A DNA stretch of 64,000 bases from Leeuwenhoekiella sp. (GTDB lineage Bacteria; Bacteroidota; Bacteroidia; Flavobacteriales; Flavobacteriaceae). The first letter of the stretch is position 1. Each line of letters begins with the position of its first letter. Below the pieces are notes generated by a model. The model was not told the origin of the DNA and ran no database searches. It worked only from the letters and a program-made list of their open reading frames with translations. Shown here piece after piece: positions 1-64,000 of the stretch. The DNA lies in the NCBI GenBank assembly GCA_002708845.1, contig PAPI01000015.1, positions 43,631-107,630 on the forward strand. Reading direction: 5' to 3'. A program made the position numbers and the translations under genes.

Positions 1-1341
1 TTCTTCAGTATTCCGGTTCCCCCAGAACTCTTACAGGGTCAGAACTGTGAACAGGCTGCTGAGCAAAGCAAAGATTTGTTTGAAAACCCGGAAGATTTTG
101 TAAGCCGAATTAATGAATTGCTGGTCAATAAAGAGCAGGTGCTTGCAGACGAATTATCGATGCGCGATGGCCGCGTGCTAGAGCGTGATTTTATACCCAT
201 TTATGAAGATGGGTACTATAAGGGGCATTTGTGGACGTATCGTGATGTTACTTTACGCCGAAAATACCGGGAGAGTATTGAAGCCGAGCGTCAAAAATAC
301 AGCAACATCATCGCCAATATGAACCTGGGCCTTATTGAGGTAAACAATGATGATGAAATCCTAATGATTAACCAAAGCCTTGAAGAAATGTCGGGCTATA
401 CCGAAGCTGAACTTTTAGGTGAAAAAGGAATGGACATTTTACTCTATCCCGGGGATCGCGATAAACTTAATGCCGAGAATGAAAGCCGGCAGCATGGGGC
501 TTCCAATTCCTATGAGATTCGTGCGCGTAGAAAAAACGGTGAATTAAGGCACTGGCTTATCAGTGGTGCACCTAACTACAACATCAACGGGAAGGTGGTA
601 GGCTCCATAGGTATTCATCTGGATATTACTGATCTTAAAAACCTGGAACTTCAAAAAGAAAACCTGCTTCGCAAACTGGAGAAGAGTAACGACGAATTGC
701 AGGAATACGCTCATGTGGTTTCTCATGACTTGAAATCACCCCTGCGCAGTTTGAGCGCTTTGGTAGATTGGATCAGGGAAGACAACAGAGATTGCTTTGA
801 TGAGCAAACCTTCGCCAATTTTGGTTTGATTGACCAAACTCTTGAGAAGATGGAGCAGCTTATTTCAGATGTGCTCAACTACTCGAGCATGGGCATAGAA
901 AATAGCAAACGCGAGCAGGTGCCGGTTAAGCAGGTGCTTGATGATATAAGAACACTGATCCACATCCCAGAGCATATAAAACTCACGTATCCCGAAAATC
1001 TTCCTGTACTATTGGCAGACCGGGTGAAGCTGCAGCAACTTTTTCAAAACCTCATCGGCAATGCAATTGCATATTGCGATAAAAATCCGGGTTGGGTGCA
1101 AATAAGTTGGGAGGAGCAGCAAAATGTCTATCTGTTTAAAGTGAGTGATAATGGAGTGGGCATTGCACCTGAGTATCACGACAAAATCTTTAAAATCTTT
1201 CAGTCTTTGCAAAAGCGGAAAGAGTCAACCGGCGTGGGATTATCGATAGTCAAAAAAATTGTGGAATTGTATAACGGTAAGATTTGGCTGGAAAGTACAC
1301 CGGGCGAAGGAACCACTTTTTACTTTACCTTAGTCAAATAG
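1..1341 (+). CDS. PAS-domain sensor histidine kinase, 5' end missing
   Basis: The reading frame is open from base 1, so the gene begins before the window; the TTG at 76 is probably internal. It encodes a cytoplasmic-looking sensor kinase. A PAS/PAC region precedes the kinase core (phrases NQSLEEMSGYTEAEL and GSIGIHLDITDLK), followed by a short coiled coil. The H-box reads VVSHDLKSPLRSL, with the phosphorylated His coded at 724-726. An N-box (LIGNAIAYC) and G-boxes (DNGVGIAP, GVGLSIVKKI) complete the HATPase domain. No receiver domain or membrane segment is visible in the part seen. The FIST gene follows after 3 bases, and a closely similar kinase core is encoded at 2468, which suggests duplication within one signalling operon. 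The class is certain; the signal sensed is unknown. Confidence 0.93.
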   Translation, partial: FFSIPVPPELLQGQNCEQAAEQSKDLFENPEDFVSRINELLVNKEQVLADELSMRDGRVLERDFIPIYEDGYYKGHLWTYRDVTLRRKYRESIEAERQKYSNIIANMNLGLIEVNNDDEILMINQSLEEMSGYTEAELLGEKGMDILLYPGDRDKLNAENESRQHGASNSYEIRARRKNGELRHWLISGAPNYNINGKVVGSIGIHLDITDLKNLELQKENLLRKLEKSNDELQEYAHVVSHDLKSPLRSLSALVDWIREDNRDCFDEQTFANFGLIDQTLEKMEQLISDVLNYSSMGIENSKREQVPVKQVLDDIRTLIHIPEHIKLTYPENLPVLLADRVKLQQLFQNLIGNAIAYCDKNPGWVQISWEEQQNVYLFKVSDNGVGIAPEYHDKIFKIFQSLQKRKESTGVGLSIVKKIVELYNGKIWLESTPGEGTTFYFTLVK

Positions 1342-1344
1342 CTT

Positions 1345-2475
1345 ATGAAAACCCTACAACTACAACGAAAGCGTGATGAGGCCTGGCACTATGTTGGGCC
1401 TAGGTCAGATTTAAAAGAACCTCTGGTTTTAATATTTGGCAACCGTTTTTTGCTGGAAGAGGCTGCTACTTTTGAAGAAATACGTAAGCTTTTCCCGGAT
1501 GGGCATCTGGTTTTTGGTTCGTCTAGCGGTGATTTGATTGCCGATTCGGTAAACGATGAGCATCTGAGTGTCACTGCTATCGAGTTTGAACGGGCCCTAT
1601 TTGAAGTAAAAACCATCAATATAAGTACGGTAGCCTACAACAGCGAACTTGCCGGCCGCGAGGTAGTAAGCAAACTCAATCCCAACGGGCTCAAACACAT
1701 TTTTGTGGTTTCAGAAGGCAGTTCGGTTAACGGTTCAGCATTGACTAAAGGGATGCAGGCTGCTGCTCCCAAGGTGTTAATCACCGGCGGTTTGTGTGGT
1801 GATGATGCGCGTTTTGAACGCACGCTTGCCGGTTATAATAAACCACCGGATGACGGGGAAATTGTGGTAATTGGTTTTTACGGTGAAAGCTTTGAAGCTA
1901 GTTTCTCGCTTTACGGCGGATGGATTCCTTTTGGTCCGCAACGCGTGGTTACCCGTTCTGAAGGCAATGTACTGTATGAAATAGACGGTAAACCAGCCCT
2001 TGATTTGTATCGAATGTATTTGGGCGAAAAGGCTAAAGAACTGCCGGGATCTGCGCTGATTTATCCGTTAAATGTTACCAGTACCGAAAACAATCAGGCT
2101 TTTGTACGCACCATTCTTCAGATTGACGAAAAGCAAAATGCGATGATTCTTGCCGGCGATGTACCCGAGCAGGCATTGGTACAGCTAATGATGACCAATA
2201 TTGACAGCTTGGCGGTAGCATCAGAAACGGCAGCCTTACGGGCACTCGAGGGACGCACGACAAAACCCCAGTTGGCTTTGCTTATTAGCTGCATAGGGCG
2301 TAAACTGGTGCTCAATCAGCGGGTGGAGGAAGAGGTCGAGGAAGTCAGAGAAATACTGGGCGAGGAAGTAATTATCAGCGGGATGTATTCCTACGGAGAA
2401 ATCGCTCCGTTTTACGGCGAACGCAGTTGCAAACTACATAATCAAACGATGACCATTACTTTAATAAGTGAATGA
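1345..2475 (+). CDS. FIST N/C-domain sensory protein
   Basis: 376 residues matching the FIST_N plus FIST_C layout: an N-terminal half with FGNRFLLEEA and a GSSSGDLI segment, a central GGLCGDDARFERT segment, and a C-terminal half ending near GMYSYGEIAPF. FIST proteins are predicted cytoplasmic small-ligand sensors that work with kinases or cyclases. There is no signal peptide or membrane helix. The gene lies 3 bases after the upstream kinase and overlaps the next kinase by 8 bases, so it is very probably co-translated with them and may supply their input. The ligand cannot be deduced. Confidence 0.88.
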   Translation: MKTLQLQRKRDEAWHYVGPRSDLKEPLVLIFGNRFLLEEAATFEEIRKLFPDGHLVFGSSSGDLIADSVNDEHLSVTAIEFERALFEVKTINISTVAYNSELAGREVVSKLNPNGLKHIFVVSEGSSVNGSALTKGMQAAAPKVLITGGLCGDDARFERTLAGYNKPPDDGEIVVIGFYGESFEASFSLYGGWIPFGPQRVVTRSEGNVLYEIDGKPALDLYRMYLGEKAKELPGSALIYPLNVTSTENNQAFVRTILQIDEKQNAMILAGDVPEQALVQLMMTNIDSLAVASETAALRALEGRTTKPQLALLISCIGRKLVLNQRVEEEVEEVREILGEEVIISGMYSYGEIAPFYGERSCKLHNQTMTITLISE

Positions 2476-3511
2476 TATGAACGAGCTGCTGAAACGTCAA
2501 TTGCGAAAATACCTTCCTGAAGATCTTAAGGAGCGGGAGGATCTGCAGGCTTTTTTGCAGGCTGTTAGCGCTTCGTATGACAACCTCGAGGATCAGTTTA
2601 AGATGACCCAGCGGGCGATGAAGCTCAGTTCAGACGAACTCTACGAAGTCAACGTTTCTTTACGACAGGAAGCCGAAAAGCAGCGGGCACTCCTAAGTCG
2701 GTTTGAAGAGGTCGTAAACCGCGTGGCTCCCCCGACCGGCGCTCCCTTGCAGGATGGGAAAAACCTCTCTGATTACATCAGCCAACAGGCCGAAGAGCTT
2801 ATAGCCCTTACCCAAAGACAGGAAGGTCTGCTGCAGGAACTCGAGCAGCAAAATCAGGAGCTGAGCGATTATGCTCATATTGTATCTCACGATCTCAAAT
2901 CGCCCTTACGCAATATAGACGCGCTGGTTTCCTGGCTCCGGGAAGATTATGCAGATGTGTTGGATGAAAACGGACTGCAGCAAATGGACCTGATTAAAAC
3001 ACATCTGGGAAAAATGGATGCACTCATCGGCGGAATCCTGCATTACTCGACTATAGGCAGGGATAGTGGTACCGAAAGTAAGATCGATTTGAATGTGCTG
3101 CTTCCGGATATTCTGGATGGGATTCAAATTCCCGAAGGTATAGATGTGCAGGTGCACCGGTTACCGGTAATCACGGCCGATCGATTTAAGATTCAGCAGG
3201 TGTTTCAAAACCTGATTTGTAATGCGGTAACCAGTATTGAGCAACCCTCCGGAAAGATCAAAGTAGTAAGTCGGGAACTTGATAAAGGCCATCAATTTGA
3301 AATAAGCGATACCGGAAAGGGTATTGATTCCAATTACTTCGATAAAATCTTTAAAGTCTTTCAGAAACTGGAGCATGATTCTGCCACGACCGGGATAGGA
3401 CTATCTATTGTCAAAAAGATTGTAAACTTTTATGGTGGAAGTATTTGGCTGGACAGTGAGCCGGGCAAAGGCACCACTTTTTATTTCACACTACCACAAA
3501 CCGAAAAATAA
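2468..3511 (+). CDS. sensor histidine kinase with N-terminal coiled coil
   Basis: 347 residues. The first 130 are charged and Gln/Glu-rich, consistent with a coiled coil, and carry no PAS domain or membrane helix. The kinase core follows: H-box IVSHDLKSPLRNI with His at about residue 141, N-box LICNAVTSI, G-boxes DTGKGID and TGIGLSIVKKI. The core is very close to that of the kinase ending at 1341. With no sensor domain of its own, it probably takes its signal from the overlapping FIST protein; that is inference from overlap and order. The start overlaps the FIST stop by 8 bases. An HPt gene follows 2 bases after the stop. Confidence 0.9.
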   Translation: MNDMNELLKRQLRKYLPEDLKEREDLQAFLQAVSASYDNLEDQFKMTQRAMKLSSDELYEVNVSLRQEAEKQRALLSRFEEVVNRVAPPTGAPLQDGKNLSDYISQQAEELIALTQRQEGLLQELEQQNQELSDYAHIVSHDLKSPLRNIDALVSWLREDYADVLDENGLQQMDLIKTHLGKMDALIGGILHYSTIGRDSGTESKIDLNVLLPDILDGIQIPEGIDVQVHRLPVITADRFKIQQVFQNLICNAVTSIEQPSGKIKVVSRELDKGHQFEISDTGKGIDSNYFDKIFKVFQKLEHDSATTGIGLSIVKKIVNFYGGSIWLDSEPGKGTTFYFTLPQTEK

Positions 3512-3513
3512 CT

Positions 3514-3831
3514 ATGAAAAGCCCTAACCTTTCCTATATTGATAATTTGGCTGCAGACGATGAACGTTTCCGCAGTGAGTTTATCGCCATCCTGAAAACC
3601 GAACTTCCTTTGGAGGTGGAGCTTTACCGCCGATATATAGAGCAGGAGGAGTGGAAATCTGCCGCAGAGAGTGTGCATAAAATGAAGCATAAACTGGGAA
3701 TTGCCAGTATGGACGAGGCATACGAAATCGCCATTCGTTACGAAGAAGAACTTAAGACCGGTTCCAAAAACTCACAAATCGCCTTTGAACGGGAGCTTAA
3801 ACGACTTTCTGATTTTGTAAGTGACTTATAA
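3514..3831 (+). CDS. HPt phosphotransfer protein
   Basis: 105-residue stand-alone histidine phosphotransfer domain. The segment SVHKMKHKLG fits the HPt pattern, with His55 the likely phosphorylated residue. The protein is all-helical in appearance and has the usual length for a single HPt module. It follows the second kinase by 2 bases and precedes the LytTR regulator by 35, so it could carry phosphate between the kinases and that regulator or the receiver at 33916. No receiver domain is fused to either kinase, so the relay would be unorthodox; the partners are inferred. Confidence 0.8.
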   Translation: MKSPNLSYIDNLAADDERFRSEFIAILKTELPLEVELYRRYIEQEEWKSAAESVHKMKHKLGIASMDEAYEIAIRYEEELKTGSKNSQIAFERELKRLSDFVSDL

Positions 3832-3866
3832 TTTGTAATTTGCTGTAGTACCTCAAATTTCAGATT

Positions 3867-4586
3867 GTGAACTGTATTATTGTAGATGATGAAGCCGCTT
3901 CGCGAATGATCGTATCACACCTGTGCAGTCAGGTTGATGATGTTACGGTAATTGATGAATTTCCCAACGCCCTTCAGGCGATTAAATTTTTGAACAAGAA
4001 TGAAGTCGATTTTATCTTTCTCGACATTCATATGCCCGATTTTACCGGCTTTGACTTTTTAGATACGCTGGCTAATCCGCCTAAAGTGATACTTACCACC
4101 TCAGACCGTAATTTTGCCATTGAAGCTTTCGAATACGATTGTATCGTTGATTATCTGGTAAAACCCATTACCTTGCCACGGTTTATCAAAGCATTACAAC
4201 GGCTTGAAAGTGCACCGGCTGCTGCTGCACCCGTGACACCTAAAGAAACCCCAGCAAATCCGGAAGCTTCCACAGAAAAGGAAATGTATGTAAATATTGA
4301 CCGCCGTCTAATTAAAATCGAATTTGATAAAATCTTTTTGATTGAAGCTAAAGGCGATTACATTCTGATTAAGACCGAGCAAAAGAACTACACGGTGCAT
4401 TCAACACTTAAGAAAATAGAAGAGAAATTACCGGATCATTTATTTGTAAAAGTGCATCGCTCGTATATCATCAACATCAAGAAGATTATTGATATTGAAG
4501 ATAACAGTGTGCTCATCGCCCGTGACGTGATCCCCATCAGCCGGTCTAATCGGCCTGAATTGATGAAGCGTCTCAATCTACTTTAA
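3867..4586 (+). CDS. LytTR-family response regulator
   Basis: 239 residues with a GTG start. The REC domain spans residues 1-120: acidic pocket VDDE, phosphoacceptor Asp53 in FLDIHMPDF, conserved Lys in YLVKPIT. An Ala/Pro-rich linker follows, then a LytTR DNA-binding domain (about 140-239) with the family phrases FLIEAKGDYI, VHRSYIIN and IPISRS. LytTR proteins bind short direct repeats related to ACCGTT-type sequences. It closes the signalling operon and lies next to the polysaccharide locus, whose intergenic regions hold AlgR-like boxes at 6914, 8417 and 15566. It is the obvious candidate to bind them. Confidence 0.93.
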   Translation: MNCIIVDDEAASRMIVSHLCSQVDDVTVIDEFPNALQAIKFLNKNEVDFIFLDIHMPDFTGFDFLDTLANPPKVILTTSDRNFAIEAFEYDCIVDYLVKPITLPRFIKALQRLESAPAAAAPVTPKETPANPEASTEKEMYVNIDRRLIKIEFDKIFLIEAKGDYILIKTEQKNYTVHSTLKKIEEKLPDHLFVKVHRSYIINIKKIIDIEDNSVLIARDVIPISRSNRPELMKRLNLL

Positions 4587-4591
4587 AAAAT

Positions 4592-6613
4592 CTAAAGTTT
4601 AAACACCGGCTTTGCTAAGAACTGCCATCTCAGTTTTAAACCTATTTCGGTGAACTCAAAACCTGCTGCTGTTGCTGAGGCCACGTTGCTGTACTTCGCG
4701 TAAAACCCTGCATCCAGACGATCAGATAGGGTGTGGTTGATGCTGGCTTCGAGTCTGAATAGCGTAGAAGCTTTGTCTTTTTCAACAAACTGATATCCAC
4801 CTGCTGCATTGGCCGCATACTGCCAGTTTTTAATACTTCCATTTAAATCTGCAAAAAGCTCCACCGCCTGATAGCTCGACGGACTAAAATACAGCGTAGG
4901 CACCTGGTCTTTAAAACCGACATATTGATAGTTGATTCCCCCTTTTAAGGCTGGCGCCTTGGTAAAGGTGTAATAGATTGAGGTAAACAACAGCTTACGC
5001 TGGTTGCCATCAGTTTGTGGGGTAAACATAAGCCCGGTGTACCAGCCGAGATTTATATTCGTTCCCATATTGTAATTGAGCTTGTAGTTATTCATAAAGA
5101 TCTTTTGATCAATCAGGGTGGCGTTAAAGTTTTGCAGTTCCCGACTGTAACCCAATTCTAAATATTGAAGGGGCAGGGGACGGGCTTTCAATACCACCGA
5201 TCCGTTCACGTCGGTATAGCTGTTGACATCGGCTTCAGCCTTAAGGACTCCCAGGTTAGCTTCAATCCAGGTGTTGTTATAAATGCGGTATTGAACGCCA
5301 AAATTAAAACTGCTGTTCGATGCCTGTGCATTTACATCGGCATTAGCCGTTTTGCGGTAGTCGTAATTGATTTGCGTACGAAAGCGGTAGGACACCGGGA
5401 ACAGAACGCTTAATCCTGTAGCATAAGCGCGGTTACCTCCATTATCCCGGGTGTAGGCCGCACGTGGCATAACCTGAGGAGCAAGACTGCCGGAAAGGGT
5501 TTGCATTAAGCCCAGCGCATCTTTTTGACCTTCATAATATTCGGTAGTTTTTTGGGCGAAAGCATGGGCTTTGTCAAGGTTACCCTGAGCCCGGTAGGCG
5601 TTTGCGATACCCAGGTTTCCGTCAAAGGAGGTGGAATCCTGCTCTAAAATGGACTGATAATGCGCAATACTGGTTTTAAAGGTTCCGGTATACATCCCCA
5701 GACTTGCTTTTAAAGCTAGAATACGCGGGGCATTGCCATAAACCTGATCCAGGCTGTCTAAGGTTTTACGTGCGGTTTTGAACTTTTGATTCCAGATCAG
5801 CGCCTGTACATAACGCTCACTGGCCTGTATGCTTTGTAGGGAGTCTTTCGGGCTGAAGGCTTTTGCTTGTTGTGCCAGCTCCAATGCTTTTTGTTCTGCT
5901 CCGTCCAGATGTGCAACCAGGGATTGCCCGGTTAAAACCGCAACCGAATCAGACATACGACCATAAGTTGTAAAGGCTGCATCGTAGTTTTTCTGGGCAA
6001 TGTGGGTATTAGCCAAAACCTGTAAGCTGAGTGCATCTGCTTCAAAATCCTTAAGGTTTTCGTCAAGCAAAGCGAGGGCATTAGTAAAGTCGGCTTCACT
6101 GCTTAACTGGTTGGCTCTGCCCAGACGTATGTATTTACGGGAAACCAGCGCGTTGGGATTACCCGGCTGAATGCTCAGCGCCTGATTAACACGTTGCAGT
6201 GCCTTGTCATATTCTTTAAGATTGGATAAGGTATTGGCATAACCCAAAACCGCCGAAAAGCTGGTGCTGTCTGTCTTTACCAGATCTTCGTAAACCGTTT
6301 TGGCTTCGTTGAAGTTTTCGCCCCATAACAACGATTCGGCATAGTTGAGGGCGATTTCAAAATCCCCGGGGTATTCGGTTTGCAATTGGGTAAACAGGGC
6401 AGTGGCTTCAGCCGTCGCCCCGCTTAATCCTAAAGCTCTTCCGTAGCACAGGCGGGCAGTCTTGTTGGTGGGATATTCTTCCAGGATGTCTTTAAAAAAG
6501 AGTTTGGCCTTCACGTATTTGCCTTCTTCCAGCAAATTAAATCCGGAAGTCATTTCCTGAGCATAAGCCCAATTGGCGAAACATATACTAATAAAAAGAA
6601 CCAGTTTTTTCAT
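4592..6613 (-). CDS. TPR protein with C-terminal YaiO-type outer membrane barrel
   Basis: The start is placed at the ATG at 6613, because the protein then opens with a clear signal peptide (MKKLVLFISICFANWAYAQ); the 20 residues upstream in frame look non-coding. The mature N-terminal half is a string of tetratricopeptide repeats (EEGKYVKAKLFFKDI, LGYANTLSNLKEYDKAL). The last 270 or so residues are alternating aromatic/polar beta strands ending in WQFLAKPVFKL, as in outer membrane barrels of the YaiO family. TPR plus barrel proteins of this kind usually guide secreted polysaccharide across the outer membrane, which fits the flippase and transferase genes beside it. It is convergent with the LytTR gene. 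Confidence 0.85.
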   Translation of the reverse strand: MKKLVLFISICFANWAYAQEMTSGFNLLEEGKYVKAKLFFKDILEEYPTNKTARLCYGRALGLSGATAEATALFTQLQTEYPGDFEIALNYAESLLWGENFNEAKTVYEDLVKTDSTSFSAVLGYANTLSNLKEYDKALQRVNQALSIQPGNPNALVSRKYIRLGRANQLSSEADFTNALALLDENLKDFEADALSLQVLANTHIAQKNYDAAFTTYGRMSDSVAVLTGQSLVAHLDGAEQKALELAQQAKAFSPKDSLQSIQASERYVQALIWNQKFKTARKTLDSLDQVYGNAPRILALKASLGMYTGTFKTSIAHYQSILEQDSTSFDGNLGIANAYRAQGNLDKAHAFAQKTTEYYEGQKDALGLMQTLSGSLAPQVMPRAAYTRDNGGNRAYATGLSVLFPVSYRFRTQINYDYRKTANADVNAQASNSSFNFGVQYRIYNNTWIEANLGVLKAEADVNSYTDVNGSVVLKARPLPLQYLELGYSRELQNFNATLIDQKIFMNNYKLNYNMGTNINLGWYTGLMFTPQTDGNQRKLLFTSIYYTFTKAPALKGGINYQYVGFKDQVPTLYFSPSSYQAVELFADLNGSIKNWQYAANAAGGYQFVEKDKASTLFRLEASINHTLSDRLDAGFYAKYSNVASATAAGFEFTEIGLKLRWQFLAKPVFKL

Positions 6614-6725
6614 CGTCGTTATTTTATGGATGCAAGTTAGAAGCAGTTCGTACAGATTCAATCTGTAGTTCATTGCAACTCGTCGATACTTTTTGGTATT
6701 TGAAGGAAGTAGGAGGCAGTTGAAC

Positions 6726-6777
6726 GTGAGAAATGAGAAGTGAGAGGTGAGAAGTGAGAAGTGAGATGTAAGATGTA
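6726..6777. repeat. heptanucleotide tandem array, GTGAGAA type
   Basis: About seven degenerate 7-base units (GTGAGAA, GTGAGAG, GTGAGAT) lie between the divergent YaiO-type and flippase genes. The same unit occurs at 33624, 45744 and 50500. There are no spacers and no coding signal. The rest of 6614-6869 holds nothing I can identify. Confidence 0.75.
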
Positions 6778-6869
6778 ACTACGGGAATGAATAAAGAACA
6801 AAGAGAAGAGAATAGAGAACATATAATAACGAACACCGGTCACCGAACAACAAGCCCTGCACCCGAAAC

Positions 6870-6946
6870 ACTCCCGACTAAATCGATTAACTGCATTTCA
6901 AAGCCGATTAAATACCATTCGTCTACAGCAGACTCCCGCTAAACGA
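6870..6946 (+). promoter_or_regulatory. candidate LytTR operator region upstream of the flippase
   Basis: The box ACCATTCGTCTACA at 6914-6927 differs at one base from the boxes at 8417 and 15566 and by one base (A for G) from the AlgR core CCGTTCGTC. It is flanked by a direct repeat: ACTCCCGACTAAATCGA at 6870 and ACTCCCGCTAAACGA at 6932. A -7-like CATCTTTG (6977-6984), one base off TAnnTTTG, lies about 60 bases downstream. The sequence match is seen; binding by the LytTR protein encoded at 3867 is inferred. Confidence 0.5.
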
Positions 6947-7006
6947 AATTTGCAGGTATGCCTTTCAATCCCGCAACATCTTTGTACCAACAAAAACCCA
7001 AAGACT

Positions 7007-7141
7007 ATGCGACTTATTTCTATGAGCTCTGAACCTAAATTAAAAGTGGTGCATAATGTTTACCGCCCCGTCACGCAAAACTTCTTACGTGTGGTACACC
7101 GCAAAGCGGAGACCCGTGTCATTTCATTAGTAACCTGCTAA
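7007..7141 (+). CDS. possible 44-residue leader ORF before the flippase
   Basis: An ATG-started frame of 44 codons (begins MRLISMSSEPKL, ends RVISLVTC) lies about 20 bases after the candidate promoter box and stops 11 bases before the flippase start. It is basic, with no membrane helix and no recognised family. Its position suggests either a small co-expressed protein or a translated leader. An in-frame start further upstream (6950) would begin before the promoter box, so I prefer 7007. Evidence is only position and an open frame. Confidence 0.35.
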   Translation: MRLISMSSEPKLKVVHNVYRPVTQNFLRVVHRKAETRVISLVTC

Positions 7142-7152
7142 CACCTATTCTT

Positions 7153-8409
7153 ATGCTTACGCTAACAAAACGCCTGCCTAAACTCCTCACCCCCGAGCAA
7201 ATCTTTATGGCCAGTGCCTTTGTGGTCAATGGAGGTAACTATGCTTACAACCTGATTCTGGGCCGGGTACTGGGTCCGGCTGCATTTGCCGATGCTGCCA
7301 TACTCATTACCATGTTACTGGTTTTGTCCTTTGTCGCGATGACCTTTCAGTTGGCAGTAGCCAAATTTACTGCCGGGTTTGAACCCGCCGCACGACAGAT
7401 TTTTATTGCCAGTGCCCTGCGTTATGCGACAGCCGCGGGAATAGGTCTGGGGGTGTTGTGTGTGTTGAGCGCTTCGGCTTTACAACAACTTTTTAATACT
7501 GCTTCGCCAACTATGTTTGTGATTTTTGGCCTGGCCATACCCTTATACTTTGTGATGAGTGTTAACCGGGGCAACCTGCAGGGTAATCAGCTTTTTGTCA
7601 AACTTTCGGTTACCTACCAACTGGAAATGCTGGTGCGTCTTGTTTTGACCTTCAGCTTGTTATTGTTCTTTAAAGTCGAGGCGTCCTATGCGGTTTCCAT
7701 AGCTATAGGCATCTCATTTATTGCGGGTATGTTTCCGTATAAAAAGAATACAGGCACTTCTGTATCCCAAACGGAAATCCCTCCGGAACAGTATCGACAA
7801 ATCCTGAAGTTTTTTGCGCTTACCGCTACCTATGAACTCACTCAGATCATCTGCAATAACAGCGACATCCTTCTGGTTAAGCATTATTTTGAAGCTTATG
7901 ATGCCGGGTTGTACGCTTCGCTAGCACTCATTGGTCGTGTGGTGTATTTTGTGACCTGGATGTTTGTGATGATCCTTTTGCCCAAAGTGGTGCAATTGCG
8001 TAAGGAAGGTCAGAATCCGTTACCGGTATTAAAGAACTATCTGGGATACATTGGTTTGTTGTCCTTGTCTATTACTGCCTTTACCTTTTTGTTTCCCGGG
8101 TTTTCAGTACGCCTGTTGTTTGGCAGTGCCTATCTCGCCGTATCGCCTTTGCTGGGTTGGTATGCGCTGGCGACCTCGCTTTTTGCGCTGTCTAACGTTT
8201 TTGCTTATTACTTTTTATCGCTTGATCATTACAAGCCGGTTGCCCTGGCGGGTATTTTTGGAGTGGTGCAGGTGCTGCTTATCGTATTCTTTCACGGAAG
8301 TTTGCTTGAAGTGGTCATCGCTCAGGTGATTGCAATGGGACTCTTACTGGGCGCGCAACTCACTTATTTTGTGTTGCATACCTTAAAACTGAAAAAAACC
8401 TCGTCGTAA
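7153..8409 (+). CDS. Wzx-type polysaccharide flippase
   Basis: 418 residues made almost wholly of about twelve hydrophobic helices, beginning with the family-like segment FMASAFVVNGGNYAYNLILG and a GRVLGPAAFADA turn. The length and pattern fit the MATE/MOP-fold polysaccharide exporters that flip lipid-linked oligosaccharide across the inner membrane. It is followed by a GT4 transferase on the same strand and faces away from the YaiO-type barrel gene. The substrate is unknown. No Wzy polymerase is evident nearby, unless the 1013-residue membrane protein encoded at 12463 takes a related role. Confidence 0.85.
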   Translation: MLTLTKRLPKLLTPEQIFMASAFVVNGGNYAYNLILGRVLGPAAFADAAILITMLLVLSFVAMTFQLAVAKFTAGFEPAARQIFIASALRYATAAGIGLGVLCVLSASALQQLFNTASPTMFVIFGLAIPLYFVMSVNRGNLQGNQLFVKLSVTYQLEMLVRLVLTFSLLLFFKVEASYAVSIAIGISFIAGMFPYKKNTGTSVSQTEIPPEQYRQILKFFALTATYELTQIICNNSDILLVKHYFEAYDAGLYASLALIGRVVYFVTWMFVMILLPKVVQLRKEGQNPLPVLKNYLGYIGLLSLSITAFTFLFPGFSVRLLFGSAYLAVSPLLGWYALATSLFALSNVFAYYFLSLDHYKPVALAGIFGVVQVLLIVFFHGSLLEVVIAQVIAMGLLLGAQLTYFVLHTLKLKKTSS

Positions 8410-8416
8410 GATAACT

Positions 8417-8430
8417 ACCATTCGTCGACA
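8417..8430 (+). promoter_or_regulatory. candidate LytTR box upstream of the GT4 gene
   Basis: ACCATTCGTCGACA lies just after the flippase stop and 98 bases before the GT4 start. It is identical over 14 bases to the minus-strand box at 15566-15579. A weaker ACCTCGTCG starts 19 bases upstream, inside the flippase's last codons, matching the 19-base spacing of half-sites at 15560-15598. The matches are seen; the binding is inferred. Confidence 0.5.
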
Positions 8431-8528
8431 CCAAAGTTCAAACCAGCGTGCTTCGGCAAAAACTCTTGTTTTTCTAAACCATTTTTGTCCTGTATAAAAA
8501 AGTACTCCAAATCTTAAAACCTTTGATT

Positions 8529-9731
8529 ATGAAATTAGCAATCGTAACCGCCTATCCTCCCAGCAAAGTAACCCTTAATGAATATGCTTACCATTTAGTA
8601 AAACATTTCCGCCAGCTTGAAGAAGTAAGCGAAATCGTCCTGTTAACCGATGTGGAAGCTGACGAGGCCGACATTCGTTTTGAAGAGGAAGGCTGCAGCG
8701 TAAAAGTCATCAACTGCTGGAAGTTTAACAGCTACCGCAACGTATTGACCATCACTAAAACCCTCAAAGCTCTGAAACCCGATGCCGTACTGTATAACCT
8801 TCAGTTTATGAAGTTTGGGGATCAAAAGATTCCGGCAGCATTGGGCTTATTCGCTCCGTTTTTTAGCAAACTGATGGGGATGAAAACCATTGTTTTACTG
8901 CACAACATTATGGAAGCTGTAGACCTGAACCAGGCCGGATTTACCTCCAATAAACTGAAGATCAAAATCTTTAACCTAATCGGTTCTGTACTTACCCGCG
9001 TGGTGCTTAAGGCCGATAAAGTTGCCCTTACTATTGGCAACTACGTCACCTTGCTCGAAGAAAAGTACAAGGCCAAAAACTGTATGTTAATCCCGCACGG
9101 CACTTTTGAACTCGCCGAAGAACCCACTTTTGAGATACCCGAAGGCCCTATGAAGATTATGACTTTTGGAAAATTTGGTACCTATAAAAAAGTAGAAGTG
9201 CTTATTGAAGCGGTAGAGCAGGCCCGTAAAATTACCGGGAAGGAACTGGAAGTGGTTATCGCCGGTACCGACAACCCGAATACTTTGGGCTATCTGGCCG
9301 GAGTACAGGCTAAGTATGCGCACCTGCCTAATATTCAGTTTACCGGATATGTAGCAGAAGAAGATGTACCCCGCATTTTTACCGAAAGCGCAATGGTGGT
9401 GTTCCCCTACACTTCAACAACCGGCAGCAGCGGCGTACTACACCAGGCCGGAAGTTATGGTAAAGCCGTTGTGATGCCTGATCTGGGAGACCTTGCACTC
9501 TTAGTTAAAGAGGAAGGCTACCGCGGGGAGTTTTTTGAGCCTGAAAACCCAACAAGTCTGGCGCAGGCTATCGCAAAGCTGGTTGTAAACACGGCTTATC
9601 GTACGGAGCTGGCTAAAGCCAATTTTGAAGCGGCCAATGCTCTGCCTATGTCGGTGATCGCGCAATGCTATCTGGATGCATTTAAACAAATAGAAATAGA
9701 AAGCCGTTCAGAAGAACTAGTGGCGGCCTAA
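8529..9731 (+). CDS. family 4 glycosyltransferase
   Basis: 400 residues from the ATG at 8529; an in-frame TTG two codons earlier is less likely. The N-terminal domain opens MKLAIVTAYPPSKVTLNEYA, typical of GT-B enzymes. The C-terminal Rossmann domain carries GKFGTYKKVEVLIEA, a VIAGTDNP segment, and the donor-site stretch FPYTSTTGSSGVLHQAGSYG that replaces the usual E-x7-E region. It should add a sugar to the lipid-linked or growing polysaccharide at the cytoplasmic face of the inner membrane. It ends exactly where the convergent glycosidase gene ends (adjacent stop codons at 9729-9734). Sugar specificity is not visible. Confidence 0.88.
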   Translation: MKLAIVTAYPPSKVTLNEYAYHLVKHFRQLEEVSEIVLLTDVEADEADIRFEEEGCSVKVINCWKFNSYRNVLTITKTLKALKPDAVLYNLQFMKFGDQKIPAALGLFAPFFSKLMGMKTIVLLHNIMEAVDLNQAGFTSNKLKIKIFNLIGSVLTRVVLKADKVALTIGNYVTLLEEKYKAKNCMLIPHGTFELAEEPTFEIPEGPMKIMTFGKFGTYKKVEVLIEAVEQARKITGKELEVVIAGTDNPNTLGYLAGVQAKYAHLPNIQFTGYVAEEDVPRIFTESAMVVFPYTSTTGSSGVLHQAGSYGKAVVMPDLGDLALLVKEEGYRGEFFEPENPTSLAQAIAKLVVNTAYRTELAKANFEAANALPMSVIAQCYLDAFKQIEIESRSEELVAA

Positions 9732-11243
9732 TCAGCGGTCTCTGATCGTATAATAAGCCGGGTCTTTCACCCCATTTTGATCAATAATACCAAAATAGCC
9801 CTGCTTGTTTTTACGCCAGGGAAGCCTACCGGCAACACGCTCTGGGACATCCCTAAAGTCGAAGAGCGTCCAGGAGAGATAGTTTATGCTGTCTCTCCTT
9901 TTTATTTGCATAAATTCGGTGTAAAAATCATCCTGACTTTTTGCACCAATACCGAAGCCATTCCAGATTCCGGAGTAGGAGGAGTAGCCTATTTCCTGAA
10001 GTACAACAGGCTTTGAGGTTTGCTGTTTCAGGTTTTGGTGGGCTTCAGCAAGGTCCTCAAGATCCCGGTAATAGTGATACGAAACCACATCTACCTCATT
10101 TTCGAGGAGGATAGCTGCTTCGGGTGTCGACCAGCCAATAGTTATCGGATGTTCGGCGTCAAGCTCTTTTAATTTCTGAATGCTTTGGCGAAGCCAAAGC
10201 AGAACCTCTTCTTTGCCCCGGGATTCAAAATCCAGATCGGGTTCGTTTTTCAAGTCCCAACCCCACAGGGCCGGATGCTCTTTCAGATGATTTACAATGC
10301 CGCTTAGGTGTTTGTTGGTCAGCGTATAGTCGTTGAGGTTGTAATTTCCATAGAAATCAAAAAGCGTCACCATCACTTTTAGCCCTGCTTTATCTGCCTC
10401 ATCTAAGAGCCGAGTGAGCTTCTCCAACTTTGCAGGATTTAGGTTTGTTTTGCCAAAATCTTCATAGCCCACAAATACGCGAATGCAATTCAATTTTAAG
10501 TCGGTCACCAGTTTAAAATCTTCAGCAAGGACTGAAGGATCAAAGTTTTCACCAAAAGTATCCCACGGACTGTCCTGCGGATAGTAGTTGATGCCTTCTA
10601 AAACTTCCGCCTTCATTTGAATTGGATCAGCTACAACCGAATCCTGCCGGGCCTCCAGCTTTTCTAAATGCCGGATGCGCCAAAAGCCGTCTTCGAGCAG
10701 GAGTACCACCCGGTAATCTGCATTAAATCTGTGGGTTGTAATGAGTTTGTTGTTAGTATAGATTTTTTCGATCCCGCTTACATCACGGTCAGTAAGCACC
10801 GCCAGCTTGCCGTCTGCACTGTAAAACTCCAGACTGGGGTGGTGGGTCAGTGTGGTGGATTCTACTTTGATTCCGTTGGTCTGGTTAAGGGCGATCAAGT
10901 CTTTAAGCTTGACGCGGGCGCTTGAGGTATAGTGATCGTTTATACCGGTCTCGTCACCCTTAAACAGCGCATTGTTGCGCACATACCAGGCATCCAGATA
11001 ATCCTGTTCGAGCCGGGTTTGGTTTGCGGGTTCCAGGGGTCTGCCGGGGTTTTCAACAGATTCCCAGATTACATCGGGCAGGTAATAATCCCCACGTTTG
11101 GCATCGAGATGAAGCATCGTTGATTTATCTGCACCCGTGTTGAGGTAGGCAATGATCTGGCTGATGCCATAGAGAATCCCGGCGTTGACCAGCACAAAAA
11201 TGAGCAGAATGGCAGCTCTTAGTATGGTTTTGTTACGGTTCAC
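9732..11243 (-). CDS. membrane-anchored GH5-like glycosidase with NTF2-like domain
   Basis: 503 residues. An N-terminal hydrophobic anchor (residues 8-32) is followed by an NTF2-like domain (about 60-200, LEQDYLDAWYVRNNALFKG to DGFWRIRHLEKL). A clan-A TIM barrel follows (about 215-503). The expected catalytic pair is visible: acid/base Glu in WDLKNEPDLDF (about 335) and nucleophile Glu in VVLQEIGYSS (about 417), with the HYYRDLEDL strand between. The fold fits GH5/GH2-type beta-glycanases. Sitting in a polysaccharide locus, it may trim or release the polymer in the periplasm. Its start overlaps the upstream gene's stop by 4 bases (ATGA), implying translational coupling. The substrate is unknown. 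Confidence 0.82.
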   Translation of the reverse strand: MNRNKTILRAAILLIFVLVNAGILYGISQIIAYLNTGADKSTMLHLDAKRGDYYLPDVIWESVENPGRPLEPANQTRLEQDYLDAWYVRNNALFKGDETGINDHYTSSARVKLKDLIALNQTNGIKVESTTLTHHPSLEFYSADGKLAVLTDRDVSGIEKIYTNNKLITTHRFNADYRVVLLLEDGFWRIRHLEKLEARQDSVVADPIQMKAEVLEGINYYPQDSPWDTFGENFDPSVLAEDFKLVTDLKLNCIRVFVGYEDFGKTNLNPAKLEKLTRLLDEADKAGLKVMVTLFDFYGNYNLNDYTLTNKHLSGIVNHLKEHPALWGWDLKNEPDLDFESRGKEEVLLWLRQSIQKLKELDAEHPITIGWSTPEAAILLENEVDVVSYHYYRDLEDLAEAHQNLKQQTSKPVVLQEIGYSSYSGIWNGFGIGAKSQDDFYTEFMQIKRRDSINYLSWTLFDFRDVPERVAGRLPWRKNKQGYFGIIDQNGVKDPAYYTIRDR

Positions 11244-12466
11244 TGCAGCACGATGGTTTTTTGGGTAGTTAAACCTAAAGCTTTTACGATAACGCGGTAT
11301 TCTCCTGCGGCAAATTTTTCCGGATTGAGGTCAAAAGAAGCTCTGCCGTCTTTGGTTTTGAGGATTTGAGTTGTGTTACCAATTTGGATTTCGACACGAA
11401 CTCCATCAGGAATTAACTGTCCCAGATAACTGGTAATGGGTCCTACCTGAATGCTTCGGTCTTTAAGAGAAAACGGAAGTTCGTTAGTCGCCGGTTTAAA
11501 GCTGACCTGGGCAGAACCACTGCGGGCGATCCCCTTGACGACTGCCTCAACCGTCCAGGTGGTGGGAAATTCCGGGTGCAGCACAGGTGCAAAGGCAAAA
11601 CCGTTGAGGCTGGGTGCCGCAGTTTTCCAGCGGTAGCCGCGGTCGTCTTTCATATAAAAATAAACCAGAGTTCCATCGGTAATCACATTGCCGTGGCCAT
11701 CTCTGATCTGATCGGTTTTGAAGGTGAGCAGCGCATTACCGTCTGCATAGGGATGCAGATGATCTATGCTGAGGTTGAAGTTTTCTGCCAGATCGGGATA
11801 CACATCCGCGACGAGTTCGCGCGAGGCACTGTTGCCCAAAACACTGGCGGTGGTGATCCTACCGGTTTGCAGGGGTGCGGAGATGTTTTTCCAGGCAAAG
11901 CCTTTATCAATTGTGGCCGGGGTCGTCGTAATCGCATCCCGAAACTGATGTTTGATGAACAATGGTGTCCCGTTGGGCAGCAGGTTGTCGAGGTAATCGG
12001 TTGGCAGACTCACTAACATGGTATAATCGCGCTCGCTGGCAACAATGCTTCGCGGTCCCAGGTAATTTTCGAGTTCGCCCAATTGGGTCGTATCAGCCTG
12101 CAGATCAAAACGGCCTTGCTGAATCGTGCGGCTTCCTTCCTGTAATTGCCAGGAGATTACCCCGGCGTGTTTGGTCAATTCAGGTGGAATCTGGAAAACG
12201 GGAACATCATTAGTAAGCTCGGGTTTTAAAACGGTGGTACCATAGGTGCCTGATGCAATAAGGCAAATGGAATCCTTAAGCGGAAGTTCGTATTCCGAAA
12301 TCCGAACGGATATGCCTTGGGGCGTGACTGTTTGTGAACCGGGAATTTCGAGTTTTAAAGCCTGCTGTTTTTGGTTCTGATCAGCAGATTGGGTCCCCCG
12401 GGCAACCCAAAAAAGACCCAGAATGAGCAAGGCTAAACCAATGCGGTATGTGTGTGTGGTTTTCAT
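11240..12466 (-). CDS. secreted or anchored protein with Ig-like repeats, unknown function
   Basis: 408 residues. One N-terminal hydrophobic helix (IGLALLILGLFWVARG) acts as signal or anchor. The rest is beta-rich with repeated Ig-like strands: FYMKDDRGYRWKT, FPTTWTVEAVVKGIARSG and a final AAGEYRVIVKALG strand, resembling bacterial Ig modules. I do not recognise a family. It overlaps both neighbours by 4 bases, so the three minus-strand genes 15504 to 9732 form one coupled unit. It probably acts in the periplasm with the glycosidase and the large membrane protein. Confidence 0.75.
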   Translation of the reverse strand: MKTTHTYRIGLALLILGLFWVARGTQSADQNQKQQALKLEIPGSQTVTPQGISVRISEYELPLKDSICLIASGTYGTTVLKPELTNDVPVFQIPPELTKHAGVISWQLQEGSRTIQQGRFDLQADTTQLGELENYLGPRSIVASERDYTMLVSLPTDYLDNLLPNGTPLFIKHQFRDAITTTPATIDKGFAWKNISAPLQTGRITTASVLGNSASRELVADVYPDLAENFNLSIDHLHPYADGNALLTFKTDQIRDGHGNVITDGTLVYFYMKDDRGYRWKTAAPSLNGFAFAPVLHPEFPTTWTVEAVVKGIARSGSAQVSFKPATNELPFSLKDRSIQVGPITSYLGQLIPDGVRVEIQIGNTTQILKTKDGRASFDLNPEKFAAGEYRVIVKALGLTTQKTIVLQ

Positions 12467-15400
12467 CGTGGATTTCCAATATACGCATTTGGCGTGATGC
12501 TCAGATATTGATAGGGCATCCCGTTTATTTCGATGAGTTCTTCGGCTTTGCCAAAATCGTTTCGGTAGGGTACAATTTTATCGGAAATACTTTGATTGGG
12601 CAGTCCGTTTACCGAAACCGTACTCAGACCTGAAGCACAAATCTGAGGCCATACGCCGGTATATAGAGTGATTTCAAAAGGCTGTTTGCGCTGCTGCCGC
12701 ACGCTTTCGTCCACATAGGTAGCATCAACCCAAACCAATTGCTGCTCCCGGTTGTAATAGGAGGTGAGTAACTGCGGAATGGTTGCCGCTTCGGTGGTGG
12801 GGTTGAAGAGGAAACCGGTGAGTTGCGTCCCTTCCTGCTGCAGCTTGGCCGGGGAAATGGCCTGATACAAATCGGTTGTGGCGACATTGGCTTTTACCTG
12901 AACCTCAAAACTCTCAACTGCTTGAGGCAGGGAATCTCCCGGAATGGGAACAAAATCAATGCGGAAGGGCGTGGTTTCTTTGGGCAACAGCTTGTGTTTT
13001 ACCAGATCTTGCGCGTTGTAGCGTGCCTCCTCCCGGTTTTGAGCATCGTACAGGGCTCCGGTGACCGAGATATCTGCGGGAATGTTGTCTACATTCTGAA
13101 TTTCACCTACTATATAAAACAAGCTATCACGCTGAACGAGTTGGGCCGAAAGTACCTCGACCACAGGTTGCTTCAGGATGTCTTCGTGATAGGTTTGCTC
13201 TGAAGTTATCTTGCGTTTACCGTGGTTGTACCAGGCGGTGGTATTTTCAGTAAGCAATTGGTCTGGCGGAATATCGGGATCAACCGTATCGGCTCTTAAA
13301 AACCAATCGCCTTTGCGTTTTACCAGTTGGAGGCTGTCTATGGTATTGATGATTTTGAGCGGAGTGACCCATTCCGAACGGGCAACGGCATAGGCTGTTG
13401 AGTCGGTCGTGGAAAGCAATTCGACATCAATGCGGTCGAGCTTGGCATACGAACTCAGCAAACCGTCTGATACCGAAATTTCAAGCATAAACTGGGCGAT
13501 GCTTTTTCCGCTTTGCGGATCGATATAGGAATGTGCCCGCTCAAACTCTTTAAAATCCATCGCATCGTAATAGGCCAACACGGCATTTGTAGGACTGAGC
13601 TGCTCTTCACTTTTGATATAAAACAGGTACATCCCAAAGCAAAAGAAACCGGTCATCAGCAGAACCCAAACCAGAGAAATTCGGTACAGTAATCCCGATA
13701 TACGCTGTCTGGAGGGGACAAAATTTAAATAGACCGCTCTTTGTTCGTTACCTTTTTTAAAGGAGCGCGTCCACATGGATTTGAGGTGGAGCAGCAAGGC
13801 TATAATCACGGTCAAAAAAGGAATGGTGCCCCACATCAATTTTAAAAATAAGGCTACATCTTCTTTAGGAATAAAGCTGGGCAGGGGTTCTATGCCTGAT
13901 TTTTCCCAAACCTGAATCCCGTTTTCGAGAACGCTAAGGCGGTGCCAGCCTGTAAAATACAGCAACGGATCGTAGAACTTATCGTTTGAAAACACGTACT
14001 TCAAATGGTATTTTTCGGGAACCGTAAGAAACTGTTGTAGGGAGCCGATGCCTTCTATTCCGCGATACTTGGAATTTTCAAGACGTTCTACCGCGCGGGA
14101 AGTGAGTTCGGGCAGGCGGCGTGCCGAATGGTAATCTCCGTCAACCGTGGTAGCGGGGGTAAGGGCCGAAAGCCAGGACATTTGATCGCCAAAGCCCAAA
14201 GGTAAATAGCGCCATTTATCGTGGTTGTCCTGATTGAGGAAGTTTACAATAGGCAGCATATTTAAAGTCGCTGGCTGGCTGGGTCTGAATTTACCCAGGG
14301 TAACCGTAAAAATGGCGATAGCGATAAATACACCGGCCAAAAAGCCACCCGATACCCGATGCAAAAGGGAACCCCATTTAGACTGCAGGTATTGTTTGTA
14401 ATCGCCTTCTACAAAACGGTAGCAGAATTCTCCAAAAGCAGGAAGAGCCATAATAGATGCCCAAAGCGTAAAGCGGTCTAGCGTTAGGATGTTAAAGGCA
14501 TTTTCGCCCAAAATTTTCAACGGAATGGGCGTGGTACCTCCGGTTCCCAATATCAATAAGAGGGTAAAGCTGATGCCAAAAAACAACAGGCGTTTGCTGT
14601 AATAGCGGTAAAAGAAGTAGGGTAGGAGCAACAGTAAAATTCCCCAGGGAATGATGAAAAATGCGAGTCCGGATGAGGTTACTTCCAAAAAATTATCCCG
14701 CGAACCGTGTGGGATGGGCACCTGGGTAATTGGGTTTTTTTTGGTGTTGATCCAATACGGAAGGATGCAGACTACGATCAGTACTAGCGACGAAGCACCA
14801 AAAATGATGATACGTTTAAGATGACTCCACAGCGTTTTAATAAATAGGACGAGGGTAACCTCCCGGTTGCTGCAAACCTTTTCGCGGGCGGCATCCATAA
14901 TTACCATTCCGATTAAGGGAAAAATAAAGAATACCATCCCAAATATAGGCGTGACATGGTGTGAGGTAACGGTGACCGAAAGCAGGGCAAGGGCTTTAAA
15001 CAAATGCCTTTTGCGGGCGGTTTTAAGCCACAGGTAGATTTCCGGCAGGGCGTGCATCAGTACTGAAATGCCAATGATGCTGGGCAGTTGCCCAAAAATA
15101 TGCAGGGTTTCCACAAAAGAGGAGGAGAATACTGCAAGAATGGCGGCGTAACCGGCTACTTTTTTATCGGGGATTAGCACCAGCGTAAAACGGTATACTC
15201 CGGTAATGAATAAGACAATGCCTACAAAAGCCAGGGTAAACATTCCAAATTTGAGTCCGCCCACGAGCGAAAGTGCCCCAATGATCTGGTGTACCAGCGG
15301 CGGATAGCCCATTACGGTAAAGCCGGTGTACCAGCTGTAGCTCCAGGGTTCAAACCAACTGGTCGCGTAATGGTTGGCAAAAAAGAGGTGTATGAGGGCG

Positions 15401-15504
15401 TCGTAGGTACGTTCCAGCGTAAAAAAGATGGAAGTACCGTGCACAATGATACCCAGCAGTACTGCGGTGACCAGGTATTTATTGGTTTGATTTGCCTTCA
15501 TCAC
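12463..15504 (-). CDS. large GT-C-like membrane protein with periplasmic NTF2-like tail
   Basis: 1013 residues. The first 600 hold about ten to twelve membrane helices. The early loop TYDALIHLFFANHYATSW carries an acidic residue after the first helix, as in GT-C glycosyltransferases and the 'PTPS-related' membrane protein family. After a late helix (RISLVWVLLMTGFFCFGMYL) comes a periplasmic region with an NTF2-like domain (NAVLAYYDAMDFKEFERAH to GDWFLRAD) and beta-rich C-terminal modules. It may use a lipid-linked sugar donor on the periplasmic side. It heads the coupled minus-strand operon and is divergent from the GT2 gene, which may make that donor. Function beyond 'GT-C-like' is inference. 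Confidence 0.75.
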   Translation of the reverse strand: MMKANQTNKYLVTAVLLGIIVHGTSIFFTLERTYDALIHLFFANHYATSWFEPWSYSWYTGFTVMGYPPLVHQIIGALSLVGGLKFGMFTLAFVGIVLFITGVYRFTLVLIPDKKVAGYAAILAVFSSSFVETLHIFGQLPSIIGISVLMHALPEIYLWLKTARKRHLFKALALLSVTVTSHHVTPIFGMVFFIFPLIGMVIMDAAREKVCSNREVTLVLFIKTLWSHLKRIIIFGASSLVLIVVCILPYWINTKKNPITQVPIPHGSRDNFLEVTSSGLAFFIIPWGILLLLLPYFFYRYYSKRLLFFGISFTLLLILGTGGTTPIPLKILGENAFNILTLDRFTLWASIMALPAFGEFCYRFVEGDYKQYLQSKWGSLLHRVSGGFLAGVFIAIAIFTVTLGKFRPSQPATLNMLPIVNFLNQDNHDKWRYLPLGFGDQMSWLSALTPATTVDGDYHSARRLPELTSRAVERLENSKYRGIEGIGSLQQFLTVPEKYHLKYVFSNDKFYDPLLYFTGWHRLSVLENGIQVWEKSGIEPLPSFIPKEDVALFLKLMWGTIPFLTVIIALLLHLKSMWTRSFKKGNEQRAVYLNFVPSRQRISGLLYRISLVWVLLMTGFFCFGMYLFYIKSEEQLSPTNAVLAYYDAMDFKEFERAHSYIDPQSGKSIAQFMLEISVSDGLLSSYAKLDRIDVELLSTTDSTAYAVARSEWVTPLKIINTIDSLQLVKRKGDWFLRADTVDPDIPPDQLLTENTTAWYNHGKRKITSEQTYHEDILKQPVVEVLSAQLVQRDSLFYIVGEIQNVDNIPADISVTGALYDAQNREEARYNAQDLVKHKLLPKETTPFRIDFVPIPGDSLPQAVESFEVQVKANVATTDLYQAISPAKLQQEGTQLTGFLFNPTTEAATIPQLLTSYYNREQQLVWVDATYVDESVRQQRKQPFEITLYTGVWPQICASGLSTVSVNGLPNQSISDKIVPYRNDFGKAEELIEINGMPYQYLSITPNAYIGNPR

Positions 15505-15559
15505 GTGTTTCGGTGCTTTTTGTTTTGCTTAGGGTAAAGATAGGATATTCGATAACTGG

Positions 15560-15598
15560 TTCGTCTGTCGACGAATGGTTTCCGTCTACAGAAACGGT
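15560..15598 (-). promoter_or_regulatory. candidate LytTR operator between divergent polysaccharide operons
   Basis: Read on the minus strand, three ACC-type half-sites begin at 15598 (ACCGTTTC), 15579 (ACCATTCGTCGACA) and 15560 (ACCAGTTA), each 19 bases apart. The middle one equals the box at 8417 over 14 bases. The plus strand also holds CGTCTACAG (15583-15591), shared with the 6914 element. The site lies between the genes starting at 15504 and 15683 and could serve both. Confidence 0.55.
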
Positions 15599-15639
15599 TC
15601 AGTCACAGAGAAACTCCATTTTTCGTCGTGAGACGCAGG

Positions 15640-15647
15640 TATGTTTG
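15640..15647 (+). promoter_or_regulatory. TAnnTTTG promoter box of the GT2 gene
   Basis: TATGTTTG matches the Bacteroidota -7 consensus exactly and lies 36 bases before the GT2 start. No convincing -33 TTG is present at the usual distance, which would fit a promoter needing an activator at the operator just upstream. Confidence 0.45.
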
Positions 15648-15682
15648 TACGGTAATTAATACAAACCCAAAAATCTACTACG

Positions 15683-16495
15683 ATGAAAACAGGTATCATC
15701 ATTCCGTGCTACAACGAAGAAAAACGTTTAAATCAGGAAGCGTTTGTACGCTTTGCCCAGGAGCACGAAGACTATCATTTATGTTTTGTAAACGATGGCA
15801 GTAAAGACCGCACCCTAAATGTATTGAACCGTATGCGTGCTCAGGCACCTTCAGGAATCAGTATTGTAGACGTCAAGAAAAATTCAGGCAAAGCCACTGC
15901 CGTTCGTGCCGGTGCCCGCTACTTATATACGCTTGATGAAATTGCCTACATAGGTTTTATGGATGCCGATCTATCTACCGATTTTCGGGATTTTAAAGAT
16001 CTGGTAACTACTCTTAAGCGCGAGCGCGTGTCTATGGTTTTTGGTTCGCGAAATTCGGGCGGTGGGGGTATTGAGCGTAATTTTATGCGCAGCCTTTTTT
16101 CCAACTTTATCAAGCAGTTTATCCTGCTCATTTTAGGCTTACCTATCAGAGACACGCAGTGTGGGGCCAAAGTATTTACCCGTGATATTATTCCGGTGCT
16201 TTATGAGCAGGGTTTTGTAAGCAAATGGCTTTTTGATGTCGAAATCTTTTTAAGACTGAAAACCTATTTGGGTAAAGAACAGACTCTAAAGCAAATCATC
16301 GAGCAACCGCTGATGCGTTGGGTGCACGTAGACGACTCCCGATTGGGTATGAAAGACGCCATCGAAATCCCAGGAAAACTCGCCCAGATTTGGTTAACTT
16401 ACACGATGCCTGGCCTTATGCAAGCTTCAAGACCTGTTGCTGAACCAGCTTTAGCGATTTATGCCGGAGTTCCTGAATTGCGTGTTGCAGCTTAA
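15683..16495 (+). CDS. GT2 glycosyltransferase of the DPM1/ALG5 type
   Basis: 270 residues, GT-A fold. Motifs in order: IPCYNEEKRL at the start, FVNDGSKDRT, the metal-binding MDADLSTD, FGSRNSGGGGIERN, and QCGAKVFTRD with a later Trp/His-rich acceptor segment (RWVHVDDSRLG). This set is typical of polyprenyl-phosphate sugar synthases (dolichyl-phosphate mannose/glucose synthase relatives). It should transfer a hexose from a nucleotide sugar to undecaprenyl phosphate at the cytoplasmic face. The divergent 1013-residue GT-C-like protein is the natural user of such a donor. There are no C-terminal membrane helices, so it is a soluble or peripheral form. Confidence 0.87.
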   Translation: MKTGIIIPCYNEEKRLNQEAFVRFAQEHEDYHLCFVNDGSKDRTLNVLNRMRAQAPSGISIVDVKKNSGKATAVRAGARYLYTLDEIAYIGFMDADLSTDFRDFKDLVTTLKRERVSMVFGSRNSGGGGIERNFMRSLFSNFIKQFILLILGLPIRDTQCGAKVFTRDIIPVLYEQGFVSKWLFDVEIFLRLKTYLGKEQTLKQIIEQPLMRWVHVDDSRLGMKDAIEIPGKLAQIWLTYTMPGLMQASRPVAEPALAIYAGVPELRVAA

Positions 16496-16852
16496 GGTTG
16501 GTTGTAAGCGAAATAAGAAATACAAAATCAGTAATCGGTATTTAGTCTCAATATGCAGTCTGCAGTGCTTTCCCTGGAAAATAAAGCATTGAGAACTTAC
16601 TTCAGATTCATTTGAAGTGTATTCTTAGCTGCAATTTTCCTGAGATTGAATCATTTTGAATCCAGTTGGATGAATACGAAATAGGAAATCAGGGACGCGT
16701 TACCTGTGGAATGAATTTAAAATTCCAGATAGAAGTATTTTTTATATGAATCCATAGTTTGAGCGGTCCGGATGTTGCCCAAAATGTTGAGTAACAGCAT
16801 TTGTATCTGTTTTTATACATTTACAGAACCCCTACCGGAATCAAATCAGAAT
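16496..16852. other. gap with fragments of the dispersed intergenic repeat
   Basis: It contains a short run of linker-like words (AAGAAATACAAAATCAG, then CAGTCTGCAGT near 16557-16572) shared with the mosaic repeats elsewhere in the window. The rest shows no gene or clear promoter. An in-frame ATG at 16772 would extend the next protein, but the added 27 residues precede the signal peptide and look non-coding. Confidence 0.5.
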
Positions 16853-19573
16853 ATGATAAAATTTCTTCAGCAGTATTGGTGTCTGGTTGTGCTTTGGATT
16901 GGGGTCCTGGGGTGCTTTGAGCCTGTACATGCACAGCTCAATCAACTGCAGTATGCCGAAAAGATTTACCTGCAAACCGATGCTGATGTTTACACCTCGG
17001 GAAATCAAATCTGGTTTAAGGCCATTGTTTTGTTGGGTCCCAATCATATACTTTCTAAATCGAGTGGTGTACTTCATGTAGAATTGATCGGTCCCGATCG
17101 CGAAGAGGTAGTCTCCCAGCTCATCAAACTGCAAGATGGAATCGGTGCCGGAAGCATCACTTTAGATCCTGAACTTGCTGAAGGAACCTATTTTCTGCGG
17201 GCTTATACCCGTTGGAATCAGAATTTTGAATCCGATTTTATCTTTCAAAAAACCATCCCCATTTTCAGTCCGCAGGGACAGGTATCGCGAGCCACACGCC
17301 CCTTACAGATTACCCAAAAAAACACTAATGATGACAAAAGCCTTACTGTCCGTTTAGACCCCAAATCGGTTGATAGCCTGCATCGCGGTAAGCTGGATGT
17401 TTTTATCAATCTGGACGGAAAGCACGATACGCTGGCCGTTCGCCAGAAAGAAGGGGACTTTTATGTGCTTGAATATCCATTGGAAACAGATAGCGATGTG
17501 CTCAGCATCAGCTATCGTACTGATTCCGGTAAAAAACAGTACCAAACCATTGCGCTAGATACTTCAAAAATCGATCTACAATTTTTTCCGGAAGGTGGAG
17601 ATTTGATTGCAGGTATTCCAGCACTGGTGGGCTTTAAAGCGGTAGGTTATGACGGTCTGGGACGTCAGGTTTCCGGTACGATTACCGATCAAAACGGAAC
17701 CGAGCTTACTACATTTACAAGCAATGTACTGGGAATGGGCAGTTTTCGCCTAAATTCAAAAAGCGATACACTAAATTATTTTGCAGAGCTACAACGTCAG
17801 GATGGTTCTATTAGAAAAATTCCGTTACCAAAAGTTCAGGCTTCGGGGAGTACCCTTAGTATTCGGAATATGGGAGCGGGATTGCAGGTTCAGGTGTTGT
17901 CCAATCAAATTCCCAATGATACAATCCGGCTGCAGCTCAGCAGTCGCGGTAAGACGTACTATAATTTAAGGGAACCTCTGAATAAGGGATTACTTAGTGC
18001 AATTTTTCCGGGAGCTAAACTTCCGTTTGGTATTCTAGAGATTTCGCTTTTTGACAATCAGAACGTGCAGCTGGCGCGGCGCCTGTATTTTAATGATTTT
18101 GGGATGGCACAACTGAAGCTTGTTGCTAACCAGGATCAGGAGGTCTATGCTCCCCGGGAAGAATTGCACCTGCAGCTAGAGGTTACAGACACTGCCGGGA
18201 ATCCCCGGGCTGCCCATGCTTCGGTTTTGGTACTGGATGAAAAGCAACTGGGTGGACAGGCCGAAAACCGTACAAATATCCTGTCCTATTTTTTACTACA
18301 GTCTGAATTGCGGGGTCACATCGAGCAACCGGGGTATTATTTTGAGGGCGACCGTATACGCACTGCCGATATTGATAAACTGTTGCTTACACAGGGGTGG
18401 GCGCGTTACAAATATGACCACACCGTGACTTCCCGTACATTTTTACCGGAGCCTGTATTAATGCTTTCCGGTACGGTAAGCGCAGCCTTTAACAAAAACA
18501 AGCGCCGGGATGATATAAAACTTACCCTGATGAGTTTTGGCGATGATATCCTGTTTCAGGAACAACACAGTGATAGTCTGGGCCGCTTTAATTTTAATCT
18601 GGATAACCTGAGTGGAGGCTATCAAAATATGGTGCTGCAAACCACCAGTGAGAAAGGAAAAAACAAAGATTACAACCTGAATTTAAAACAAACCAAAAAG
18701 CCAGAAATACGGGTGCAACAGCAGCAGGAATTTGTGATTGCAGACACCACTATTGTAGAGGCCGCCCTTCAAAAGATCGATAAGCAGCGTATACTACGCG
18801 AGGCCATACCCTTTGGAGGCGAGGATATCGCGCTGGATGAAGTTTTGGTAAACAGTTATAAAATGACGCCGAAGCGTCAGGAAGTGGCCGATAAATATGG
18901 AATGCCCGATGAAGTCATAGATGGCAAGGCCATACAGGACAAAGAGGAAAAATGGTCATATGGTCTCTACAGTGTATTGCTCTTCAATTTTCCGGATAAG
19001 ATACGTATTGTTAGAAAAGCGGGTGTGCTTCGGGCAGAGGTGAGTCTTTCAGATACGACTCTGGTACTGGTAGACGGTAAACCTGTTTTAGGCTATAATT
19101 ATGATTTGATTCCCAACTTGCCGGTTAGCGAGGTAGAAAGCTTTGAAATTATTGAAATGGCAAAAAACTTTTCCAGCCTGTATCTGGAAGCCTATCCCAA
19201 TGCGAGTCCGCTGGAGGCCCCTCCCTGGGGTCACGTAATCGCGATTTATACCTATGGCGGCAACGGTCTGTTTGCTGCCGAACGCCCCAAGGGTATACTT
19301 AAGGAACGGGTACAGGTATTTTCAGAACCGGAAGCCTTTTATACGCCGAAATACGAGACGCAGCAGGATTTGAACCGGTCTGAACCGGATTTAAGGAGCA
19401 CCCTGTATTGGGAACCAGATCTGCAAATCGACGAAAACGGCAAAGCAGCTGTTGAGTTTTATAACCCCGATAATACCGGGACAATGTTGCTTTATATCGA
19501 AGCTGTTTCCCCTCAGGGAGAGTTGGGGTATAGCTTAAAGCGCTATCAAATACTGGAGGAGGAGGATCCTTAA
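16853..19573 (+). CDS. MG2-type macroglobulin-like envelope protein with degenerate TonB-plug segment
   Basis: 906 residues from the ATG at 16853, chosen because it gives a signal peptide (hydrophobic core CLVVLWIGVLG, end EPVHAQ). Early MG1/MG2 phrases are YLQTDADVYTSGNQIWFKA and EGTYFLRAYTRW; several beta modules follow. Near the C-terminus is a plug-like stretch (LDEVLVNSYK, LVLVDGKPVLG, VESFEIIEMAK) that lacks the usual RG-containing core. The protein ends with LYWEPDLQIDENGKAAVEFY, exactly the point where its larger paralog encoded at 22764 goes on into the thioester domain, so it is a short, thioester-less version. Such proteins are common in Bacteroidota and poorly characterised. Confidence 0.8.
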   Translation: MIKFLQQYWCLVVLWIGVLGCFEPVHAQLNQLQYAEKIYLQTDADVYTSGNQIWFKAIVLLGPNHILSKSSGVLHVELIGPDREEVVSQLIKLQDGIGAGSITLDPELAEGTYFLRAYTRWNQNFESDFIFQKTIPIFSPQGQVSRATRPLQITQKNTNDDKSLTVRLDPKSVDSLHRGKLDVFINLDGKHDTLAVRQKEGDFYVLEYPLETDSDVLSISYRTDSGKKQYQTIALDTSKIDLQFFPEGGDLIAGIPALVGFKAVGYDGLGRQVSGTITDQNGTELTTFTSNVLGMGSFRLNSKSDTLNYFAELQRQDGSIRKIPLPKVQASGSTLSIRNMGAGLQVQVLSNQIPNDTIRLQLSSRGKTYYNLREPLNKGLLSAIFPGAKLPFGILEISLFDNQNVQLARRLYFNDFGMAQLKLVANQDQEVYAPREELHLQLEVTDTAGNPRAAHASVLVLDEKQLGGQAENRTNILSYFLLQSELRGHIEQPGYYFEGDRIRTADIDKLLLTQGWARYKYDHTVTSRTFLPEPVLMLSGTVSAAFNKNKRRDDIKLTLMSFGDDILFQEQHSDSLGRFNFNLDNLSGGYQNMVLQTTSEKGKNKDYNLNLKQTKKPEIRVQQQQEFVIADTTIVEAALQKIDKQRILREAIPFGGEDIALDEVLVNSYKMTPKRQEVADKYGMPDEVIDGKAIQDKEEKWSYGLYSVLLFNFPDKIRIVRKAGVLRAEVSLSDTTLVLVDGKPVLGYNYDLIPNLPVSEVESFEIIEMAKNFSSLYLEAYPNASPLEAPPWGHVIAIYTYGGNGLFAAERPKGILKERVQVFSEPEAFYTPKYETQQDLNRSEPDLRSTLYWEPDLQIDENGKAAVEFYNPDNTGTMLLYIEAVSPQGELGYSLKRYQILEEEDP

Positions 19574-19588
19574 TTAGTGGGCAGTTGC

Positions 19589-19748
19589 AGTGGGTAGTAA
19601 TTCGGATTCTAAATTTACTATTTGAGAACAGAGAACAGAGAACAGAGAACAGAGAACAGAGAACAGAGAAATCGCAAGCTTGAATCATTCTGGTTACAAG
19701 TGAGAAGTGAGACTTTAGAAGTGAGTAGGCAGTCGCTGTTGGCAGTGG
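19589..19748. repeat. mosaic intergenic element with six GAGAACA heptamers
   Basis: Six perfect 7-base units GAGAACA at 19624-19665 are preceded by the linker TTCGGATTCTAAATTTACT and followed by AATCGCAAGCTTGAATCATT, then a short GTGAGAA stretch and GCAGTCGCTGTTGGCAGT. The same order of parts occurs at 27373, and with other flanks at 45744 and 50500. Confidence 0.8.
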
Positions 19749-19764
19749 TGCCTATTCAAGGTTT

Positions 19765-19847
19765 TTACCTTTTCAGCGTAAAGTGGTTTTTGTAAATACG
19801 ACCGTCTCCCCCAAGTCTACGTGAAACCAGTAATCGTCTGAAGGTAA
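19765..19847 (-). pseudogene. frameshifted remnant of a type B T9SS C-terminal domain gene
   Basis: The minus strand encodes LPSDDYWFHVDLG, identical to the tail of the 27579 protein. Two extra G in a G-run then break the frame; after correction the rest reads as the same RIYKNHFTLKR ending. Homology stops beyond 19850, so only the last 27 or so codons survive. The flanking repeat DNA is also shared with the 27465-27578 region, which points to a segmental duplication followed by loss of the gene body. Confidence 0.85.
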
Positions 19848-19956
19848 AGTTTAGTCTATAATCTCATACGAATGCTTCCTATTTAGCTAGGGATGTTAAT
19901 ATTTTTTACTATTTTTTCATCTTTAAGACCTTCCCTAGAGTCTGTAAGCTCATTCC

Positions 19957-22764
19957 ATGATATATTTAAAATACCTGCTTAGCCTGTTGCTGCTGGTGGC
20001 TGCATCGGGTAATGCACAGGAGGGGGTGCTCAAAGGAACACTTCTGGATGATGAGGGTTTACCCTTGCCTGGCGCAAATGTACAGGTGAAAGGAACCCCC
20101 AGAGGAGTACAAACCGATTTTGATGGCGTCTATGCGATTCCCTGTGAGGTCGGGGATACGCTTGTCATTACCTACGTGGGTTATGCTACGCGCGAAGTAC
20201 TGGTGACCCCGGCCATGTTTAATACCGGTGATGTTAAACTAAACCAACTTAGAAAGGCTGTACAACCCATTAGGAGTAGCGCGTATGAGCAGGCTATCAG
20301 GCAAAACAATCCCTCTTTTCACGGGATTCCCGATTTGAATTCCTCTTCATTAACCTACACCGTTAACCGGAAGTATTTAAATGTCAATCGCATCAAAGCT
20401 ATTAGTACCCGCGATAGTGTGGTAAAGCTGATAACCTTTGCAGATGATGCTTTTTTTGAAATAGGGGTGAGTCAGCGTTCCGGGTTACAATATGTGCCCG
20501 ATCGTAACCTGCCGCAAACCCAAAATCGTTATGCCCAGGGGCGCTCGGTTGATGGCAGTCTGACTTACAGGGGGCCGGAGACGGGTGAACTTTTCAGTTA
20601 CGGGCCTTTACTCAGCACGCTTGAATATGATGAAAGTACCTATCTCTACGATCGCAACGGCAGACCGGTTGCTGCAGGTGAGGGTTCCGGAATGCCCGTC
20701 AGGCCTTATTCAAACTCGATTTTCAATACCGGCTTTAATACCGCTACGTCTGTACAATTAGGTATTTACTACGATATTCACAAACTGCATTTCGATTTTG
20801 CCAATGGGAGGCAACGGGATCTTTTTGATCAGGATAAGCAAATCTATAACCGCTTTAATTTAGGGTATCAAAAAATCAATTCGTTGTTTAATTATTCCCT
20901 ACAGGCAGCTTACAGTAACTCAAGTACCGGAAATGCAAACCTCAATGCCCTTCACAACCAGATTTACTACAGCAATCTGATTACTCCGCCTACTTTTTCA
21001 AACACTCAGGGTATTCGGTTTGATAATAGTATGCAGCGTAGCTTTAACCCGGGCAATTACAATAATCCCTACTGGTTATTGCAAACCAATCAAAATCAAA
21101 TTACTCAGGATGCTCTGAGTTTGCAGGGAACCGGTAGCTATTCCGGTGAAAAATTTAAACTGACATTCAAAGCGCATTATGACCGAGCCAGCGAAACACA
21201 GGAGGTAAATCTCCCTCCCGGTACGGCCGGGTTTGCAACAGGTTTGCGTACTCAAAAGGATTTTAAAAGCCAAAACCTGAATACCGAAGCAAAAGCAGCC
21301 TGGACGAATCTGTATATCACCGATTTCTTAAATTTTAGTCCTTCGTCAACCCTACAATATGACAACAGTGTATTGGATTTTGAGTTTCTGGAAACAGGCA
21401 GCATTTCTAATAAGCGTAAGGAAGAACCTTCCAAGTCAACCGTGCAAATGCTCAATTCTCTGAGAGCTGATGCCGATTTCTACGATTTTAATTTGAGCCT
21501 TAATCTACAGCAGAAGTTTTTTACCAGTTCTTTGCAGGGAAGCGCGTGGTGGCTGCCCGATCTTATTTTAAAAGCAGATCTGGGAGGGCTATTTTACAGC
21601 GACTTTTTAAGGCAACTCCACTTTACGGCAGCCTACAGCAACAACGTGGGGGATCTCTCGCTGTATTACTCCAATTACGGGTACAACAGTCTTAATCTTC
21701 GGGTCGCAGAAAGTCAGCAGTACACCACCAATGCCGATTTGTTTAATAATTCGGCTTTAAAACTTGAGACTATTACCGGCTTCGATTTTAGCCTTGAAGC
21801 CTCGTTGTGGTCTCAGGTACAGGTTAATCTGAGTTATTACCGTACAAAGACTGATAACGCCATATTTCCTGTTTATGAAAATAACAGCTGGCAACTTGAT
21901 AATGTTGCGAGCCTGCGCGATGCGGGATTTGAAGCAAGTATAGAACTGGATACCTATCACTATTCGGACAAAAGGGAGTTCAGGTATACCACGGCTTTGA
22001 GCTTTAGTACACACAATCCTCTTGTGCTTGGCTTAGGCAGATCTCTTGCCGGAAGATTACCCATTGCCGGTTTTGAAGAGATTTCCCAAAATTTAATACC
22101 CGGTAAACCTGTAGGCGTATTGTATGGTTCTGCTTATTTACGGGACGAGCAGGGCAACCGGCTTATAGCTGCTGACGGGTTTCCTATACTGGATTCTGAA
22201 CCTCAGATTCTGGGAGATCCCATACCTGACTTTAATCTGGGATGGAGTAATACGCTGCGCTATAAACAGTTTCTGCTGAAGTTTAAATTAGACTGGCAAC
22301 AAGGAGGTGAGGTATGGAATGGTACCCAACAGGTTTTAAACTATCTGGGAACCTCAGAGGAGTCTGCACGGGATCAAAATATCAGCAATTATATTTTTGA
22401 CGGGTTAGCTCCTGATGGTACACCCAACACGCAAGCCGTTGCTTTTGCCCCAACCGATGCCCCGGTAACCTCCAATCGCTGGGTGCGCTATGGCTATGCC
22501 GGGATCGCCGAAGCGGCTATTGCCGATGGGAGTTTTCTCAACTTACAAAGCCTGAGCTTTACTTACGATCTTAAACAGGAGACCAGTAACCTATTCAAGG
22601 AGCTTAGTCTGAGCCTGTATGGCAACAATTTATGGAATAGCGCCGGTTTTAAGGGTGCCAATCCGTATAGTAACTTGTTTGGGACTTCTGCCGGAAATGC
22701 CCTCAATTATTTCAATATGCCTTTGGCTTCGGAAGTGGGTATTCATTTAAATTTTAAAATCTAA
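19957..22764 (+). CDS. SusC/RagA-type outer membrane barrel apparently lacking the plug domain
   Basis: 935 residues. A signal peptide ends at about 20 (AASGNAQ). A carboxypeptidase-regulatory-like domain follows (22-95: GTLLDDEGLPLPGANVQVKG, TDFDGVYAIP, VTYVGYATREV-like). In SusC proteins a 110-130 residue plug with VVVTA, RG, VDG and GAAAALYG-type motifs should come next. Here only about 65 unrelated residues (RSSAYEQAIRQNNPSFHGIP onward) lead straight into barrel strands (NRYAQGRSVDGSLTYRGP). The C-terminus is a normal SusC ending (SLYGNNLWNSAGFKGANPYS). The stop overlaps the next start (TAATG); that next protein does contain a plug. No SusD gene is present. Confidence 0.82.
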   Translation: MIYLKYLLSLLLLVAASGNAQEGVLKGTLLDDEGLPLPGANVQVKGTPRGVQTDFDGVYAIPCEVGDTLVITYVGYATREVLVTPAMFNTGDVKLNQLRKAVQPIRSSAYEQAIRQNNPSFHGIPDLNSSSLTYTVNRKYLNVNRIKAISTRDSVVKLITFADDAFFEIGVSQRSGLQYVPDRNLPQTQNRYAQGRSVDGSLTYRGPETGELFSYGPLLSTLEYDESTYLYDRNGRPVAAGEGSGMPVRPYSNSIFNTGFNTATSVQLGIYYDIHKLHFDFANGRQRDLFDQDKQIYNRFNLGYQKINSLFNYSLQAAYSNSSTGNANLNALHNQIYYSNLITPPTFSNTQGIRFDNSMQRSFNPGNYNNPYWLLQTNQNQITQDALSLQGTGSYSGEKFKLTFKAHYDRASETQEVNLPPGTAGFATGLRTQKDFKSQNLNTEAKAAWTNLYITDFLNFSPSSTLQYDNSVLDFEFLETGSISNKRKEEPSKSTVQMLNSLRADADFYDFNLSLNLQQKFFTSSLQGSAWWLPDLILKADLGGLFYSDFLRQLHFTAAYSNNVGDLSLYYSNYGYNSLNLRVAESQQYTTNADLFNNSALKLETITGFDFSLEASLWSQVQVNLSYYRTKTDNAIFPVYENNSWQLDNVASLRDAGFEASIELDTYHYSDKREFRYTTALSFSTHNPLVLGLGRSLAGRLPIAGFEEISQNLIPGKPVGVLYGSAYLRDEQGNRLIAADGFPILDSEPQILGDPIPDFNLGWSNTLRYKQFLLKFKLDWQQGGEVWNGTQQVLNYLGTSEESARDQNISNYIFDGLAPDGTPNTQAVAFAPTDAPVTSNRWVRYGYAGIAEAAIADGSFLNLQSLSFTYDLKQETSNLFKELSLSLYGNNLWNSAGFKGANPYSNLFGTSAGNALNYFNMPLASEVGIHLNFKI

Positions 22765-25700
22765 TGCTTCAGTATAATTCTATTTTCAGGTTGTTTGTTT
22801 TACTGCTAATCTTCGGGATAACAAGGACTGTAAAAGCACAGGAATACCATACGATCGAAAAGATGTATACCCATACTGACCGGCCGTTTTATTTTCCGGG
22901 AGAAACCATTTGGTTTAAAACCTATGCGGTTGATGAAGCAAATATTCCTTCAGCTATAAGTGATGTGGTAGTAACCGAGTTGATTTCGCCATCGGGTGAT
23001 GTGGTACAAACCAAACGTTATTACCTCAATCTGGGCTATGCGTATGGCGAGTTTCGACTAAAGAAGGAATGGGTTGGAGGCCGGTATACGCTACGCAGTT
23101 ACAGCCAGTATATGCGTAATCAGGGCGAGGAATCTTTTTTTACGAAAGAAATCACCGTGCAAAAAGTCGTGGTGCCTCAATTGCTGGTTGAGTTTGAATT
23201 TGATCGGGAAGCTTATGGTAAAGGCAGTAAGGTAAGTGCAGATTATACGCTGGAAGATCTGAACAATAAACCTGTGGCGGGTGCAGATCTCGTAGCCGCT
23301 TTATATCTGGACGGTCAGGTTGTGGCCGAGCAAAAGCTGCAAACCCCCGCAGATGGGAAACAGAAAATAGGCTTTAAGCTTCCTGACGACCTCAATACTG
23401 TGGATGCCGTCGTGGTGGTAAAGGCATCGCATCAGGGGGTTGAAGAATCGATCTCCCGCAGTGTCCCGGTACTGCTTGATAAGCTGGATCTTCAATTTAT
23501 GCCTGAAGGAGGAAAACTGATCTTAGGGAGTGTCAACCGGGTGGCGTTTAAAGCCCTTGATCCCTTTGGGAGACCCGCAGATGTAAGCGGCAGTATTGTA
23601 GATGAGACCGGAAAGACAGTCGTTCCTTTTAGCAGCTTCCATGACGGTATGGGGAGTATACTTTTAAACCCTGCTACAGGAAAGCGTTATTTTGCACAGG
23701 TCAAAAAGCCTTTTGAGTCTGATTCCCTTTATGAGTTACCGAAAACGGAGCTTATGGGAGCCAAATTGAGTAGGGTAAAACAGGAGCACGAAAACCTGAT
23801 TTTCGACGTATATACAACGGCTAAATTTAAAGGTCAAATCGTTTTAACAACAGCAGACCAGCAAGATTTGGATACAAAAGCTATCGTTGTAGAAGAAGGT
23901 ACAACTTCCCTGAGCATTCCCATTACTAATTATGCCCGGGGGATTGTAAAACTGCAATTACAGGATCGCTTAGGAATGTTTTTGAGTGAACGGCTGGTGT
24001 TTATCAATCCCCGAAACGGTCTGCACATCCAATTAAAACCCGATAAAGAGCAGTATTTGCCCAGAGAACCGGTCAATCTGGAGATCCTTACAAAAGATGC
24101 TGCGGGCAAGCCCCTGAGCACCAACCTTTCGGTGGCGGTTGTTGATAATGCCCTGTTTACCCTGGGCGATGATAAACAGGATCGTATAGACAGTTATTTG
24201 TTGATGAGCAGTGAACTCAACGGACGTATTCATGAGCCCGCTTTCTATTTTGATGAAAAAGAACCCAAACGATTTGATGCCCTTGATTTGATCATGCTTA
24301 CACACGGCTGGCGCGATTATCTCCAAAACCCCGTGCCACTGGGAAAAGCACTTACCTATAATCCGGAGCGCAGGGATATTGTATACGGCCGTATTGAAAA
24401 CAGCCGGGGAGAACCTGTAGCAGCAAACATATTGGTTCTCGATCAGCAGGGTAAAAAAATACTTACGTTTAAAACAGATCCCGAAGGGAATTTTCAGTTT
24501 AAGCCGGGCACTGTTACCTCCTATGTGGTAGCCGCGTATACGGATGACCGCAAGGTACTGCGTATTCATCTGGATGAAACCATGGAGCAGAAATACGGGA
24601 ACGCCGGTTTTAATTTCAACAGAAACCGACCTGAAAAACCGACTCCCGAGGTTCAACTGAATGAGCCGGTATCGCCTTTAGCCAAACCTATTCAGGAGCG
24701 AGCTTTAGACCTAAGTCTGGCTGACGATAAGTCCGCACTTGATGAAGTTGTAGTCGTAGGTTATGGTGTATATGAGCGGGCCAGCGCGACCGGAGTTGTA
24801 CAGGTTGTTAATCGTGAAGAGCTCAATGGAGCAACCGGTAGTGTGGCGCAGGTATTGCAGGGCCGTGTTGCGGGCATAAAAATTAAGAAGGCTAACGGAG
24901 CAGCAGATACTCAGGTTAGCATACGTGGTACAGCCAGTATACGGGGAGATAACAATCCATTAATCATCATTGATGGGATTCCCGTTAATTCAGGGGCAGG
25001 GCCTGATGATTTTAATCTATCCCAACTGGATGCAGCACAAATTGAAGGGATAAGCGTGGTAAAAGGGGCAGCAGCTACTGCGCTTTACGGTACCCGGGGC
25101 GCAAACGGGGTGATCCTGATCACTACCAAAAATCAGAATTACGGGAATAACAAAACCCTGTTTTCCCAGAAGTATAAAAACTATGCCGTTACGCAGGTTT
25201 ATAACAGCGGTAGTGCTGTAGAACTCGATCAGCCTGCCCGGTTTTATATACCGGTATATGATCAGAAAGATCAACCGGAAGCGCGTACTGATTTTAGAAA
25301 AACCCTGTATTGGAATCCGGTAGTTCAAACCGATGCCGCCGGTAAGGCCCGTCTTCGTTTTTACAATTCAGACGCCCTGACTTCGTTTAATGTTATTGCC
25401 GAAGGTGTTGCCGCTACAGGCACGGTAGGGCATTCTGAACACGCGTACAGCGTTTCAAAACCCCTGAGAATCGATGTTAAATTACAGGCCTATGCGAGTA
25501 TAGGTGATACCCTGCAGATCCCACTGCGCATAAGTAATGAAAGTTCCAAATCGGAAACACTAAACCTGGACCTTCAGTTTACCGAAGAATTGTCATTGCT
25601 TCATGCTGCAGCAGTACCTAAACAACTCGTGCTTGCGGGAAATTCTTTTGAGGTGATTGAACTCCAGATCGTGCCTCTTAAAGCCAGTGCTTCGGTCACA

Positions 25701-27353
25701 TTTCAGGCTTCAGTAACGGGGGAAAGCAATTCAGACGCTTTTGTAGAACAAATCACTGTAGTTAGTCCGTATTTTCCTGTGGAGACCAGTATAAGTGATA
25801 GTCAAAATGGGGACTATCGTTTTGATATTGTAAATGCGGTACCGGGAAGTGTTGAAGCAGACTTCAGGCTGTATGTTGATGTAGTGGGAGATGCAATGAA
25901 TGGCATTGCCGGTATGATTCGCAAACCCTATGGGTGTTTTGAACAAACTTCTTCAGCTACTTATCCCAATATCATGGTACTTCAATATTTAAAAGCTACT
26001 GGGAAATCTAATCCAGATGTTGAAAAGCAGGCGCTTGAGTACATCGATCAGGGTTATAAGCGCTTAATCAGTTTTGAAACCAGGGAAGGCGGTTTTGAAT
26101 GGTTTGGTAAAACACCGCCCCACCAGACCTTAACCGCTTTCGGAATTCTGGAGTTTACTGAAATGAAAGCGGTCTATCCCGGCGTAAGTGAAGCCTTAAT
26201 AGATCGCACGCTTAAATGGTTACTGGACCAGCGGGATGGTCAGGGTGGTTTTTACAAAAGTAAAAAAGGCTATGATAGTTTTGCGAGTTCGCCGCCCTTA
26301 GTAGCCAACGCCTATATTGTTTATGCCCTGAGCGAAGTAGGCGTAACTACTGAAATCACTTTGGAATACGAGCAGGCATTGAAAGAGGCCTTAAGCTCTA
26401 AAGATGCCTATCAACTGGCTTTAATGGCTCTGGCAGCGCATAATTTTAAAGACGATAAAAGCTACAATCAACTTTTAGGTTTACTGACTGAACAATACGC
26501 GCGTACCGGTTTTGAATGGAATACCGATGCCACCATCACGCGTTCTTATGGCAATGCCAAATATTTAGAGACTACAGCTTTTGTGATTCTGGCGGCATTA
26601 CGTGAACATAGAGCTATAGATCTGGTTGCAGCGGGGGTACAGTATCTTGTGAAAAACAGAAAACGGGGAACCTTTGGCAATACACAAACCACGGTAATGT
26701 GTTTAAAGGCATTGATTCATTATAATCAGGTACAAACCGCAAAAGCGTTACAGTCTGAATCCTGGGTTAGCCTGAAGCTCAATGAACACGAACTCGATTT
26801 AAAACAGGTTGCCCTTAAAAACGGAATAATACGGTTAGACAGTCTTCAAAGCTACCTTAAACCCGGAAGAAATGCATTTAGCGTTTTGTTTTCAGATGCT
26901 GGGCAGACCTACCCATTTACGCTGAATTGTTCCTGGAAGAGTAGTTTGCCAAAAAATGCTGATGAAACCCCGGTAGTACTTAAAACCCAAATGAGCGAGG
27001 CATTCGTGAAAAAAGGAGATTTAGCCCGTTTGCAGGTTGAGGTACAGAATACAGATCCAATCGGAAAAGGGATGATTACTGCCATTGTCGGTATCCCATC
27101 CGGAGCTTCTGTGCAGCCTTACCAGCTCAAAGAATTGATGGAAGAGGAACAAATCGCTTATTACGAAGTTGTTGAAAACTATGTGGTTTTATACTGGCGC
27201 TCCATCGAATCTTCCGGAGTAAAACGCGTTAATCTAGATCTTAAAACCGATGTGGCCGGCAGGTATACTGCTCCGGCAAGTACGGTATATCCCTATTATG
27301 GAGAAGAATTCAAATTTTGGACCAGGGGTGTTGAATTACATATTGAAAATTAG
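22764..27353 (+). CDS. thioester alpha-2-macroglobulin-like protein with an internal TonB plug
   Basis: 1529 residues. A signal peptide is followed by MG-type modules (THTDRPFYFPGETIWFKTY). At about 660-790 sits a complete SusC-style plug: DEVVVVGYGVY, a QVLQGRVAGI turn, VSIRGTASIRG, PLIIIDGIPV, and VVKGAAATALYGTRGANGV. An A2M domain (RKTLYWNPVVQTDAAGKAR) follows. The thioester domain has YGCFEQTSS with Cys1058 and Gln1061, matching the C-x-E-Q rule (CGEQ in animals, CLEQ in E. coli). Alpha/alpha-toroid repeats and a receptor-like C-terminal domain follow. A2M proteins trap proteases through the thioester; the plug suggests contact with a TonB barrel. It is translationally coupled to the plug-less barrel gene upstream. 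Confidence 0.85.
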   Translation: MLQYNSIFRLFVLLLIFGITRTVKAQEYHTIEKMYTHTDRPFYFPGETIWFKTYAVDEANIPSAISDVVVTELISPSGDVVQTKRYYLNLGYAYGEFRLKKEWVGGRYTLRSYSQYMRNQGEESFFTKEITVQKVVVPQLLVEFEFDREAYGKGSKVSADYTLEDLNNKPVAGADLVAALYLDGQVVAEQKLQTPADGKQKIGFKLPDDLNTVDAVVVVKASHQGVEESISRSVPVLLDKLDLQFMPEGGKLILGSVNRVAFKALDPFGRPADVSGSIVDETGKTVVPFSSFHDGMGSILLNPATGKRYFAQVKKPFESDSLYELPKTELMGAKLSRVKQEHENLIFDVYTTAKFKGQIVLTTADQQDLDTKAIVVEEGTTSLSIPITNYARGIVKLQLQDRLGMFLSERLVFINPRNGLHIQLKPDKEQYLPREPVNLEILTKDAAGKPLSTNLSVAVVDNALFTLGDDKQDRIDSYLLMSSELNGRIHEPAFYFDEKEPKRFDALDLIMLTHGWRDYLQNPVPLGKALTYNPERRDIVYGRIENSRGEPVAANILVLDQQGKKILTFKTDPEGNFQFKPGTVTSYVVAAYTDDRKVLRIHLDETMEQKYGNAGFNFNRNRPEKPTPEVQLNEPVSPLAKPIQERALDLSLADDKSALDEVVVVGYGVYERASATGVVQVVNREELNGATGSVAQVLQGRVAGIKIKKANGAADTQVSIRGTASIRGDNNPLIIIDGIPVNSGAGPDDFNLSQLDAAQIEGISVVKGAAATALYGTRGANGVILITTKNQNYGNNKTLFSQKYKNYAVTQVYNSGSAVELDQPARFYIPVYDQKDQPEARTDFRKTLYWNPVVQTDAAGKARLRFYNSDALTSFNVIAEGVAATGTVGHSEHAYSVSKPLRIDVKLQAYASIGDTLQIPLRISNESSKSETLNLDLQFTEELSLLHAAAVPKQLVLAGNSFEVIELQIVPLKASASVTFQASVTGESNSDAFVEQITVVSPYFPVETSISDSQNGDYRFDIVNAVPGSVEADFRLYVDVVGDAMNGIAGMIRKPYGCFEQTSSATYPNIMVLQYLKATGKSNPDVEKQALEYIDQGYKRLISFETREGGFEWFGKTPPHQTLTAFGILEFTEMKAVYPGVSEALIDRTLKWLLDQRDGQGGFYKSKKGYDSFASSPPLVANAYIVYALSEVGVTTEITLEYEQALKEALSSKDAYQLALMALAAHNFKDDKSYNQLLGLLTEQYARTGFEWNTDATITRSYGNAKYLETTAFVILAALREHRAIDLVAAGVQYLVKNRKRGTFGNTQTTVMCLKALIHYNQVQTAKALQSESWVSLKLNEHELDLKQVALKNGIIRLDSLQSYLKPGRNAFSVLFSDAGQTYPFTLNCSWKSSLPKNADETPVVLKTQMSEAFVKKGDLARLQVEVQNTDPIGKGMITAIVGIPSGASVQPYQLKELMEEEQIAYYEVVENYVVLYWRSIESSGVKRVNLDLKTDVAGRYTAPASTVYPYYGEEFKFWTRGVELHIEN

Positions 27354-27372
27354 AGCTTTTAAATGCGAAATC

Positions 27373-27560
27373 AGTGGGCAGTCGCAGTTGGCATTTTTTG
27401 AATTCGAAATTTATGATTTGCGAGCAAAGAGCAAAGAGCAAAGAGCAAAGAACTGAGAATAGAGAAATCGCAGGCTTGAATCACTCTGGTAACAGGTAAG
27501 TGGTAAATTAGAAATTAGAAATACAAAATTAGAAAGCAGTAGGCAGTCGCAGTTGGCAGT
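27373..27560. repeat. mosaic intergenic element with four GAGCAAA heptamers
   Basis: Four perfect GAGCAAA units (27422-27449) sit behind the linker TTGAATTCGAAATTTATG. Then come AATCGCAGGCTTGAATCACT and a GCAGTCGCAGTTGGCAGT block. The layout is the same as at 19589 with a different heptamer. It lies between convergent genes. Confidence 0.8.
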
Positions 27561-27578
27561 GTCACCGATTCAAGGGTT

Positions 27579-30500
27579 TTACCTTTTCAGCGTAAAGTGG
27601 TTTTTGTAGATACGACCGTCTCCCAGGTCTACATGAAACCAATAGTCGTCTGAAGGCAGTTTTTGGTCTGCAAAGCTACCATCCCATCCGGTTGCCTGCG
27701 GACTCAGCTCTTTAAGCAGTTTGCCAAAGCGGTTGAAAATATAGATTTTAGCATCAGGAAAGGCTTCCGCCCCTTCAATCTGCCAGTAGTCGTTAAAACC
27801 GTCCCCGTTAGGCGTAAAGACTTTCATATAATCTACCAGAATGACTTCCTTGGTTGCAAAGCCACAACCGGCTTTGTCCCGTACGCTTACCTCGTAAACC
27901 CCGCCTTTGATATAATCAAAACGTCTGGAGTCCTGCCAGGTGCTGCCGTCAAGACTGTATTCAAACTCCCCATCCCCGATTGTACTTATTTCGATGAAAT
28001 TGTTGTCTGACCAGTCGGCAAAATCGACTTTAGTAATTGTGGGCGGTTGGGAGCGTTCCAGACGAAAGGAGTACGAATTGGTACACAGGACGCCGTTTTG
28101 CAGTTCGCCTACGCTAAGGGTGTATGTCCCTTCCTGAGTCAGGTAGACTTCAGCCGTTGTAGAAATGATACTTCCAGCAGGGTCTTCCCATTCCCAGGAG
28201 TCAAAAGTTTCCGAACGCGAGAGTTGCAATCCCGGTTCGTTATCGCAAATGACAAACGTATCCTCAATAAGAACTTCAGGAAGTGCGTTAACTTCGAGAT
28301 CAACATAGGTTTCGCTATAACATAAAGCATTGTTTGCATTTTCCACCCGTATGTTGATACGCTGTGACCAAGCGGTTGTGTTTTGAAAATCTGTGGAAAG
28401 CGGAGCCAGCATTTGTGTTCCATTTGCATCGGTATAGGTGATGCGGAGTCCGGTTTGAGAACCTATCAATTCCTGTTCGAGATCGGTCAAATCAAAGCTT
28501 GAATACCCATTTCCGGCATCGCAGGCAAAACGAGGAGCAGGTTGGTTGATTTGCGGTTGGGCAGCCGTGTGCAGCGTTAAAAGCGTTTCTGCATAGCAGC
28601 CCGACTGCGTGTTGCTTACCCGCACGGTAAGCGTTTCGGTATTTGCTGTGGAGTTGGTATACGGGTTGGGTAAGGGATTCGGCAACATATTTCCTGCAGC
28701 ATCATAATAGGTCACTTCCATTCCGGTTTGGCCGTTGAGGACCAGGGTTTCAATCTGGGAGGTATCAAAATATTCGGAAATGCCGTCGTTGTTATCGTCG
28801 CAACCGATGAGGTCGGGGAGGGTGTGGGCAATGGGCAGCGGAGAAACCACCAACTGTACAAAGGTCTCGGTACTGCATCCGGTCAACGTATTGGTGACTC
28901 GCGCGGTTAGGTTTTCAGCATTGGGCTTTTGATTAATCAGTGTTGCAGGTAAAGGCATAGTCACTTGCTGGCCGTTTTCGTAAAACAGTTCCAGATCCAG
29001 ATTAGGTTGGTTACCTATCAGGTCGGATTTCAAAGTACTGATGTCAAAAAGTGCCTGACCATCGGTATCATCATCGCAGGTGATTAGGTCAGCTATGGTA
29101 TTTATTTCGGGAGGGGTTTGGGAAGTAAAACCAAAGCTTGTAATGGAGTAACACTTTGAATTGGTGACACTTTGAACTCTGACATATATACTTGAAGGTT
29201 TATTTTGAAAGTTATATGGTGTAGGTAGTCTGTTTAGATTATTTTCTGCATCAGAGAAGGATCCATAAAAGAGGATTTTAAAATCTTCTTTCTTGAGTCC
29301 ATCAAGAATTTCTGAATCTTTTAAAGCATTGAGATCATATTGATTTTGAGTAGAGTTATTGCAAACGAAAACGTCGGAGGGCTTTTTAATAACCGGCGGA
29401 CCTGTAACAAGAATATCTTTAGTTAGAGTATTGCTTAAAGAACCTTTAGAAAAAGTAGCTTTAATTTTATACTCACCGGGCATTGAGAAAATATGGGAGG
29501 GAGTATTAACTGATGATTTATTTTGATTTCCAGTTAAAGGGTCATCAAATGACCACTCAATAGAATCAAAATCATTATTTAGTGCAAATGAAACACTAGA
29601 GTCGCAAAAACAACTTTCTCCGGTTAATATTTCAAAAGGGACTTCATTATTAATGAGCGTGTTTTCATAAATATAGGTGACTTCATTGTCCCTTGGTACC
29701 GTTGTTCTGCCGTAGTACAAAACGTCTAAATCTGAGTCGTTATCAAAGTCACCCAATTCAATACCTCCTGACCATCCTTTAGGTAAATTATGATTGACTT
29801 CACGAAATGTATTGTCTTTATTATTTAAATAGATTTTTGTGATTTCTGAATAGGTACCCCAGGGTCCAGTACCATAATTTATGGCATCAAGATATCCATC
29901 ATTATTTAAATCTCCCAGCTCAATATCGTTTTGTAAAACGCCGTCATTTTCATTTGTAAATGAATTTTGAAAAGAAAGGTTTCCCTGATTGATATATACG
30001 TAGAAATCACCGTCTCCATCTCCAGTGTTGTTACTATAATTAGGACTTCCGGTAAATACTAAATCTGCTAAGTTATCATTGTTCACATCACCTATATCAA
30101 TTGCCAGAGCGGTTATGTGCGGTAAAGCAATATCTACTTTTTCGAATTTAAAGTCTCCCAGGTTCTTGTAGATATCAAATGAAAAATAATTGGGTGCTCG
30201 CGATGTAATGACTAAGTCAGGTTTCCCGTCATTATCGAGATCGTGCAATCTTGCAATTTCTCCTGGAAAAGCTGTGGTGGTATTTTCATCATCTATAAAG
30301 GAATAGTTTTGATTTACAAAATCACCTTTTCCGGTATTTCGATAAATTTCAACCTTGAGTTCGTTAGAGGGAGTATATCCTGTTAAGAAAATATCTAAAA
30401 GCCCATCAGAATCTACATCTGCCCATAGTGAAGATCCATTTGTTCTTCCGGGTAGGGATATATTTAATTCTCTAAACTCACATCCATTATCAATATTTTG

Positions 30501-30869
30501 AAAAACTTTGGTAATTCCATCAGCAGGAAATCCGCTTGTGGTACCTGAATATAAGAGATCTAATGTGCCATTATTGTCAAAATCTGCCCAGGCATAATCT
30601 CCATAAATAACGCGAGGAATATTCGTGATAGCGCTCTCTGTAAAGCTGTTATCTCCATTGTTTTTGTAAAATACAGCATTTGAAAATCGATTTTCAAAGT
30701 CAACACCTGTTACAAAAATGTCGAGATAACCGTTATTGTCATAGTCTACAAATGAGCTAAAACCATTATAGCCTCCTTTTAAATTTTGGGTTTGTAGTCG
30801 CTTAAAATTTTGACTAAAACATACCGTGGTGAATGTAAAAAGCGATAGGAATAAGAATGTTGCCTTCAA
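27579..30869 (-). CDS. secreted FG-GAP/VCBS protein with type B T9SS sorting domain
   Basis: The TTG at 30869 is taken as the start: it gives a clean signal peptide (MKATFLFLSLFTFTTVCFSQ) and a 1096-residue protein; an in-frame TTG at 30950 lies in terminator-like DNA. The N-terminal 400 residues are FG-GAP-like repeats with calcium-loop phrases (DYDNNGYLDIFVTG, DLDNDGKPDLVIT, DVNNDNLADLVFTG), predicted to form a beta-propeller. A PKD-like domain and four repeated modules with 'C-D-D-(N/D)-x-D-G' starts follow. The C-terminus (VFTPNGDGFNDYWQIEG to YKNHFTLKR) is the gliding-motility-associated type B signal for export by the type IX system. The 5' two-thirds are visibly richer in A+T than the 3' third. 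Confidence 0.88.
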   Translation of the reverse strand: MKATFLFLSLFTFTTVCFSQNFKRLQTQNLKGGYNGFSSFVDYDNNGYLDIFVTGVDFENRFSNAVFYKNNGDNSFTESAITNIPRVIYGDYAWADFDNNGTLDLLYSGTTSGFPADGITKVFQNIDNGCEFRELNISLPGRTNGSSLWADVDSDGLLDIFLTGYTPSNELKVEIYRNTGKGDFVNQNYSFIDDENTTTAFPGEIARLHDLDNDGKPDLVITSRAPNYFSFDIYKNLGDFKFEKVDIALPHITALAIDIGDVNNDNLADLVFTGSPNYSNNTGDGDGDFYVYINQGNLSFQNSFTNENDGVLQNDIELGDLNNDGYLDAINYGTGPWGTYSEITKIYLNNKDNTFREVNHNLPKGWSGGIELGDFDNDSDLDVLYYGRTTVPRDNEVTYIYENTLINNEVPFEILTGESCFCDSSVSFALNNDFDSIEWSFDDPLTGNQNKSSVNTPSHIFSMPGEYKIKATFSKGSLSNTLTKDILVTGPPVIKKPSDVFVCNNSTQNQYDLNALKDSEILDGLKKEDFKILFYGSFSDAENNLNRLPTPYNFQNKPSSIYVRVQSVTNSKCYSITSFGFTSQTPPEINTIADLITCDDDTDGQALFDISTLKSDLIGNQPNLDLELFYENGQQVTMPLPATLINQKPNAENLTARVTNTLTGCSTETFVQLVVSPLPIAHTLPDLIGCDDNNDGISEYFDTSQIETLVLNGQTGMEVTYYDAAGNMLPNPLPNPYTNSTANTETLTVRVSNTQSGCYAETLLTLHTAAQPQINQPAPRFACDAGNGYSSFDLTDLEQELIGSQTGLRITYTDANGTQMLAPLSTDFQNTTAWSQRINIRVENANNALCYSETYVDLEVNALPEVLIEDTFVICDNEPGLQLSRSETFDSWEWEDPAGSIISTTAEVYLTQEGTYTLSVGELQNGVLCTNSYSFRLERSQPPTITKVDFADWSDNNFIEISTIGDGEFEYSLDGSTWQDSRRFDYIKGGVYEVSVRDKAGCGFATKEVILVDYMKVFTPNGDGFNDYWQIEGAEAFPDAKIYIFNRFGKLLKELSPQATGWDGSFADQKLPSDDYWFHVDLGDGRIYKNHFTLKR

Positions 30870-30981
30870 ATAGAATAAAATTTCAGGCAAAATAATTATT
30901 CTATAAAAATAAATTAACTTGAAACGCAAATTAATAGAAAACCCCACCAAAAAAAGCAGGGTTCTTTTCTCACTATTATTT

Positions 30982-32391
<1,410 letters not shown>

Positions 32392-32403
32392 TCATTGTCC
32401 GGA

Positions 32404-32470
32404 CTTATTTGCTCCGGGGCCTTTTTAAGGCCTTTGTTAAGCCCCACCAACTCCTCGTTTGGCGGGGCGC
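32404..32470 (-). other. structured leader of the rtcB transcript
   Basis: On the minus strand, the 100 bases before the rtcB start can form three successive hairpins: GCCCCGCCAAA pairing with TTGGTGGGGC (32470-32440), GGCCTTAAAAAGGCC (32433-32418) and CCGGA pairing with TCCGG (32417-32399). This much pairing is unlike other leaders in the window. It could be a cis-acting RNA, an RtcB target, or part of a small RNA; I recognise no known class. Confidence 0.45.
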
Positions 32471-32528
32471 TACCTGAACCGTGATTCCAAAGACAAGGTT
32501 CGTTATTCTACCTTACAAATATGCACGC

Positions 32529-32554
32529 ACTACTGCGCAACCTTTTTGCGTAGT
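32529..32554. promoter_or_regulatory. palindromic operator candidate between rtcB and the WYL gene
   Basis: An interrupted inverted repeat, ACTAC-tgc-GCAA and TTGC-GTAGT around a short T-rich centre, lies about 40 bases before the WYL start and in the promoter area of rtcB. A site shared by both genes would fit self-control by the WYL protein. Evidence is symmetry and position only. Confidence 0.4.
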
Positions 32555-32590
32555 CAAATAATTGATCTATTTTTCTTTAAAATTTAGCTA

Positions 32591-33598
32591 ATGGCCCTTA
32601 CCAAAAATGCCCTGATTCGATACAAAACCATCGACAAATGCCTGCAAAATCCGTATCGCAACTGGAGTCTGAATGACCTGATGGAAGCCTGTAGTGATGC
32701 CCTGTACGAGTTTGAGGGGCGGGATGTAAATGTGAGTAAGCGTACGGTGCAGCTCGATCTGCAGGTAATGCGCAGCGATAAGCTGGGCTATAATGCGCCT
32801 ATTGAGGTGTATGAGCGCAAGTATTATCGGTATAGCGATCCCAATTATACCATAACCGATATTCCGCTGACGGAAAATGATATGAATGTGCTATCGGAAA
32901 CCATGCACATGTTGAAGCAGTTTCAGGATTTTTCGTTGTTTGCTGAGTTTAAAGGAATCCTGAATAAGCTGGAAGATAAAATCTATACCGAAAAGAACCA
33001 CAAGCAGGCGATCATTCACCTGGATAAGAATACCGATTTAAAAGGTTTGCAATGGCTTGACGAACTCTATCAGGCGATTTTAAAAGAGGTCGTGTTGAAG
33101 GTGATGTACCAGTCTTTTAAAGCGCAGTATCCTTCAGAATTTATCTTTCATCCGCATTTGCTGAAGGAATTCAATAACCGCTGGTTTTTAATTGGTCGCA
33201 AGACCGAAAGTGACCGGGTGCTTACGTTTGCCCTGGACCGTATTCTGGGGGTTGATTATGATTTTCAGACGGAATATATCCCGATCGGGTTTGATGCCGA
33301 TACCTATTACGCGCATACCATTGGGGTCACTGTTTTAGAACAACGTCCACAACAGGTAGTATTTAAAGTAGACCGGCAAAATGCCCCTTATGTAGCAACC
33401 AAACCCTTCCACAGTTCGCAGCAACTCGAAGAACACTATCCGGATGGCAGCATTCGCTTTAGTATGCAGGTACATCACAATTTTGAACTCGAACGCCTGT
33501 TGCTGGGTTTTGGAAATAGCCTGGAGGTGTTGAAACCGAAAATACTGAGGCGCAATCTGAAACGCAAGTTGCAGGCTGCTGCGGACCTGTATTCGTGA
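32591..33598 (+). CDS. WYL-domain transcriptional regulator
   Basis: 335 residues of the YafY/WYL type. The N-terminal winged helix-turn-helix (about 1-70) has the phrase SKRTVQLDLQVMRS. The central WYL domain (about 150-230) includes LKVMYQSFKAQYPSEFIFHPHLLKEFNNRWFLIG cut short here as KVMYQSFKA and NNRWFLIGRK. A C-terminal WCX extension ends the protein. WYL regulators sense nucleic-acid or nucleotide ligands and often govern RNA repair or defence genes. The divergent rtcB is its likely target; the ligand is unknown. Confidence 0.88.
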   Translation: MALTKNALIRYKTIDKCLQNPYRNWSLNDLMEACSDALYEFEGRDVNVSKRTVQLDLQVMRSDKLGYNAPIEVYERKYYRYSDPNYTITDIPLTENDMNVLSETMHMLKQFQDFSLFAEFKGILNKLEDKIYTEKNHKQAIIHLDKNTDLKGLQWLDELYQAILKEVVLKVMYQSFKAQYPSEFIFHPHLLKEFNNRWFLIGRKTESDRVLTFALDRILGVDYDFQTEYIPIGFDADTYYAHTIGVTVLEQRPQQVVFKVDRQNAPYVATKPFHSSQQLEEHYPDGSIRFSMQVHHNFELERLLLGFGNSLEVLKPKILRRNLKRKLQAAADLYS

Positions 33599-33915
33599 TT
33601 ATTGCTATTGCTATTGCTGGAAAGATGTGAGATGTGAGATGTGAGACTTGAGACTTAAGACGTGAGACGTGAGAATTGAGCTTTGAGAAATACGCAATCG
33701 GAAATAGAAATAACAAATCTGTAAACAGAGAACAGAAAATTTGTAGCAGTCTCCATTTGCATTGCTTTTGCCGGAGTTTTGCATTAACCAATTGAAGTCC
33801 TTAACTTCTAAAGGCCTACGAAGCAACCGGTAATATTAGGGCTGTTCTTTTCGATTAATGTACCGGATTATAATTGGATTCCGGTTTTAAGGTATGCGTA
33901 TAACAGGGGCCAGTT
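33599..33915. repeat. gap with a TGAGAC-type heptamer array
   Basis: From 33624 to about 33690 there are nine or so 7-base units (GATGTGA, GACTTGA, GACGTGA variants). A short GAACAGA trace and a CAGTCTCCATTTGCA block follow. The remainder, between the WYL gene and a convergent response regulator, holds no gene I can support. Confidence 0.7.
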
Positions 33916-34284
33916 TTAGTTCATCAACATATTGACCTCTTTAAGCTTTTCAAGCGTAAGCGGTTTTTCTAAGTAGGCCACGACGGAAGCATACTTCTTT
34001 GCCATTTTTTTATCTCTGGGATGGGTGGAGGAGGTAAGCATGATTACTTTAGCATCGAGGCATAAGGCTTTCATTTCTTTTTCTTTTAAAAATTCCCATC
34101 CGTCCATCACCGGCATATCGATGTCTAATAGAATCACGTCCGGACAATTTTGATGAATGTAATGGTAGGCATCGAGACCGTTTAAAACTTCGCTTATATC
34201 GAGAATGCCTGCACTATTGAGCACTAGCTTATTGATGAAATTTGTGGTTTCGCTATCTTCAACCAGTAATACTTTGGGAGTCAT
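33916..34284 (-). CDS. single-domain CheY-like response regulator
   Basis: 122 residues, a lone REC domain: acidic pair in LLVEDSETT, phosphoacceptor Asp54 in ILLDIDMPVMDGW, the signalling Thr/Ser strand VIMLTSS and Lys in YLEKPLT. There is no output domain, so it acts by protein contact or passes phosphate on. Its start overlaps the kinase gene's stop by 4 bases, making that kinase its partner. The stand-alone HPt protein encoded at 3514 could connect it to other regulators, but that is speculation. Confidence 0.93.
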   Translation of the reverse strand: MTPKVLLVEDSETTNFINKLVLNSAGILDISEVLNGLDAYHYIHQNCPDVILLDIDMPVMDGWEFLKEKEMKALCLDAKVIMLTSSTHPRDKKMAKKYASVVAYLEKPLTLEKLKEVNMLMN

Positions 34285-35435
34285 AAACCTGCATGCTTTA
34301 AATAAATAATAAATTCTGTTCCTTCGTTAGGCTTACTTTTAACTTCTATTTCGCCCCCGTGAGAATCGATAATCGATTTAACGATATACATTCCGACTCC
34401 TATTCCTTCTACGTGAATGTGTAAGCGTTTGAATAGTTTAAAAATTTTGTGTTTGTATTTCGAAGCGTCAAAACCCAATCCATTATCAGTTATGATGAAG
34501 CAGGGGCAGCCTTTATCCTCCCGGGTTTTAAGTTGAATAATTCCTTCTTTCTCGGGGTCTTTAAATTTGATGGCGTTGGTTAACAGATTTTGAATGATAC
34601 TTTTCAAATGAATCTTTGGGTATTTGATTTCCGGACATTCTGAAAAGTCGGTTTCTATGCATACTTTTTCGTGATCAATTTGCTCTGAAATACTGTTTGT
34701 GATCTCTTCAAAAACGTCCTGAAATAGCAGATGTTCGTTTTCGTAATCGAGTGTTGCCTTAAAATTGAGTACCTCATTCAAAGCAAAGACTTTGGTTTGA
34801 ATCTGGTCGATGTTTTTTTTGAGGTTATTAAAAACCGGGCTTTTATGCTGTGTCGGCGTCATTTCCGCAAGCGCCATATCTGAAAGAATGGAAAGATTGG
34901 TAATGGGGGCTTTTAAATCGTGCGCCGCTATGTACGAAAAATCTTCAAGTTCCTTGTTTTTGAGTTCAATTTCTCGTGAATACCTTTTCACCTTGGCTAT
35001 TTCAGCTTCTAAAGCTACGGAAGACTCCAGTACTTGTTTCTCTGCTAATTTGCGTGCGGTAATATCCTGAATGAATACGTGGATCAGGGGTTGGTGATCG
35101 AGCATATATTTACAGGGCGTAGCCTCTGCCATAAATACGGAACCGTCTTTTCTTTTAAAACTGGTCTCAATACTGAGTCTGGTTTCCTGTTTCATCCTCT
35201 TGCGTATCTCATTGGAGTGTTGCAATTCTGTTTCGGTATGTAGCTCAGACACACTTTTTTTTTGCAGCTCATCATATTCATAACCAAATAAGGCAAGCGC
35301 GCTGTCATTTGCGTCCAGAATGTTCATTTCCATATCATGTACCAGGATGGGAATTACCGAGTAGGTAAAGATCTGCTTATAGATATCCCGATCTTTATCC
35401 AGGTATTTGAAATCATTTTGCTTGGGTGTTTTCAT
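34281..35435 (-). CDS. PAS-domain sensor histidine kinase
   Basis: 384 residues, no membrane helix. The PAS/PAC domain (about 20-135) starts IFTYSVIPILVHDMEMNIL and ends VFIQDITARKLAE. A coiled coil follows, then an H-box SYIAAHDLKAPITNLS, N-box NLLTNAIKFKD, G-boxes DNGLGFDA and GVGMYIVKSI. It forms a two-gene unit with the CheY-like gene (4-base overlap). The kinase core differs from the pair at 1-3511, so it is not a recent duplicate. The signal is unknown; cytoplasmic PAS kinases of this type often sense redox, light or small molecules. Confidence 0.92.
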   Translation of the reverse strand: MKTPKQNDFKYLDKDRDIYKQIFTYSVIPILVHDMEMNILDANDSALALFGYEYDELQKKSVSELHTETELQHSNEIRKRMKQETRLSIETSFKRKDGSVFMAEATPCKYMLDHQPLIHVFIQDITARKLAEKQVLESSVALEAEIAKVKRYSREIELKNKELEDFSYIAAHDLKAPITNLSILSDMALAEMTPTQHKSPVFNNLKKNIDQIQTKVFALNEVLNFKATLDYENEHLLFQDVFEEITNSISEQIDHEKVCIETDFSECPEIKYPKIHLKSIIQNLLTNAIKFKDPEKEGIIQLKTREDKGCPCFIITDNGLGFDASKYKHKIFKLFKRLHIHVEGIGVGMYIVKSIIDSHGGEIEVKSKPNEGTEFIIYLKHAGL

Positions 35436-35816
35436 ACAGGGCTAGAGGTACATACGAATCAAAACGCTTTGGTCTAATTCCTAAATTTAAAAACTTATGT
35501 GCACACATACCTTTAAAATTCTGAATAATTTTTAGTCGGGAGGGGGTTATTTTAAGAAAGTCGAAATCAGTCGGCAGTCTCAGTTGGCAGTTGATATTCA
35601 TATGGAAGATGATAGCATGATTCAATAAGCCAGATTCCAGATGCATCTGTAGAAAAATGGATTAGACCTTAGTAGCTTCTGTTGATTAGCACGGGAGGTA
35701 TTTATTAACAGGAAATTGGGATGCGGTACTAAAGTTCTCTCAATTAGCAGTGTTCCGAGAGGTATTACTTTAAATAATCAATACTTTTAAAGTACAACTA
35801 AAAACAATAAGGTGTT
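35436..35816. other. divergent gap with a short repeat trace
   Basis: It separates the kinase operon from the stress-type genes. At about 35565-35590 the words CAGTCGGCAGTCTCAGTTGGCAG (shown here in part as GCAGTCTCAGTTGGCAG) belong to the dispersed repeat family. No ORF with coding character or clear promoter was found. Confidence 0.5.
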
Positions 35817-36089
35817 ATGAAAAATTCTCCAAACAGTCACTTTAAAAGTACCCTAGCCCAACTCGAAAAGCGTTACAGTTGTTCTCAAAATGACTGGAAA
35901 CGCCTGAAGCAGGTAGGTTACAGCGCTATCTGTAAAATATCGCATACCGAATATGGTGGTTTCGAATCCCAAACGGGTTCATATTTAATGGACGAACGAT
36001 CCCATACTTTTAAAATCAAAATCGATTATATCGATCAGCAAACCCGGGCTTACAAAAAGTTATTCCTGGTACCCAGCACCCGAGAATAG
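35817..36089 (+). CDS. small uncharacterised protein
   Basis: 90 residues, charged and without signal peptide or membrane helix (starts MKNSPNSHFKSTLAQLEKRY; middle KISHTEYGGFESQTG). I do not recognise a family. It is first in a same-strand run with a 44-residue protein and an SDR, beside a catalase, so a role in stationary-phase or oxidative stress is plausible but inferred. Confidence 0.6.
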   Translation: MKNSPNSHFKSTLAQLEKRYSCSQNDWKRLKQVGYSAICKISHTEYGGFESQTGSYLMDERSHTFKIKIDYIDQQTRAYKKLFLVPSTRE

Positions 36090-36170
36090 CCTGGTACGCC
36101 TGCAAGCTTGCTGCCTGAAGAGCTATCCAACAAAAACACGTTATAAACCATTAACTTAATACTTACTGTT

Positions 36171-36305
36171 ATGAGCGATAAGAAAACAGAAACCAAAAAT
36201 GATCAGAAGGAAGAAAAAGATTCTATTGACAAAGGGCCAATAAAAGACGAGCACGTCAATCAATACGGTTCTACCGATGATGACTCCAAAAAGCGCAGAG
36301 CCTGA
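36171..36305 (+). CDS. 44-residue highly charged protein
   Basis: A frame of 44 codons starts MSDKKTETKNDQKEEKDS and ends DDDSKKRRA. It is Lys/Asp/Glu-rich, lacks hydrophobic residues and is likely disordered, like small hydrophilic stress proteins. It lies 81 bases after the 90-residue gene and 29 bases before the SDR gene, which suggests a shared transcript. It is too short for family assignment. Confidence 0.5.
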   Translation: MSDKKTETKNDQKEEKDSIDKGPIKDEHVNQYGSTDDDSKKRRA

Positions 36306-36334
36306 TTCGTTTAATTTTTAAATCTACAACAACC

Positions 36335-37183
36335 ATGACCAAACCTAAGAAATTTCCCGAACAGGAACAGGAACTACCGGGTAGTGAACAAGCGATGGAC
36401 CCGCAGCCTGAAATTGTAAGATCCGGTTATACAGGTTCCGATAAATTAAAAAACAAAGTAGCTTTGATTACCGGTGGCGACAGTGGCATAGGTCGCAGTG
36501 TAGCGGTGCATTTTGCTATTGAAGGTGCCTCTGTGGCAATTATTTACAAATCTGAAACGGAAGATGCATTAGACACTAAGAAACTGGTTGAAGAACAGGG
36601 TCAGACGTGTCTCTTGATTGAAGGGGATGTGCGGGACGCTGACTTTTGCAAAGAGGCTGTTGCACAAACCCGCGCAGAACTGGGCCATATTCATATTTTG
36701 GTTAACAATGCAGCTGTACAATTCCCAAAAGACCATGTATCTGAAATTGAAGACGACCAGCTCGCAACTACTTTTGAAACTAATATCTATCCTTATTTTT
36801 TCTTTGCTAAAGCTTTAGAGAATCAGTTTAAAAGTGGGGACTGCGTGATCAATTCCACTTCGGTTACGGCCTACCGCGGGTCTTCGCATTTACTGGATTA
36901 CAGCAGTACAAAAGGAGCCATTACCACCTTTACGCGCTCGCTGAGTAAGATGTGGGCGCCAAAAAATATCCGGGTAAACGGAGTCGCCCCGGGCCCTATC
37001 TGGACCCCGCTGATTCCGGCTACTTTTGATGATGTGAGTGATTTTGGTCAGGATGTACCTTTAGGAAGAGCGGGACAGCCCAGTGAAGTGGCTCCGGCTT
37101 ATGTTTTCCTGGCTTCGGCTGATAGCAGTTATATCACCGGGCAGGTGATTCATGTAAATGGTGGTGAAGTGGTAGGCGCCTAG
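36335..37183 (+). CDS. YghA-type short-chain dehydrogenase/reductase
   Basis: 282 residues. A 40-residue polar N-terminal extension (FPEQEQELPGSEQAMDPQP) precedes the Rossmann core, as in YghA and plant/bacterial 'glucose and ribitol dehydrogenase homologs'. The NAD(P) motif is TGGDSGIG, NNAAVQ follows, and the active site is Ser in NSTSVTAY plus Tyr-x3-Lys in YSSTKGAI. It reduces carbonyls or oxidises alcohols; the substrate is unknown. The enzyme encoded at 54693 is a close paralog. It ends at a strong terminator shared with the catalase gene. Confidence 0.9.
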   Translation: MTKPKKFPEQEQELPGSEQAMDPQPEIVRSGYTGSDKLKNKVALITGGDSGIGRSVAVHFAIEGASVAIIYKSETEDALDTKKLVEEQGQTCLLIEGDVRDADFCKEAVAQTRAELGHIHILVNNAAVQFPKDHVSEIEDDQLATTFETNIYPYFFFAKALENQFKSGDCVINSTSVTAYRGSSHLLDYSSTKGAITTFTRSLSKMWAPKNIRVNGVAPGPIWTPLIPATFDDVSDFGQDVPLGRAGQPSEVAPAYVFLASADSSYITGQVIHVNGGEVVGA

Positions 37184-37209
37184 GTACAGGGATAAAAAAC
37201 AGGTATAAA

Positions 37210-37235
37210 AAGGCTGTCAATGGACAGCCTTTTTT
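37210..37235. terminator. bidirectional intrinsic terminator between SDR and catalase genes
   Basis: AAGGCTGTC and GACAGCCTT form a perfect 9-base stem around AATG, with A-run before and T-run after, so it can work for both converging genes. Confidence 0.85.
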
Positions 37236-37256
37236 CGTTAAGGAAGGTTCTTCTAT

Positions 37257-39392
37257 CTAAACCGCAATCGCATCTGTCTGTTCCATACGCTCCCAGTTTC
37301 TGTGCTGAGCAATCCCTTCTATAAATTTCTGAGGTTTAGCCTCTATAAATACCGCTTTATCCTTTTTATAATCGGGTAGACCTGCATTTTTAAGCAGTTT
37401 TTCCCCAGCTCCAAGTGCCGCTATGGCTTTACAATGTTTGTAAGCTTCTCTTATAAATTTAGTAAACTTAGCGGTTTTAAGAAGACTTTTAACCGACTCG
37501 TCTCCACCGGGGATCAGAAGGGCATCAAATAAAACACTTTCGGTGGTCATAATCGCTGCTGCGACAATATGTTTCATATCCTGATTACAATTGATATTCC
37601 CACCGTGAGGAGCTACAATTTTCACTACGGCTCCTGCTTTCTCCAGAGCATCTTTGTAGGGTTTAAAGGATTTCATATCAAAACCATCTGCAGCCAGCAC
37701 GGCAATCTGACGTGTGGCAATACTATCAAATTTAGTTTTGGCCTGGCTCAATGCCGGGTCTTTCTTCAGGTATTCTTTTTTAGGCTGGGGTTGAAAATCA
37801 TCAACATCGGCATCGGCACCTATTGCCTGGTTGACAGGCTGCTCGATAGATTTCGGAATTTGCAGACCCAGTCCTGTAGCGACTTGTTTTGCTAATTGCT
37901 GATCGATCTGGCTGATTACCCACAGCATGCGTTCCTGAATTTCTTGATGATTGCATTTACCCAACTCAAAGGTGTAGGCGTCCGCTACATGTTGCTGCTC
38001 CCATTTGGCCAAACTGCGGTAAAACAAGGCCGGTTGCGAATAATGATCGCTAAAACTCGTACTGCGGGAGCGTATTTTATGCGCGTCTATGCGTTCCTGA
38101 TGGTGGGTAAAACCGCCTTCGGCCATTTTAGCGAGATGCGGACATCCCATGCTCAACGAATTTGGAAAATAAGCCGTTTGTCCTTTTGGGATTTCGGTCT
38201 GCATATGTCCATCGCGCTGGTTGTTGTGACTGGGTACCACGGGTCTGTTGATAGGGATCTGGTGAAAGTTAGGACTTCCCAAACGCGATAACTGGGTATC
38301 GCGATAGGAGAATAAACGACCCTGAAGCAGCGGATCATTGGTGAAATCGATGCCCGGTACGATATGTCCGGGTAAGAACGCGACCTGTTCGGTTTCTGCA
38401 AAGAAATTTTCAGGATTCTTATTGAGGGTCATCTTTCCGATGATTTCTACAGGAACCAGTTCTTCCGGAATGAGTTTAGTAGGATCAAGCAGGTCAAAAT
38501 CGTATTTATGCTCTTCTTCTTCCGGTACCACCTGAATACCAAATTCCCACTCCGGAAACTGCCCGTCATCGATAGCATCCCATAAATCCCGGCGGTGAAA
38601 GTCGGAGTCAGCCCCATTAATTTTTACGGCTTCATCCCAGGTAACCGAGTGTACTCCCAATATAGGTTTCCAGTGAAATTTTACAAAATGAGATTTACCT
38701 TCCTCATTGATGAATCGAAAGGTATGAATCCCAAAACCTTCCATCATCCGGTAACTGCGAGGGATTCCCCGGTCGCTCATCACCCAGATGTGATTGTGCA
38801 GGGTTTCGGTAGCGCGAGAAACAAAATCATAAAAGGTATCGTGTGCCGAAGCAGCCTGGGGAATTTCCTTGTTTGGCTCGGGCTTGACCGAGTGAATGAG
38901 GTCTGGAAACTTCATCGCGTCCTGAATAAAAAAGACCGGCATATTGTTACCTACCAGATCCCAGGTTCCTTCTTCGGTATAAAACTTTACGGCAAAGCCC
39001 CGGACGTCGCGGGCAAGGTCTGGAGAGCCCTTAGAGCCGGCAACGGTTGAAAAACGTACAAAAACAGGAGTTTTACGCTGCGTATCGGTGAAGAGGCCGG
39101 CTTTGGTATATTTTCCGATGCTTTTGTATAATTCAAAATACCCGTGTGCTCCGCTACCCCGGGCGTGAACAATACGCTCGGGAATGCGCTCGTGGTCAAA
39201 ACTGGTTATCTTTTCGCGCAGGAGAAAGTCTTCGAGAAGTGTGGCCCCGCGTTCACCGGCTTTGAGCGAATTGTTGGTGTCATTTACTTTAAGCCCCTGA
39301 TTGGTTGTAAGGGTTTTGTCTTTAAAATCTTTAATGTGTTCCGCAAGCTGATCCACTTTTTTAGAAGTTTTGCTGGTTTTTTGTTTGGCCAT
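37257..39392 (-). CDS. katE: large-subunit catalase (HPII type)
   Basis: 711 residues, the length of clade 2 catalases. The catalytic His lies in [19 protein letters not shown]; later come the distal-pocket phrase [18 protein letters not shown] and the haem-ligand Tyr in [12 protein letters not shown]. The last 150 residues form a DJ-1/class I amidotransferase-like domain ([23 protein letters not shown]), diagnostic of KatE. It converts H2O2 to water and oxygen in the cytoplasm. It is transcribed alone, convergent with the SDR gene, and is normally a stationary-phase stress enzyme. Confidence 0.96.
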
Positions 39393-39544
39393 AATAAGTA
39401 AGTATTGGTTAGAATAATATTTAAAGTTAAGCGGATACTCCGCTATATCAGATAAATAAAGGTTAAAGTATTTTTTAAATTAAATAGAAATTGTCTTAAG
39501 TAATACACAAAGACGAAGAGCTACGGTATTAGGCTAAAACCTGA

Positions 39545-39952
39545 TTAAAACATGGAAAGTGCCACAGCAGCAAACACGATATGAGCTATTAGCAGATTTA
39601 TATAGTACGTAAGCAACGGAAGATTTTCCGGTTTGTGCGCAAGCCAAAACAGCACTTGCCACATCCCGATACCCATCAGGCCTTCAAGCAACCCGGCCCA
39701 CAGCATATTAAAAGCAGGAAGGGAGGTAAGCCATGGTTCCAAACCCATTAGGATGTACAGGAATCCCAGACCAGCTGTGTAGTGTAAAATCCATCCCAAC
39801 CCGTGTTTTATTGTCTTTTTATGCAGGATTACCGCGTTGAGCCAATACGGTTCTAACATAGGTTTGCCCAGAATCGCGCCGAGCAGCAGGCTAAACAGGC
39901 TCATAGCCGTAGTGCTGAGCAGGGAGATGTATATAAACTGAAATACGGTCAT
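39545..39952 (-). CDS. small four-helix membrane protein, unknown
   Basis: 135 residues with about four membrane helices (IYISLLSTTAMSLFSLLLG, HYTAGLGFLYILMGL, LWAGLLEGLMGIGMWQVLFW, LIAHIVFAAVALSMF). No recognised family. It is last of the six-gene minus-strand unit and lies 12 bases after the preceding gene, so is probably co-transcribed with the SemiSWEET and PLP-enzyme genes. Confidence 0.65.
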   Translation of the reverse strand: MTVFQFIYISLLSTTAMSLFSLLLGAILGKPMLEPYWLNAVILHKKTIKHGLGWILHYTAGLGFLYILMGLEPWLTSLPAFNMLWAGLLEGLMGIGMWQVLFWLAHKPENLPLLTYYINLLIAHIVFAAVALSMF

Positions 39953-39964
39953 AGCAGAAATGCA

Positions 39965-40531
39965 CTAAGATTGCCCGTTATTTTCCTCATGCTCCTGCTC
40001 GGTGTCTTCAACCTCTTCCTGCGAGATCAGGTAATGATCCTTTTCCAGACCTACAATAGCGATGATGTTTGTGACGGTAGTGTATAACAGCAGAATTACG
40101 GTAACCATCATACCACTAATCAGCGAGGAGAAGAACAGGGTGGCCCAGTACAGGTATTTATACCATTGGGTAGGGACCTCATCAGATTCGGTAATGGGAA
40201 TGTTGAACATCTGAAAGAGGATGAGCGCGGTTATAAAAAGCACCGTGTCTATTTTGGCAATATTGGAAACCTGAATGTAATGGGCTTTTTTAAGGGTTGA
40301 GTTTGAACTCGTGCTGATACCCAGTAAGGTAAGCAGCAGGGTAAGTATGGTGGCTGAGCCCAGGACAATGGTATTGCAAAGCATATTGATACCCGAGAGC
40401 GAAGCTTCAATAAGCGATTTGGCCTCGTAGCCACTGATGTTTCCCAAAAGAAAGGCTGAAAGCGCTACAAAGATAAAGGTGATCAGTCCACCCAGGATTG
40501 ATCGTTTGTTTTTAGAGAGAAAATCGGTCAT
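39965..40531 (-). CDS. four-helix membrane protein with acidic tail, unknown
   Basis: 188 residues, four to five membrane helices and an acidic C-terminus (EEVEDTEQEHEENNG). No recognised family. It overlaps the SemiSWEET gene by 4 bases, so it is translationally coupled to a transporter. It could be an accessory subunit; this is inference from coupling only. Confidence 0.68.
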   Translation of the reverse strand: MTDFLSKNKRSILGGLITFIFVALSAFLLGNISGYEAKSLIEASLSGINMLCNTIVLGSATILTLLLTLLGISTSSNSTLKKAHYIQVSNIAKIDTVLFITALILFQMFNIPITESDEVPTQWYKYLYWATLFFSSLISGMMVTVILLLYTTVTNIIAIVGLEKDHYLISQEEVEDTEQEHEENNGQS

Positions 40532-40800
40532 GGTTTTGGTTGTTTTGGATTTGAATAAACCAGTTTTACGTACACCATTGCCGCATTAAACAGGAATGAG
40601 AGTCCGTTTGTAAGTATAATGGGCCAATCGTTTTTCAGGATGCCGTAAACCGTCCAGGAGCCTACGCCTATTAGAAGGCTTGCAAACATCCATAAGGAGA
40701 TATCTTCAGCCGATTTGGTTTTAATCACTTTATATACCTGAGGTAGTACGGCAATGGTTGTAAATATACTGGCGGTTATTCCGGTTAGGTTTTCAAACAT
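40528..40800 (-). CDS. SemiSWEET/PQ-loop transporter
   Basis: 90 residues with three helices and the PQ motif in AVLPQVYKVIKTKSAEDIS, followed by LWMFASLLIGVGSWTVYG and an Asn-containing third helix (NGLSFLFNAAMVYVK). The length is that of one triple-helix SemiSWEET, which dimerises to pass sugars or similar small solutes by facilitated diffusion. It lies 9 bases after the Y4yA-type gene; in this operon it may carry the pathway's product or precursor instead of sugar. Confidence 0.85.
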   Translation of the reverse strand: MFENLTGITASIFTTIAVLPQVYKVIKTKSAEDISLWMFASLLIGVGSWTVYGILKNDWPIILTNGLSFLFNAAMVYVKLVYSNPKQPKP

Positions 40801-40809
40801 AGGCTGTAT

Positions 40810-42288
40810 TTACTTTTCCGGGTTAAAATCCTGAGGCTGGTAGGGACCATCCGGTTTCTCGACAGACAGGTTTGTCGCCCGTTCAAAGAGGTGGGCTTCG
40901 GTTTCAAAAAAGTGCATCATGTATCCTGCGGTATTTACAAAACAGACTACATCACCCGGTTTGGGGAGTTGTGCCAGCTGTATTTTGCGTTTGAGCAGTA
41001 CATCGCGTTCCAGACAATAGGCCCCGGTAAAATAGACGGCTACGGGTTCGGCCTGTGGATCCGGATTTTTGAACGAAACAAAGGGATCGAGTAAAAAGTC
41101 GGCACTCGAGCTTTTCAGCTGCGACATGTTCATCTCGAGACCTACGAGGTGATCTCCACGAGAATCTTTTTTGCGATGCACCACCCGGGCCAGGGTTACG
41201 CCCACCTGATTGAGCAAACTTCTGCCCGGCTCGAGGCGTAATTCTCTATGTTCCTGCTCCAGCCGTTGCGCAACTGTATTGCCACTGGCATCAGGGGTTT
41301 CCAAAATTTCCTTCAGGAAGGATTCTTTGGTGTATTCGTTAAAATAGGGATAGGTAGCCAAACTTCCTTCTACCTCCCCATCCCGAAGCGTAAATCCGAG
41401 TCCGTCGTTACCAAAGGTTATAGGCATGCGCTCACCGCCAACCGCCTCCTTCAATGTTTCCTGAAAAATGTTCCACTCCTGTTGGGAGCTCAGGTAATTC
41501 ATCAGAACACCACCGCCTATATCAATAAATACAGGTTCTTGCGATTTCAAATTCAGCCTTATAATCAAATCAAGCGTTTGATGCAGGGCTGCGCCGCGTT
41601 GGGCGGTGCTGTAGCCATCCAGGTGAAAATGAAAACCCCTGAGGTTTAGCTGTGAACCGGCTTCCGGGGAGTCGCAAAAGCGGTGTATGATAGCTTCCAC
41701 CTCATCGATATCAAAACCAAAGCGGCTGTACAGTTTTTCCCCTTTAAAGTTAAATCCCGAAATGCGAATGCCTATCTGAGCCTGCTTGTTCAGGTGTGCG
41801 GCAACCCGCATAACGTGTTCCAGCTCATCGGTATTATCCAGAATAAGCAGCACCCCATGCGTTACGGCAAGAGTGATCAGGCGGTCTTCTTTGATCGCAG
41901 CGGTTGAAATAAGCTGATCTGCGGGTATACCCAGCTCCAGACATTGTTCCAGTTCACGGAAACTGGCGGTGTCTATGCCGGCTCCGGCATCCACCGCGGC
42001 CGGAATGAGATTCTTAAACTTATTGGCTTTGCGGGCAAAAAAGATACGGCTGTTGAAGTTGTAGGTATCCAGAATTTGCCGATACTCCCTGCAATTTTCC
42101 TGAAAAGCACCCAAATGGTGGATGTTGAGCGGCGATTGCCAACGCTGTACCAGCGCTTCCTGAAGCTCAAAATCAGCAACAAGCCGGTGCATCCAGGGGG
42201 ACGTAAGCGGTGTTAATGGCGGTAAATTGGGATTCATCGGTTTTGGTTTTTTTAGCTTGTTTTTCATGTTGTGAAGTACAGTTCGCAT
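40810..42288 (-). CDS. Y4yA-type fold III PLP decarboxylase-like enzyme
   Basis: 492 residues from the ATG at 42288; a start at 42357 would overlap the upstream gene by 58 bases and adds a polar, unconvincing N-terminus. It resembles diaminopimelate/ornithine decarboxylases: PLP-Lys in FFARKANKFKN, GAGIDTASFRELEQ, HFHLDGYS, VFIDIGGG, and late ESxxCLERD-like TGAYCLERDVLL. In the staphyloferrin B pathway SbnH is a PLP decarboxylase of this fold, so the nearby SbnA-like gene makes an amino-acid-derived product plausible. The exact reaction is unknown. Confidence 0.8.
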   Translation of the reverse strand: MRTVLHNMKNKLKKPKPMNPNLPPLTPLTSPWMHRLVADFELQEALVQRWQSPLNIHHLGAFQENCREYRQILDTYNFNSRIFFARKANKFKNLIPAAVDAGAGIDTASFRELEQCLELGIPADQLISTAAIKEDRLITLAVTHGVLLILDNTDELEHVMRVAAHLNKQAQIGIRISGFNFKGEKLYSRFGFDIDEVEAIIHRFCDSPEAGSQLNLRGFHFHLDGYSTAQRGAALHQTLDLIIRLNLKSQEPVFIDIGGGVLMNYLSSQQEWNIFQETLKEAVGGERMPITFGNDGLGFTLRDGEVEGSLATYPYFNEYTKESFLKEILETPDASGNTVAQRLEQEHRELRLEPGRSLLNQVGVTLARVVHRKKDSRGDHLVGLEMNMSQLKSSSADFLLDPFVSFKNPDPQAEPVAVYFTGAYCLERDVLLKRKIQLAQLPKPGDVVCFVNTAGYMMHFFETEAHLFERATNLSVEKPDGPYQPQDFNPEK

Positions 42289-42299
42289 AGCGGGTGTTT

Positions 42300-44045
42300 T
42301 TAATTGATGATGAGTGTATCTTTTTGGATCAGGCGATCTGCTGTTTCCTGAGCCCAACGGCTGGCGGTATCGTTATGTTCCCGCGACAGGGTATCGTTAT
42401 CAAAAAGACGGGCTTCTGTAGGAGTGCCGTAAAGCACCACACGGGTTTCGGTACGGTCTGCAGCATTTAGCGGATGTCCCTCGCGCGTACAGCGCAGGTT
42501 GCCGGTTGAAGGATCGGAGCAGCTGAAAAGCTCCGGGTCTGCATTAAAAAGCAGGGAAGCTTTTTTAGAAAAGCCCCGTGGGATACGGGCATCGAGGCTG
42601 TAGTCTATCGCGATCGGTTTGCTATTCCGGGTGAGTTGCAACTGCGGATTTGTCGACAATTCCGCTCCCCGGGCATAACTGAAATCGAGGATGCCGGCCC
42701 GCATCAGCGCCCGCATTTTTTTGATGTTTGCAACCGGTGGGCCATAAGCCGTGCGGTTAAACAAGCCAAAATAGTGTTGCTGTATACGGATTTCTGATTG
42801 GGCCGACAGCAAACCGGCGCTGTAGAGTTTGTTGAAGTCTTTGGCTAAAAAGCGCCAGGACGAAGCTGCTGCAGCGTAAGCGCTGTTTTGTTGCTCCAGT
42901 TCGTTAAGCCAGAAATCCCAATAGGTGGCAACCGCCTTTTGCTGATCTGTATCCGGTTCCAGTTTTGGGAACCAGAGGTTGTTTACGTCAAAAGCTTCGG
43001 CCCCCGGATTTAGTTTATGAAAGGCTTCCTGCAGTTGTTGAAAGGCTACCCGATTGTGTACCGGGTTAAAATCAAATCCATAGGAATCGAAAAGGGCATA
43101 GTAATACGAACATTCCAGATCCTGAATGATGTAGGGGAGCACTTCGGTTTCAAAATCCAGCTGACGGCATCCTTCGGGAAGTTGCGCTACAAAGTTATGC
43201 AGGTAAAAGCTGGTTTGGGTGTATGTATTGGTTTGTCCCCCACGTGGAATGATGGGTATGCCTGAGCGGGAATAGGGGAGGATGCGTGCGGGTTCGTCTC
43301 CGCTTTTACGATACTGCAATCCGTCTTCTTCGGTTTCTACAAACTGCCCGCCTCGGCCTTCGGTAAGACCGAGTAGGGTATCAATTGCCGTGAGTCCCAT
43401 TCCCTTGCAGGCCACCACCGCGCCCGGAGGAATGTGACCAAGCCTTTCCGAAAAGGGATAGACAAAAGGAATGTGACGGGGATGCGGAGTTTCGGTTTGT
43501 AACTTACTATTTATGGAGGTACTGTGCCCGGTGGTCACGAGGACCGATTCAAAACACAATTGGTCTACACAGGCATCTGAAGTCTGTAGTTGAAAGGTGG
43601 TGTCGTTCCGGCTTATCCCGGTTACCCGGGTGATGTGTTTACTGATGCTGAGGTTTGGGAGGCGCATTGCACTAAGTTCGTCAAAATATTGCTTCAGGTA
43701 ATGCCCCACTTCGTTACGGGGTGCAATTAAGGCCGCTTCCTCCTCCGGAGTTCTACCAGTTCGTTTGCTGCGCCATTCGGTAAACGCAGGCAGATCAATA
43801 AGGGGTTTGGGTGGGCTTTCTGGTGCTATGCTGATGTGCCGGTTGGGGTAATTCATCAATAAGTAATCGGGCTGACCGGGGTTATAGATCCATCCCGTAG
43901 CCCAATGCTCCGATTCGTTAAAGAGGTGCAGGTGTACGGCTGGGGTATGTTTTGCCTGCCCGAATGTGGCAAGCAGGCGTTCCAGGCCATAAAAGCCTTT
44001 GGGCCCCAAACCTACGATTGCTATATGTACGGATTGGGCGCTCAT
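42300..44045 (-). CDS. FAD/NAD(P)-binding oxidoreductase-like protein
   Basis: 581 residues. The N-terminal dinucleotide motif IAIVGLGPKGFYGLERLL is the signature of the FAD-NAD(P)-binding family (PF13454 type), followed by LLMNYPNRHISIAPE and a second nucleotide-site stretch (VVACKGMGLTAIDTLLGL). The family includes relatives of N-hydroxylating monooxygenases, but substrate motifs are not clear. It overlaps the SbnA-like gene by 4 bases and precedes the PLP enzyme by 11, so these three act in one pathway. It might be a monooxygenase or dehydrogenase on the intermediate. Confidence 0.78.
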   Translation of the reverse strand: MSAQSVHIAIVGLGPKGFYGLERLLATFGQAKHTPAVHLHLFNESEHWATGWIYNPGQPDYLLMNYPNRHISIAPESPPKPLIDLPAFTEWRSKRTGRTPEEEAALIAPRNEVGHYLKQYFDELSAMRLPNLSISKHITRVTGISRNDTTFQLQTSDACVDQLCFESVLVTTGHSTSINSKLQTETPHPRHIPFVYPFSERLGHIPPGAVVACKGMGLTAIDTLLGLTEGRGGQFVETEEDGLQYRKSGDEPARILPYSRSGIPIIPRGGQTNTYTQTSFYLHNFVAQLPEGCRQLDFETEVLPYIIQDLECSYYYALFDSYGFDFNPVHNRVAFQQLQEAFHKLNPGAEAFDVNNLWFPKLEPDTDQQKAVATYWDFWLNELEQQNSAYAAAASSWRFLAKDFNKLYSAGLLSAQSEIRIQQHYFGLFNRTAYGPPVANIKKMRALMRAGILDFSYARGAELSTNPQLQLTRNSKPIAIDYSLDARIPRGFSKKASLLFNADPELFSCSDPSTGNLRCTREGHPLNAADRTETRVVLYGTPTEARLFDNDTLSREHNDTASRWAQETADRLIQKDTLIIN

Positions 44046-45019
44046 ATACCCAGATTTTTTGCAACCCAGGCGGGGTTGTAAATCGTGTCCAGATAGCGCT
44101 CACCGCGGTCGCACAGGATGAGCACACAAGACGCAGCTTTTGGCATATGAGGTGCTAACTTTAGAAAAGCGGTAAGCACCGCTCCGGACGAACCTCCGGC
44201 TAGAATGCTCTCGGTTTGCAGGAGTTTGTTGCAGCCTGATACGCATTCGGCATCGGTGATGTGCACGACCTGATCTACCCGATCGGGATCCAGAAATTTT
44301 GAGGGTAAACCTGCACCATGCCCGGGTATCAGGCGTTTGTTGGCTTTAGTGCCAAAGATCACACTGCCGCAGGCATCAACCGCAACGAGTTTGGTTTGCA
44401 ACTGCTGTTGCTGGATGTAGTTTGCGCAACCCATCAGGGTACCGCAGGTACTGGTGGCTGAAAACACATAATCTACGCCGGGCAATTGCCGGTGTATTTC
44501 TTCCATGGTATGAAAATGCGTTTGGGGATTGGCCTGATTGCCGTATTGATTGGTCCATATCGCCCCGGGAGTCTCCGCGAGAATTTCCTGAACCCGGTTG
44601 AGTCGGGCTCCCAGAAAACCACCTTCGGGATCGGGGTGAGTAACCTTGTCAATGTGTACGCCGTAGGCTTTTAAGATTCTTAGGGTGTGTGTATTGGCTT
44701 TGGGATCTACCACAATGATAAGCGGAATGTGATAGTAGCCGCAAACCTGGGCCAGACCAATAGCCATATTGCCGCTGCTGCTTTCCACCAGAGTAGTTTG
44801 CGGGGTAATGAGGCCCTGTTGAATTCCTTCTTCAATAATACTTAACGAGGTGCGGTCTTTGACACTGCCGCCGGGGTTGGCCATTTCCAGTTTACCGTAT
44901 ACCTCAATACCGGCGAGCGCTGAAAGCCGCTTCAACTGAACGAGGGGGGTGTTGCCAATGGTTTGCAGCACCGAATTGGCAATGCGGGCTGGTTTTTCTA
45001 AAGCGGTAACTGGAGACAT
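44042..45019 (-). CDS. SbnA-like cysteine-synthase-family PLP enzyme
   Basis: 325 residues, fold II PLP enzyme. The N-terminal TIGNTPLVQLKRL and PLP-Lys in MANPGGSVKDRTS are family signatures; ESSSGNMAIGLAQVCG is the Ser/Gly substrate loop with the SbnA-like ESSSGN form. SATSTCGTLMGCA binds the cofactor phosphate. SbnA makes N-(2-amino-2-carboxyethyl)-glutamate from O-phosphoserine and glutamate on the way to 2,3-diaminopropionate. No SbnB-like dehydrogenase is present, so the pathway must differ after this step. First gene of a six-gene operon. Confidence 0.82.
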   Translation of the reverse strand: MSPVTALEKPARIANSVLQTIGNTPLVQLKRLSALAGIEVYGKLEMANPGGSVKDRTSLSIIEEGIQQGLITPQTTLVESSSGNMAIGLAQVCGYYHIPLIIVVDPKANTHTLRILKAYGVHIDKVTHPDPEGGFLGARLNRVQEILAETPGAIWTNQYGNQANPQTHFHTMEEIHRQLPGVDYVFSATSTCGTLMGCANYIQQQQLQTKLVAVDACGSVIFGTKANKRLIPGHGAGLPSKFLDPDRVDQVVHITDAECVSGCNKLLQTESILAGGSSGAVLTAFLKLAPHMPKAASCVLILCDRGERYLDTIYNPAWVAKNLGI

Positions 45020-45200
45020 AGCGGAATTGATTTGGTTAGTTGATTGAATCTGAACTGAAAATTATATTGTTTTAAATCATATAGTATTAATTATAACAGG
45101 ATTTAACAGAGAAGCGTTAAATAAATAATAAGGTCTCTGGCGCCTGTATAAGGAGCAGTAGCTTTTGCTATATTACAGGCAAACAACCAATTTAATACTT

Positions 45201-45743
45201 ATGGAGAACTGGATTAGTGCCTCAACCCCCTTATTGCTGAAAGTCTTTTTTTCGGTTTTAGCAATATTTTCAATAATTATATTTATTACCCGGGTATCGG
45301 GTTTGCGCACCTTTGCCAAGATGTCGAGTTTTGATTTTGCTTCTACTATTGCTATAGGCTCCATCCTGGCCTCAGTGATTCTAAATACCAATCAGTCGTT
45401 GCTGAAAGGGGCCATTGCCTTAGGCGGAATTGTCCTGTTTCAAAGTGTGTTTGCACTTGTGGTACGTAAGTCTAAAGCCATGAACCGTATGCTTACCAAT
45501 GCTCCCACAGCACTGATGTACAAAGGAGAGATCCTGTATGCTAATCTGTCTAAAACCAATGTTGGTGAAGCCGATTTGATTGCCAAGCTGCGGGAGGCCA
45601 ATGCGCTTAACTTTCAGGATGTGCACGCCGTCATCCTGGAATCTACCGGGGATATGTCTGTTTTACACGGGGGCGAAGATTCGCAACTTGACCAACGTTT
45701 GCTGCATAGTGTTCAGGGTTTACCGGAAGAGGCGGGGAGTTAG
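45201..45743 (+). CDS. DUF421/YetF-family membrane protein
   Basis: 180 residues from the ATG at 45201; the 12 codons upstream in frame are poor. Three membrane helices are followed by the cytoplasmic YetF domain with phrases FAKMSSFDFASTIAIGS and APTALMYKGEILYANL. The family is widespread, often in stress or sporulation settings, and its biochemical role is unknown. It stands alone, followed by a mosaic repeat. Confidence 0.88.
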   Translation: MENWISASTPLLLKVFFSVLAIFSIIIFITRVSGLRTFAKMSSFDFASTIAIGSILASVILNTNQSLLKGAIALGGIVLFQSVFALVVRKSKAMNRMLTNAPTALMYKGEILYANLSKTNVGEADLIAKLREANALNFQDVHAVILESTGDMSVLHGGEDSQLDQRLLHSVQGLPEEAGS

Positions 45744-45969
45744 ACGTGAGATTTTAGACGTGAGATTTTAGATTTTAGACGTAAGATGTTAGAAATACAA
45801 AATCAGTTTACAGTCGCAGTAGGCAGTTGTTTGGATTCGAAATTTATAGTTTAAGAACAGAGAACAGAGAACAGAGAACAGAGAACAGAGAACAGAGAAC
45901 AGAGAACGTGTAGCAGTCTCAGTTTGCAGTATGCAGTCCTTTCGAAGGAGCCGGAGCGACTGAGAAATC
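45744..45969. repeat. mosaic intergenic element with seven GAACAGA heptamers
   Basis: In order: degenerate GTGAGAT-type units directly after the stop; the block CAGTCGCAGTAGGCAGTTG; the linker TTTGGATTCGAAATTTATAG; seven perfect GAACAGA units (45855-45903); CAGTCTCAGTTTGCAGT; and a unit starting GCAGTCCTTTCGAAGGAG (45933-45969) that recurs at 52272 and 56111. The locus at 50500 has the same order with five heptamers. The remaining 45970-46120 shows only a weak promoter-like TATATTG at 46092. Confidence 0.82.
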
Positions 45970-46120
45970 ATATTGGAATATTTGAAACGGAATATTGTAT
46001 TTAAATGTATTGGAGCTCAAGTAAAAAGGTTGGTAAAGTGCGGTTTACGAATCGTATTTAGGGGGTTGTACCATGAATTAAATAGATTTTTTATATTGCC
46101 AGAAATCTAATTTTATTATA

Positions 46121-46921
46121 ATGGCTAATCATTTTCGGCAAATCGTTGATTATTGGCAATCGAATTACAGCAAATCCATTTCTCGCTCACAGAAATACCA
46201 GATACCGGAGCATTTCAAAAAAATGGCCGATTTAATGGCGCCCGGTAAATCATACTATTACATTGCAAACTTTCATACTCTTGAATTAGAACTGGTTTCA
46301 GACTCGGTATCCTATTATACGGGAGAACAGGCTTCTCAAGCTACGATACAAAAGCTACTTGCACTTGCGCTTCCCAGCGAAATTGAAAAAATTCATAAGA
46401 AGGAGCAGGTTATTCAAAGTTTTGTTACAGATTTTATAACACCGCGTGAAATACTGGATTATAAGTTTTCGTATACTTATAAAAATAAAAACTATGATGG
46501 GAAAGAGCATCTTATGCTACATCAGGCCACAGTTTTAAGTCTTAATGATGACGATCAGTTTGTTCACGTTTTTAGCATTCACAGCGATATTTCCCATTTA
46601 CTTCTAGAGAGTACAGACTGCGTGTGCTTTATTAATTTAAAGGAAGGCCCATCATACTATAATGTGGATACATCAACCGGAAAATTTGATCTCAAAGGGC
46701 TTAAGGTAAACGCTGGTTTAAGAGCTTTGTTTACCCCCAGGGAAATTGAAATTATCAGAAAGCTGGCTGTTGGCGATTCAGCTGATGAAATAGCTGATGC
46801 ACTTCATATTTCGGTACATACTGTAAGAACCCATCGCAAAAATCTACTAAAAAAAGTGGAGTGCAAAAATACAACGCATCTGTTATCTATGTGCCTTGCA
46901 GAAGGTTTGTTTTACCTGTAA
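46121..46921 (+). CDS. LuxR-type transcriptional regulator
   Basis: 266 residues. The N-terminal 190 look like a PAS-like sensor without a named motif. The C-terminal LuxR helix-turn-helix is clear: LFTPREIEIIRKLAVGDSAD then IADALHISVHTVRTHRKNL. There is no receiver aspartate, so it is not a classic response regulator. Flavobacterial proteins of this layout usually regulate unlinked genes; no target is evident here. Confidence 0.88.
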   Translation: MANHFRQIVDYWQSNYSKSISRSQKYQIPEHFKKMADLMAPGKSYYYIANFHTLELELVSDSVSYYTGEQASQATIQKLLALALPSEIEKIHKKEQVIQSFVTDFITPREILDYKFSYTYKNKNYDGKEHLMLHQATVLSLNDDDQFVHVFSIHSDISHLLLESTDCVCFINLKEGPSYYNVDTSTGKFDLKGLKVNAGLRALFTPREIEIIRKLAVGDSADEIADALHISVHTVRTHRKNLLKKVECKNTTHLLSMCLAEGLFYL

Positions 46922-47152
46922 ACGATACCGGTGTAAGATATAAAATGAATCATAGAACCGTTTTAAAGTACCCCGGTAATACCCGCTTAGAAAACCCGCA
47001 TTTAAATGAATCTCCCCCCGATAAAAATGTAAATACACTACTTTGAAATCTAAGCCCCATGTTGGAGTTGATACACTAAAAGGAACTCGCAGGATGTTGA
47101 TTTGTATTGACCTTATCAGCTTAAGATGGCTGTTGAATTAAAATACCATACT

Positions 47153-47647
47153 ATGAAGTTTAGTAAAAGGGAAAAGCGATTTTGGAAAACCAAATTTTCA
47201 TTTGGTTTAAACAACATCCCTCAGGAGATAGAACATTTGACCTTTAGAGATGAATTCCTTACCAACGAAGAACTTTGTTTTATTGCCTCAAGAGTAAGAC
47301 GTATAGAAAAACTTGATCTCGATAGTACCTCTGTTGACGATGAAGGAATATCCTGCCTGTTACAAATGGAATACCTAGGCGAGTTAAGGCTGGTAAACCT
47401 CAATATTACTGATCAATCCATTCCAACCTTACTGAAATTACAATCTTTAAAGCTTTTGCATCTGGGGTCAACTCAGGTAAGCTGCGACGGGATATTAAGT
47501 TTAAAAGAACTGAAGAATCTTAGATATCTGTTTGCGAGTCCCGCTGAGATAGAAAGCGAAAAACTGGATATGTTTTTAAAGCAAAAACCCAATTGTGAAC
47601 TTACGATTAACAGCAAGCCGTATTCAAAAATTGACTACGGATTTTAA
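47153..47647 (+). CDS. small leucine-rich-repeat protein
   Basis: 164 residues from the ATG at 47153 (an upstream ATG at 47126 would add nine residues). The N-terminus is basic (MKFSKREKRFWKTKF); then come four or five LRR units (IEKLDLDSTSVDDEGI, LGELRLVNLNITDQSI, LKLLHLGSTQVSCDGI, LKNLRYLFAS). There is no signal peptide, so it is cytoplasmic and presumably binds another protein. No operon partner. Confidence 0.7.
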   Translation: MKFSKREKRFWKTKFSFGLNNIPQEIEHLTFRDEFLTNEELCFIASRVRRIEKLDLDSTSVDDEGISCLLQMEYLGELRLVNLNITDQSIPTLLKLQSLKLLHLGSTQVSCDGILSLKELKNLRYLFASPAEIESEKLDMFLKQKPNCELTINSKPYSKIDYGF

Positions 47648-47716
47648 GCTTTTAAAACAGGTTGTAAGATACCTGTCTATACACACATCAGCCAGCTTTG
47701 TGTAGGGTTTAAAAGC

Positions 47717-48277
47717 TTATGTATTCTTTTTATTTAGGTCCAATTTGACGTAATACATTTCGTCATCTTCATCAATGATTTCCCAACCATTATGTAGATG
47801 TTTAGACATATTGTTATTTTGTTTAGATACTATAGAAAAAACAGCATCGTAGCTTTTTTTGAATGTTGCTGTTGAGGATTGGGTGAGCCGTTTAGAAATT
47901 CCCATACCCAAATACTTAGGGTGAACAGCAATCTGAGCCCTGGGGCAGACTGTACCTGTAAAGTGATGCCTGTACTTTTGTAAGCGTTCTTTATAGTCCT
48001 GGGTAAGCACATTCTCAGCAAGACTATCTAAAAGAAAAAAGCCGGCAAAATTTTGATTCACCCAGGCAACGCTTATTTCTGCTTTTCTAACAATACTCAG
48101 AAGTTGTTTTTGGGAGAATGGACATCCAAACAGGAAGCCCTGCTTACAAGCTCTGGTTTTTTGCAGCCAATACTTTTGCAGTTTTAAAATTTGATCTACA
48201 TCTTCTGCTGTACCTGAACTTATGGTTAGTTCTACCGGGAAATTCTGGCTATTGGCTCTGCGTAAATCAGTATTCAA
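47717..48277 (-). CDS. GNAT-family N-acetyltransferase-like protein
   Basis: 186 residues with a GNAT layout: beta strand ISVAWVNQNFAGFFLLDSL, acetyl-CoA loop region in IAVHPKYLGMGISKRL (Q/R-x-x-G-x-G/A form, here LGMGISKRL), and a late strand ending EMYYVKLDL. The acceptor is unknown; the bulky middle suggests a small-molecule or peptide substrate. It is transcribed alone, convergent with the LRR gene. Confidence 0.72.
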   Translation of the reverse strand: MNTDLRRANSQNFPVELTISSGTAEDVDQILKLQKYWLQKTRACKQGFLFGCPFSQKQLLSIVRKAEISVAWVNQNFAGFFLLDSLAENVLTQDYKERLQKYRHHFTGTVCPRAQIAVHPKYLGMGISKRLTQSSTATFKKSYDAVFSIVSKQNNNMSKHLHNGWEIIDEDDEMYYVKLDLNKKNT

Positions 48278-48343
48278 CTATAAAGCGTATTTGGATTAGA
48301 CTTTAAATGGGGATAAAACCTGGGATACTTTAAGGTGGTGGTA

Positions 48344-50218
48344 CTACTCCTTTATACACCTGCAGGGATATGACGAGTCAAGAGTATCGTCATAGAACGC
48401 CCCTAATTTATCATTACCAATTGCCGCGGTATAAAATCGTTCTATCCTATCTCCTTCAAATTTTAAATCGTTAAGCCAGAAAAAGATCCTGTTCGGCTGT
48501 TTTAATGTGGTATAAGTCACGTGATAGTTACCGCTGGTTTTACCCAGTCTTTTTAAAAATTTACCTGGAATTGTATTATACGTTCCATTCTGGAGGTCTT
48601 GTGGGATCTCCCTGGTATCTATCCATTTTTTAGCATACCAGTCTCTTAATTTTCTTTTATACTTTTCATTGTTTTTGTATTCTTTGTCAGACGAAAAAGT
48701 TCTTTCGGTTACACGATCAAAATTCATCTGTACATATCCTGTTTTTCCGTGGTAGTCTACAAAGTCGTAGTTGTTTTCCAAAATTTCAAAAATACTTTTT
48801 GCATTATCAGAATTAAATGCGACCCCGTGTTTTTCCTCAATATAGGCTCCAAGCTTTACCAAATCATTTTTATTAGGTATTCTCCATCCCTGGGGGCAAA
48901 GTAAGCTGGCAGTAGAGGCATCATAATAGTAGTTTTCATCACCCTTTTTTATAAAAACTCCACCTTTTATTTTAAAGTTTTCAGCCATCCATATCTGATT
49001 GCCAATTTTTACGGTTTTATATTTTGCGTTATTACGCGTATCTACAATTCTATCGCTGTAAACGGGCTCAACGGTTTTACTGTTGGTAAGCTGGTCTATA
49101 TTTTCTCGTATTGCCTGTACAGAACCTAACGGATTTTGTATTTCTTTACGTTGTACTCCGGGAACGTAGATGGTGCTGAGACCTGCGTGTAAAGCCTGAA
49201 TGGCGTCAGCACTTGTAGATATTAATAAGTTATACCTATGCAATTCATCACTTTTTTTATTAAAAATAGCCGATGCGTTTGAATTTGCATACATCCTATT
49301 TTTACGCATAAAGTTTGCCAATGAAGAAGCGGTTGGAAATACATCTAAGAATTCAGTTTTAGGTATAGCTACTATGGAAGATACGCCAATGTAAGGCGTG
49401 CCGTAGCCTCTTTTTTCAAATTCTCTGGATAGACAATAATAGGTGTTGCACCCCAGATAGGCATCCCTGGCTGCACTTAATTTTAAGTTAAATTCCAAAT
49501 TTGAAATACTACTTGGCGCCGAATTGTAGTAATTGAACATGTAAATATATTCGGAATCAGAATTTTCGTAAATGGAAGATACCGCATACGGTGTGTTTTC
49601 CAATGAAAATGAAGACTCCTCCAGATTGTAGATGGTATTTAGTTGCGATGCCGACTTTCCCCTGATCTCACCACCATTAATAAGATAGGCAGCTATATTA
49701 CGCTGACCAACACCAATCTTACCCTGGCGCATCACCTCTTTCTTATAGCCGTCTTTAAGCCTTTGAAGGTTTGCTTTTTCCTGTTTCAGTTGTTGTTCCC
49801 ATTCCTGCTGAGCCCTTCTTTCTTCTTCACGCCTCGTTGCCATAGCATCAGCAAAAGCCTGAGACATCCTACTAGTCCAGTAGGACATCCTATTAGGATT
49901 ATTGATGTCGCTTTTTTGGGCATTTCGCTTTCTAATGGCATCTGCTCGTGCTGCTGCTTCTGAAGACTGATCATAATCAGTTCCGGAACCCGGTTGAATA
50001 GTGAGCCATTTTATCTCGTTGATTTTTTCCTGTTCGGGGTTTTGAGGTGCTGGGGTAGTATTTTGAGTCGTAGTTGTTGTAGTTCCTGTCGTGTTTCTGG
50101 TGCCCGATTGCTGTGTAGGTGTTGCGCCTTCCTGAATGACTTTAGAACCCTGACTGTAGATCAGTGCGCTGTTTGCTAATAAAGCGAGAAGAAGAAGTAG
50201 TTTAAATCTGGTAATCAT
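48344..50218 (-). CDS. secreted FISUMP-domain protein
   Basis: 624 residues. A signal peptide is followed by a Thr/Gln-rich low-complexity stretch (TTGTTTTTTQNTTPAPQN) and a coiled coil (ATRREEERRAQQEWEQQLKQ). The central region has no recognised domain. The C-terminal 200 residues are a FISUMP domain (KTVKIGNQIWMAENF, ASLLCPQGWRIPNKNDL), a beta-rich module seen in envelope and surface proteins of Fibrobacteres and Bacteroidota. The likely location is periplasm or cell surface. Function unknown. Confidence 0.82.
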   Translation of the reverse strand: MITRFKLLLLLALLANSALIYSQGSKVIQEGATPTQQSGTRNTTGTTTTTTQNTTPAPQNPEQEKINEIKWLTIQPGSGTDYDQSSEAAARADAIRKRNAQKSDINNPNRMSYWTSRMSQAFADAMATRREEERRAQQEWEQQLKQEKANLQRLKDGYKKEVMRQGKIGVGQRNIAAYLINGGEIRGKSASQLNTIYNLEESSFSLENTPYAVSSIYENSDSEYIYMFNYYNSAPSSISNLEFNLKLSAARDAYLGCNTYYCLSREFEKRGYGTPYIGVSSIVAIPKTEFLDVFPTASSLANFMRKNRMYANSNASAIFNKKSDELHRYNLLISTSADAIQALHAGLSTIYVPGVQRKEIQNPLGSVQAIRENIDQLTNSKTVEPVYSDRIVDTRNNAKYKTVKIGNQIWMAENFKIKGGVFIKKGDENYYYDASTASLLCPQGWRIPNKNDLVKLGAYIEEKHGVAFNSDNAKSIFEILENNYDFVDYHGKTGYVQMNFDRVTERTFSSDKEYKNNEKYKRKLRDWYAKKWIDTREIPQDLQNGTYNTIPGKFLKRLGKTSGNYHVTYTTLKQPNRIFFWLNDLKFEGDRIERFYTAAIGNDKLGAFYDDTLDSSYPCRCIKE

Positions 50219-50499
50219 GATAATAAGCTATAAACTAATTGCACGGAGCATTAGTAAGTTTTAGTATAGGATCGAAACTAGAATTTGAAGATAGGTCTCA
50301 CAATACCCAAAAAAAGGTAATATAACCTATTGAGCATACCGCTTTCTTAATTCCATACCTAAGCCATGTTCTATAAACAGCGTTGCCTGAGCATATAAGA
50401 GCCTATCTGCAGGGTACATTCAATAATCTGGTATAAGATTTGGTTTACGGGATTATACGTGAAATTGAGAATTAGAAGGCCGTTGCAGTTTGCAAATAA

Positions 50500-50690
50500 G
50501 AAGTGAGAAGTGAGAGGTGAGAAGTGAGATTTGAGACTTGAGATGTTAGACGTGAGACTTGAGATGTGAGAGTTAAGTAGGCAGTCGCAGTAGGCAGTTG
50601 TTTGGATTCGAAATTTATAGTTTAAGAACAGAGAACAGAGAACAGAGAACAGAGAACAGAGAACTTGTAGCAGTCTCAGTTTGCAGTTAT
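50500..50690. repeat. mosaic intergenic element with five GAACAGA heptamers
   Basis: GTGAGAA-type heptamers (about 50500-50570), CAGTCGCAGTAGGCAGTTG, linker TTTGGATTCGAAATTTATAG, five perfect GAACAGA units (50626-50660), then CAGTCTCAGTTTGCAGT. It is nearly superimposable on the 45744 element except in heptamer number. The rest of 50219-50971 holds more degenerate GTGAGAA units (50775-50820) and no gene I can support. Confidence 0.82.
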
Positions 50691-50971
50691 GTGAATTCAA
50701 AGTTAAAGGTTCAAAGTTCAAAATAACTCATCACGCTGCACTCCGCATTTAGCATCAGTAAGCAGCCTCAGTATGCAGGTGAGTGGTAAGAAGTGAGAAT
50801 TGAGAGGTAAGAGGTAAGAGGTTGGCTTTTAGATACGATGCTCCTTAGTCCGCATCATTCAGGCTTTCAAAAAATTAGAAATACAAAATACCTCATCACT
50901 CTACATTCAGCATTGCCAAACCGTCATTTCAAAGGCGCCAGAGCGCTATTGAAGTATAGTAATAAGAATTA

Positions 50972-52132
50972 TTAATAAAGAAATTTACCAAATGCTTTAC
51001 CCACGCTTATTCCCAAATAATGTTCTTTATTAAATTCGCGCCATTGCAATTCAAAGGCTATACTTGATTCCCCGTCTTTGTTTTTTAGATTGACAGGGAT
51101 GCCGAATTTCCAGTTTAGCGCATCATAGCCATTCCAAAAATTCTGTTCTATTGCTGCACTAACTCCTATAAAATCTTTATAGAGCGTTGCTACTTCCGCT
51201 TTTACCTGACCCGATGTAAACTCTTCATACGATCCATAGTAATAGCTGTCTGTTTTAGTTAGTGCGGGTTGTCCTTCTGGGGATCCCTCAAAAGAGGTAA
51301 AAGTTCGTTTTTTAACCGATTCGGTTAGTATGTTGTTGTTTTGGTAAACCCTAGAAATGGCCGAGAAGCTTAGCGAAGCCTCTTTCCATTTAAAAAACCC
51401 ATTAAAACTAGCCGAAGCATCCCAGGCCTCAAACTGGTGTACAGATTTAATACTCGCATCTGTAGTATTGGTAAAGGTATTGCTGCCTTTTGTAAGCGGG
51501 ATATAGCCTTGTAGCGTAATCCAGTATTTACGCATAGACACGTATAAATCATTTTTAAGAATATATTCCGCCTCCTTAGTCGCAATTAATTCTACTAATT
51601 CCAGACTGTCTAAAGGTTTGGTTTCTAAAGCTTCGAGTGCCATATTTTTTATAGTCTTTTCTCTATAGGCTTTTAATAGATTGCTTAGTTGTTGATCGGA
51701 GTTTTTAGTAAGGGTTCCCGGCAAAAAATAAGTGAATTTTAACTGAGCCCCTATATTTTGAGCCCAATTGGAATCTTTAAAATTATAGAAAGAACCGGTA
51801 GGTTCGCCTTTTAATTTAATTCCTCCAGATAACAGGTAGTTTAAATATCCATACGTTTCAGCTCTATGATCATAATTACCAATTAAGTTCAACGAATTAT
51901 CATCATTGTCTAAGACAAAACTTGCGGGTTGGGTAGAAATTTTGGTGCTGGGCAGGTATTGATTTAAAACGTCTCCGATTAGGATGTTCAGGGTTTTGTT
52001 ATTTACAAAAATACTGTCGTTGATCTCCGATTGATAGCTGCTTATTATTGATTCAATTTTAGCTCTGGGAGCTCTATTCTGTGAAAAAATGAATAAGGGG
52101 ATTACAAAAAATATTAAAGTAATTGTTCTCAT
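50972..52132 (-). CDS. predicted outer membrane protein, unknown family
   Basis: 386 residues. A signal peptide (ITLIFFVIPLFIFSQ) is followed by alternating polar/hydrophobic strands and an aromatic C-terminus (ISVGKAFGKFLY), suggesting a beta-barrel. I recognise no family; middle phrases such as YWITLQGYIPLTKGSNTF and ALNWKFGIPVNL look like barrel strands. It is transcribed alone between repeat-rich gaps. Confidence 0.65.
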   Translation of the reverse strand: MRTITLIFFVIPLFIFSQNRAPRAKIESIISSYQSEINDSIFVNNKTLNILIGDVLNQYLPSTKISTQPASFVLDNDDNSLNLIGNYDHRAETYGYLNYLLSGGIKLKGEPTGSFYNFKDSNWAQNIGAQLKFTYFLPGTLTKNSDQQLSNLLKAYREKTIKNMALEALETKPLDSLELVELIATKEAEYILKNDLYVSMRKYWITLQGYIPLTKGSNTFTNTTDASIKSVHQFEAWDASASFNGFFKWKEASLSFSAISRVYQNNNILTESVKKRTFTSFEGSPEGQPALTKTDSYYYGSYEEFTSGQVKAEVATLYKDFIGVSAAIEQNFWNGYDALNWKFGIPVNLKNKDGESSIAFELQWREFNKEHYLGISVGKAFGKFLY

Positions 52133-52271
52133 AACAGATTTGGTTGAGTTTTACAGGGTAAAGAAAGAGGTTTTGGATTTCTTTAACAATACCTATTAAC
52201 GGGGATTCTAACCTATTTTAGTTAAAAATCAGACAGATAGATTGTTTAAGAGGGGTGTGGCTACGCAGTTT

Positions 52272-52307
52272 GCAGTCCTTTCGAAAAAGCCTAAGCGATT
52301 GAGAAAT
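52272..52307. repeat. short dispersed unit (GCAGTCCTTTCGAA type)
   Basis: A 36-base unit GCAGTCCTTTCGAAAAAGCC followed by TAAGCGATTGAGAAAT. Close copies lie at 45933-45969 and 56111-56146. It abuts the 214-base inverted-repeat element here. Confidence 0.75.
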
Positions 52308-52311
52308 CTTG

Positions 52312-52525
52312 TGTCACTTCGAGTAGATGAAGCGAAGCGGGAGCGCAGCTTCGTGGTATCGAGAAGTCTTTTTAGTTCGTATGTTTCACGCTAACCGGGG
52401 TTCTCGATACAATTTTTTCGAAATCAGGTTCTCAAAAATCACTCGAACTGACAATTCTCGATACATTTACTTTTGATTGAGACTTTAAGCCAGCAACTCG
52501 CTTCTCGACTGCGCTCGAAGTGACA
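52312..52525. mobile_element. MITE-like 214-base element, copy 1
   Basis: It begins TGTCACTTCGAG and ends CTCGAAGTGACA, a perfect 12-base terminal inverted repeat. A near-identical copy of exactly the same length lies at 55815-56028 in the same orientation. There is no ORF inside and no clear target duplication. Internal GGTATCGAGAAG and TTCTCGATACA are also inverted. The rest of 52133-52923 holds a hairpin (next entry) and no gene. Confidence 0.8.
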
Positions 52526-52632
52526 TATGTGATACACCGTTTTTCAGTCGCGGCACTCCCGGATCTGATACATACACACTCAGGTGGCAGTCTACGTATG
52601 CAGTTGTTTGGATTCAAAGTAAGATTTAAATT

Positions 52633-52662
52633 CCTCCTCCCGACTTGTTCGGGAAAGGGAGG
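52633..52662. repeat. nested palindrome, CCTCC-TCCCGA-TCGGGA-GGAGG
   Basis: TCCCGA and TCGGGA pair around CTTGT, inside an outer CCTCC/GGAGG pair. The CTTGT loop is the same as in the palindrome within hsdM (58065-58083), so both may belong to one repeat class. Confidence 0.65.
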
Positions 52663-52923
52663 TTAGGAGGGCTATTTACACAAAGAACTCATCGCTTTGC
52701 ATTGCGAATTCAGAGATGCTGCGGTATGTGTTTAACGTCCATATTTATTTATCAGAACTTTAGCCTTACCTTATTAAAACTTAACAGGTTTCCTTTGTAA
52801 GTTGTATACGCAACAAATACAAACTGACTGATGTTGATGGATATGGAGCGGTGGGATTATTGATTAGGTATGGAAAAGCTTAGCAACCGAAGCCTGAATT
52901 ATGAATTTAAAATCTAACATACC

Positions 52924-53256
52924 ATGAGAAACGAAGAATTTATTGCCACGTTAAATGAATGTGCCAGCTTTTGTAACTATTGTGCAGATGCCTGTCTAAA
53001 CGAAGACAATATAAGCATGATGGTTTCATGTATTCGCAATGACCGCATTTGTGCTGAGATTTGTTCCAGTCTTTCTAAAATTCTGAGTATGGATGTCCCT
53101 AACGAGGAGGTTACTGCTCTTGTGGAATACTGTAAAAGCGTATGTGAACGTTGCGCTGCGGAGTGTGCTAGTCACGAAGCACAACATTGTAAGAACTGTG
53201 CAGTGGCATGCAACAAATGCGTTGATGCCTGTAGCAAATTTTTATATACGAACTAA
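52924..53256 (+). CDS. four-helix-bundle copper-binding protein (Csp/DUF326 type)
   Basis: 110 residues with about 15 cysteines in repeated C-x3-C and C-x2-C spacing (NECASFCNYCADAC, VCERCAAECASHEAQHCKNC, ACNKCVDACSKF). This is the pattern of Csp copper-storage proteins, whose four-helix bundles fill with Cu(I). No signal peptide, so a cytoplasmic store. It lies inside the block bounded by the two 214-base elements, with its own terminator. Confidence 0.87.
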   Translation: MRNEEFIATLNECASFCNYCADACLNEDNISMMVSCIRNDRICAEICSSLSKILSMDVPNEEVTALVEYCKSVCERCAAECASHEAQHCKNCAVACNKCVDACSKFLYTN

Positions 53257-53337
53257 AAGCAGGCCTTTCGTTTTAAAACTGGAATGTTACCCAAATGAGT
53301 AGGTATTAAAATCAAACATTCCTAACTCATAATCAGG

Positions 53338-53377
53338 AGTCTGCTTTTTTTTCTAGTTGAAGAAGCAGACTTTTTTT
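53338..53377 (+). terminator. intrinsic terminator after the copper protein gene
   Basis: AGTCTGCTT (53338-53346) pairs with AAGCAGACT (53363-53371), followed by a T-run. The remaining bases up to the next gene hold nothing else clear. Confidence 0.75.
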
Positions 53378-53553
53378 AAGCCTGCACGGCTATATGAAGC
53401 CATCCGGTTGCTGCTTAAACTTTTTTAAAATAAAGTACTGCAGTTGGCCTCTCTTATACCAGGTGCCCGGTAGAACCTGTAAAGCTCTAAGGTCTGTATT
53501 TAAACCTGTGCCGCAACCCCTATCGCTATGCATAGCTAATCTATACAAAACCT

Positions 53554-54606
53554 ATGAATTCCATGAAAAATGTTCTGAAAGTAACCCTGTTTTTGATCGC
53601 CGGCTATTTTTTAGTCAGTGGTCTGGTAAGTGCTCAAAATTTCTTTGCTCCCTTAGTTACCGGTCTTATTCTGGCACTGGTGGTACTTCCTTTTGTACAG
53701 CTGTTGGAGCGTAAAAAATGGCCCAAAACCCTGTCTGCCATAACGGGTACCCTGGTCGTGCTGCTGGCTTCGGTAGCTATTCTGTTCCTGTTTTCGCTGC
53801 AGGTCAAAAAGTTTGTTGCAGATTGGCCGTCAATCCAGGAAGAAATGAAACCCAAGCTGGAGCAGGTAAAAGCTTACATCACAGCAAACACGCCCCTAAC
53901 CAAAAAGGATCTTAGCATTTCAGATAAAAGCGCTGCCTTTATGCCGAGTAGGGAACGGGCAAGCAGTATTCTGGGGAGTTTTACCGGTTTTGTTGGCAAT
54001 TACCTGCTGTGTCTTATCTACATCTATTTCCTGCTGCGGTACCGCAGTAAGTTCAGGCAGTTTTTACTTCGCGTCTTTTCAGACGAAAAGCGGGATCAGG
54101 TAGAACCTATTTTACAGGAATCCTCATCGGTTGCGCCGCAGTATCTTATTGGGAAACTCATGCTTATGGGTATTTTAGCGATTTTATACAGTATTGGTTT
54201 AGGAATCTCCGGAGTAGACAATTACATTTTGGTAAGTTTACTGGCGGCTACCTTTACGCTTATACCTTATATAGGCAACCTGATAGGTATTTGTTTAGCC
54301 GTAGCCCTGGGTTATCTGACCTCGGGAGATATCATGACTCTGGTGGGGATTTTAATCACCTTTAGCGTGGCCCAATTTATAGAAAACTATGTACTCGAAC
54401 CCTTTATTGTGGGAGACCGCGTAGATCTGCATCCCTTTGTGGTTATTCTGGTTGTCGTGATGGGCAATATGATTTGGGGCGTGATCGGTATGGTACTGGC
54501 CATTCCGGTAACCGCAATTCTGGCTGTGGTATTACTCAATATCCCAAAACTAAAGCCTTATGGGGTGTTGATCAGCAAACAGGAATTTAAGCCGAGTAAA
54601 GGCTGA
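53554..54606 (+). CDS. AI-2E-family (TqsA/PerM-like) transporter
   Basis: 350 residues with seven or eight membrane helices. Two N-terminal helices are followed by a soluble coil (PSIQEEMKPKLEQVKAYI). The conserved C-terminal core contains TLIPYIGNLIGICLAVALG and NYVLEPFIVGDRVDLHPFVV, the signature stretch of the family. Members export small molecules or act as Na+/H+ antiporters; no autoinducer synthase is evident here, so the family name should not be read as function. A strong terminator follows. Confidence 0.92.
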   Translation: MNSMKNVLKVTLFLIAGYFLVSGLVSAQNFFAPLVTGLILALVVLPFVQLLERKKWPKTLSAITGTLVVLLASVAILFLFSLQVKKFVADWPSIQEEMKPKLEQVKAYITANTPLTKKDLSISDKSAAFMPSRERASSILGSFTGFVGNYLLCLIYIYFLLRYRSKFRQFLLRVFSDEKRDQVEPILQESSSVAPQYLIGKLMLMGILAILYSIGLGISGVDNYILVSLLAATFTLIPYIGNLIGICLAVALGYLTSGDIMTLVGILITFSVAQFIENYVLEPFIVGDRVDLHPFVVILVVVMGNMIWGVIGMVLAIPVTAILAVVLLNIPKLKPYGVLISKQEFKPSKG

Positions 54607-54634
54607 AAAAGTAAGGTTTAGCTTTAAACGTATT

Positions 54635-54673
54635 AAAAATGCCATTTCATAATCGCTATGAAATGGCATTTTT
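54635..54673. terminator. bidirectional intrinsic terminator
   Basis: A 16-base perfect stem (AAAAATGCCATTTCAT with ATGAAATGGCATTTTT) and a short loop, between the converging transporter and SDR genes. Its A and T runs allow use on both strands. Confidence 0.88.
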
Positions 54674-54692
54674 TTGCTTTATATCTACAGGT

Positions 54693-55562
54693 TTAAATCG
54701 TATAGCGGCCGCCGGTGGCTTCTACAGTCGCGCCCGAAATGTAACTGCCTTCTTCAGAAGCCAGCAGCACATAAATAGGAGCCATTTCTACGGGCTGTCC
54801 CGGTCGTTTCAGGGGAGTGCCTTTCCCGAAGTTTTTCACTTTCTCTTCGGGCATGGTAGCCGGGATCAGGGGTGTCCATACCGGTCCCGGAGCCACCGCA
54901 TTGACCCGTATTCCGCGATCGCCCCACAACTGGGCCATACTGGAGGTGAAGTTTTTGATCGCGCCTTTTGTAGCCGCATAGGCCACCAGGTTGTCACTGG
55001 GTTCGTAGGCGTTGACCGAGGTGGTATTGATGACACTACTTCCCGATCCCAGATGCTTTTCGGCAGCTTTACACAAATAAAAGGTGGCGTACATATTGGT
55101 TTTAAAGGTTTTGTCAAATTCTTCAGCACTGATTGCCGACAGCGTAGGCCTTGACATTTGAAAGGCTGCGTTGTTGACTATAATATCAAGTTTGCCAAAT
55201 TTTTCAAGGGTTTGATCGATGATGCTTTGGCAATGGGATTCGCTTTGAATATCTCCCGGAATCAGCAGGACTTCTCCGCCTTCGGCTTCGATGGCTTCTG
55301 CGGTTTCCCGGGCGTCTTCGTCTTCGTTGAGGTAACTGATAGCCACTTTAGCTCCTTCCAGGGCAAAGGCGTAGGCTACTGCACGGCCTATACCGGAGTC
55401 GCCACCCGTAATGATCGCGACTTTGTCTTTCAGTTTATCAGCAGGTTTATAAGTGCCTTTTCCGTAATCGGGTTTTGGGTTCATATTTGCTTCAATACCC
55501 GGCTCTTGTTGCATAGGGGTATCAAAAGGGGGTTGTGGATATTTTGTTTGTGGATGTACCAT
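54693..55562 (-). CDS. YghA-type short-chain dehydrogenase/reductase, second copy
   Basis: 289 residues with a 50-residue polar N-terminal extension (QTKYPQPPFDTPMQQEP) then TGGDSGIGRAVAYAFALEG, NNAAFQMS, Ser in NTTSVNAY and the Tyr-x3-Lys motif YAATKGAI. It is a clear paralog of the enzyme encoded at 36335, with the same extension type and PGPVWTPLIPAT loop. Substrate unknown; such enzymes are often stress-induced. It sits inside the block bounded by the 214-base elements. Confidence 0.9.
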   Translation of the reverse strand: MVHPQTKYPQPPFDTPMQQEPGIEANMNPKPDYGKGTYKPADKLKDKVAIITGGDSGIGRAVAYAFALEGAKVAISYLNEDEDARETAEAIEAEGGEVLLIPGDIQSESHCQSIIDQTLEKFGKLDIIVNNAAFQMSRPTLSAISAEEFDKTFKTNMYATFYLCKAAEKHLGSGSSVINTTSVNAYEPSDNLVAYAATKGAIKNFTSSMAQLWGDRGIRVNAVAPGPVWTPLIPATMPEEKVKNFGKGTPLKRPGQPVEMAPIYVLLASEEGSYISGATVEATGGRYTI

Positions 55563-55814
55563 ATCAGGTTGTTTTTCAGTTTGATTTCAACTAAGAGGTG
55601 GTTTTTGATTAACCTCCTAATTTAATTTAGAAAAGAAAAGGGGCTTTACGACTTGTTAGGTGCTAATTGACAGAGATTTAACGCTGTTTTCAAAAATCCT
55701 GTTAAAATCAGTCAGCAGTCTCAGTTTGCAGTACTTGAATTCAAGGTTCAAGGTTTAAAATTCAAAATAGCTTTTAACTCAGCACTCCGCATTCAGAATT
55801 ATTAAAAAAGTGGC

Positions 55815-56028
55815 TGTCACTTCGAGTAGATGAAGCGAAGCGGGAGCGCAGCTTCGTGGTATCGAGAAGTCTTTTTAGTTCGTATGTTTCACGCTAACCG
55901 GGGTTCTCGATACAATTTTTTCGAACTCAGGTTCTCAAAAATCACTCGAACTGACAATTCTGAATACATTTAATTTTGGCTCAAGGCTTCAAGCAAACAC
56001 GCGCTTCTCGACTGCGCTCAAAGTGACA
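55815..56028. mobile_element. MITE-like 214-base element, copy 2
   Basis: TGTCACTTCGAG at the left, CTCAAAGTGACA at the right (one mismatch in the inverted repeat). It is highly similar to copy 1 over its whole length, with most differences in the last third. Similarity continues past the right end (a GCGGCACTC stretch about 20 bases on), so the mobile or duplicated unit may be larger. The remainder of 55563-56201 holds repeat words (55690-55715, 56085-56146) and no gene. Confidence 0.8.
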
Positions 56029-56201
56029 TTTTTTGTAAACCCCTTTTTAAGTTGCGGCACTCTCGGTTCTGATAAATACGAAATCAGTCAGCAGTCTCAG
56101 TATGCAGTTGGCAGTCCTTTCGAAAAAGCCTAAGCGACTGTGAAATTACAGATAGGCTTAAAATGTATCTCATTAACGAGTAGCACCTGACCACTAACTT
56201 C

Positions 56202-56528
56202 CTAAAACTTCACCTTTTCCTCCAGTAGTCTGATCAACTCCGGGTCGTAATAGGGGTAATGGTCTTGGATGTGAAGTACGGTAATTTTAGAGTAGTAGGT
56301 AGAACCAAAGCTTTTTTTGATGTGATCGCGATGGCGGGTTTCCATCACCCAGATGTGGTCTGCCCACTGCAACAGGTCTTCGCTAAGTGGGGTGGTGCTT
56401 TCCTGCCGGCATAAACGCAGATTGGTTCCTGCGCTCAGGATTTCGAGATCGGGATAGCGCGCTGCAAAATAATCCTCAGCCGTTTTAGAACGTTGTTTAT
56501 TGGCTGAACAGATAAAGAGGTGATTCAT
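56202..56528 (-). CDS. small protein-tyrosine-phosphatase-like protein
   Basis: 108 residues, shorter than usual low-molecular-weight phosphatases. The P-loop CSANKQRS fits C-x5-R-S with Cys7 and Arg13, and WADHIWVMETRH is the usual central strand. The Asp-containing DHYPYYDPEL near the C-terminus could give the general acid. It belongs to the family often annotated as 'protein tyrosine phosphatase' and may also act in arsenate-type or phosphosugar chemistry. Stands alone upstream of the divergent hsdM. Confidence 0.82.
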   Translation of the reverse strand: MNHLFICSANKQRSKTAEDYFAARYPDLEILSAGTNLRLCRQESTTPLSEDLLQWADHIWVMETRHRDHIKKSFGSTYYSKITVLHIQDHYPYYDPELIRLLEEKVKF

Positions 56529-56694
56529 TGGTTGTTCTTGGAGTACAAGTTTAGCTCATAAAGCTTGTTTTTAAACAAAATTTAGTGCTTATACGGAATT
56601 CCATACGATAAACTCAAATTATACTTTTAGTTTTATTGCTCCTTTAAAACCGCGGATTTTCTATTTTTAGGAATTCATTGACCAAAAGCTATAT

Positions 56695-58317
56695 ATGGCA
56701 ACAAAAACTACCAGGGCAGATATCAATTTTGAACAGGAACTTTGGAAAGCAGCAAACGAACTTCGGGGCGCTGTTGCAGAAAATCAATATAAAGACTACA
56801 TCTTACCGCTTATCTTTTTAAAGCATATCTCAGAGCGTTATGAAGTGCGTAGAGATACGCTTAAAGCGCTGTTGAATGACAAAGCATCAGATTATTATAC
56901 GGCGGATGCCGAAGAACAAAACTATGTTCTGGAAGACCCGGACGAATACCTGTCTAAAAACGTGTACATCATACCGGAGAAGGCCACCTTTCAATACCTG
57001 CAGGATAATGCCGAGCAGGATAATATCAAAGTGCTGGTAGATGAGGCTTTTGATATCCTTGATGAAACCCTGGCAGCCAACCGCCCGGACCTTAAGGGAA
57101 TCTTACCTCGTATTTTTGTAAAAAGTCAATTGACGGCAAAGCAAGTAGCCGGTCTCATTAACTTATTGTCCAACCCTAAACTCTCTGAAAAAGAAAACCC
57201 CGATAGTGATATTTTAGGGCGGGTGTACGAGTATTACATTGGCAAGTTTGCCATTGCCGAAGGCTCGGGTGCCGGACAATTCTTTACGCCGGGCAGTATT
57301 GTACGGCTTTTGGTAGAACTTATTGAACCCTATGAAGGTAAAATCTTTGATGCCGCCTGCGGGTCAGGAGGGATGTTTGTACAGTCGCTTAAATTTTTAC
57401 AAGCCCACGGCGGAGATAAAAAGAACATCTCCATTTACGGGCAGGAACGCTATGACGGTACCTTACGCCTGTGTAAAATGAACCTGGCCTTACGCGATCT
57501 TTCCTTTGATGTACGTCTGGGGGATTCGCTACTGCAAGACAAGTTCCCTGATTTGAAGGCCGACTTTATCATCGTCAACCCGCCTTTTAATGTAAGTCAA
57601 TGGCATCCTGAAGATCTACCCGAGAATGATCCCCGTCTTTTTGGCCCTAAAGAAGAGTTTACCACAGACGGGAATGCCAACTATATGTGGATGCAAACCT
57701 TCTGGAGTCATTTGAGTGATACCGGTACTGCCGCAGTAGTTATGGCAAACGGCGCAATGACCTCAAACAACAAAGGCGAAAAAAACGTACGCCAGTTTAT
57801 GGTAGACAACAACATGGTAGACTGTATTGTACGTCTGCCGGACAAACTATTTTTAACCACCGGAATCCCGGCCTGTATCTTTATCCTGAGCAAAAACCGC
57901 GATGGTAAAGACGGCATACATCGCAAACGCACTGATGAAATCCTGTTTATAGACACCAGTAAAATGGGTACGATGGAAAGCCGCAAACTGCGTGTCTTTA
58001 CCGATGAGGACATCAACAAAGTAACCGACACCTACCACGCCTGGCGTAATAACGCACAGCGTCACCCTGAACTTGTTTCAGGGTCTCACGCGCCCTACGA
58101 AAACACCGACGGCTTTTGCTACAGCGCAAGCCTTAAAGAAGTACAAAAACAAGACTACAAACTCACTCCCGGTATTTATGTAGGTACGGAAGAAGTAGAA
58201 GACGACGGGATCCCTTTTGAAGAAAAGATGCAAATCTTGCAGGAGCAGCTGAAACAGCAATTTGCAGAAGGAGATCGCTTACAAAAAGAGATTCTGGCAA
58301 ACTTCGCAAAGTTTTAA
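56695..58317 (+). CDS. hsdM: type I restriction-modification DNA methyltransferase subunit
   Basis: 540 residues. The N-terminal helical domain (LWKAANELRGAVAENQYKDY) is followed by the N6-adenine methyltransferase core: GQFFTPGSIVRLLVELIEP, SAM motif FDAACGSGGMF (about 219-229), and catalytic NPPF (about 295). HsdM with HsdS methylates adenine in a bipartite target. Near residue 460 an in-frame palindromic insert adds RHPELVSGSHAP (separate entry). First gene of the operon; the NTPase gene follows after 3 bases. Confidence 0.96.
   Translation: MATKTTRADINFEQELWKAANELRGAVAENQYKDYILPLIFLKHISERYEVRRDTLKALLNDKASDYYTADAEEQNYVLEDPDEYLSKNVYIIPEKATFQYLQDNAEQDNIKVLVDEAFDILDETLAANRPDLKGILPRIFVKSQLTAKQVAGLINLLSNPKLSEKENPDSDILGRVYEYYIGKFAIAEGSGAGQFFTPGSIVRLLVELIEPYEGKIFDAACGSGGMFVQSLKFLQAHGGDKKNISIYGQERYDGTLRLCKMNLALRDLSFDVRLGDSLLQDKFPDLKADFIIVNPPFNVSQWHPEDLPENDPRLFGPKEEFTTDGNANYMWMQTFWSHLSDTGTAAVVMANGAMTSNNKGEKNVRQFMVDNNMVDCIVRLPDKLFLTTGIPACIFILSKNRDGKDGIHRKRTDEILFIDTSKMGTMESRKLRVFTDEDINKVTDTYHAWRNNAQRHPELVSGSHAPYENTDGFCYSASLKEVQKQDYKLTPGIYVGTEEVEDDGIPFEEKMQILQEQLKQQFAEGDRLQKEILANFAKF
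58061..58088. repeat. palindromic repeat inserted in frame within hsdM
   Basis: CCCTGAA-CTTGT-TTCAGGG with flanks GTCA and TCTCAC. Read in frame it gives RHPELVSGSH, a peptide typical of intergenic palindromes that have entered genes. It lies between a helical segment (YHAWRNNAQ) and NTDGFCYSASL, a surface loop of the C-terminal region. Confidence 0.75.
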
Positions 58318-58320
58318 AAT

Positions 58321-61300
58321 ATGATCGATAGAAATGAATACCGTCATATAAATACCCAAATAGGTATTTCGCCTATTAAGTTCAATGTAGCTTTGGCTTC
58401 AATAAACTCTCGTGGTACTTTAGGAGAGCTTAATCTTTATGTTTTAAAAGAACTAGGTTACGAGAATTCAATAGTTGAAGAGATCGACTTATCTAAAGGA
58501 TATTTTTTACTTAATAATAATAGGAATAAGCCAATTTTATTTGTTGTAACAGTTGGGAATAAGGAAAATTCAGGTATGACCTTACAAAGAAACCTTCGTA
58601 ATGCCATATCATCAAATGAAAAATTTCTAATTTCTAAAAACGTTTGGGTGCCCTTAATGGCGACAGGTGCTGGTGGATTATCTTTTGTAGATAGTTATGA
58701 TACTGTAGTGGGCGTTTTAAAGTACTTTCAGCACACAAATTTTACCATTGCTGTACCTAATAATAAGACTGGTGTTGAATTTGTGAAACTATTTAGAGTA
58801 GATAACCTTCAAGAAGATTTAAAAAGAAATAAAGGTACTGAAAGTGATTTTATCAATGAAAATAATGATACGGTTAAAGAGTATTCAAATGAAAACGATA
58901 TAGTTGAAAAATTAAGGAAAGATTCAAAGGATATAATTTCAATACTTAAGAATAGAAACTTTTTCTTAGCTGGACATTTATGGGGGGATGAAGATCAGAT
59001 GCCGCGTTTTATAGAGCAACATATTTGGGAGAATGGGCACGATACGAATGACACAACTGCAGTTAACCAAGCTGAAAAAAATGATATTGTTTTTATCAAA
59101 ACCACTTATGCTAAAAATGGTATTAGCTATTTAAGAATTAAAGCAATAGGGGTTGTTAGGGAGAATAAATTAGACGGGCACAACCTTGATGTTAACTGGC
59201 ATCAGTTTAAAAGTGTAAACATTGAGGACTTAGGTAAATACAGAAGAACGTTTCAATCTGTAAACCCAGATGATGTAGAAACTATTTTGATAGCGATTTT
59301 TGAGAATCATCCAAATCTGCTTGCTATTGTTGAAGAGTTGTCTACAAGAGTTAATGATTCAATTAACGAAGAAATAAAATCTCCTGAAGAACAAAAAAAT
59401 GAAGCACAAAAGATAACAACATTTGCGGGTTTATTAAGTGATGCAGACTCTGGAGCAGACTATTTAGACATTGCAAAAGATGTCAATGCGTTCGCTAAAG
59501 TAATGTCAGCAAAAAGTTTTAACCCACCATTAGCCATTGCACTTTTAGGGAAATGGGGATCAGGCAAAAGCTTTTTTATGCGCAAGTTAAAAGAGCGCAT
59601 TGAACAACTTTCAAACAGCAACACTACACAACAAGTTTATTGTAATGGAATCGCACATGTACATTTTAATGCCTGGTCTTATATGGACGCCAACTTATGG
59701 GCGGGTGTAATAACCAAGATATTTGAAGGCTTACAAGAATATATAACCAATGATAGTATAGCTAAAGAAAAGAAAGATGTTATAGCAAAAGCATTAAATC
59801 AGAAACTCAATATAGCTCAAGGAGAGATTAATAATCTAGAACATCGCAAGAATAGTATAGATGAAAAAATAAAAGCTTTAGAAGCGACAAAAAAAGAAAT
59901 TGAAGATTCATTAAAACAAAAGATCAATCAAATCAAAACCAAGTCTGTAAAAACGGTTTTACAAAATCTGGATAATTCTTTTCATCTATCAGATAAAATA
60001 GAAAATGTTCTATCTAGCAACGAATCTTACATAAAAACAGAAGAGCAATTAGATAAAATTGTTCCTAAAGAGTACTGGCAGAATCCAATAAACTTATATC
60101 AAAAGCTTAACGATAAACGAGCTTATTTGAGAATGTTTTTTAAGGGGCGAGGTGCGGAAAGGAATCTAGTATGGTTATGTATAATTATTTTGGGGATTTT
60201 TGCAATTAAAATAGCACTGTTCTTTTTGATTCCTGAACTAGGAAGACTAGACTTTACCTTTCCTGATAAGTTTCTTTATTTCATTTCTATTACAGGTGCT
60301 TTTATTTATAGGAATTATAGTACGGTTAAACACTTACAACCTTTAATTTCTAAATTTTGGAAAATAAAGGAGGATTACGAATTACAAAAGAAAGACGCTC
60401 TATTTAAATTAGGTCAGCAAGAAAAAGCCTTACGATTGGAGATAGAAAATTATAAAGAGGAAATACAGACTGTTAATGAACAAATTAATAAAGCCCAGCA
60501 GTCAAAGCTAGAAATAGAGTATAAACTTAAACACACTCAAACTACTGAGGCGCTTTTTACCTTTATTGAAAAGCGTTCATCAAGCGATGATTATAAAAAG
60601 CATCTTGGTATTATATCGATTATTAGAAAAGATTTTGAAATTCTGAGTGAGTTATTTAGTGGTCATCAAGAAGAGGTCAATAATACAGGAGATTCTGAGG
60701 AATTTAAAAAATACTTTAACAGACCTCTAGAGCGTATCATTTTATATATAGATGATTTGGATCGTTGCTCAGACGATAGAGTAGTGCAAGTACTTGAAGC
60801 GGTAAATTTATTGATGGCTTACCCATTATTTATTGTAGTTGTAGGTGTTGACCCACGCTGGGTAAAAAATGCATTACGTAAGAAATACGACTTGCAGTTT
60901 AATAATGAAGGAATACCAGATAGAGAACTGATAGAACCCTCAGGCTATTTAGAAAAAATATTTCAAGTACCATTTCAATTGAAGTCTGCAACTGGTGACA
61001 ATGTTAAGCATATGCTTAAAAATTTAGCAGAGTCTCATCCCGTAATAAAGCCTTCAAATGAATCTTTAAATTATAAAGAGCAAGAAGAATTAGAAAGTAA
61101 TACACATGAAGTGGATCAGGGTCCTGATATTGAAAGTGATAATTGGAAACAAAAGCTACCTATAGAAGAGGCCATTCATACAAAAGAATCTATTGAAGCT
61201 TTAAAATTTTCAGAAAAAGAGATTGAGCTTTTACAGCGCATGTCGGACATTTTAGGAAGTAACCCCAGAGCCTTAAAACGTTTTGTAAACATATACAGAG

Positions 61301-61608
61301 TTATTAAAGCACATGAGGATTTTAAGTATACCGATGCCTCAGAAGAGGGAGAGGTATTAACAGTACTATTTTTAATTGCTTTGCCTCTTGGAAAGTATAA
61401 ATATTTAGCGAAGCCTTTTGAAGAATGGCTTCATTCTACTGAAGATCTATTTACTACTCTAAGCACATTTCTAATGGATGATAGGGATGCCCGTTATAAT
61501 CTGTATAATGCTGTAGAATATGTTAGCGACCTATTGCTAGATAAAGGGATTGAAGATTTTAATAAGCATTATCAATTTATAAAGCGTTTTACATTTACAA
61601 ATATTTAA
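58321..61608 (+). CDS. multidomain KAP-family P-loop NTPase inside the restriction operon
   Basis: 1095 residues. Residues 1-160 look macro-domain-like (VWVPLMATGAGGLSFVDSYD); 195-330 resemble an EVE/PUA-type fold (NDIVFIKTTYAKNG, IKAIGVVRENKLDGHNLDVNW-like). A KAP NTPase follows: Walker A GKWGSGKS (about 410-417), coiled coils, two membrane helices (about 615-665) and Walker B IILYIDDLDRCSDDR (about 805-817). Helices placed between the Walker motifs are the hallmark of KAP proteins. It is much richer in A+T than hsdM, as if acquired separately. It starts 3 bases after hsdM and ends 5 before hsdS, so it is part of the operon. Domain calls 1 and 2 are tentative; function unknown. Confidence 0.8.
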   Translation: MIDRNEYRHINTQIGISPIKFNVALASINSRGTLGELNLYVLKELGYENSIVEEIDLSKGYFLLNNNRNKPILFVVTVGNKENSGMTLQRNLRNAISSNEKFLISKNVWVPLMATGAGGLSFVDSYDTVVGVLKYFQHTNFTIAVPNNKTGVEFVKLFRVDNLQEDLKRNKGTESDFINENNDTVKEYSNENDIVEKLRKDSKDIISILKNRNFFLAGHLWGDEDQMPRFIEQHIWENGHDTNDTTAVNQAEKNDIVFIKTTYAKNGISYLRIKAIGVVRENKLDGHNLDVNWHQFKSVNIEDLGKYRRTFQSVNPDDVETILIAIFENHPNLLAIVEELSTRVNDSINEEIKSPEEQKNEAQKITTFAGLLSDADSGADYLDIAKDVNAFAKVMSAKSFNPPLAIALLGKWGSGKSFFMRKLKERIEQLSNSNTTQQVYCNGIAHVHFNAWSYMDANLWAGVITKIFEGLQEYITNDSIAKEKKDVIAKALNQKLNIAQGEINNLEHRKNSIDEKIKALEATKKEIEDSLKQKINQIKTKSVKTVLQNLDNSFHLSDKIENVLSSNESYIKTEEQLDKIVPKEYWQNPINLYQKLNDKRAYLRMFFKGRGAERNLVWLCIIILGIFAIKIALFFLIPELGRLDFTFPDKFLYFISITGAFIYRNYSTVKHLQPLISKFWKIKEDYELQKKDALFKLGQQEKALRLEIENYKEEIQTVNEQINKAQQSKLEIEYKLKHTQTTEALFTFIEKRSSSDDYKKHLGIISIIRKDFEILSELFSGHQEEVNNTGDSEEFKKYFNRPLERIILYIDDLDRCSDDRVVQVLEAVNLLMAYPLFIVVVGVDPRWVKNALRKKYDLQFNNEGIPDRELIEPSGYLEKIFQVPFQLKSATGDNVKHMLKNLAESHPVIKPSNESLNYKEQEELESNTHEVDQGPDIESDNWKQKLPIEEAIHTKESIEALKFSEKEIELLQRMSDILGSNPRALKRFVNIYRVIKAHEDFKYTDASEEGEVLTVLFLIALPLGKYKYLAKPFEEWLHSTEDLFTTLSTFLMDDRDARYNLYNAVEYVSDLLLDKGIEDFNKHYQFIKRFTFTNI

Positions 61609-61613
61609 AACTA

Positions 61614-62822
61614 ATGCCCCAAAACTGGAAAACATATAAACTAGGTGAAGTAGCAAATATTGGTTCAAGTAAGAGAATATTTAGGGCAGATTATGTTCCT
61701 TTTGGAATACCTTTTTATCGTTCTAAAGAAATTATTCAAAAATCATTTGGTGAAGAAGTAAATGATGTTTTATACATAGATCCAGATAAATATTACCGGA
61801 TTAAAGAGAAGTATGGTTCACCAGTTCAAGGAGATGTATTATTAAGTGCCGTGGGAAATAGATCTGGTATTCCTTATCTGGTAGATAATGACGGCGATTT
61901 CTATTTCAAGGATGGAAATTTAATGTGGCTGAGAGACTTTAAGGTTTTAATAGATAGTTCATTTTTAGTGTATTGGTTTAAATCTAAAGTTGGGCAACAT
62001 TATTTGAACTCTCTCATGATTGGTTCGGCACAAAAGGCCTTAACCATAGAAGGAGTTAAAACTATATCAATTATTCTCCCACCCCTCCCAGAACAAAAAG
62101 CAATAGCCAATATCCTTTCGGCTATAGATGCCAAAATAGAAAACAACCTGGCCATCAATAAGACTTTAGAAGAGATGGCGATGGCACTATATAAAGAGTG
62201 GTTTGTTGATTTTGGACCCTTTCAGGATGGGAAGTTTATAGAAAGTGAACTCGGGTTGATTCCTGAGGGGTGGGAGGTGAGGAGATTGGATGAGGTTGCT
62301 AGTTTTAAAAATGGTAAAGGAATAAGTGTAAAGGAAAGGGATGATGCTGGTAAGTACAAAATTTACGGTTCAAATGGTATAATCGGTCGGACGAATAAAT
62401 TAATGTTTAAAGATTCCGTTATAGCAATTGGTAGAGTTGGAGCAAATTACGGTGAAGTTCATTATTCAGTCGATCCTTGTTGGGTTTCTGATAATGCTGT
62501 AACAGCACAACCTTTAGGTTCATACTATTGGTGGTTACTTCAGACGCTAAGATTAATTGATTATTCAAATTTTGTAGGAGGCTCTGCACAGCCACTGATT
62601 ACTCAAACAGCAATTAAAAATCATTTGATTCCTGCACCAGAAACTGAATTAATATTAGATATTTCTAATAAAATGGGAAGATTATTCGAGAGTATTCAGC
62701 ATAACAATACAGAAAATCAATCATTAACCCAACTTCGTGATTCCTTACTTCCTAAACTCATCAGCGGGGAAGTCCGTTTAAACGAATTTGATTTGGAGGA
62801 AGTGTTGGAAAATGAAATTTAA
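61614..62822 (+). CDS. hsdS: type I restriction-modification specificity subunit
   Basis: 402 residues with two target-recognition domains: the first starts WKTYKLGEVANIGSSKRI, the second WEVRRLDEVASFKNGKGI. Each is followed by a conserved helical spacer (PPLPEQKAIANILSAIDAKI and SLTQLRDSLLPKLISGEV). The repeat structure is complete. The recognition domains are rich in A+T while the central spacer is closer to the operon average, as expected when TRDs are exchanged. The target sequence cannot be read from the protein. Confidence 0.95.
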   Translation: MPQNWKTYKLGEVANIGSSKRIFRADYVPFGIPFYRSKEIIQKSFGEEVNDVLYIDPDKYYRIKEKYGSPVQGDVLLSAVGNRSGIPYLVDNDGDFYFKDGNLMWLRDFKVLIDSSFLVYWFKSKVGQHYLNSLMIGSAQKALTIEGVKTISIILPPLPEQKAIANILSAIDAKIENNLAINKTLEEMAMALYKEWFVDFGPFQDGKFIESELGLIPEGWEVRRLDEVASFKNGKGISVKERDDAGKYKIYGSNGIIGRTNKLMFKDSVIAIGRVGANYGEVHYSVDPCWVSDNAVTAQPLGSYYWWLLQTLRLIDYSNFVGGSAQPLITQTAIKNHLIPAPETELILDISNKMGRLFESIQHNNTENQSLTQLRDSLLPKLISGEVRLNEFDLEEVLENEI

Positions 62823-62842
62823 AAGAGAAGTGTTGGTGTGAG

Positions 62843-62862
62843 ATTCCCGCCTTCGCGGGAAT
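62843..62862. repeat. short hairpin between hsdS and hsdR
   Basis: ATTCCCGC and GCGGGAAT pair around CTTC, a perfect 8-base stem without a T-run. It could be a small dispersed palindrome or modulate hsdR expression; it is too short to tell. Confidence 0.6.
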
Positions 62863-62880
62863 GAAAATAAAATAGGATGC

Positions 62881-64000
62881 ATGACTACAGAAGCAAATAT
62901 TGAGCAGGCCTGTATAGACTGGTTAGAAGATCTGAGCTATACACATAAGCTGGGCACTACCTTGCCGCAAAATAATGTGAGTGTGGTGCTTAAAGAGGAG
63001 TTGGCTGCCTTTATTGCCAGGCAATACCCGCATATCCCACAGGTTATTCAGGAGTTTGCCGTTGCTTCGTTTACGCATAACGTAGGTGCAGATTTAGACC
63101 ACCGCAACCGGGATTTTCATTTAAAATTGACCAAGGGGGTGGAGTTTCCGTATGAAGATACAAGCGGTGCAGAAAAAGCAGTACATATCTACCCCATAGA
63201 TTTTGAAAACCCGGAGAACAACAGCTTTTGGGCGGTCAATCAATTCAGCATCACGGGTAAAAACAAACGCCGCCCCGATGTCATTATCTACATCAACGGC
63301 TTACCGCTTATCGTTTTTGAACTCAAAAACTGGTATGATGAGCATACCAATATTAAAGAAGCCTTTAATCAGATTCAGCATTATAAAAAAGACATTCCGC
63401 TCTTATTTGAGTACAATGCATTGACCATCATCAGTGATGGCAACGAAGCTCAACACGGGATGTACAGCAGCGGCCAAGAGTGGTTTGCCGCCTGGAAGAG
63501 TATAGATGGTAAGATGACTTACAACGACGAGGATTTTCAAATGCATACGCTGTTATTTGGGCTGTTTCCTAAAGCACGCATTCTCGATTACATCAAGAAC
63601 TTTATTTTTCACGAAGACCATAACGGTACGTTGATTAAAAAAGGGGCAAAGTACCATCAGTATTTTGGTGTAAGCTACGCCGTCGCAGCGGCGCAAAAAG
63701 CAGTGCGACCGGTTGGAAACGGACGTATCGGTGTGGTCTGGCATACCCAGGGATCGGGGAAGAGTATTTTTATGGCGATCTATACGGGCATCTTGCGCAG
63801 TATGCAGCAGTTTAAGAACCCCACCATTGTGGTGCAGGTAGACCGTAGTGATCTGGATTTTCAGCTGTATGAAAACTTTGTACTGGCTAAAGATCTGGTG
63901 GGGGATGTGCAACACGCAGATACTACAGACGATTTACGCAAGCTACTGAGTGCAGGAGCAGGAGGTGTAATTTTTACCACCATTGAGAAGTTCCGCCTTA
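62881..64000 (+). CDS. hsdR: type I restriction endonuclease motor subunit, 3' end missing
   Basis: Starts ATG at 62881 and runs open to the window end (373 codons seen of roughly 1000 expected). The N-terminal nuclease domain has the PD-(D/E)xK set: PDVIIYINGLPLIVFELKNW, then QIQHYKK. The helicase Walker A is HTQGSGKS, followed by VVQVDRSDLDFQL and FTTIEKFRL, typical of HsdR. With HsdM and HsdS it forms the ATP-driven restriction complex that translocates and cuts unmodified DNA. The 58-base spacer from hsdS includes the hairpin above. Confidence 0.95.
   Translation, partial: MTTEANIEQACIDWLEDLSYTHKLGTTLPQNNVSVVLKEELAAFIARQYPHIPQVIQEFAVASFTHNVGADLDHRNRDFHLKLTKGVEFPYEDTSGAEKAVHIYPIDFENPENNSFWAVNQFSITGKNKRRPDVIIYINGLPLIVFELKNWYDEHTNIKEAFNQIQHYKKDIPLLFEYNALTIISDGNEAQHGMYSSGQEWFAAWKSIDGKMTYNDEDFQMHTLLFGLFPKARILDYIKNFIFHEDHNGTLIKKGAKYHQYFGVSYAVAAAQKAVRPVGNGRIGVVWHTQGSGKSIFMAIYTGILRSMQQFKNPTIVVQVDRSDLDFQLYENFVLAKDLVGDVQHADTTDDLRKLLSAGAGGVIFTTIEKFRL

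What the first reader, a model, noticed from the sequence alone, without database searches (positions are those of the whole stretch)
19957..27353. SusC-type barrel without a plug, coupled to a thioester macroglobulin that carries one
Seen: the SusC-like protein has the regulatory N-terminal domain and barrel strands but only about 65 unrelated residues where a plug of 110-130 should be. The overlapping next gene (TAATG) encodes an A2M-like protein with a complete SusC plug at about residues 660-790. No SusD gene is near. Known: SusC plugs normally sit in the same chain. Inference: the plug may act in trans, letting a protease-trapping protein gate or dock onto an outer membrane channel.
Basis: partly seen in the sequence, partly recalled or inferred. 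Interest (0 to 1): 0.8.

Follow-up and report, generated by a model that had tools for sequence, protein, structure and literature searches.

The report
Plugless SusC barrel, plug on macroglobulin
In these bacteria an outer-membrane channel that normally carries its own stopper lacks it, and the stopper is instead found inside a neighbouring thioester (macroglobulin-type) trap protein, which suggests a split, two-protein gate that still has to be tested at the bench.

Summary
Window 19957-22764 encodes a SusC-type barrel with the N-terminal extension but no plug. Window 22764-27353, overlapping it by TAATG, encodes an alpha-2-macroglobulin (MG2, A2M and thioester domains, CFEQ) with a complete SusC plug and TonB box at residues 646-814. 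Against an HMM of 24 ordinary SusC, 19 module barrels cover about positions 1-88 and 250-1054, and their 19 partner macroglobulins about 88-250: a clean split. The barrel lies directly upstream (gap -1 to +5 nt) in 20 of 20 loci with varied flanks. Both genes occur in the same 16 of 397 family genomes and the same 4 of 395 phylum genomes. The macroglobulin plug keeps the TonB box (19/19), plug Arg (19/19) and plug Lys (18/19); plugs of short MG2 proteins mostly do not. The plug sits where A2M has its bait region. Best reading: a split SusC whose plug acts in trans, docking a periplasmic thioester protein on the channel. Docking is not shown: structure predictions failed, several charges conserved in SusC barrels are lost, and plug-barrel covariation is weak.

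The parts
19957..22764 (+). SusC-type barrel protein without a plug (935 aa)
   Evidence: TIGR04056 in 3 stretches, no Pfam Plug; SusC HMM positions 9-87 and 256-1052 only
20029..20244 (+). N-terminal extension, CarboxypepD_reg-like domain (residues 25-96)
   Evidence: PF13715 E 1.3e-13
20245..20451 (+). short stretch standing where the plug should be (about residues 97-165; bounds approximate)
   Evidence: unmatched by SusC HMM; not a plug by hhalign; partly conserved among the aligned barrels, Y110 invariant in 19
20452..22761 (+). barrel region (about residues 166-935)
   Evidence: profile of 19 members matches SusC structure 5fq6 chain residues 176-984, E 3.1e-42
22762..22766 (+). TAATG stop-start overlap of the two genes
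   Evidence: sequence
22764..27353 (+). alpha-2-macroglobulin-type thioester protein carrying a SusC plug (1529 aa)
   Evidence: Pfam MG2, Plug, A2M, TED_complement, A2M_recep
22860..23138 (+). MG2 domain (residues 33-125)
   Evidence: PF01835 E 6.8e-13
24726..25142 (+). SusC-type plug (residues about 655-793)
   Evidence: PF07715 E 9.9e-19; SusC HMM positions 89-268 at residues 646-814
24738..24755 (+). TonB-box-like motif LDEVVV (residues 659-664)
   Evidence: motif of this class in 19 of 19 family members; SusC TonB box VDEVVV shown necessary in Bt1763 (PMC7782687 passages)
25302..25568 (+). A2M domain PF00207 (residues 847-935), directly after the plug and its linker
   Evidence: profile from residue 843 onward aligns to human A2M 6tav from chain residue 732
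25872..26723 (+). thioester (TED) domain (residues 1037-1320)
   Evidence: PF07678 E 3.7e-33
25935..25946 (+). thioester motif CFEQ (C1058-Q1061)
   Evidence: GCFEQ in 19 of 19 members
27072..27308 (+). A2M receptor-binding-type domain (residues 1437-1515)
   Evidence: PF07677 E 1.3e-4

Best explanation
The two genes encode one split SusC-type transporter. The barrel protein makes the outer-membrane channel; its plug and TonB box sit on the partner, a secreted thioester macroglobulin with no lipid-anchor signal, in the slot that the bait region has in alpha-2-macroglobulins. The macroglobulin plug enters the barrel from the periplasm in trans, closing the channel and tethering the thioester protein to its periplasmic mouth; TonB can pull the plug through the TonB box to open the channel. 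Shown: the clean split, the fixed pairing, co-occurrence in the samples, and SusC-like constraint on the plug. Inferred: docking, TonB pulling, periplasmic location, and that the thioester acts on whatever enters.
For: Complementary coverage of one SusC HMM: sampled positions 110-230 in 0 of 19 barrels and 19 of 19 A2Ms, and nearly the reverse elsewhere. Barrel directly upstream, same strand, gap -1 to +5 nt, in 20 of 20 loci (one is a contig fragment). Same 16 of 397 family genomes carry both genes, same 4 of 395 phylum genomes; full-length matches to both in the same 3 of 13 genus genomes. The other 26 of 26 family genomes with a barrel hit at E<=1e-60 have a plug with that barrel, in G292 split over two ORFs. 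No cluster of flanking genes reaches more than 4 of 19 loci. TonB-box pattern at the plug start: A2M 19/19, SusC 24/30, short MG2 6/33. Arg of IRG: 19/19, 33/33, 10/33; Lys of VLK: 18/19, 31/33, 15/33. A TED-bearing A2M without a plug (G551) has no barrel within the 19 kb fetched. SusC plugs were seen to leave the barrel whole in detergent (PMC7782687 passages).
Against: No structure: both models failed, pLDDT 28 and 46. Several charges conserved in 25 ordinary SusC barrels are gone in the 19 plugless ones (the base at 297 and 557 and the acid at 904 kept in 0 of 19; the acid at 522 and 902 in 1 of 19), so the lumen may not take a plug in the usual way. Plug-barrel distance correlation beyond the rest of the A2M is weak (partial r 0.32, permutation p 0.06; 0.27, p 0.08 without near copies; 0.19, p 0.15 also without G240). 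A2M plugs are not one clade; G240's groups with an ordinary SusC plug while its barrel stays in the plugless clade. Plug-like domains also occur in short MG2 proteins, and in 16 of 16 such loci viewed no plugless barrel lies nearby.
Confidence: 0.6

Rival explanations
1. The barrel is closed by its own loops and the short stretch in place of the plug; the macroglobulin plug is a docking or TonB-binding handle that binds beside the barrel or elsewhere, not inside it.
For: Conserved barrel charges have changed; plug-like domains exist on macroglobulin-like proteins without a plugless barrel nearby; the replacing stretch is partly conserved among the barrels.
Against: The A2M plug keeps plug features that most short MG2 plugs lack and the pairing is exact in the samples. 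The A2M plug of G240 looks taken from ordinary SusC plugs, which fits a real plug role.
Confidence: 0.22
2. The barrel is a route of export: it carries the macroglobulin, or another partner, to the cell surface, and the plug is the part that engages the exit.
For: A TonB-dependent transporter, Oar, is required for secretion of the protease PopC in Myxococcus (abstract of PMC6434023 seen in a search listing). In G625 a VWA+Plug protein with a type IX sorting domain lies just upstream of the barrel.
Against: No type IX sorting domain in the window A2M or among the 21 families listed for the 19 members; both ends of a plug face the periplasm in known transporters (recalled).
Confidence: 0.1
3. 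The macroglobulin plug serves other, complete SusC barrels, and the adjacent plugless barrel is a decayed or structural protein.
For: The window genome has 33 matches to the plug, its own A2M included, so many complete barrels are on hand.
Against: The plugless barrel is one clade kept beside the plug carrier in 15 genus codes of the genome search and was not found without it in the samples searched (four phylum hits could not be judged).
Confidence: 0.05
4. Assembly or gene-calling artefact, a SusC gene broken by chance.
For: None found.
Against: Same arrangement in 20 loci.
Confidence: 0.01

Closest known systems
SusC/RagA-type TonB-dependent transporters of SusCD pairs (e.g. Bt2264 5fq6, Bt1763 5t3r)
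   Same: N-terminal extension, barrel, plug and TonB box are all present in the module; plugged SusC proteins are the sister group in the barrel tree, and 3 of 3 downstream neighbours of such relatives that were scanned are SusD-like
   Different: Plug and TonB box are on a second protein; no SusD seen near the pair in the window; a set of conserved barrel charges is lost
Alpha-2-macroglobulins and thioester proteins (human A2M 6tav, TEP1 2pn5, E. coli YfhM)
   Same: MG2, A2M and TED domains and the CxEQ thioester
   Different: A SusC plug stands in the bait-region slot (bait position in human A2M is recalled); no lipobox by pattern in 19 of 19, unlike YfhM, which the PDB names a lipoprotein
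Short Bacteroidota MG2 proteins with a plug-like domain (about 810-960 aa, such as window 16772-19573)
   Same: Same order of MG2 part and plug-like domain
   Different: No TED hit in the window protein or in the five others scanned; plug often truncated or degenerate; no plugless barrel nearby in 16 of 16 loci viewed

Membership tests
SusC/RagA TonB-dependent transporter (barrel protein) | N-terminal CarboxypepD_reg-like extension | tested here: met
   18 of 19 barrels, window included
SusC/RagA TonB-dependent transporter (barrel protein) | SusC-type barrel | tested here: met
   TIGR04056 in 19 of 19 at E<=0.01, but below the curated cut-off for the window protein
SusC/RagA TonB-dependent transporter (barrel protein) | plug and TonB box in the same chain | tested here: not met
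   Plug in 0 of 19; HMM and hhalign agree
SusC/RagA TonB-dependent transporter (barrel protein) | adjacent SusD | tested here: not met
   No SusD-like Pfam hit in the 21 window proteins scanned; of the neighbours at other module loci only eight proteins at four loci were scanned, none SusD-like
Alpha-2-macroglobulin with thioester | MG2, A2M and TED domains | tested here: met
   19 of 19 each
Alpha-2-macroglobulin with thioester | intact CxEQ thioester motif | tested here: met
   19 of 19
Alpha-2-macroglobulin with thioester | protease-sensitive bait region that triggers the thioester | not testable with these tools
   the slot holds a plug; A2M_BRD found in only 5 of 19
TonB-dependent plug (domain of the A2M) | complete plug with TonB box and conserved Arg and Lys | tested here: met
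   Plug and TonB box 19 of 19, Arg 19 of 19, Lys 18 of 19
TonB-dependent plug (domain of the A2M) | sits inside a barrel | not testable with these tools
   single-chain structure jobs failed; no complex was predicted

The most novel reading that the evidence does not exclude
A force-gated thioester trap: the plug occupies the bait slot, so TonB pulling the plug out of the barrel does to the macroglobulin what bait cleavage does elsewhere. Opening the outer-membrane gate and arming the covalent trap at its periplasmic mouth would be one event, so proteins or proteases that enter are captured at once. Other Bacteroidota proteins with plugs (MG2, VWA) may likewise act as trans-plugs.
Probability: 0.2. 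Interest if true: 0.95.

Novelty: new variant of a known kind. Interest (0 to 1): 0.8.

Why it matters
In the TonB-dependent transporters known to me the plug is part of the barrel chain. A natural split, with the plug on another protein, would let plug movement be studied with two separable proteins, would bear on whether SusC plugs leave the barrel whole (proposed in PMC7782687), and would link a nutrient-channel family to a thioester protein related to complement. It would also offer a role for a bacterial macroglobulin at the outer membrane.

Tried and rejected

Viral contigs: one locus with only an N-terminal-extension match, none for the A2M. The plasmid collection gave 5 records, none covering 80% of the query in one place.

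Cryptic plug in the barrel: rejected. A 16-17 residue match of the replacing stretch to the end part of the plug (hhalign probability under 1%) could be a remnant but is not significant.

BAM machinery: a weak NCBIfam BamP match in 7 of 19 barrels led me to PMC12611786 (passages only); it is not this system.

Operon with a third gene: none found. The short MG2 protein at 16772-19573, 384 nt upstream in the window, is in no cluster shared with other loci there.

Covariation by partial Mantel test: suggestive only. The macroglobulin N-terminal part correlates with the barrel beyond the C-terminal part (r 0.56, p 0.0002), which may reflect contact or shared rates.

Limits: in the large genome searches only two first-look candidates per genome were scored, so extra copies could be missed. 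Of 30 phylum genomes with a non-module barrel hit, 26 showed at least part of a plug (in G778 only its last part, at a locus edge); four could not be judged: two contig-end fragments (G553, G752) and two loci cut before the plug region (G703, G723, reported open frames 1091 and 1092 aa). The family and phylum samples overlap and related genomes are not independent. The plug tree's bootstrap had not settled; the barrel tree is a quick one with 7 truncated SusC rows left out. In some searches the G114 fragment was dropped, and SusC rows cut at a locus edge were dropped. A first TonB-box count with a fixed window gave SusC 23 of 32 and short MG2 10 of 37; one search anchored it on the plug start. 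Bait-region coordinates of human A2M, plug topology and the docking role of the plug Lys are recalled; the salt bridge from the FhuA plug (R93) to barrel Glu is from PMC11658791 passages, and equating R93 with the Arg tested here is mine.

Literature: ten full-text searches of open-licence PubMed Central listed no paper on a macroglobulin carrying a TonB plug or on a plug supplied by another protein; only passages of three papers were read, and hits beyond the listed rows were not seen. Subscription papers and preprints are not in that library. Reassembly of FhuA from separate parts is recalled and I did not find it.

Full report
The two genes. Window 19957-22764 encodes 935 aa and window 22764-27353 encodes 1529 aa; they overlap as TAATG. 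The genome is close to Leeuwenhoekiella: the barrel is 81% identical to one in L. nanhaiensis. Pfam gives the first protein only an N-terminal CarboxypepD_reg-like domain, while NCBIfam's SusC model matches it in three stretches, below its cut-off. The second protein has MG2, A2M, TED and A2M_recep domains and a full Plug domain at 674-783.

A clean split. I built an HMM from 24 ordinary, plugged SusC proteins (1054 positions). In 19 homologous pairs the barrel proteins match about positions 1-88 (18 of 19) and about 250-1054, with shorter coverage in G240, G230 and Aquimarina, while the macroglobulins match about 88-250, some to 279. At sampled positions 110-230 coverage is 0 of 19 barrels and 19 of 19 macroglobulins. 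Pfam agrees: Plug in 0 of 19 barrels and 19 of 19 macroglobulins; TED, MG2 and A2M in 19 of 19. The stretch in place of the plug is not a hidden plug by profile-profile comparison.

A fixed pair. Searches of 249 and then 397 family genomes, 395 phylum genomes, 13 genus genomes and one named collection gave 20 loci with this macroglobulin (one a contig fragment, G114). In all 20 the barrel lies directly upstream on the same strand, gap -1 to +5 nt. Among 200 flanking ORFs within 7 kb at 19 loci no cluster reaches more than 4 loci, and the nearest upstream ORF is 64 nt or more away in the 18 loci that have one. So this is a two-gene unit in changing surroundings.

Reciprocal test. In the 397 family genomes the macroglobulin with TED and plug is in 16, G114 as a fragment; five further genomes over the threshold have only partial matches of 396 bits or less, in short MG2 proteins. 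The plugless barrel is in the same 16 (G240 as two pieces, G114 as a fragment). The other 26 genomes with a barrel hit at E<=1e-60 all have a plug with that barrel, in G292 over two ORFs. In 395 phylum genomes the two genes share the same 4 genomes; of the other 30 with a barrel hit, 26 show at least part of a plug and four could not be judged. The samples overlap and related genomes are not independent.

Constraint on the plug. With one pattern anchored on the plug start, the TonB box is found in 19 of 19 macroglobulins, 24 of 30 SusC and 6 of 33 short MG2 proteins. The plug Arg is in 19/19, 33/33 and 10/33, and the plug Lys in 18/19, 31/33 and 15/33 (20 of the 33 short MG2 proteins have no residue aligned at the Arg). 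The A2M of G551, from another class, has TED but CarboxypepD_reg domains where the plug would be, and no barrel in the 19 kb fetched. Around short MG2 proteins, 16 of 16 loci viewed hold no plugless barrel; one holds a plugged SusC that matches the barrel.

Place in the macroglobulin. The profile from residue 843 on aligns with human A2M from chain residue 732 (E 4e-46), with TEP1 and with C3. The plug and its linker end just there, so they stand where the bait region lies in A2M (bait bounds recalled). No lipobox was found in 19 of 19 by pattern, so a soluble, probably periplasmic protein is likely.

Evolution. The 19 plugless barrels form one clade beside plugged SusC proteins (SH-aLRT 100; quick tree of 44 rows); 3 of 3 downstream neighbours scanned of such relatives are SusD-like. 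The macroglobulin plugs are not one clade: that of G240 groups with a SusC plug (99/98, bootstrap not settled) and is 63% identical to a SusC plug in its own genome, against 39-45% to the three other macroglobulin plugs in the genomes compared. This suggests replacement from the SusC pool; it fits a real plug role but weakens strict one-to-one coevolution.

Against. Several charges conserved in 25 ordinary SusC barrels are lost, although some are kept: an acid at 659 in 18 of 19, R729 and E852 in 19 of 19. Whether the lost ones face the plug is unknown here. The covariation test is weak.

Mechanism. In Bt1763, plugs were absent from closed complexes in detergent, TonB-box mutants had growth defects on levan like those of a strain without SusD, and removal of the plug would leave a channel of about 20-25 A (PMC7782687, passages read; its authors think the spontaneous expulsion is likely non-physiological). 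A plugless barrel therefore needs a stopper, and the one encoded beside it in 20 of 20 loci is on the macroglobulin. I judge docking in trans about 60% likely. That plug removal arms the thioester, because the plug holds the bait slot, is a bolder step (about 20%).

Novelty. Ten literature searches listed no such protein or system (see Tried and rejected); the parts are known, the arrangement appears not to be.

Noticed in passing
window 16772-19573: A short MG2 protein (933 aa) with a very degenerate plug-like region and TonB-box-like LDEVLV lies 384 nt upstream of the barrel; relatives occur in many family genomes.
   Followed up: partly
L143 3891-6206 (genome G625): A 771 aa protein with Plug, VWA and a type IX sorting domain lies 64 nt upstream of the plugless barrel: a second possible trans-plug carrier at the same locus.
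   Followed up: partly
L076 4223-4693: A 156 aa protein with a signal-peptide-like start and two copies of the end part of a plug, near an ECF sigma factor gene, 127 nt upstream of the barrel.
   Followed up: no
L076, L082, L143: ECF sigma factor genes near 3 of 19 module loci, perhaps cell-surface signalling.
   Followed up: no
G000:C36:16953-17270: The window genome has a second, weaker TED match in an open frame of 1878 aa; matches in open frames of 1852-1882 aa occur in 10 of 13 genus genomes.
   Followed up: no
L144 6174-10880 (genome G551): A TED-bearing macroglobulin with CarboxypepD_reg domains where the plug would be.
   Followed up: partly
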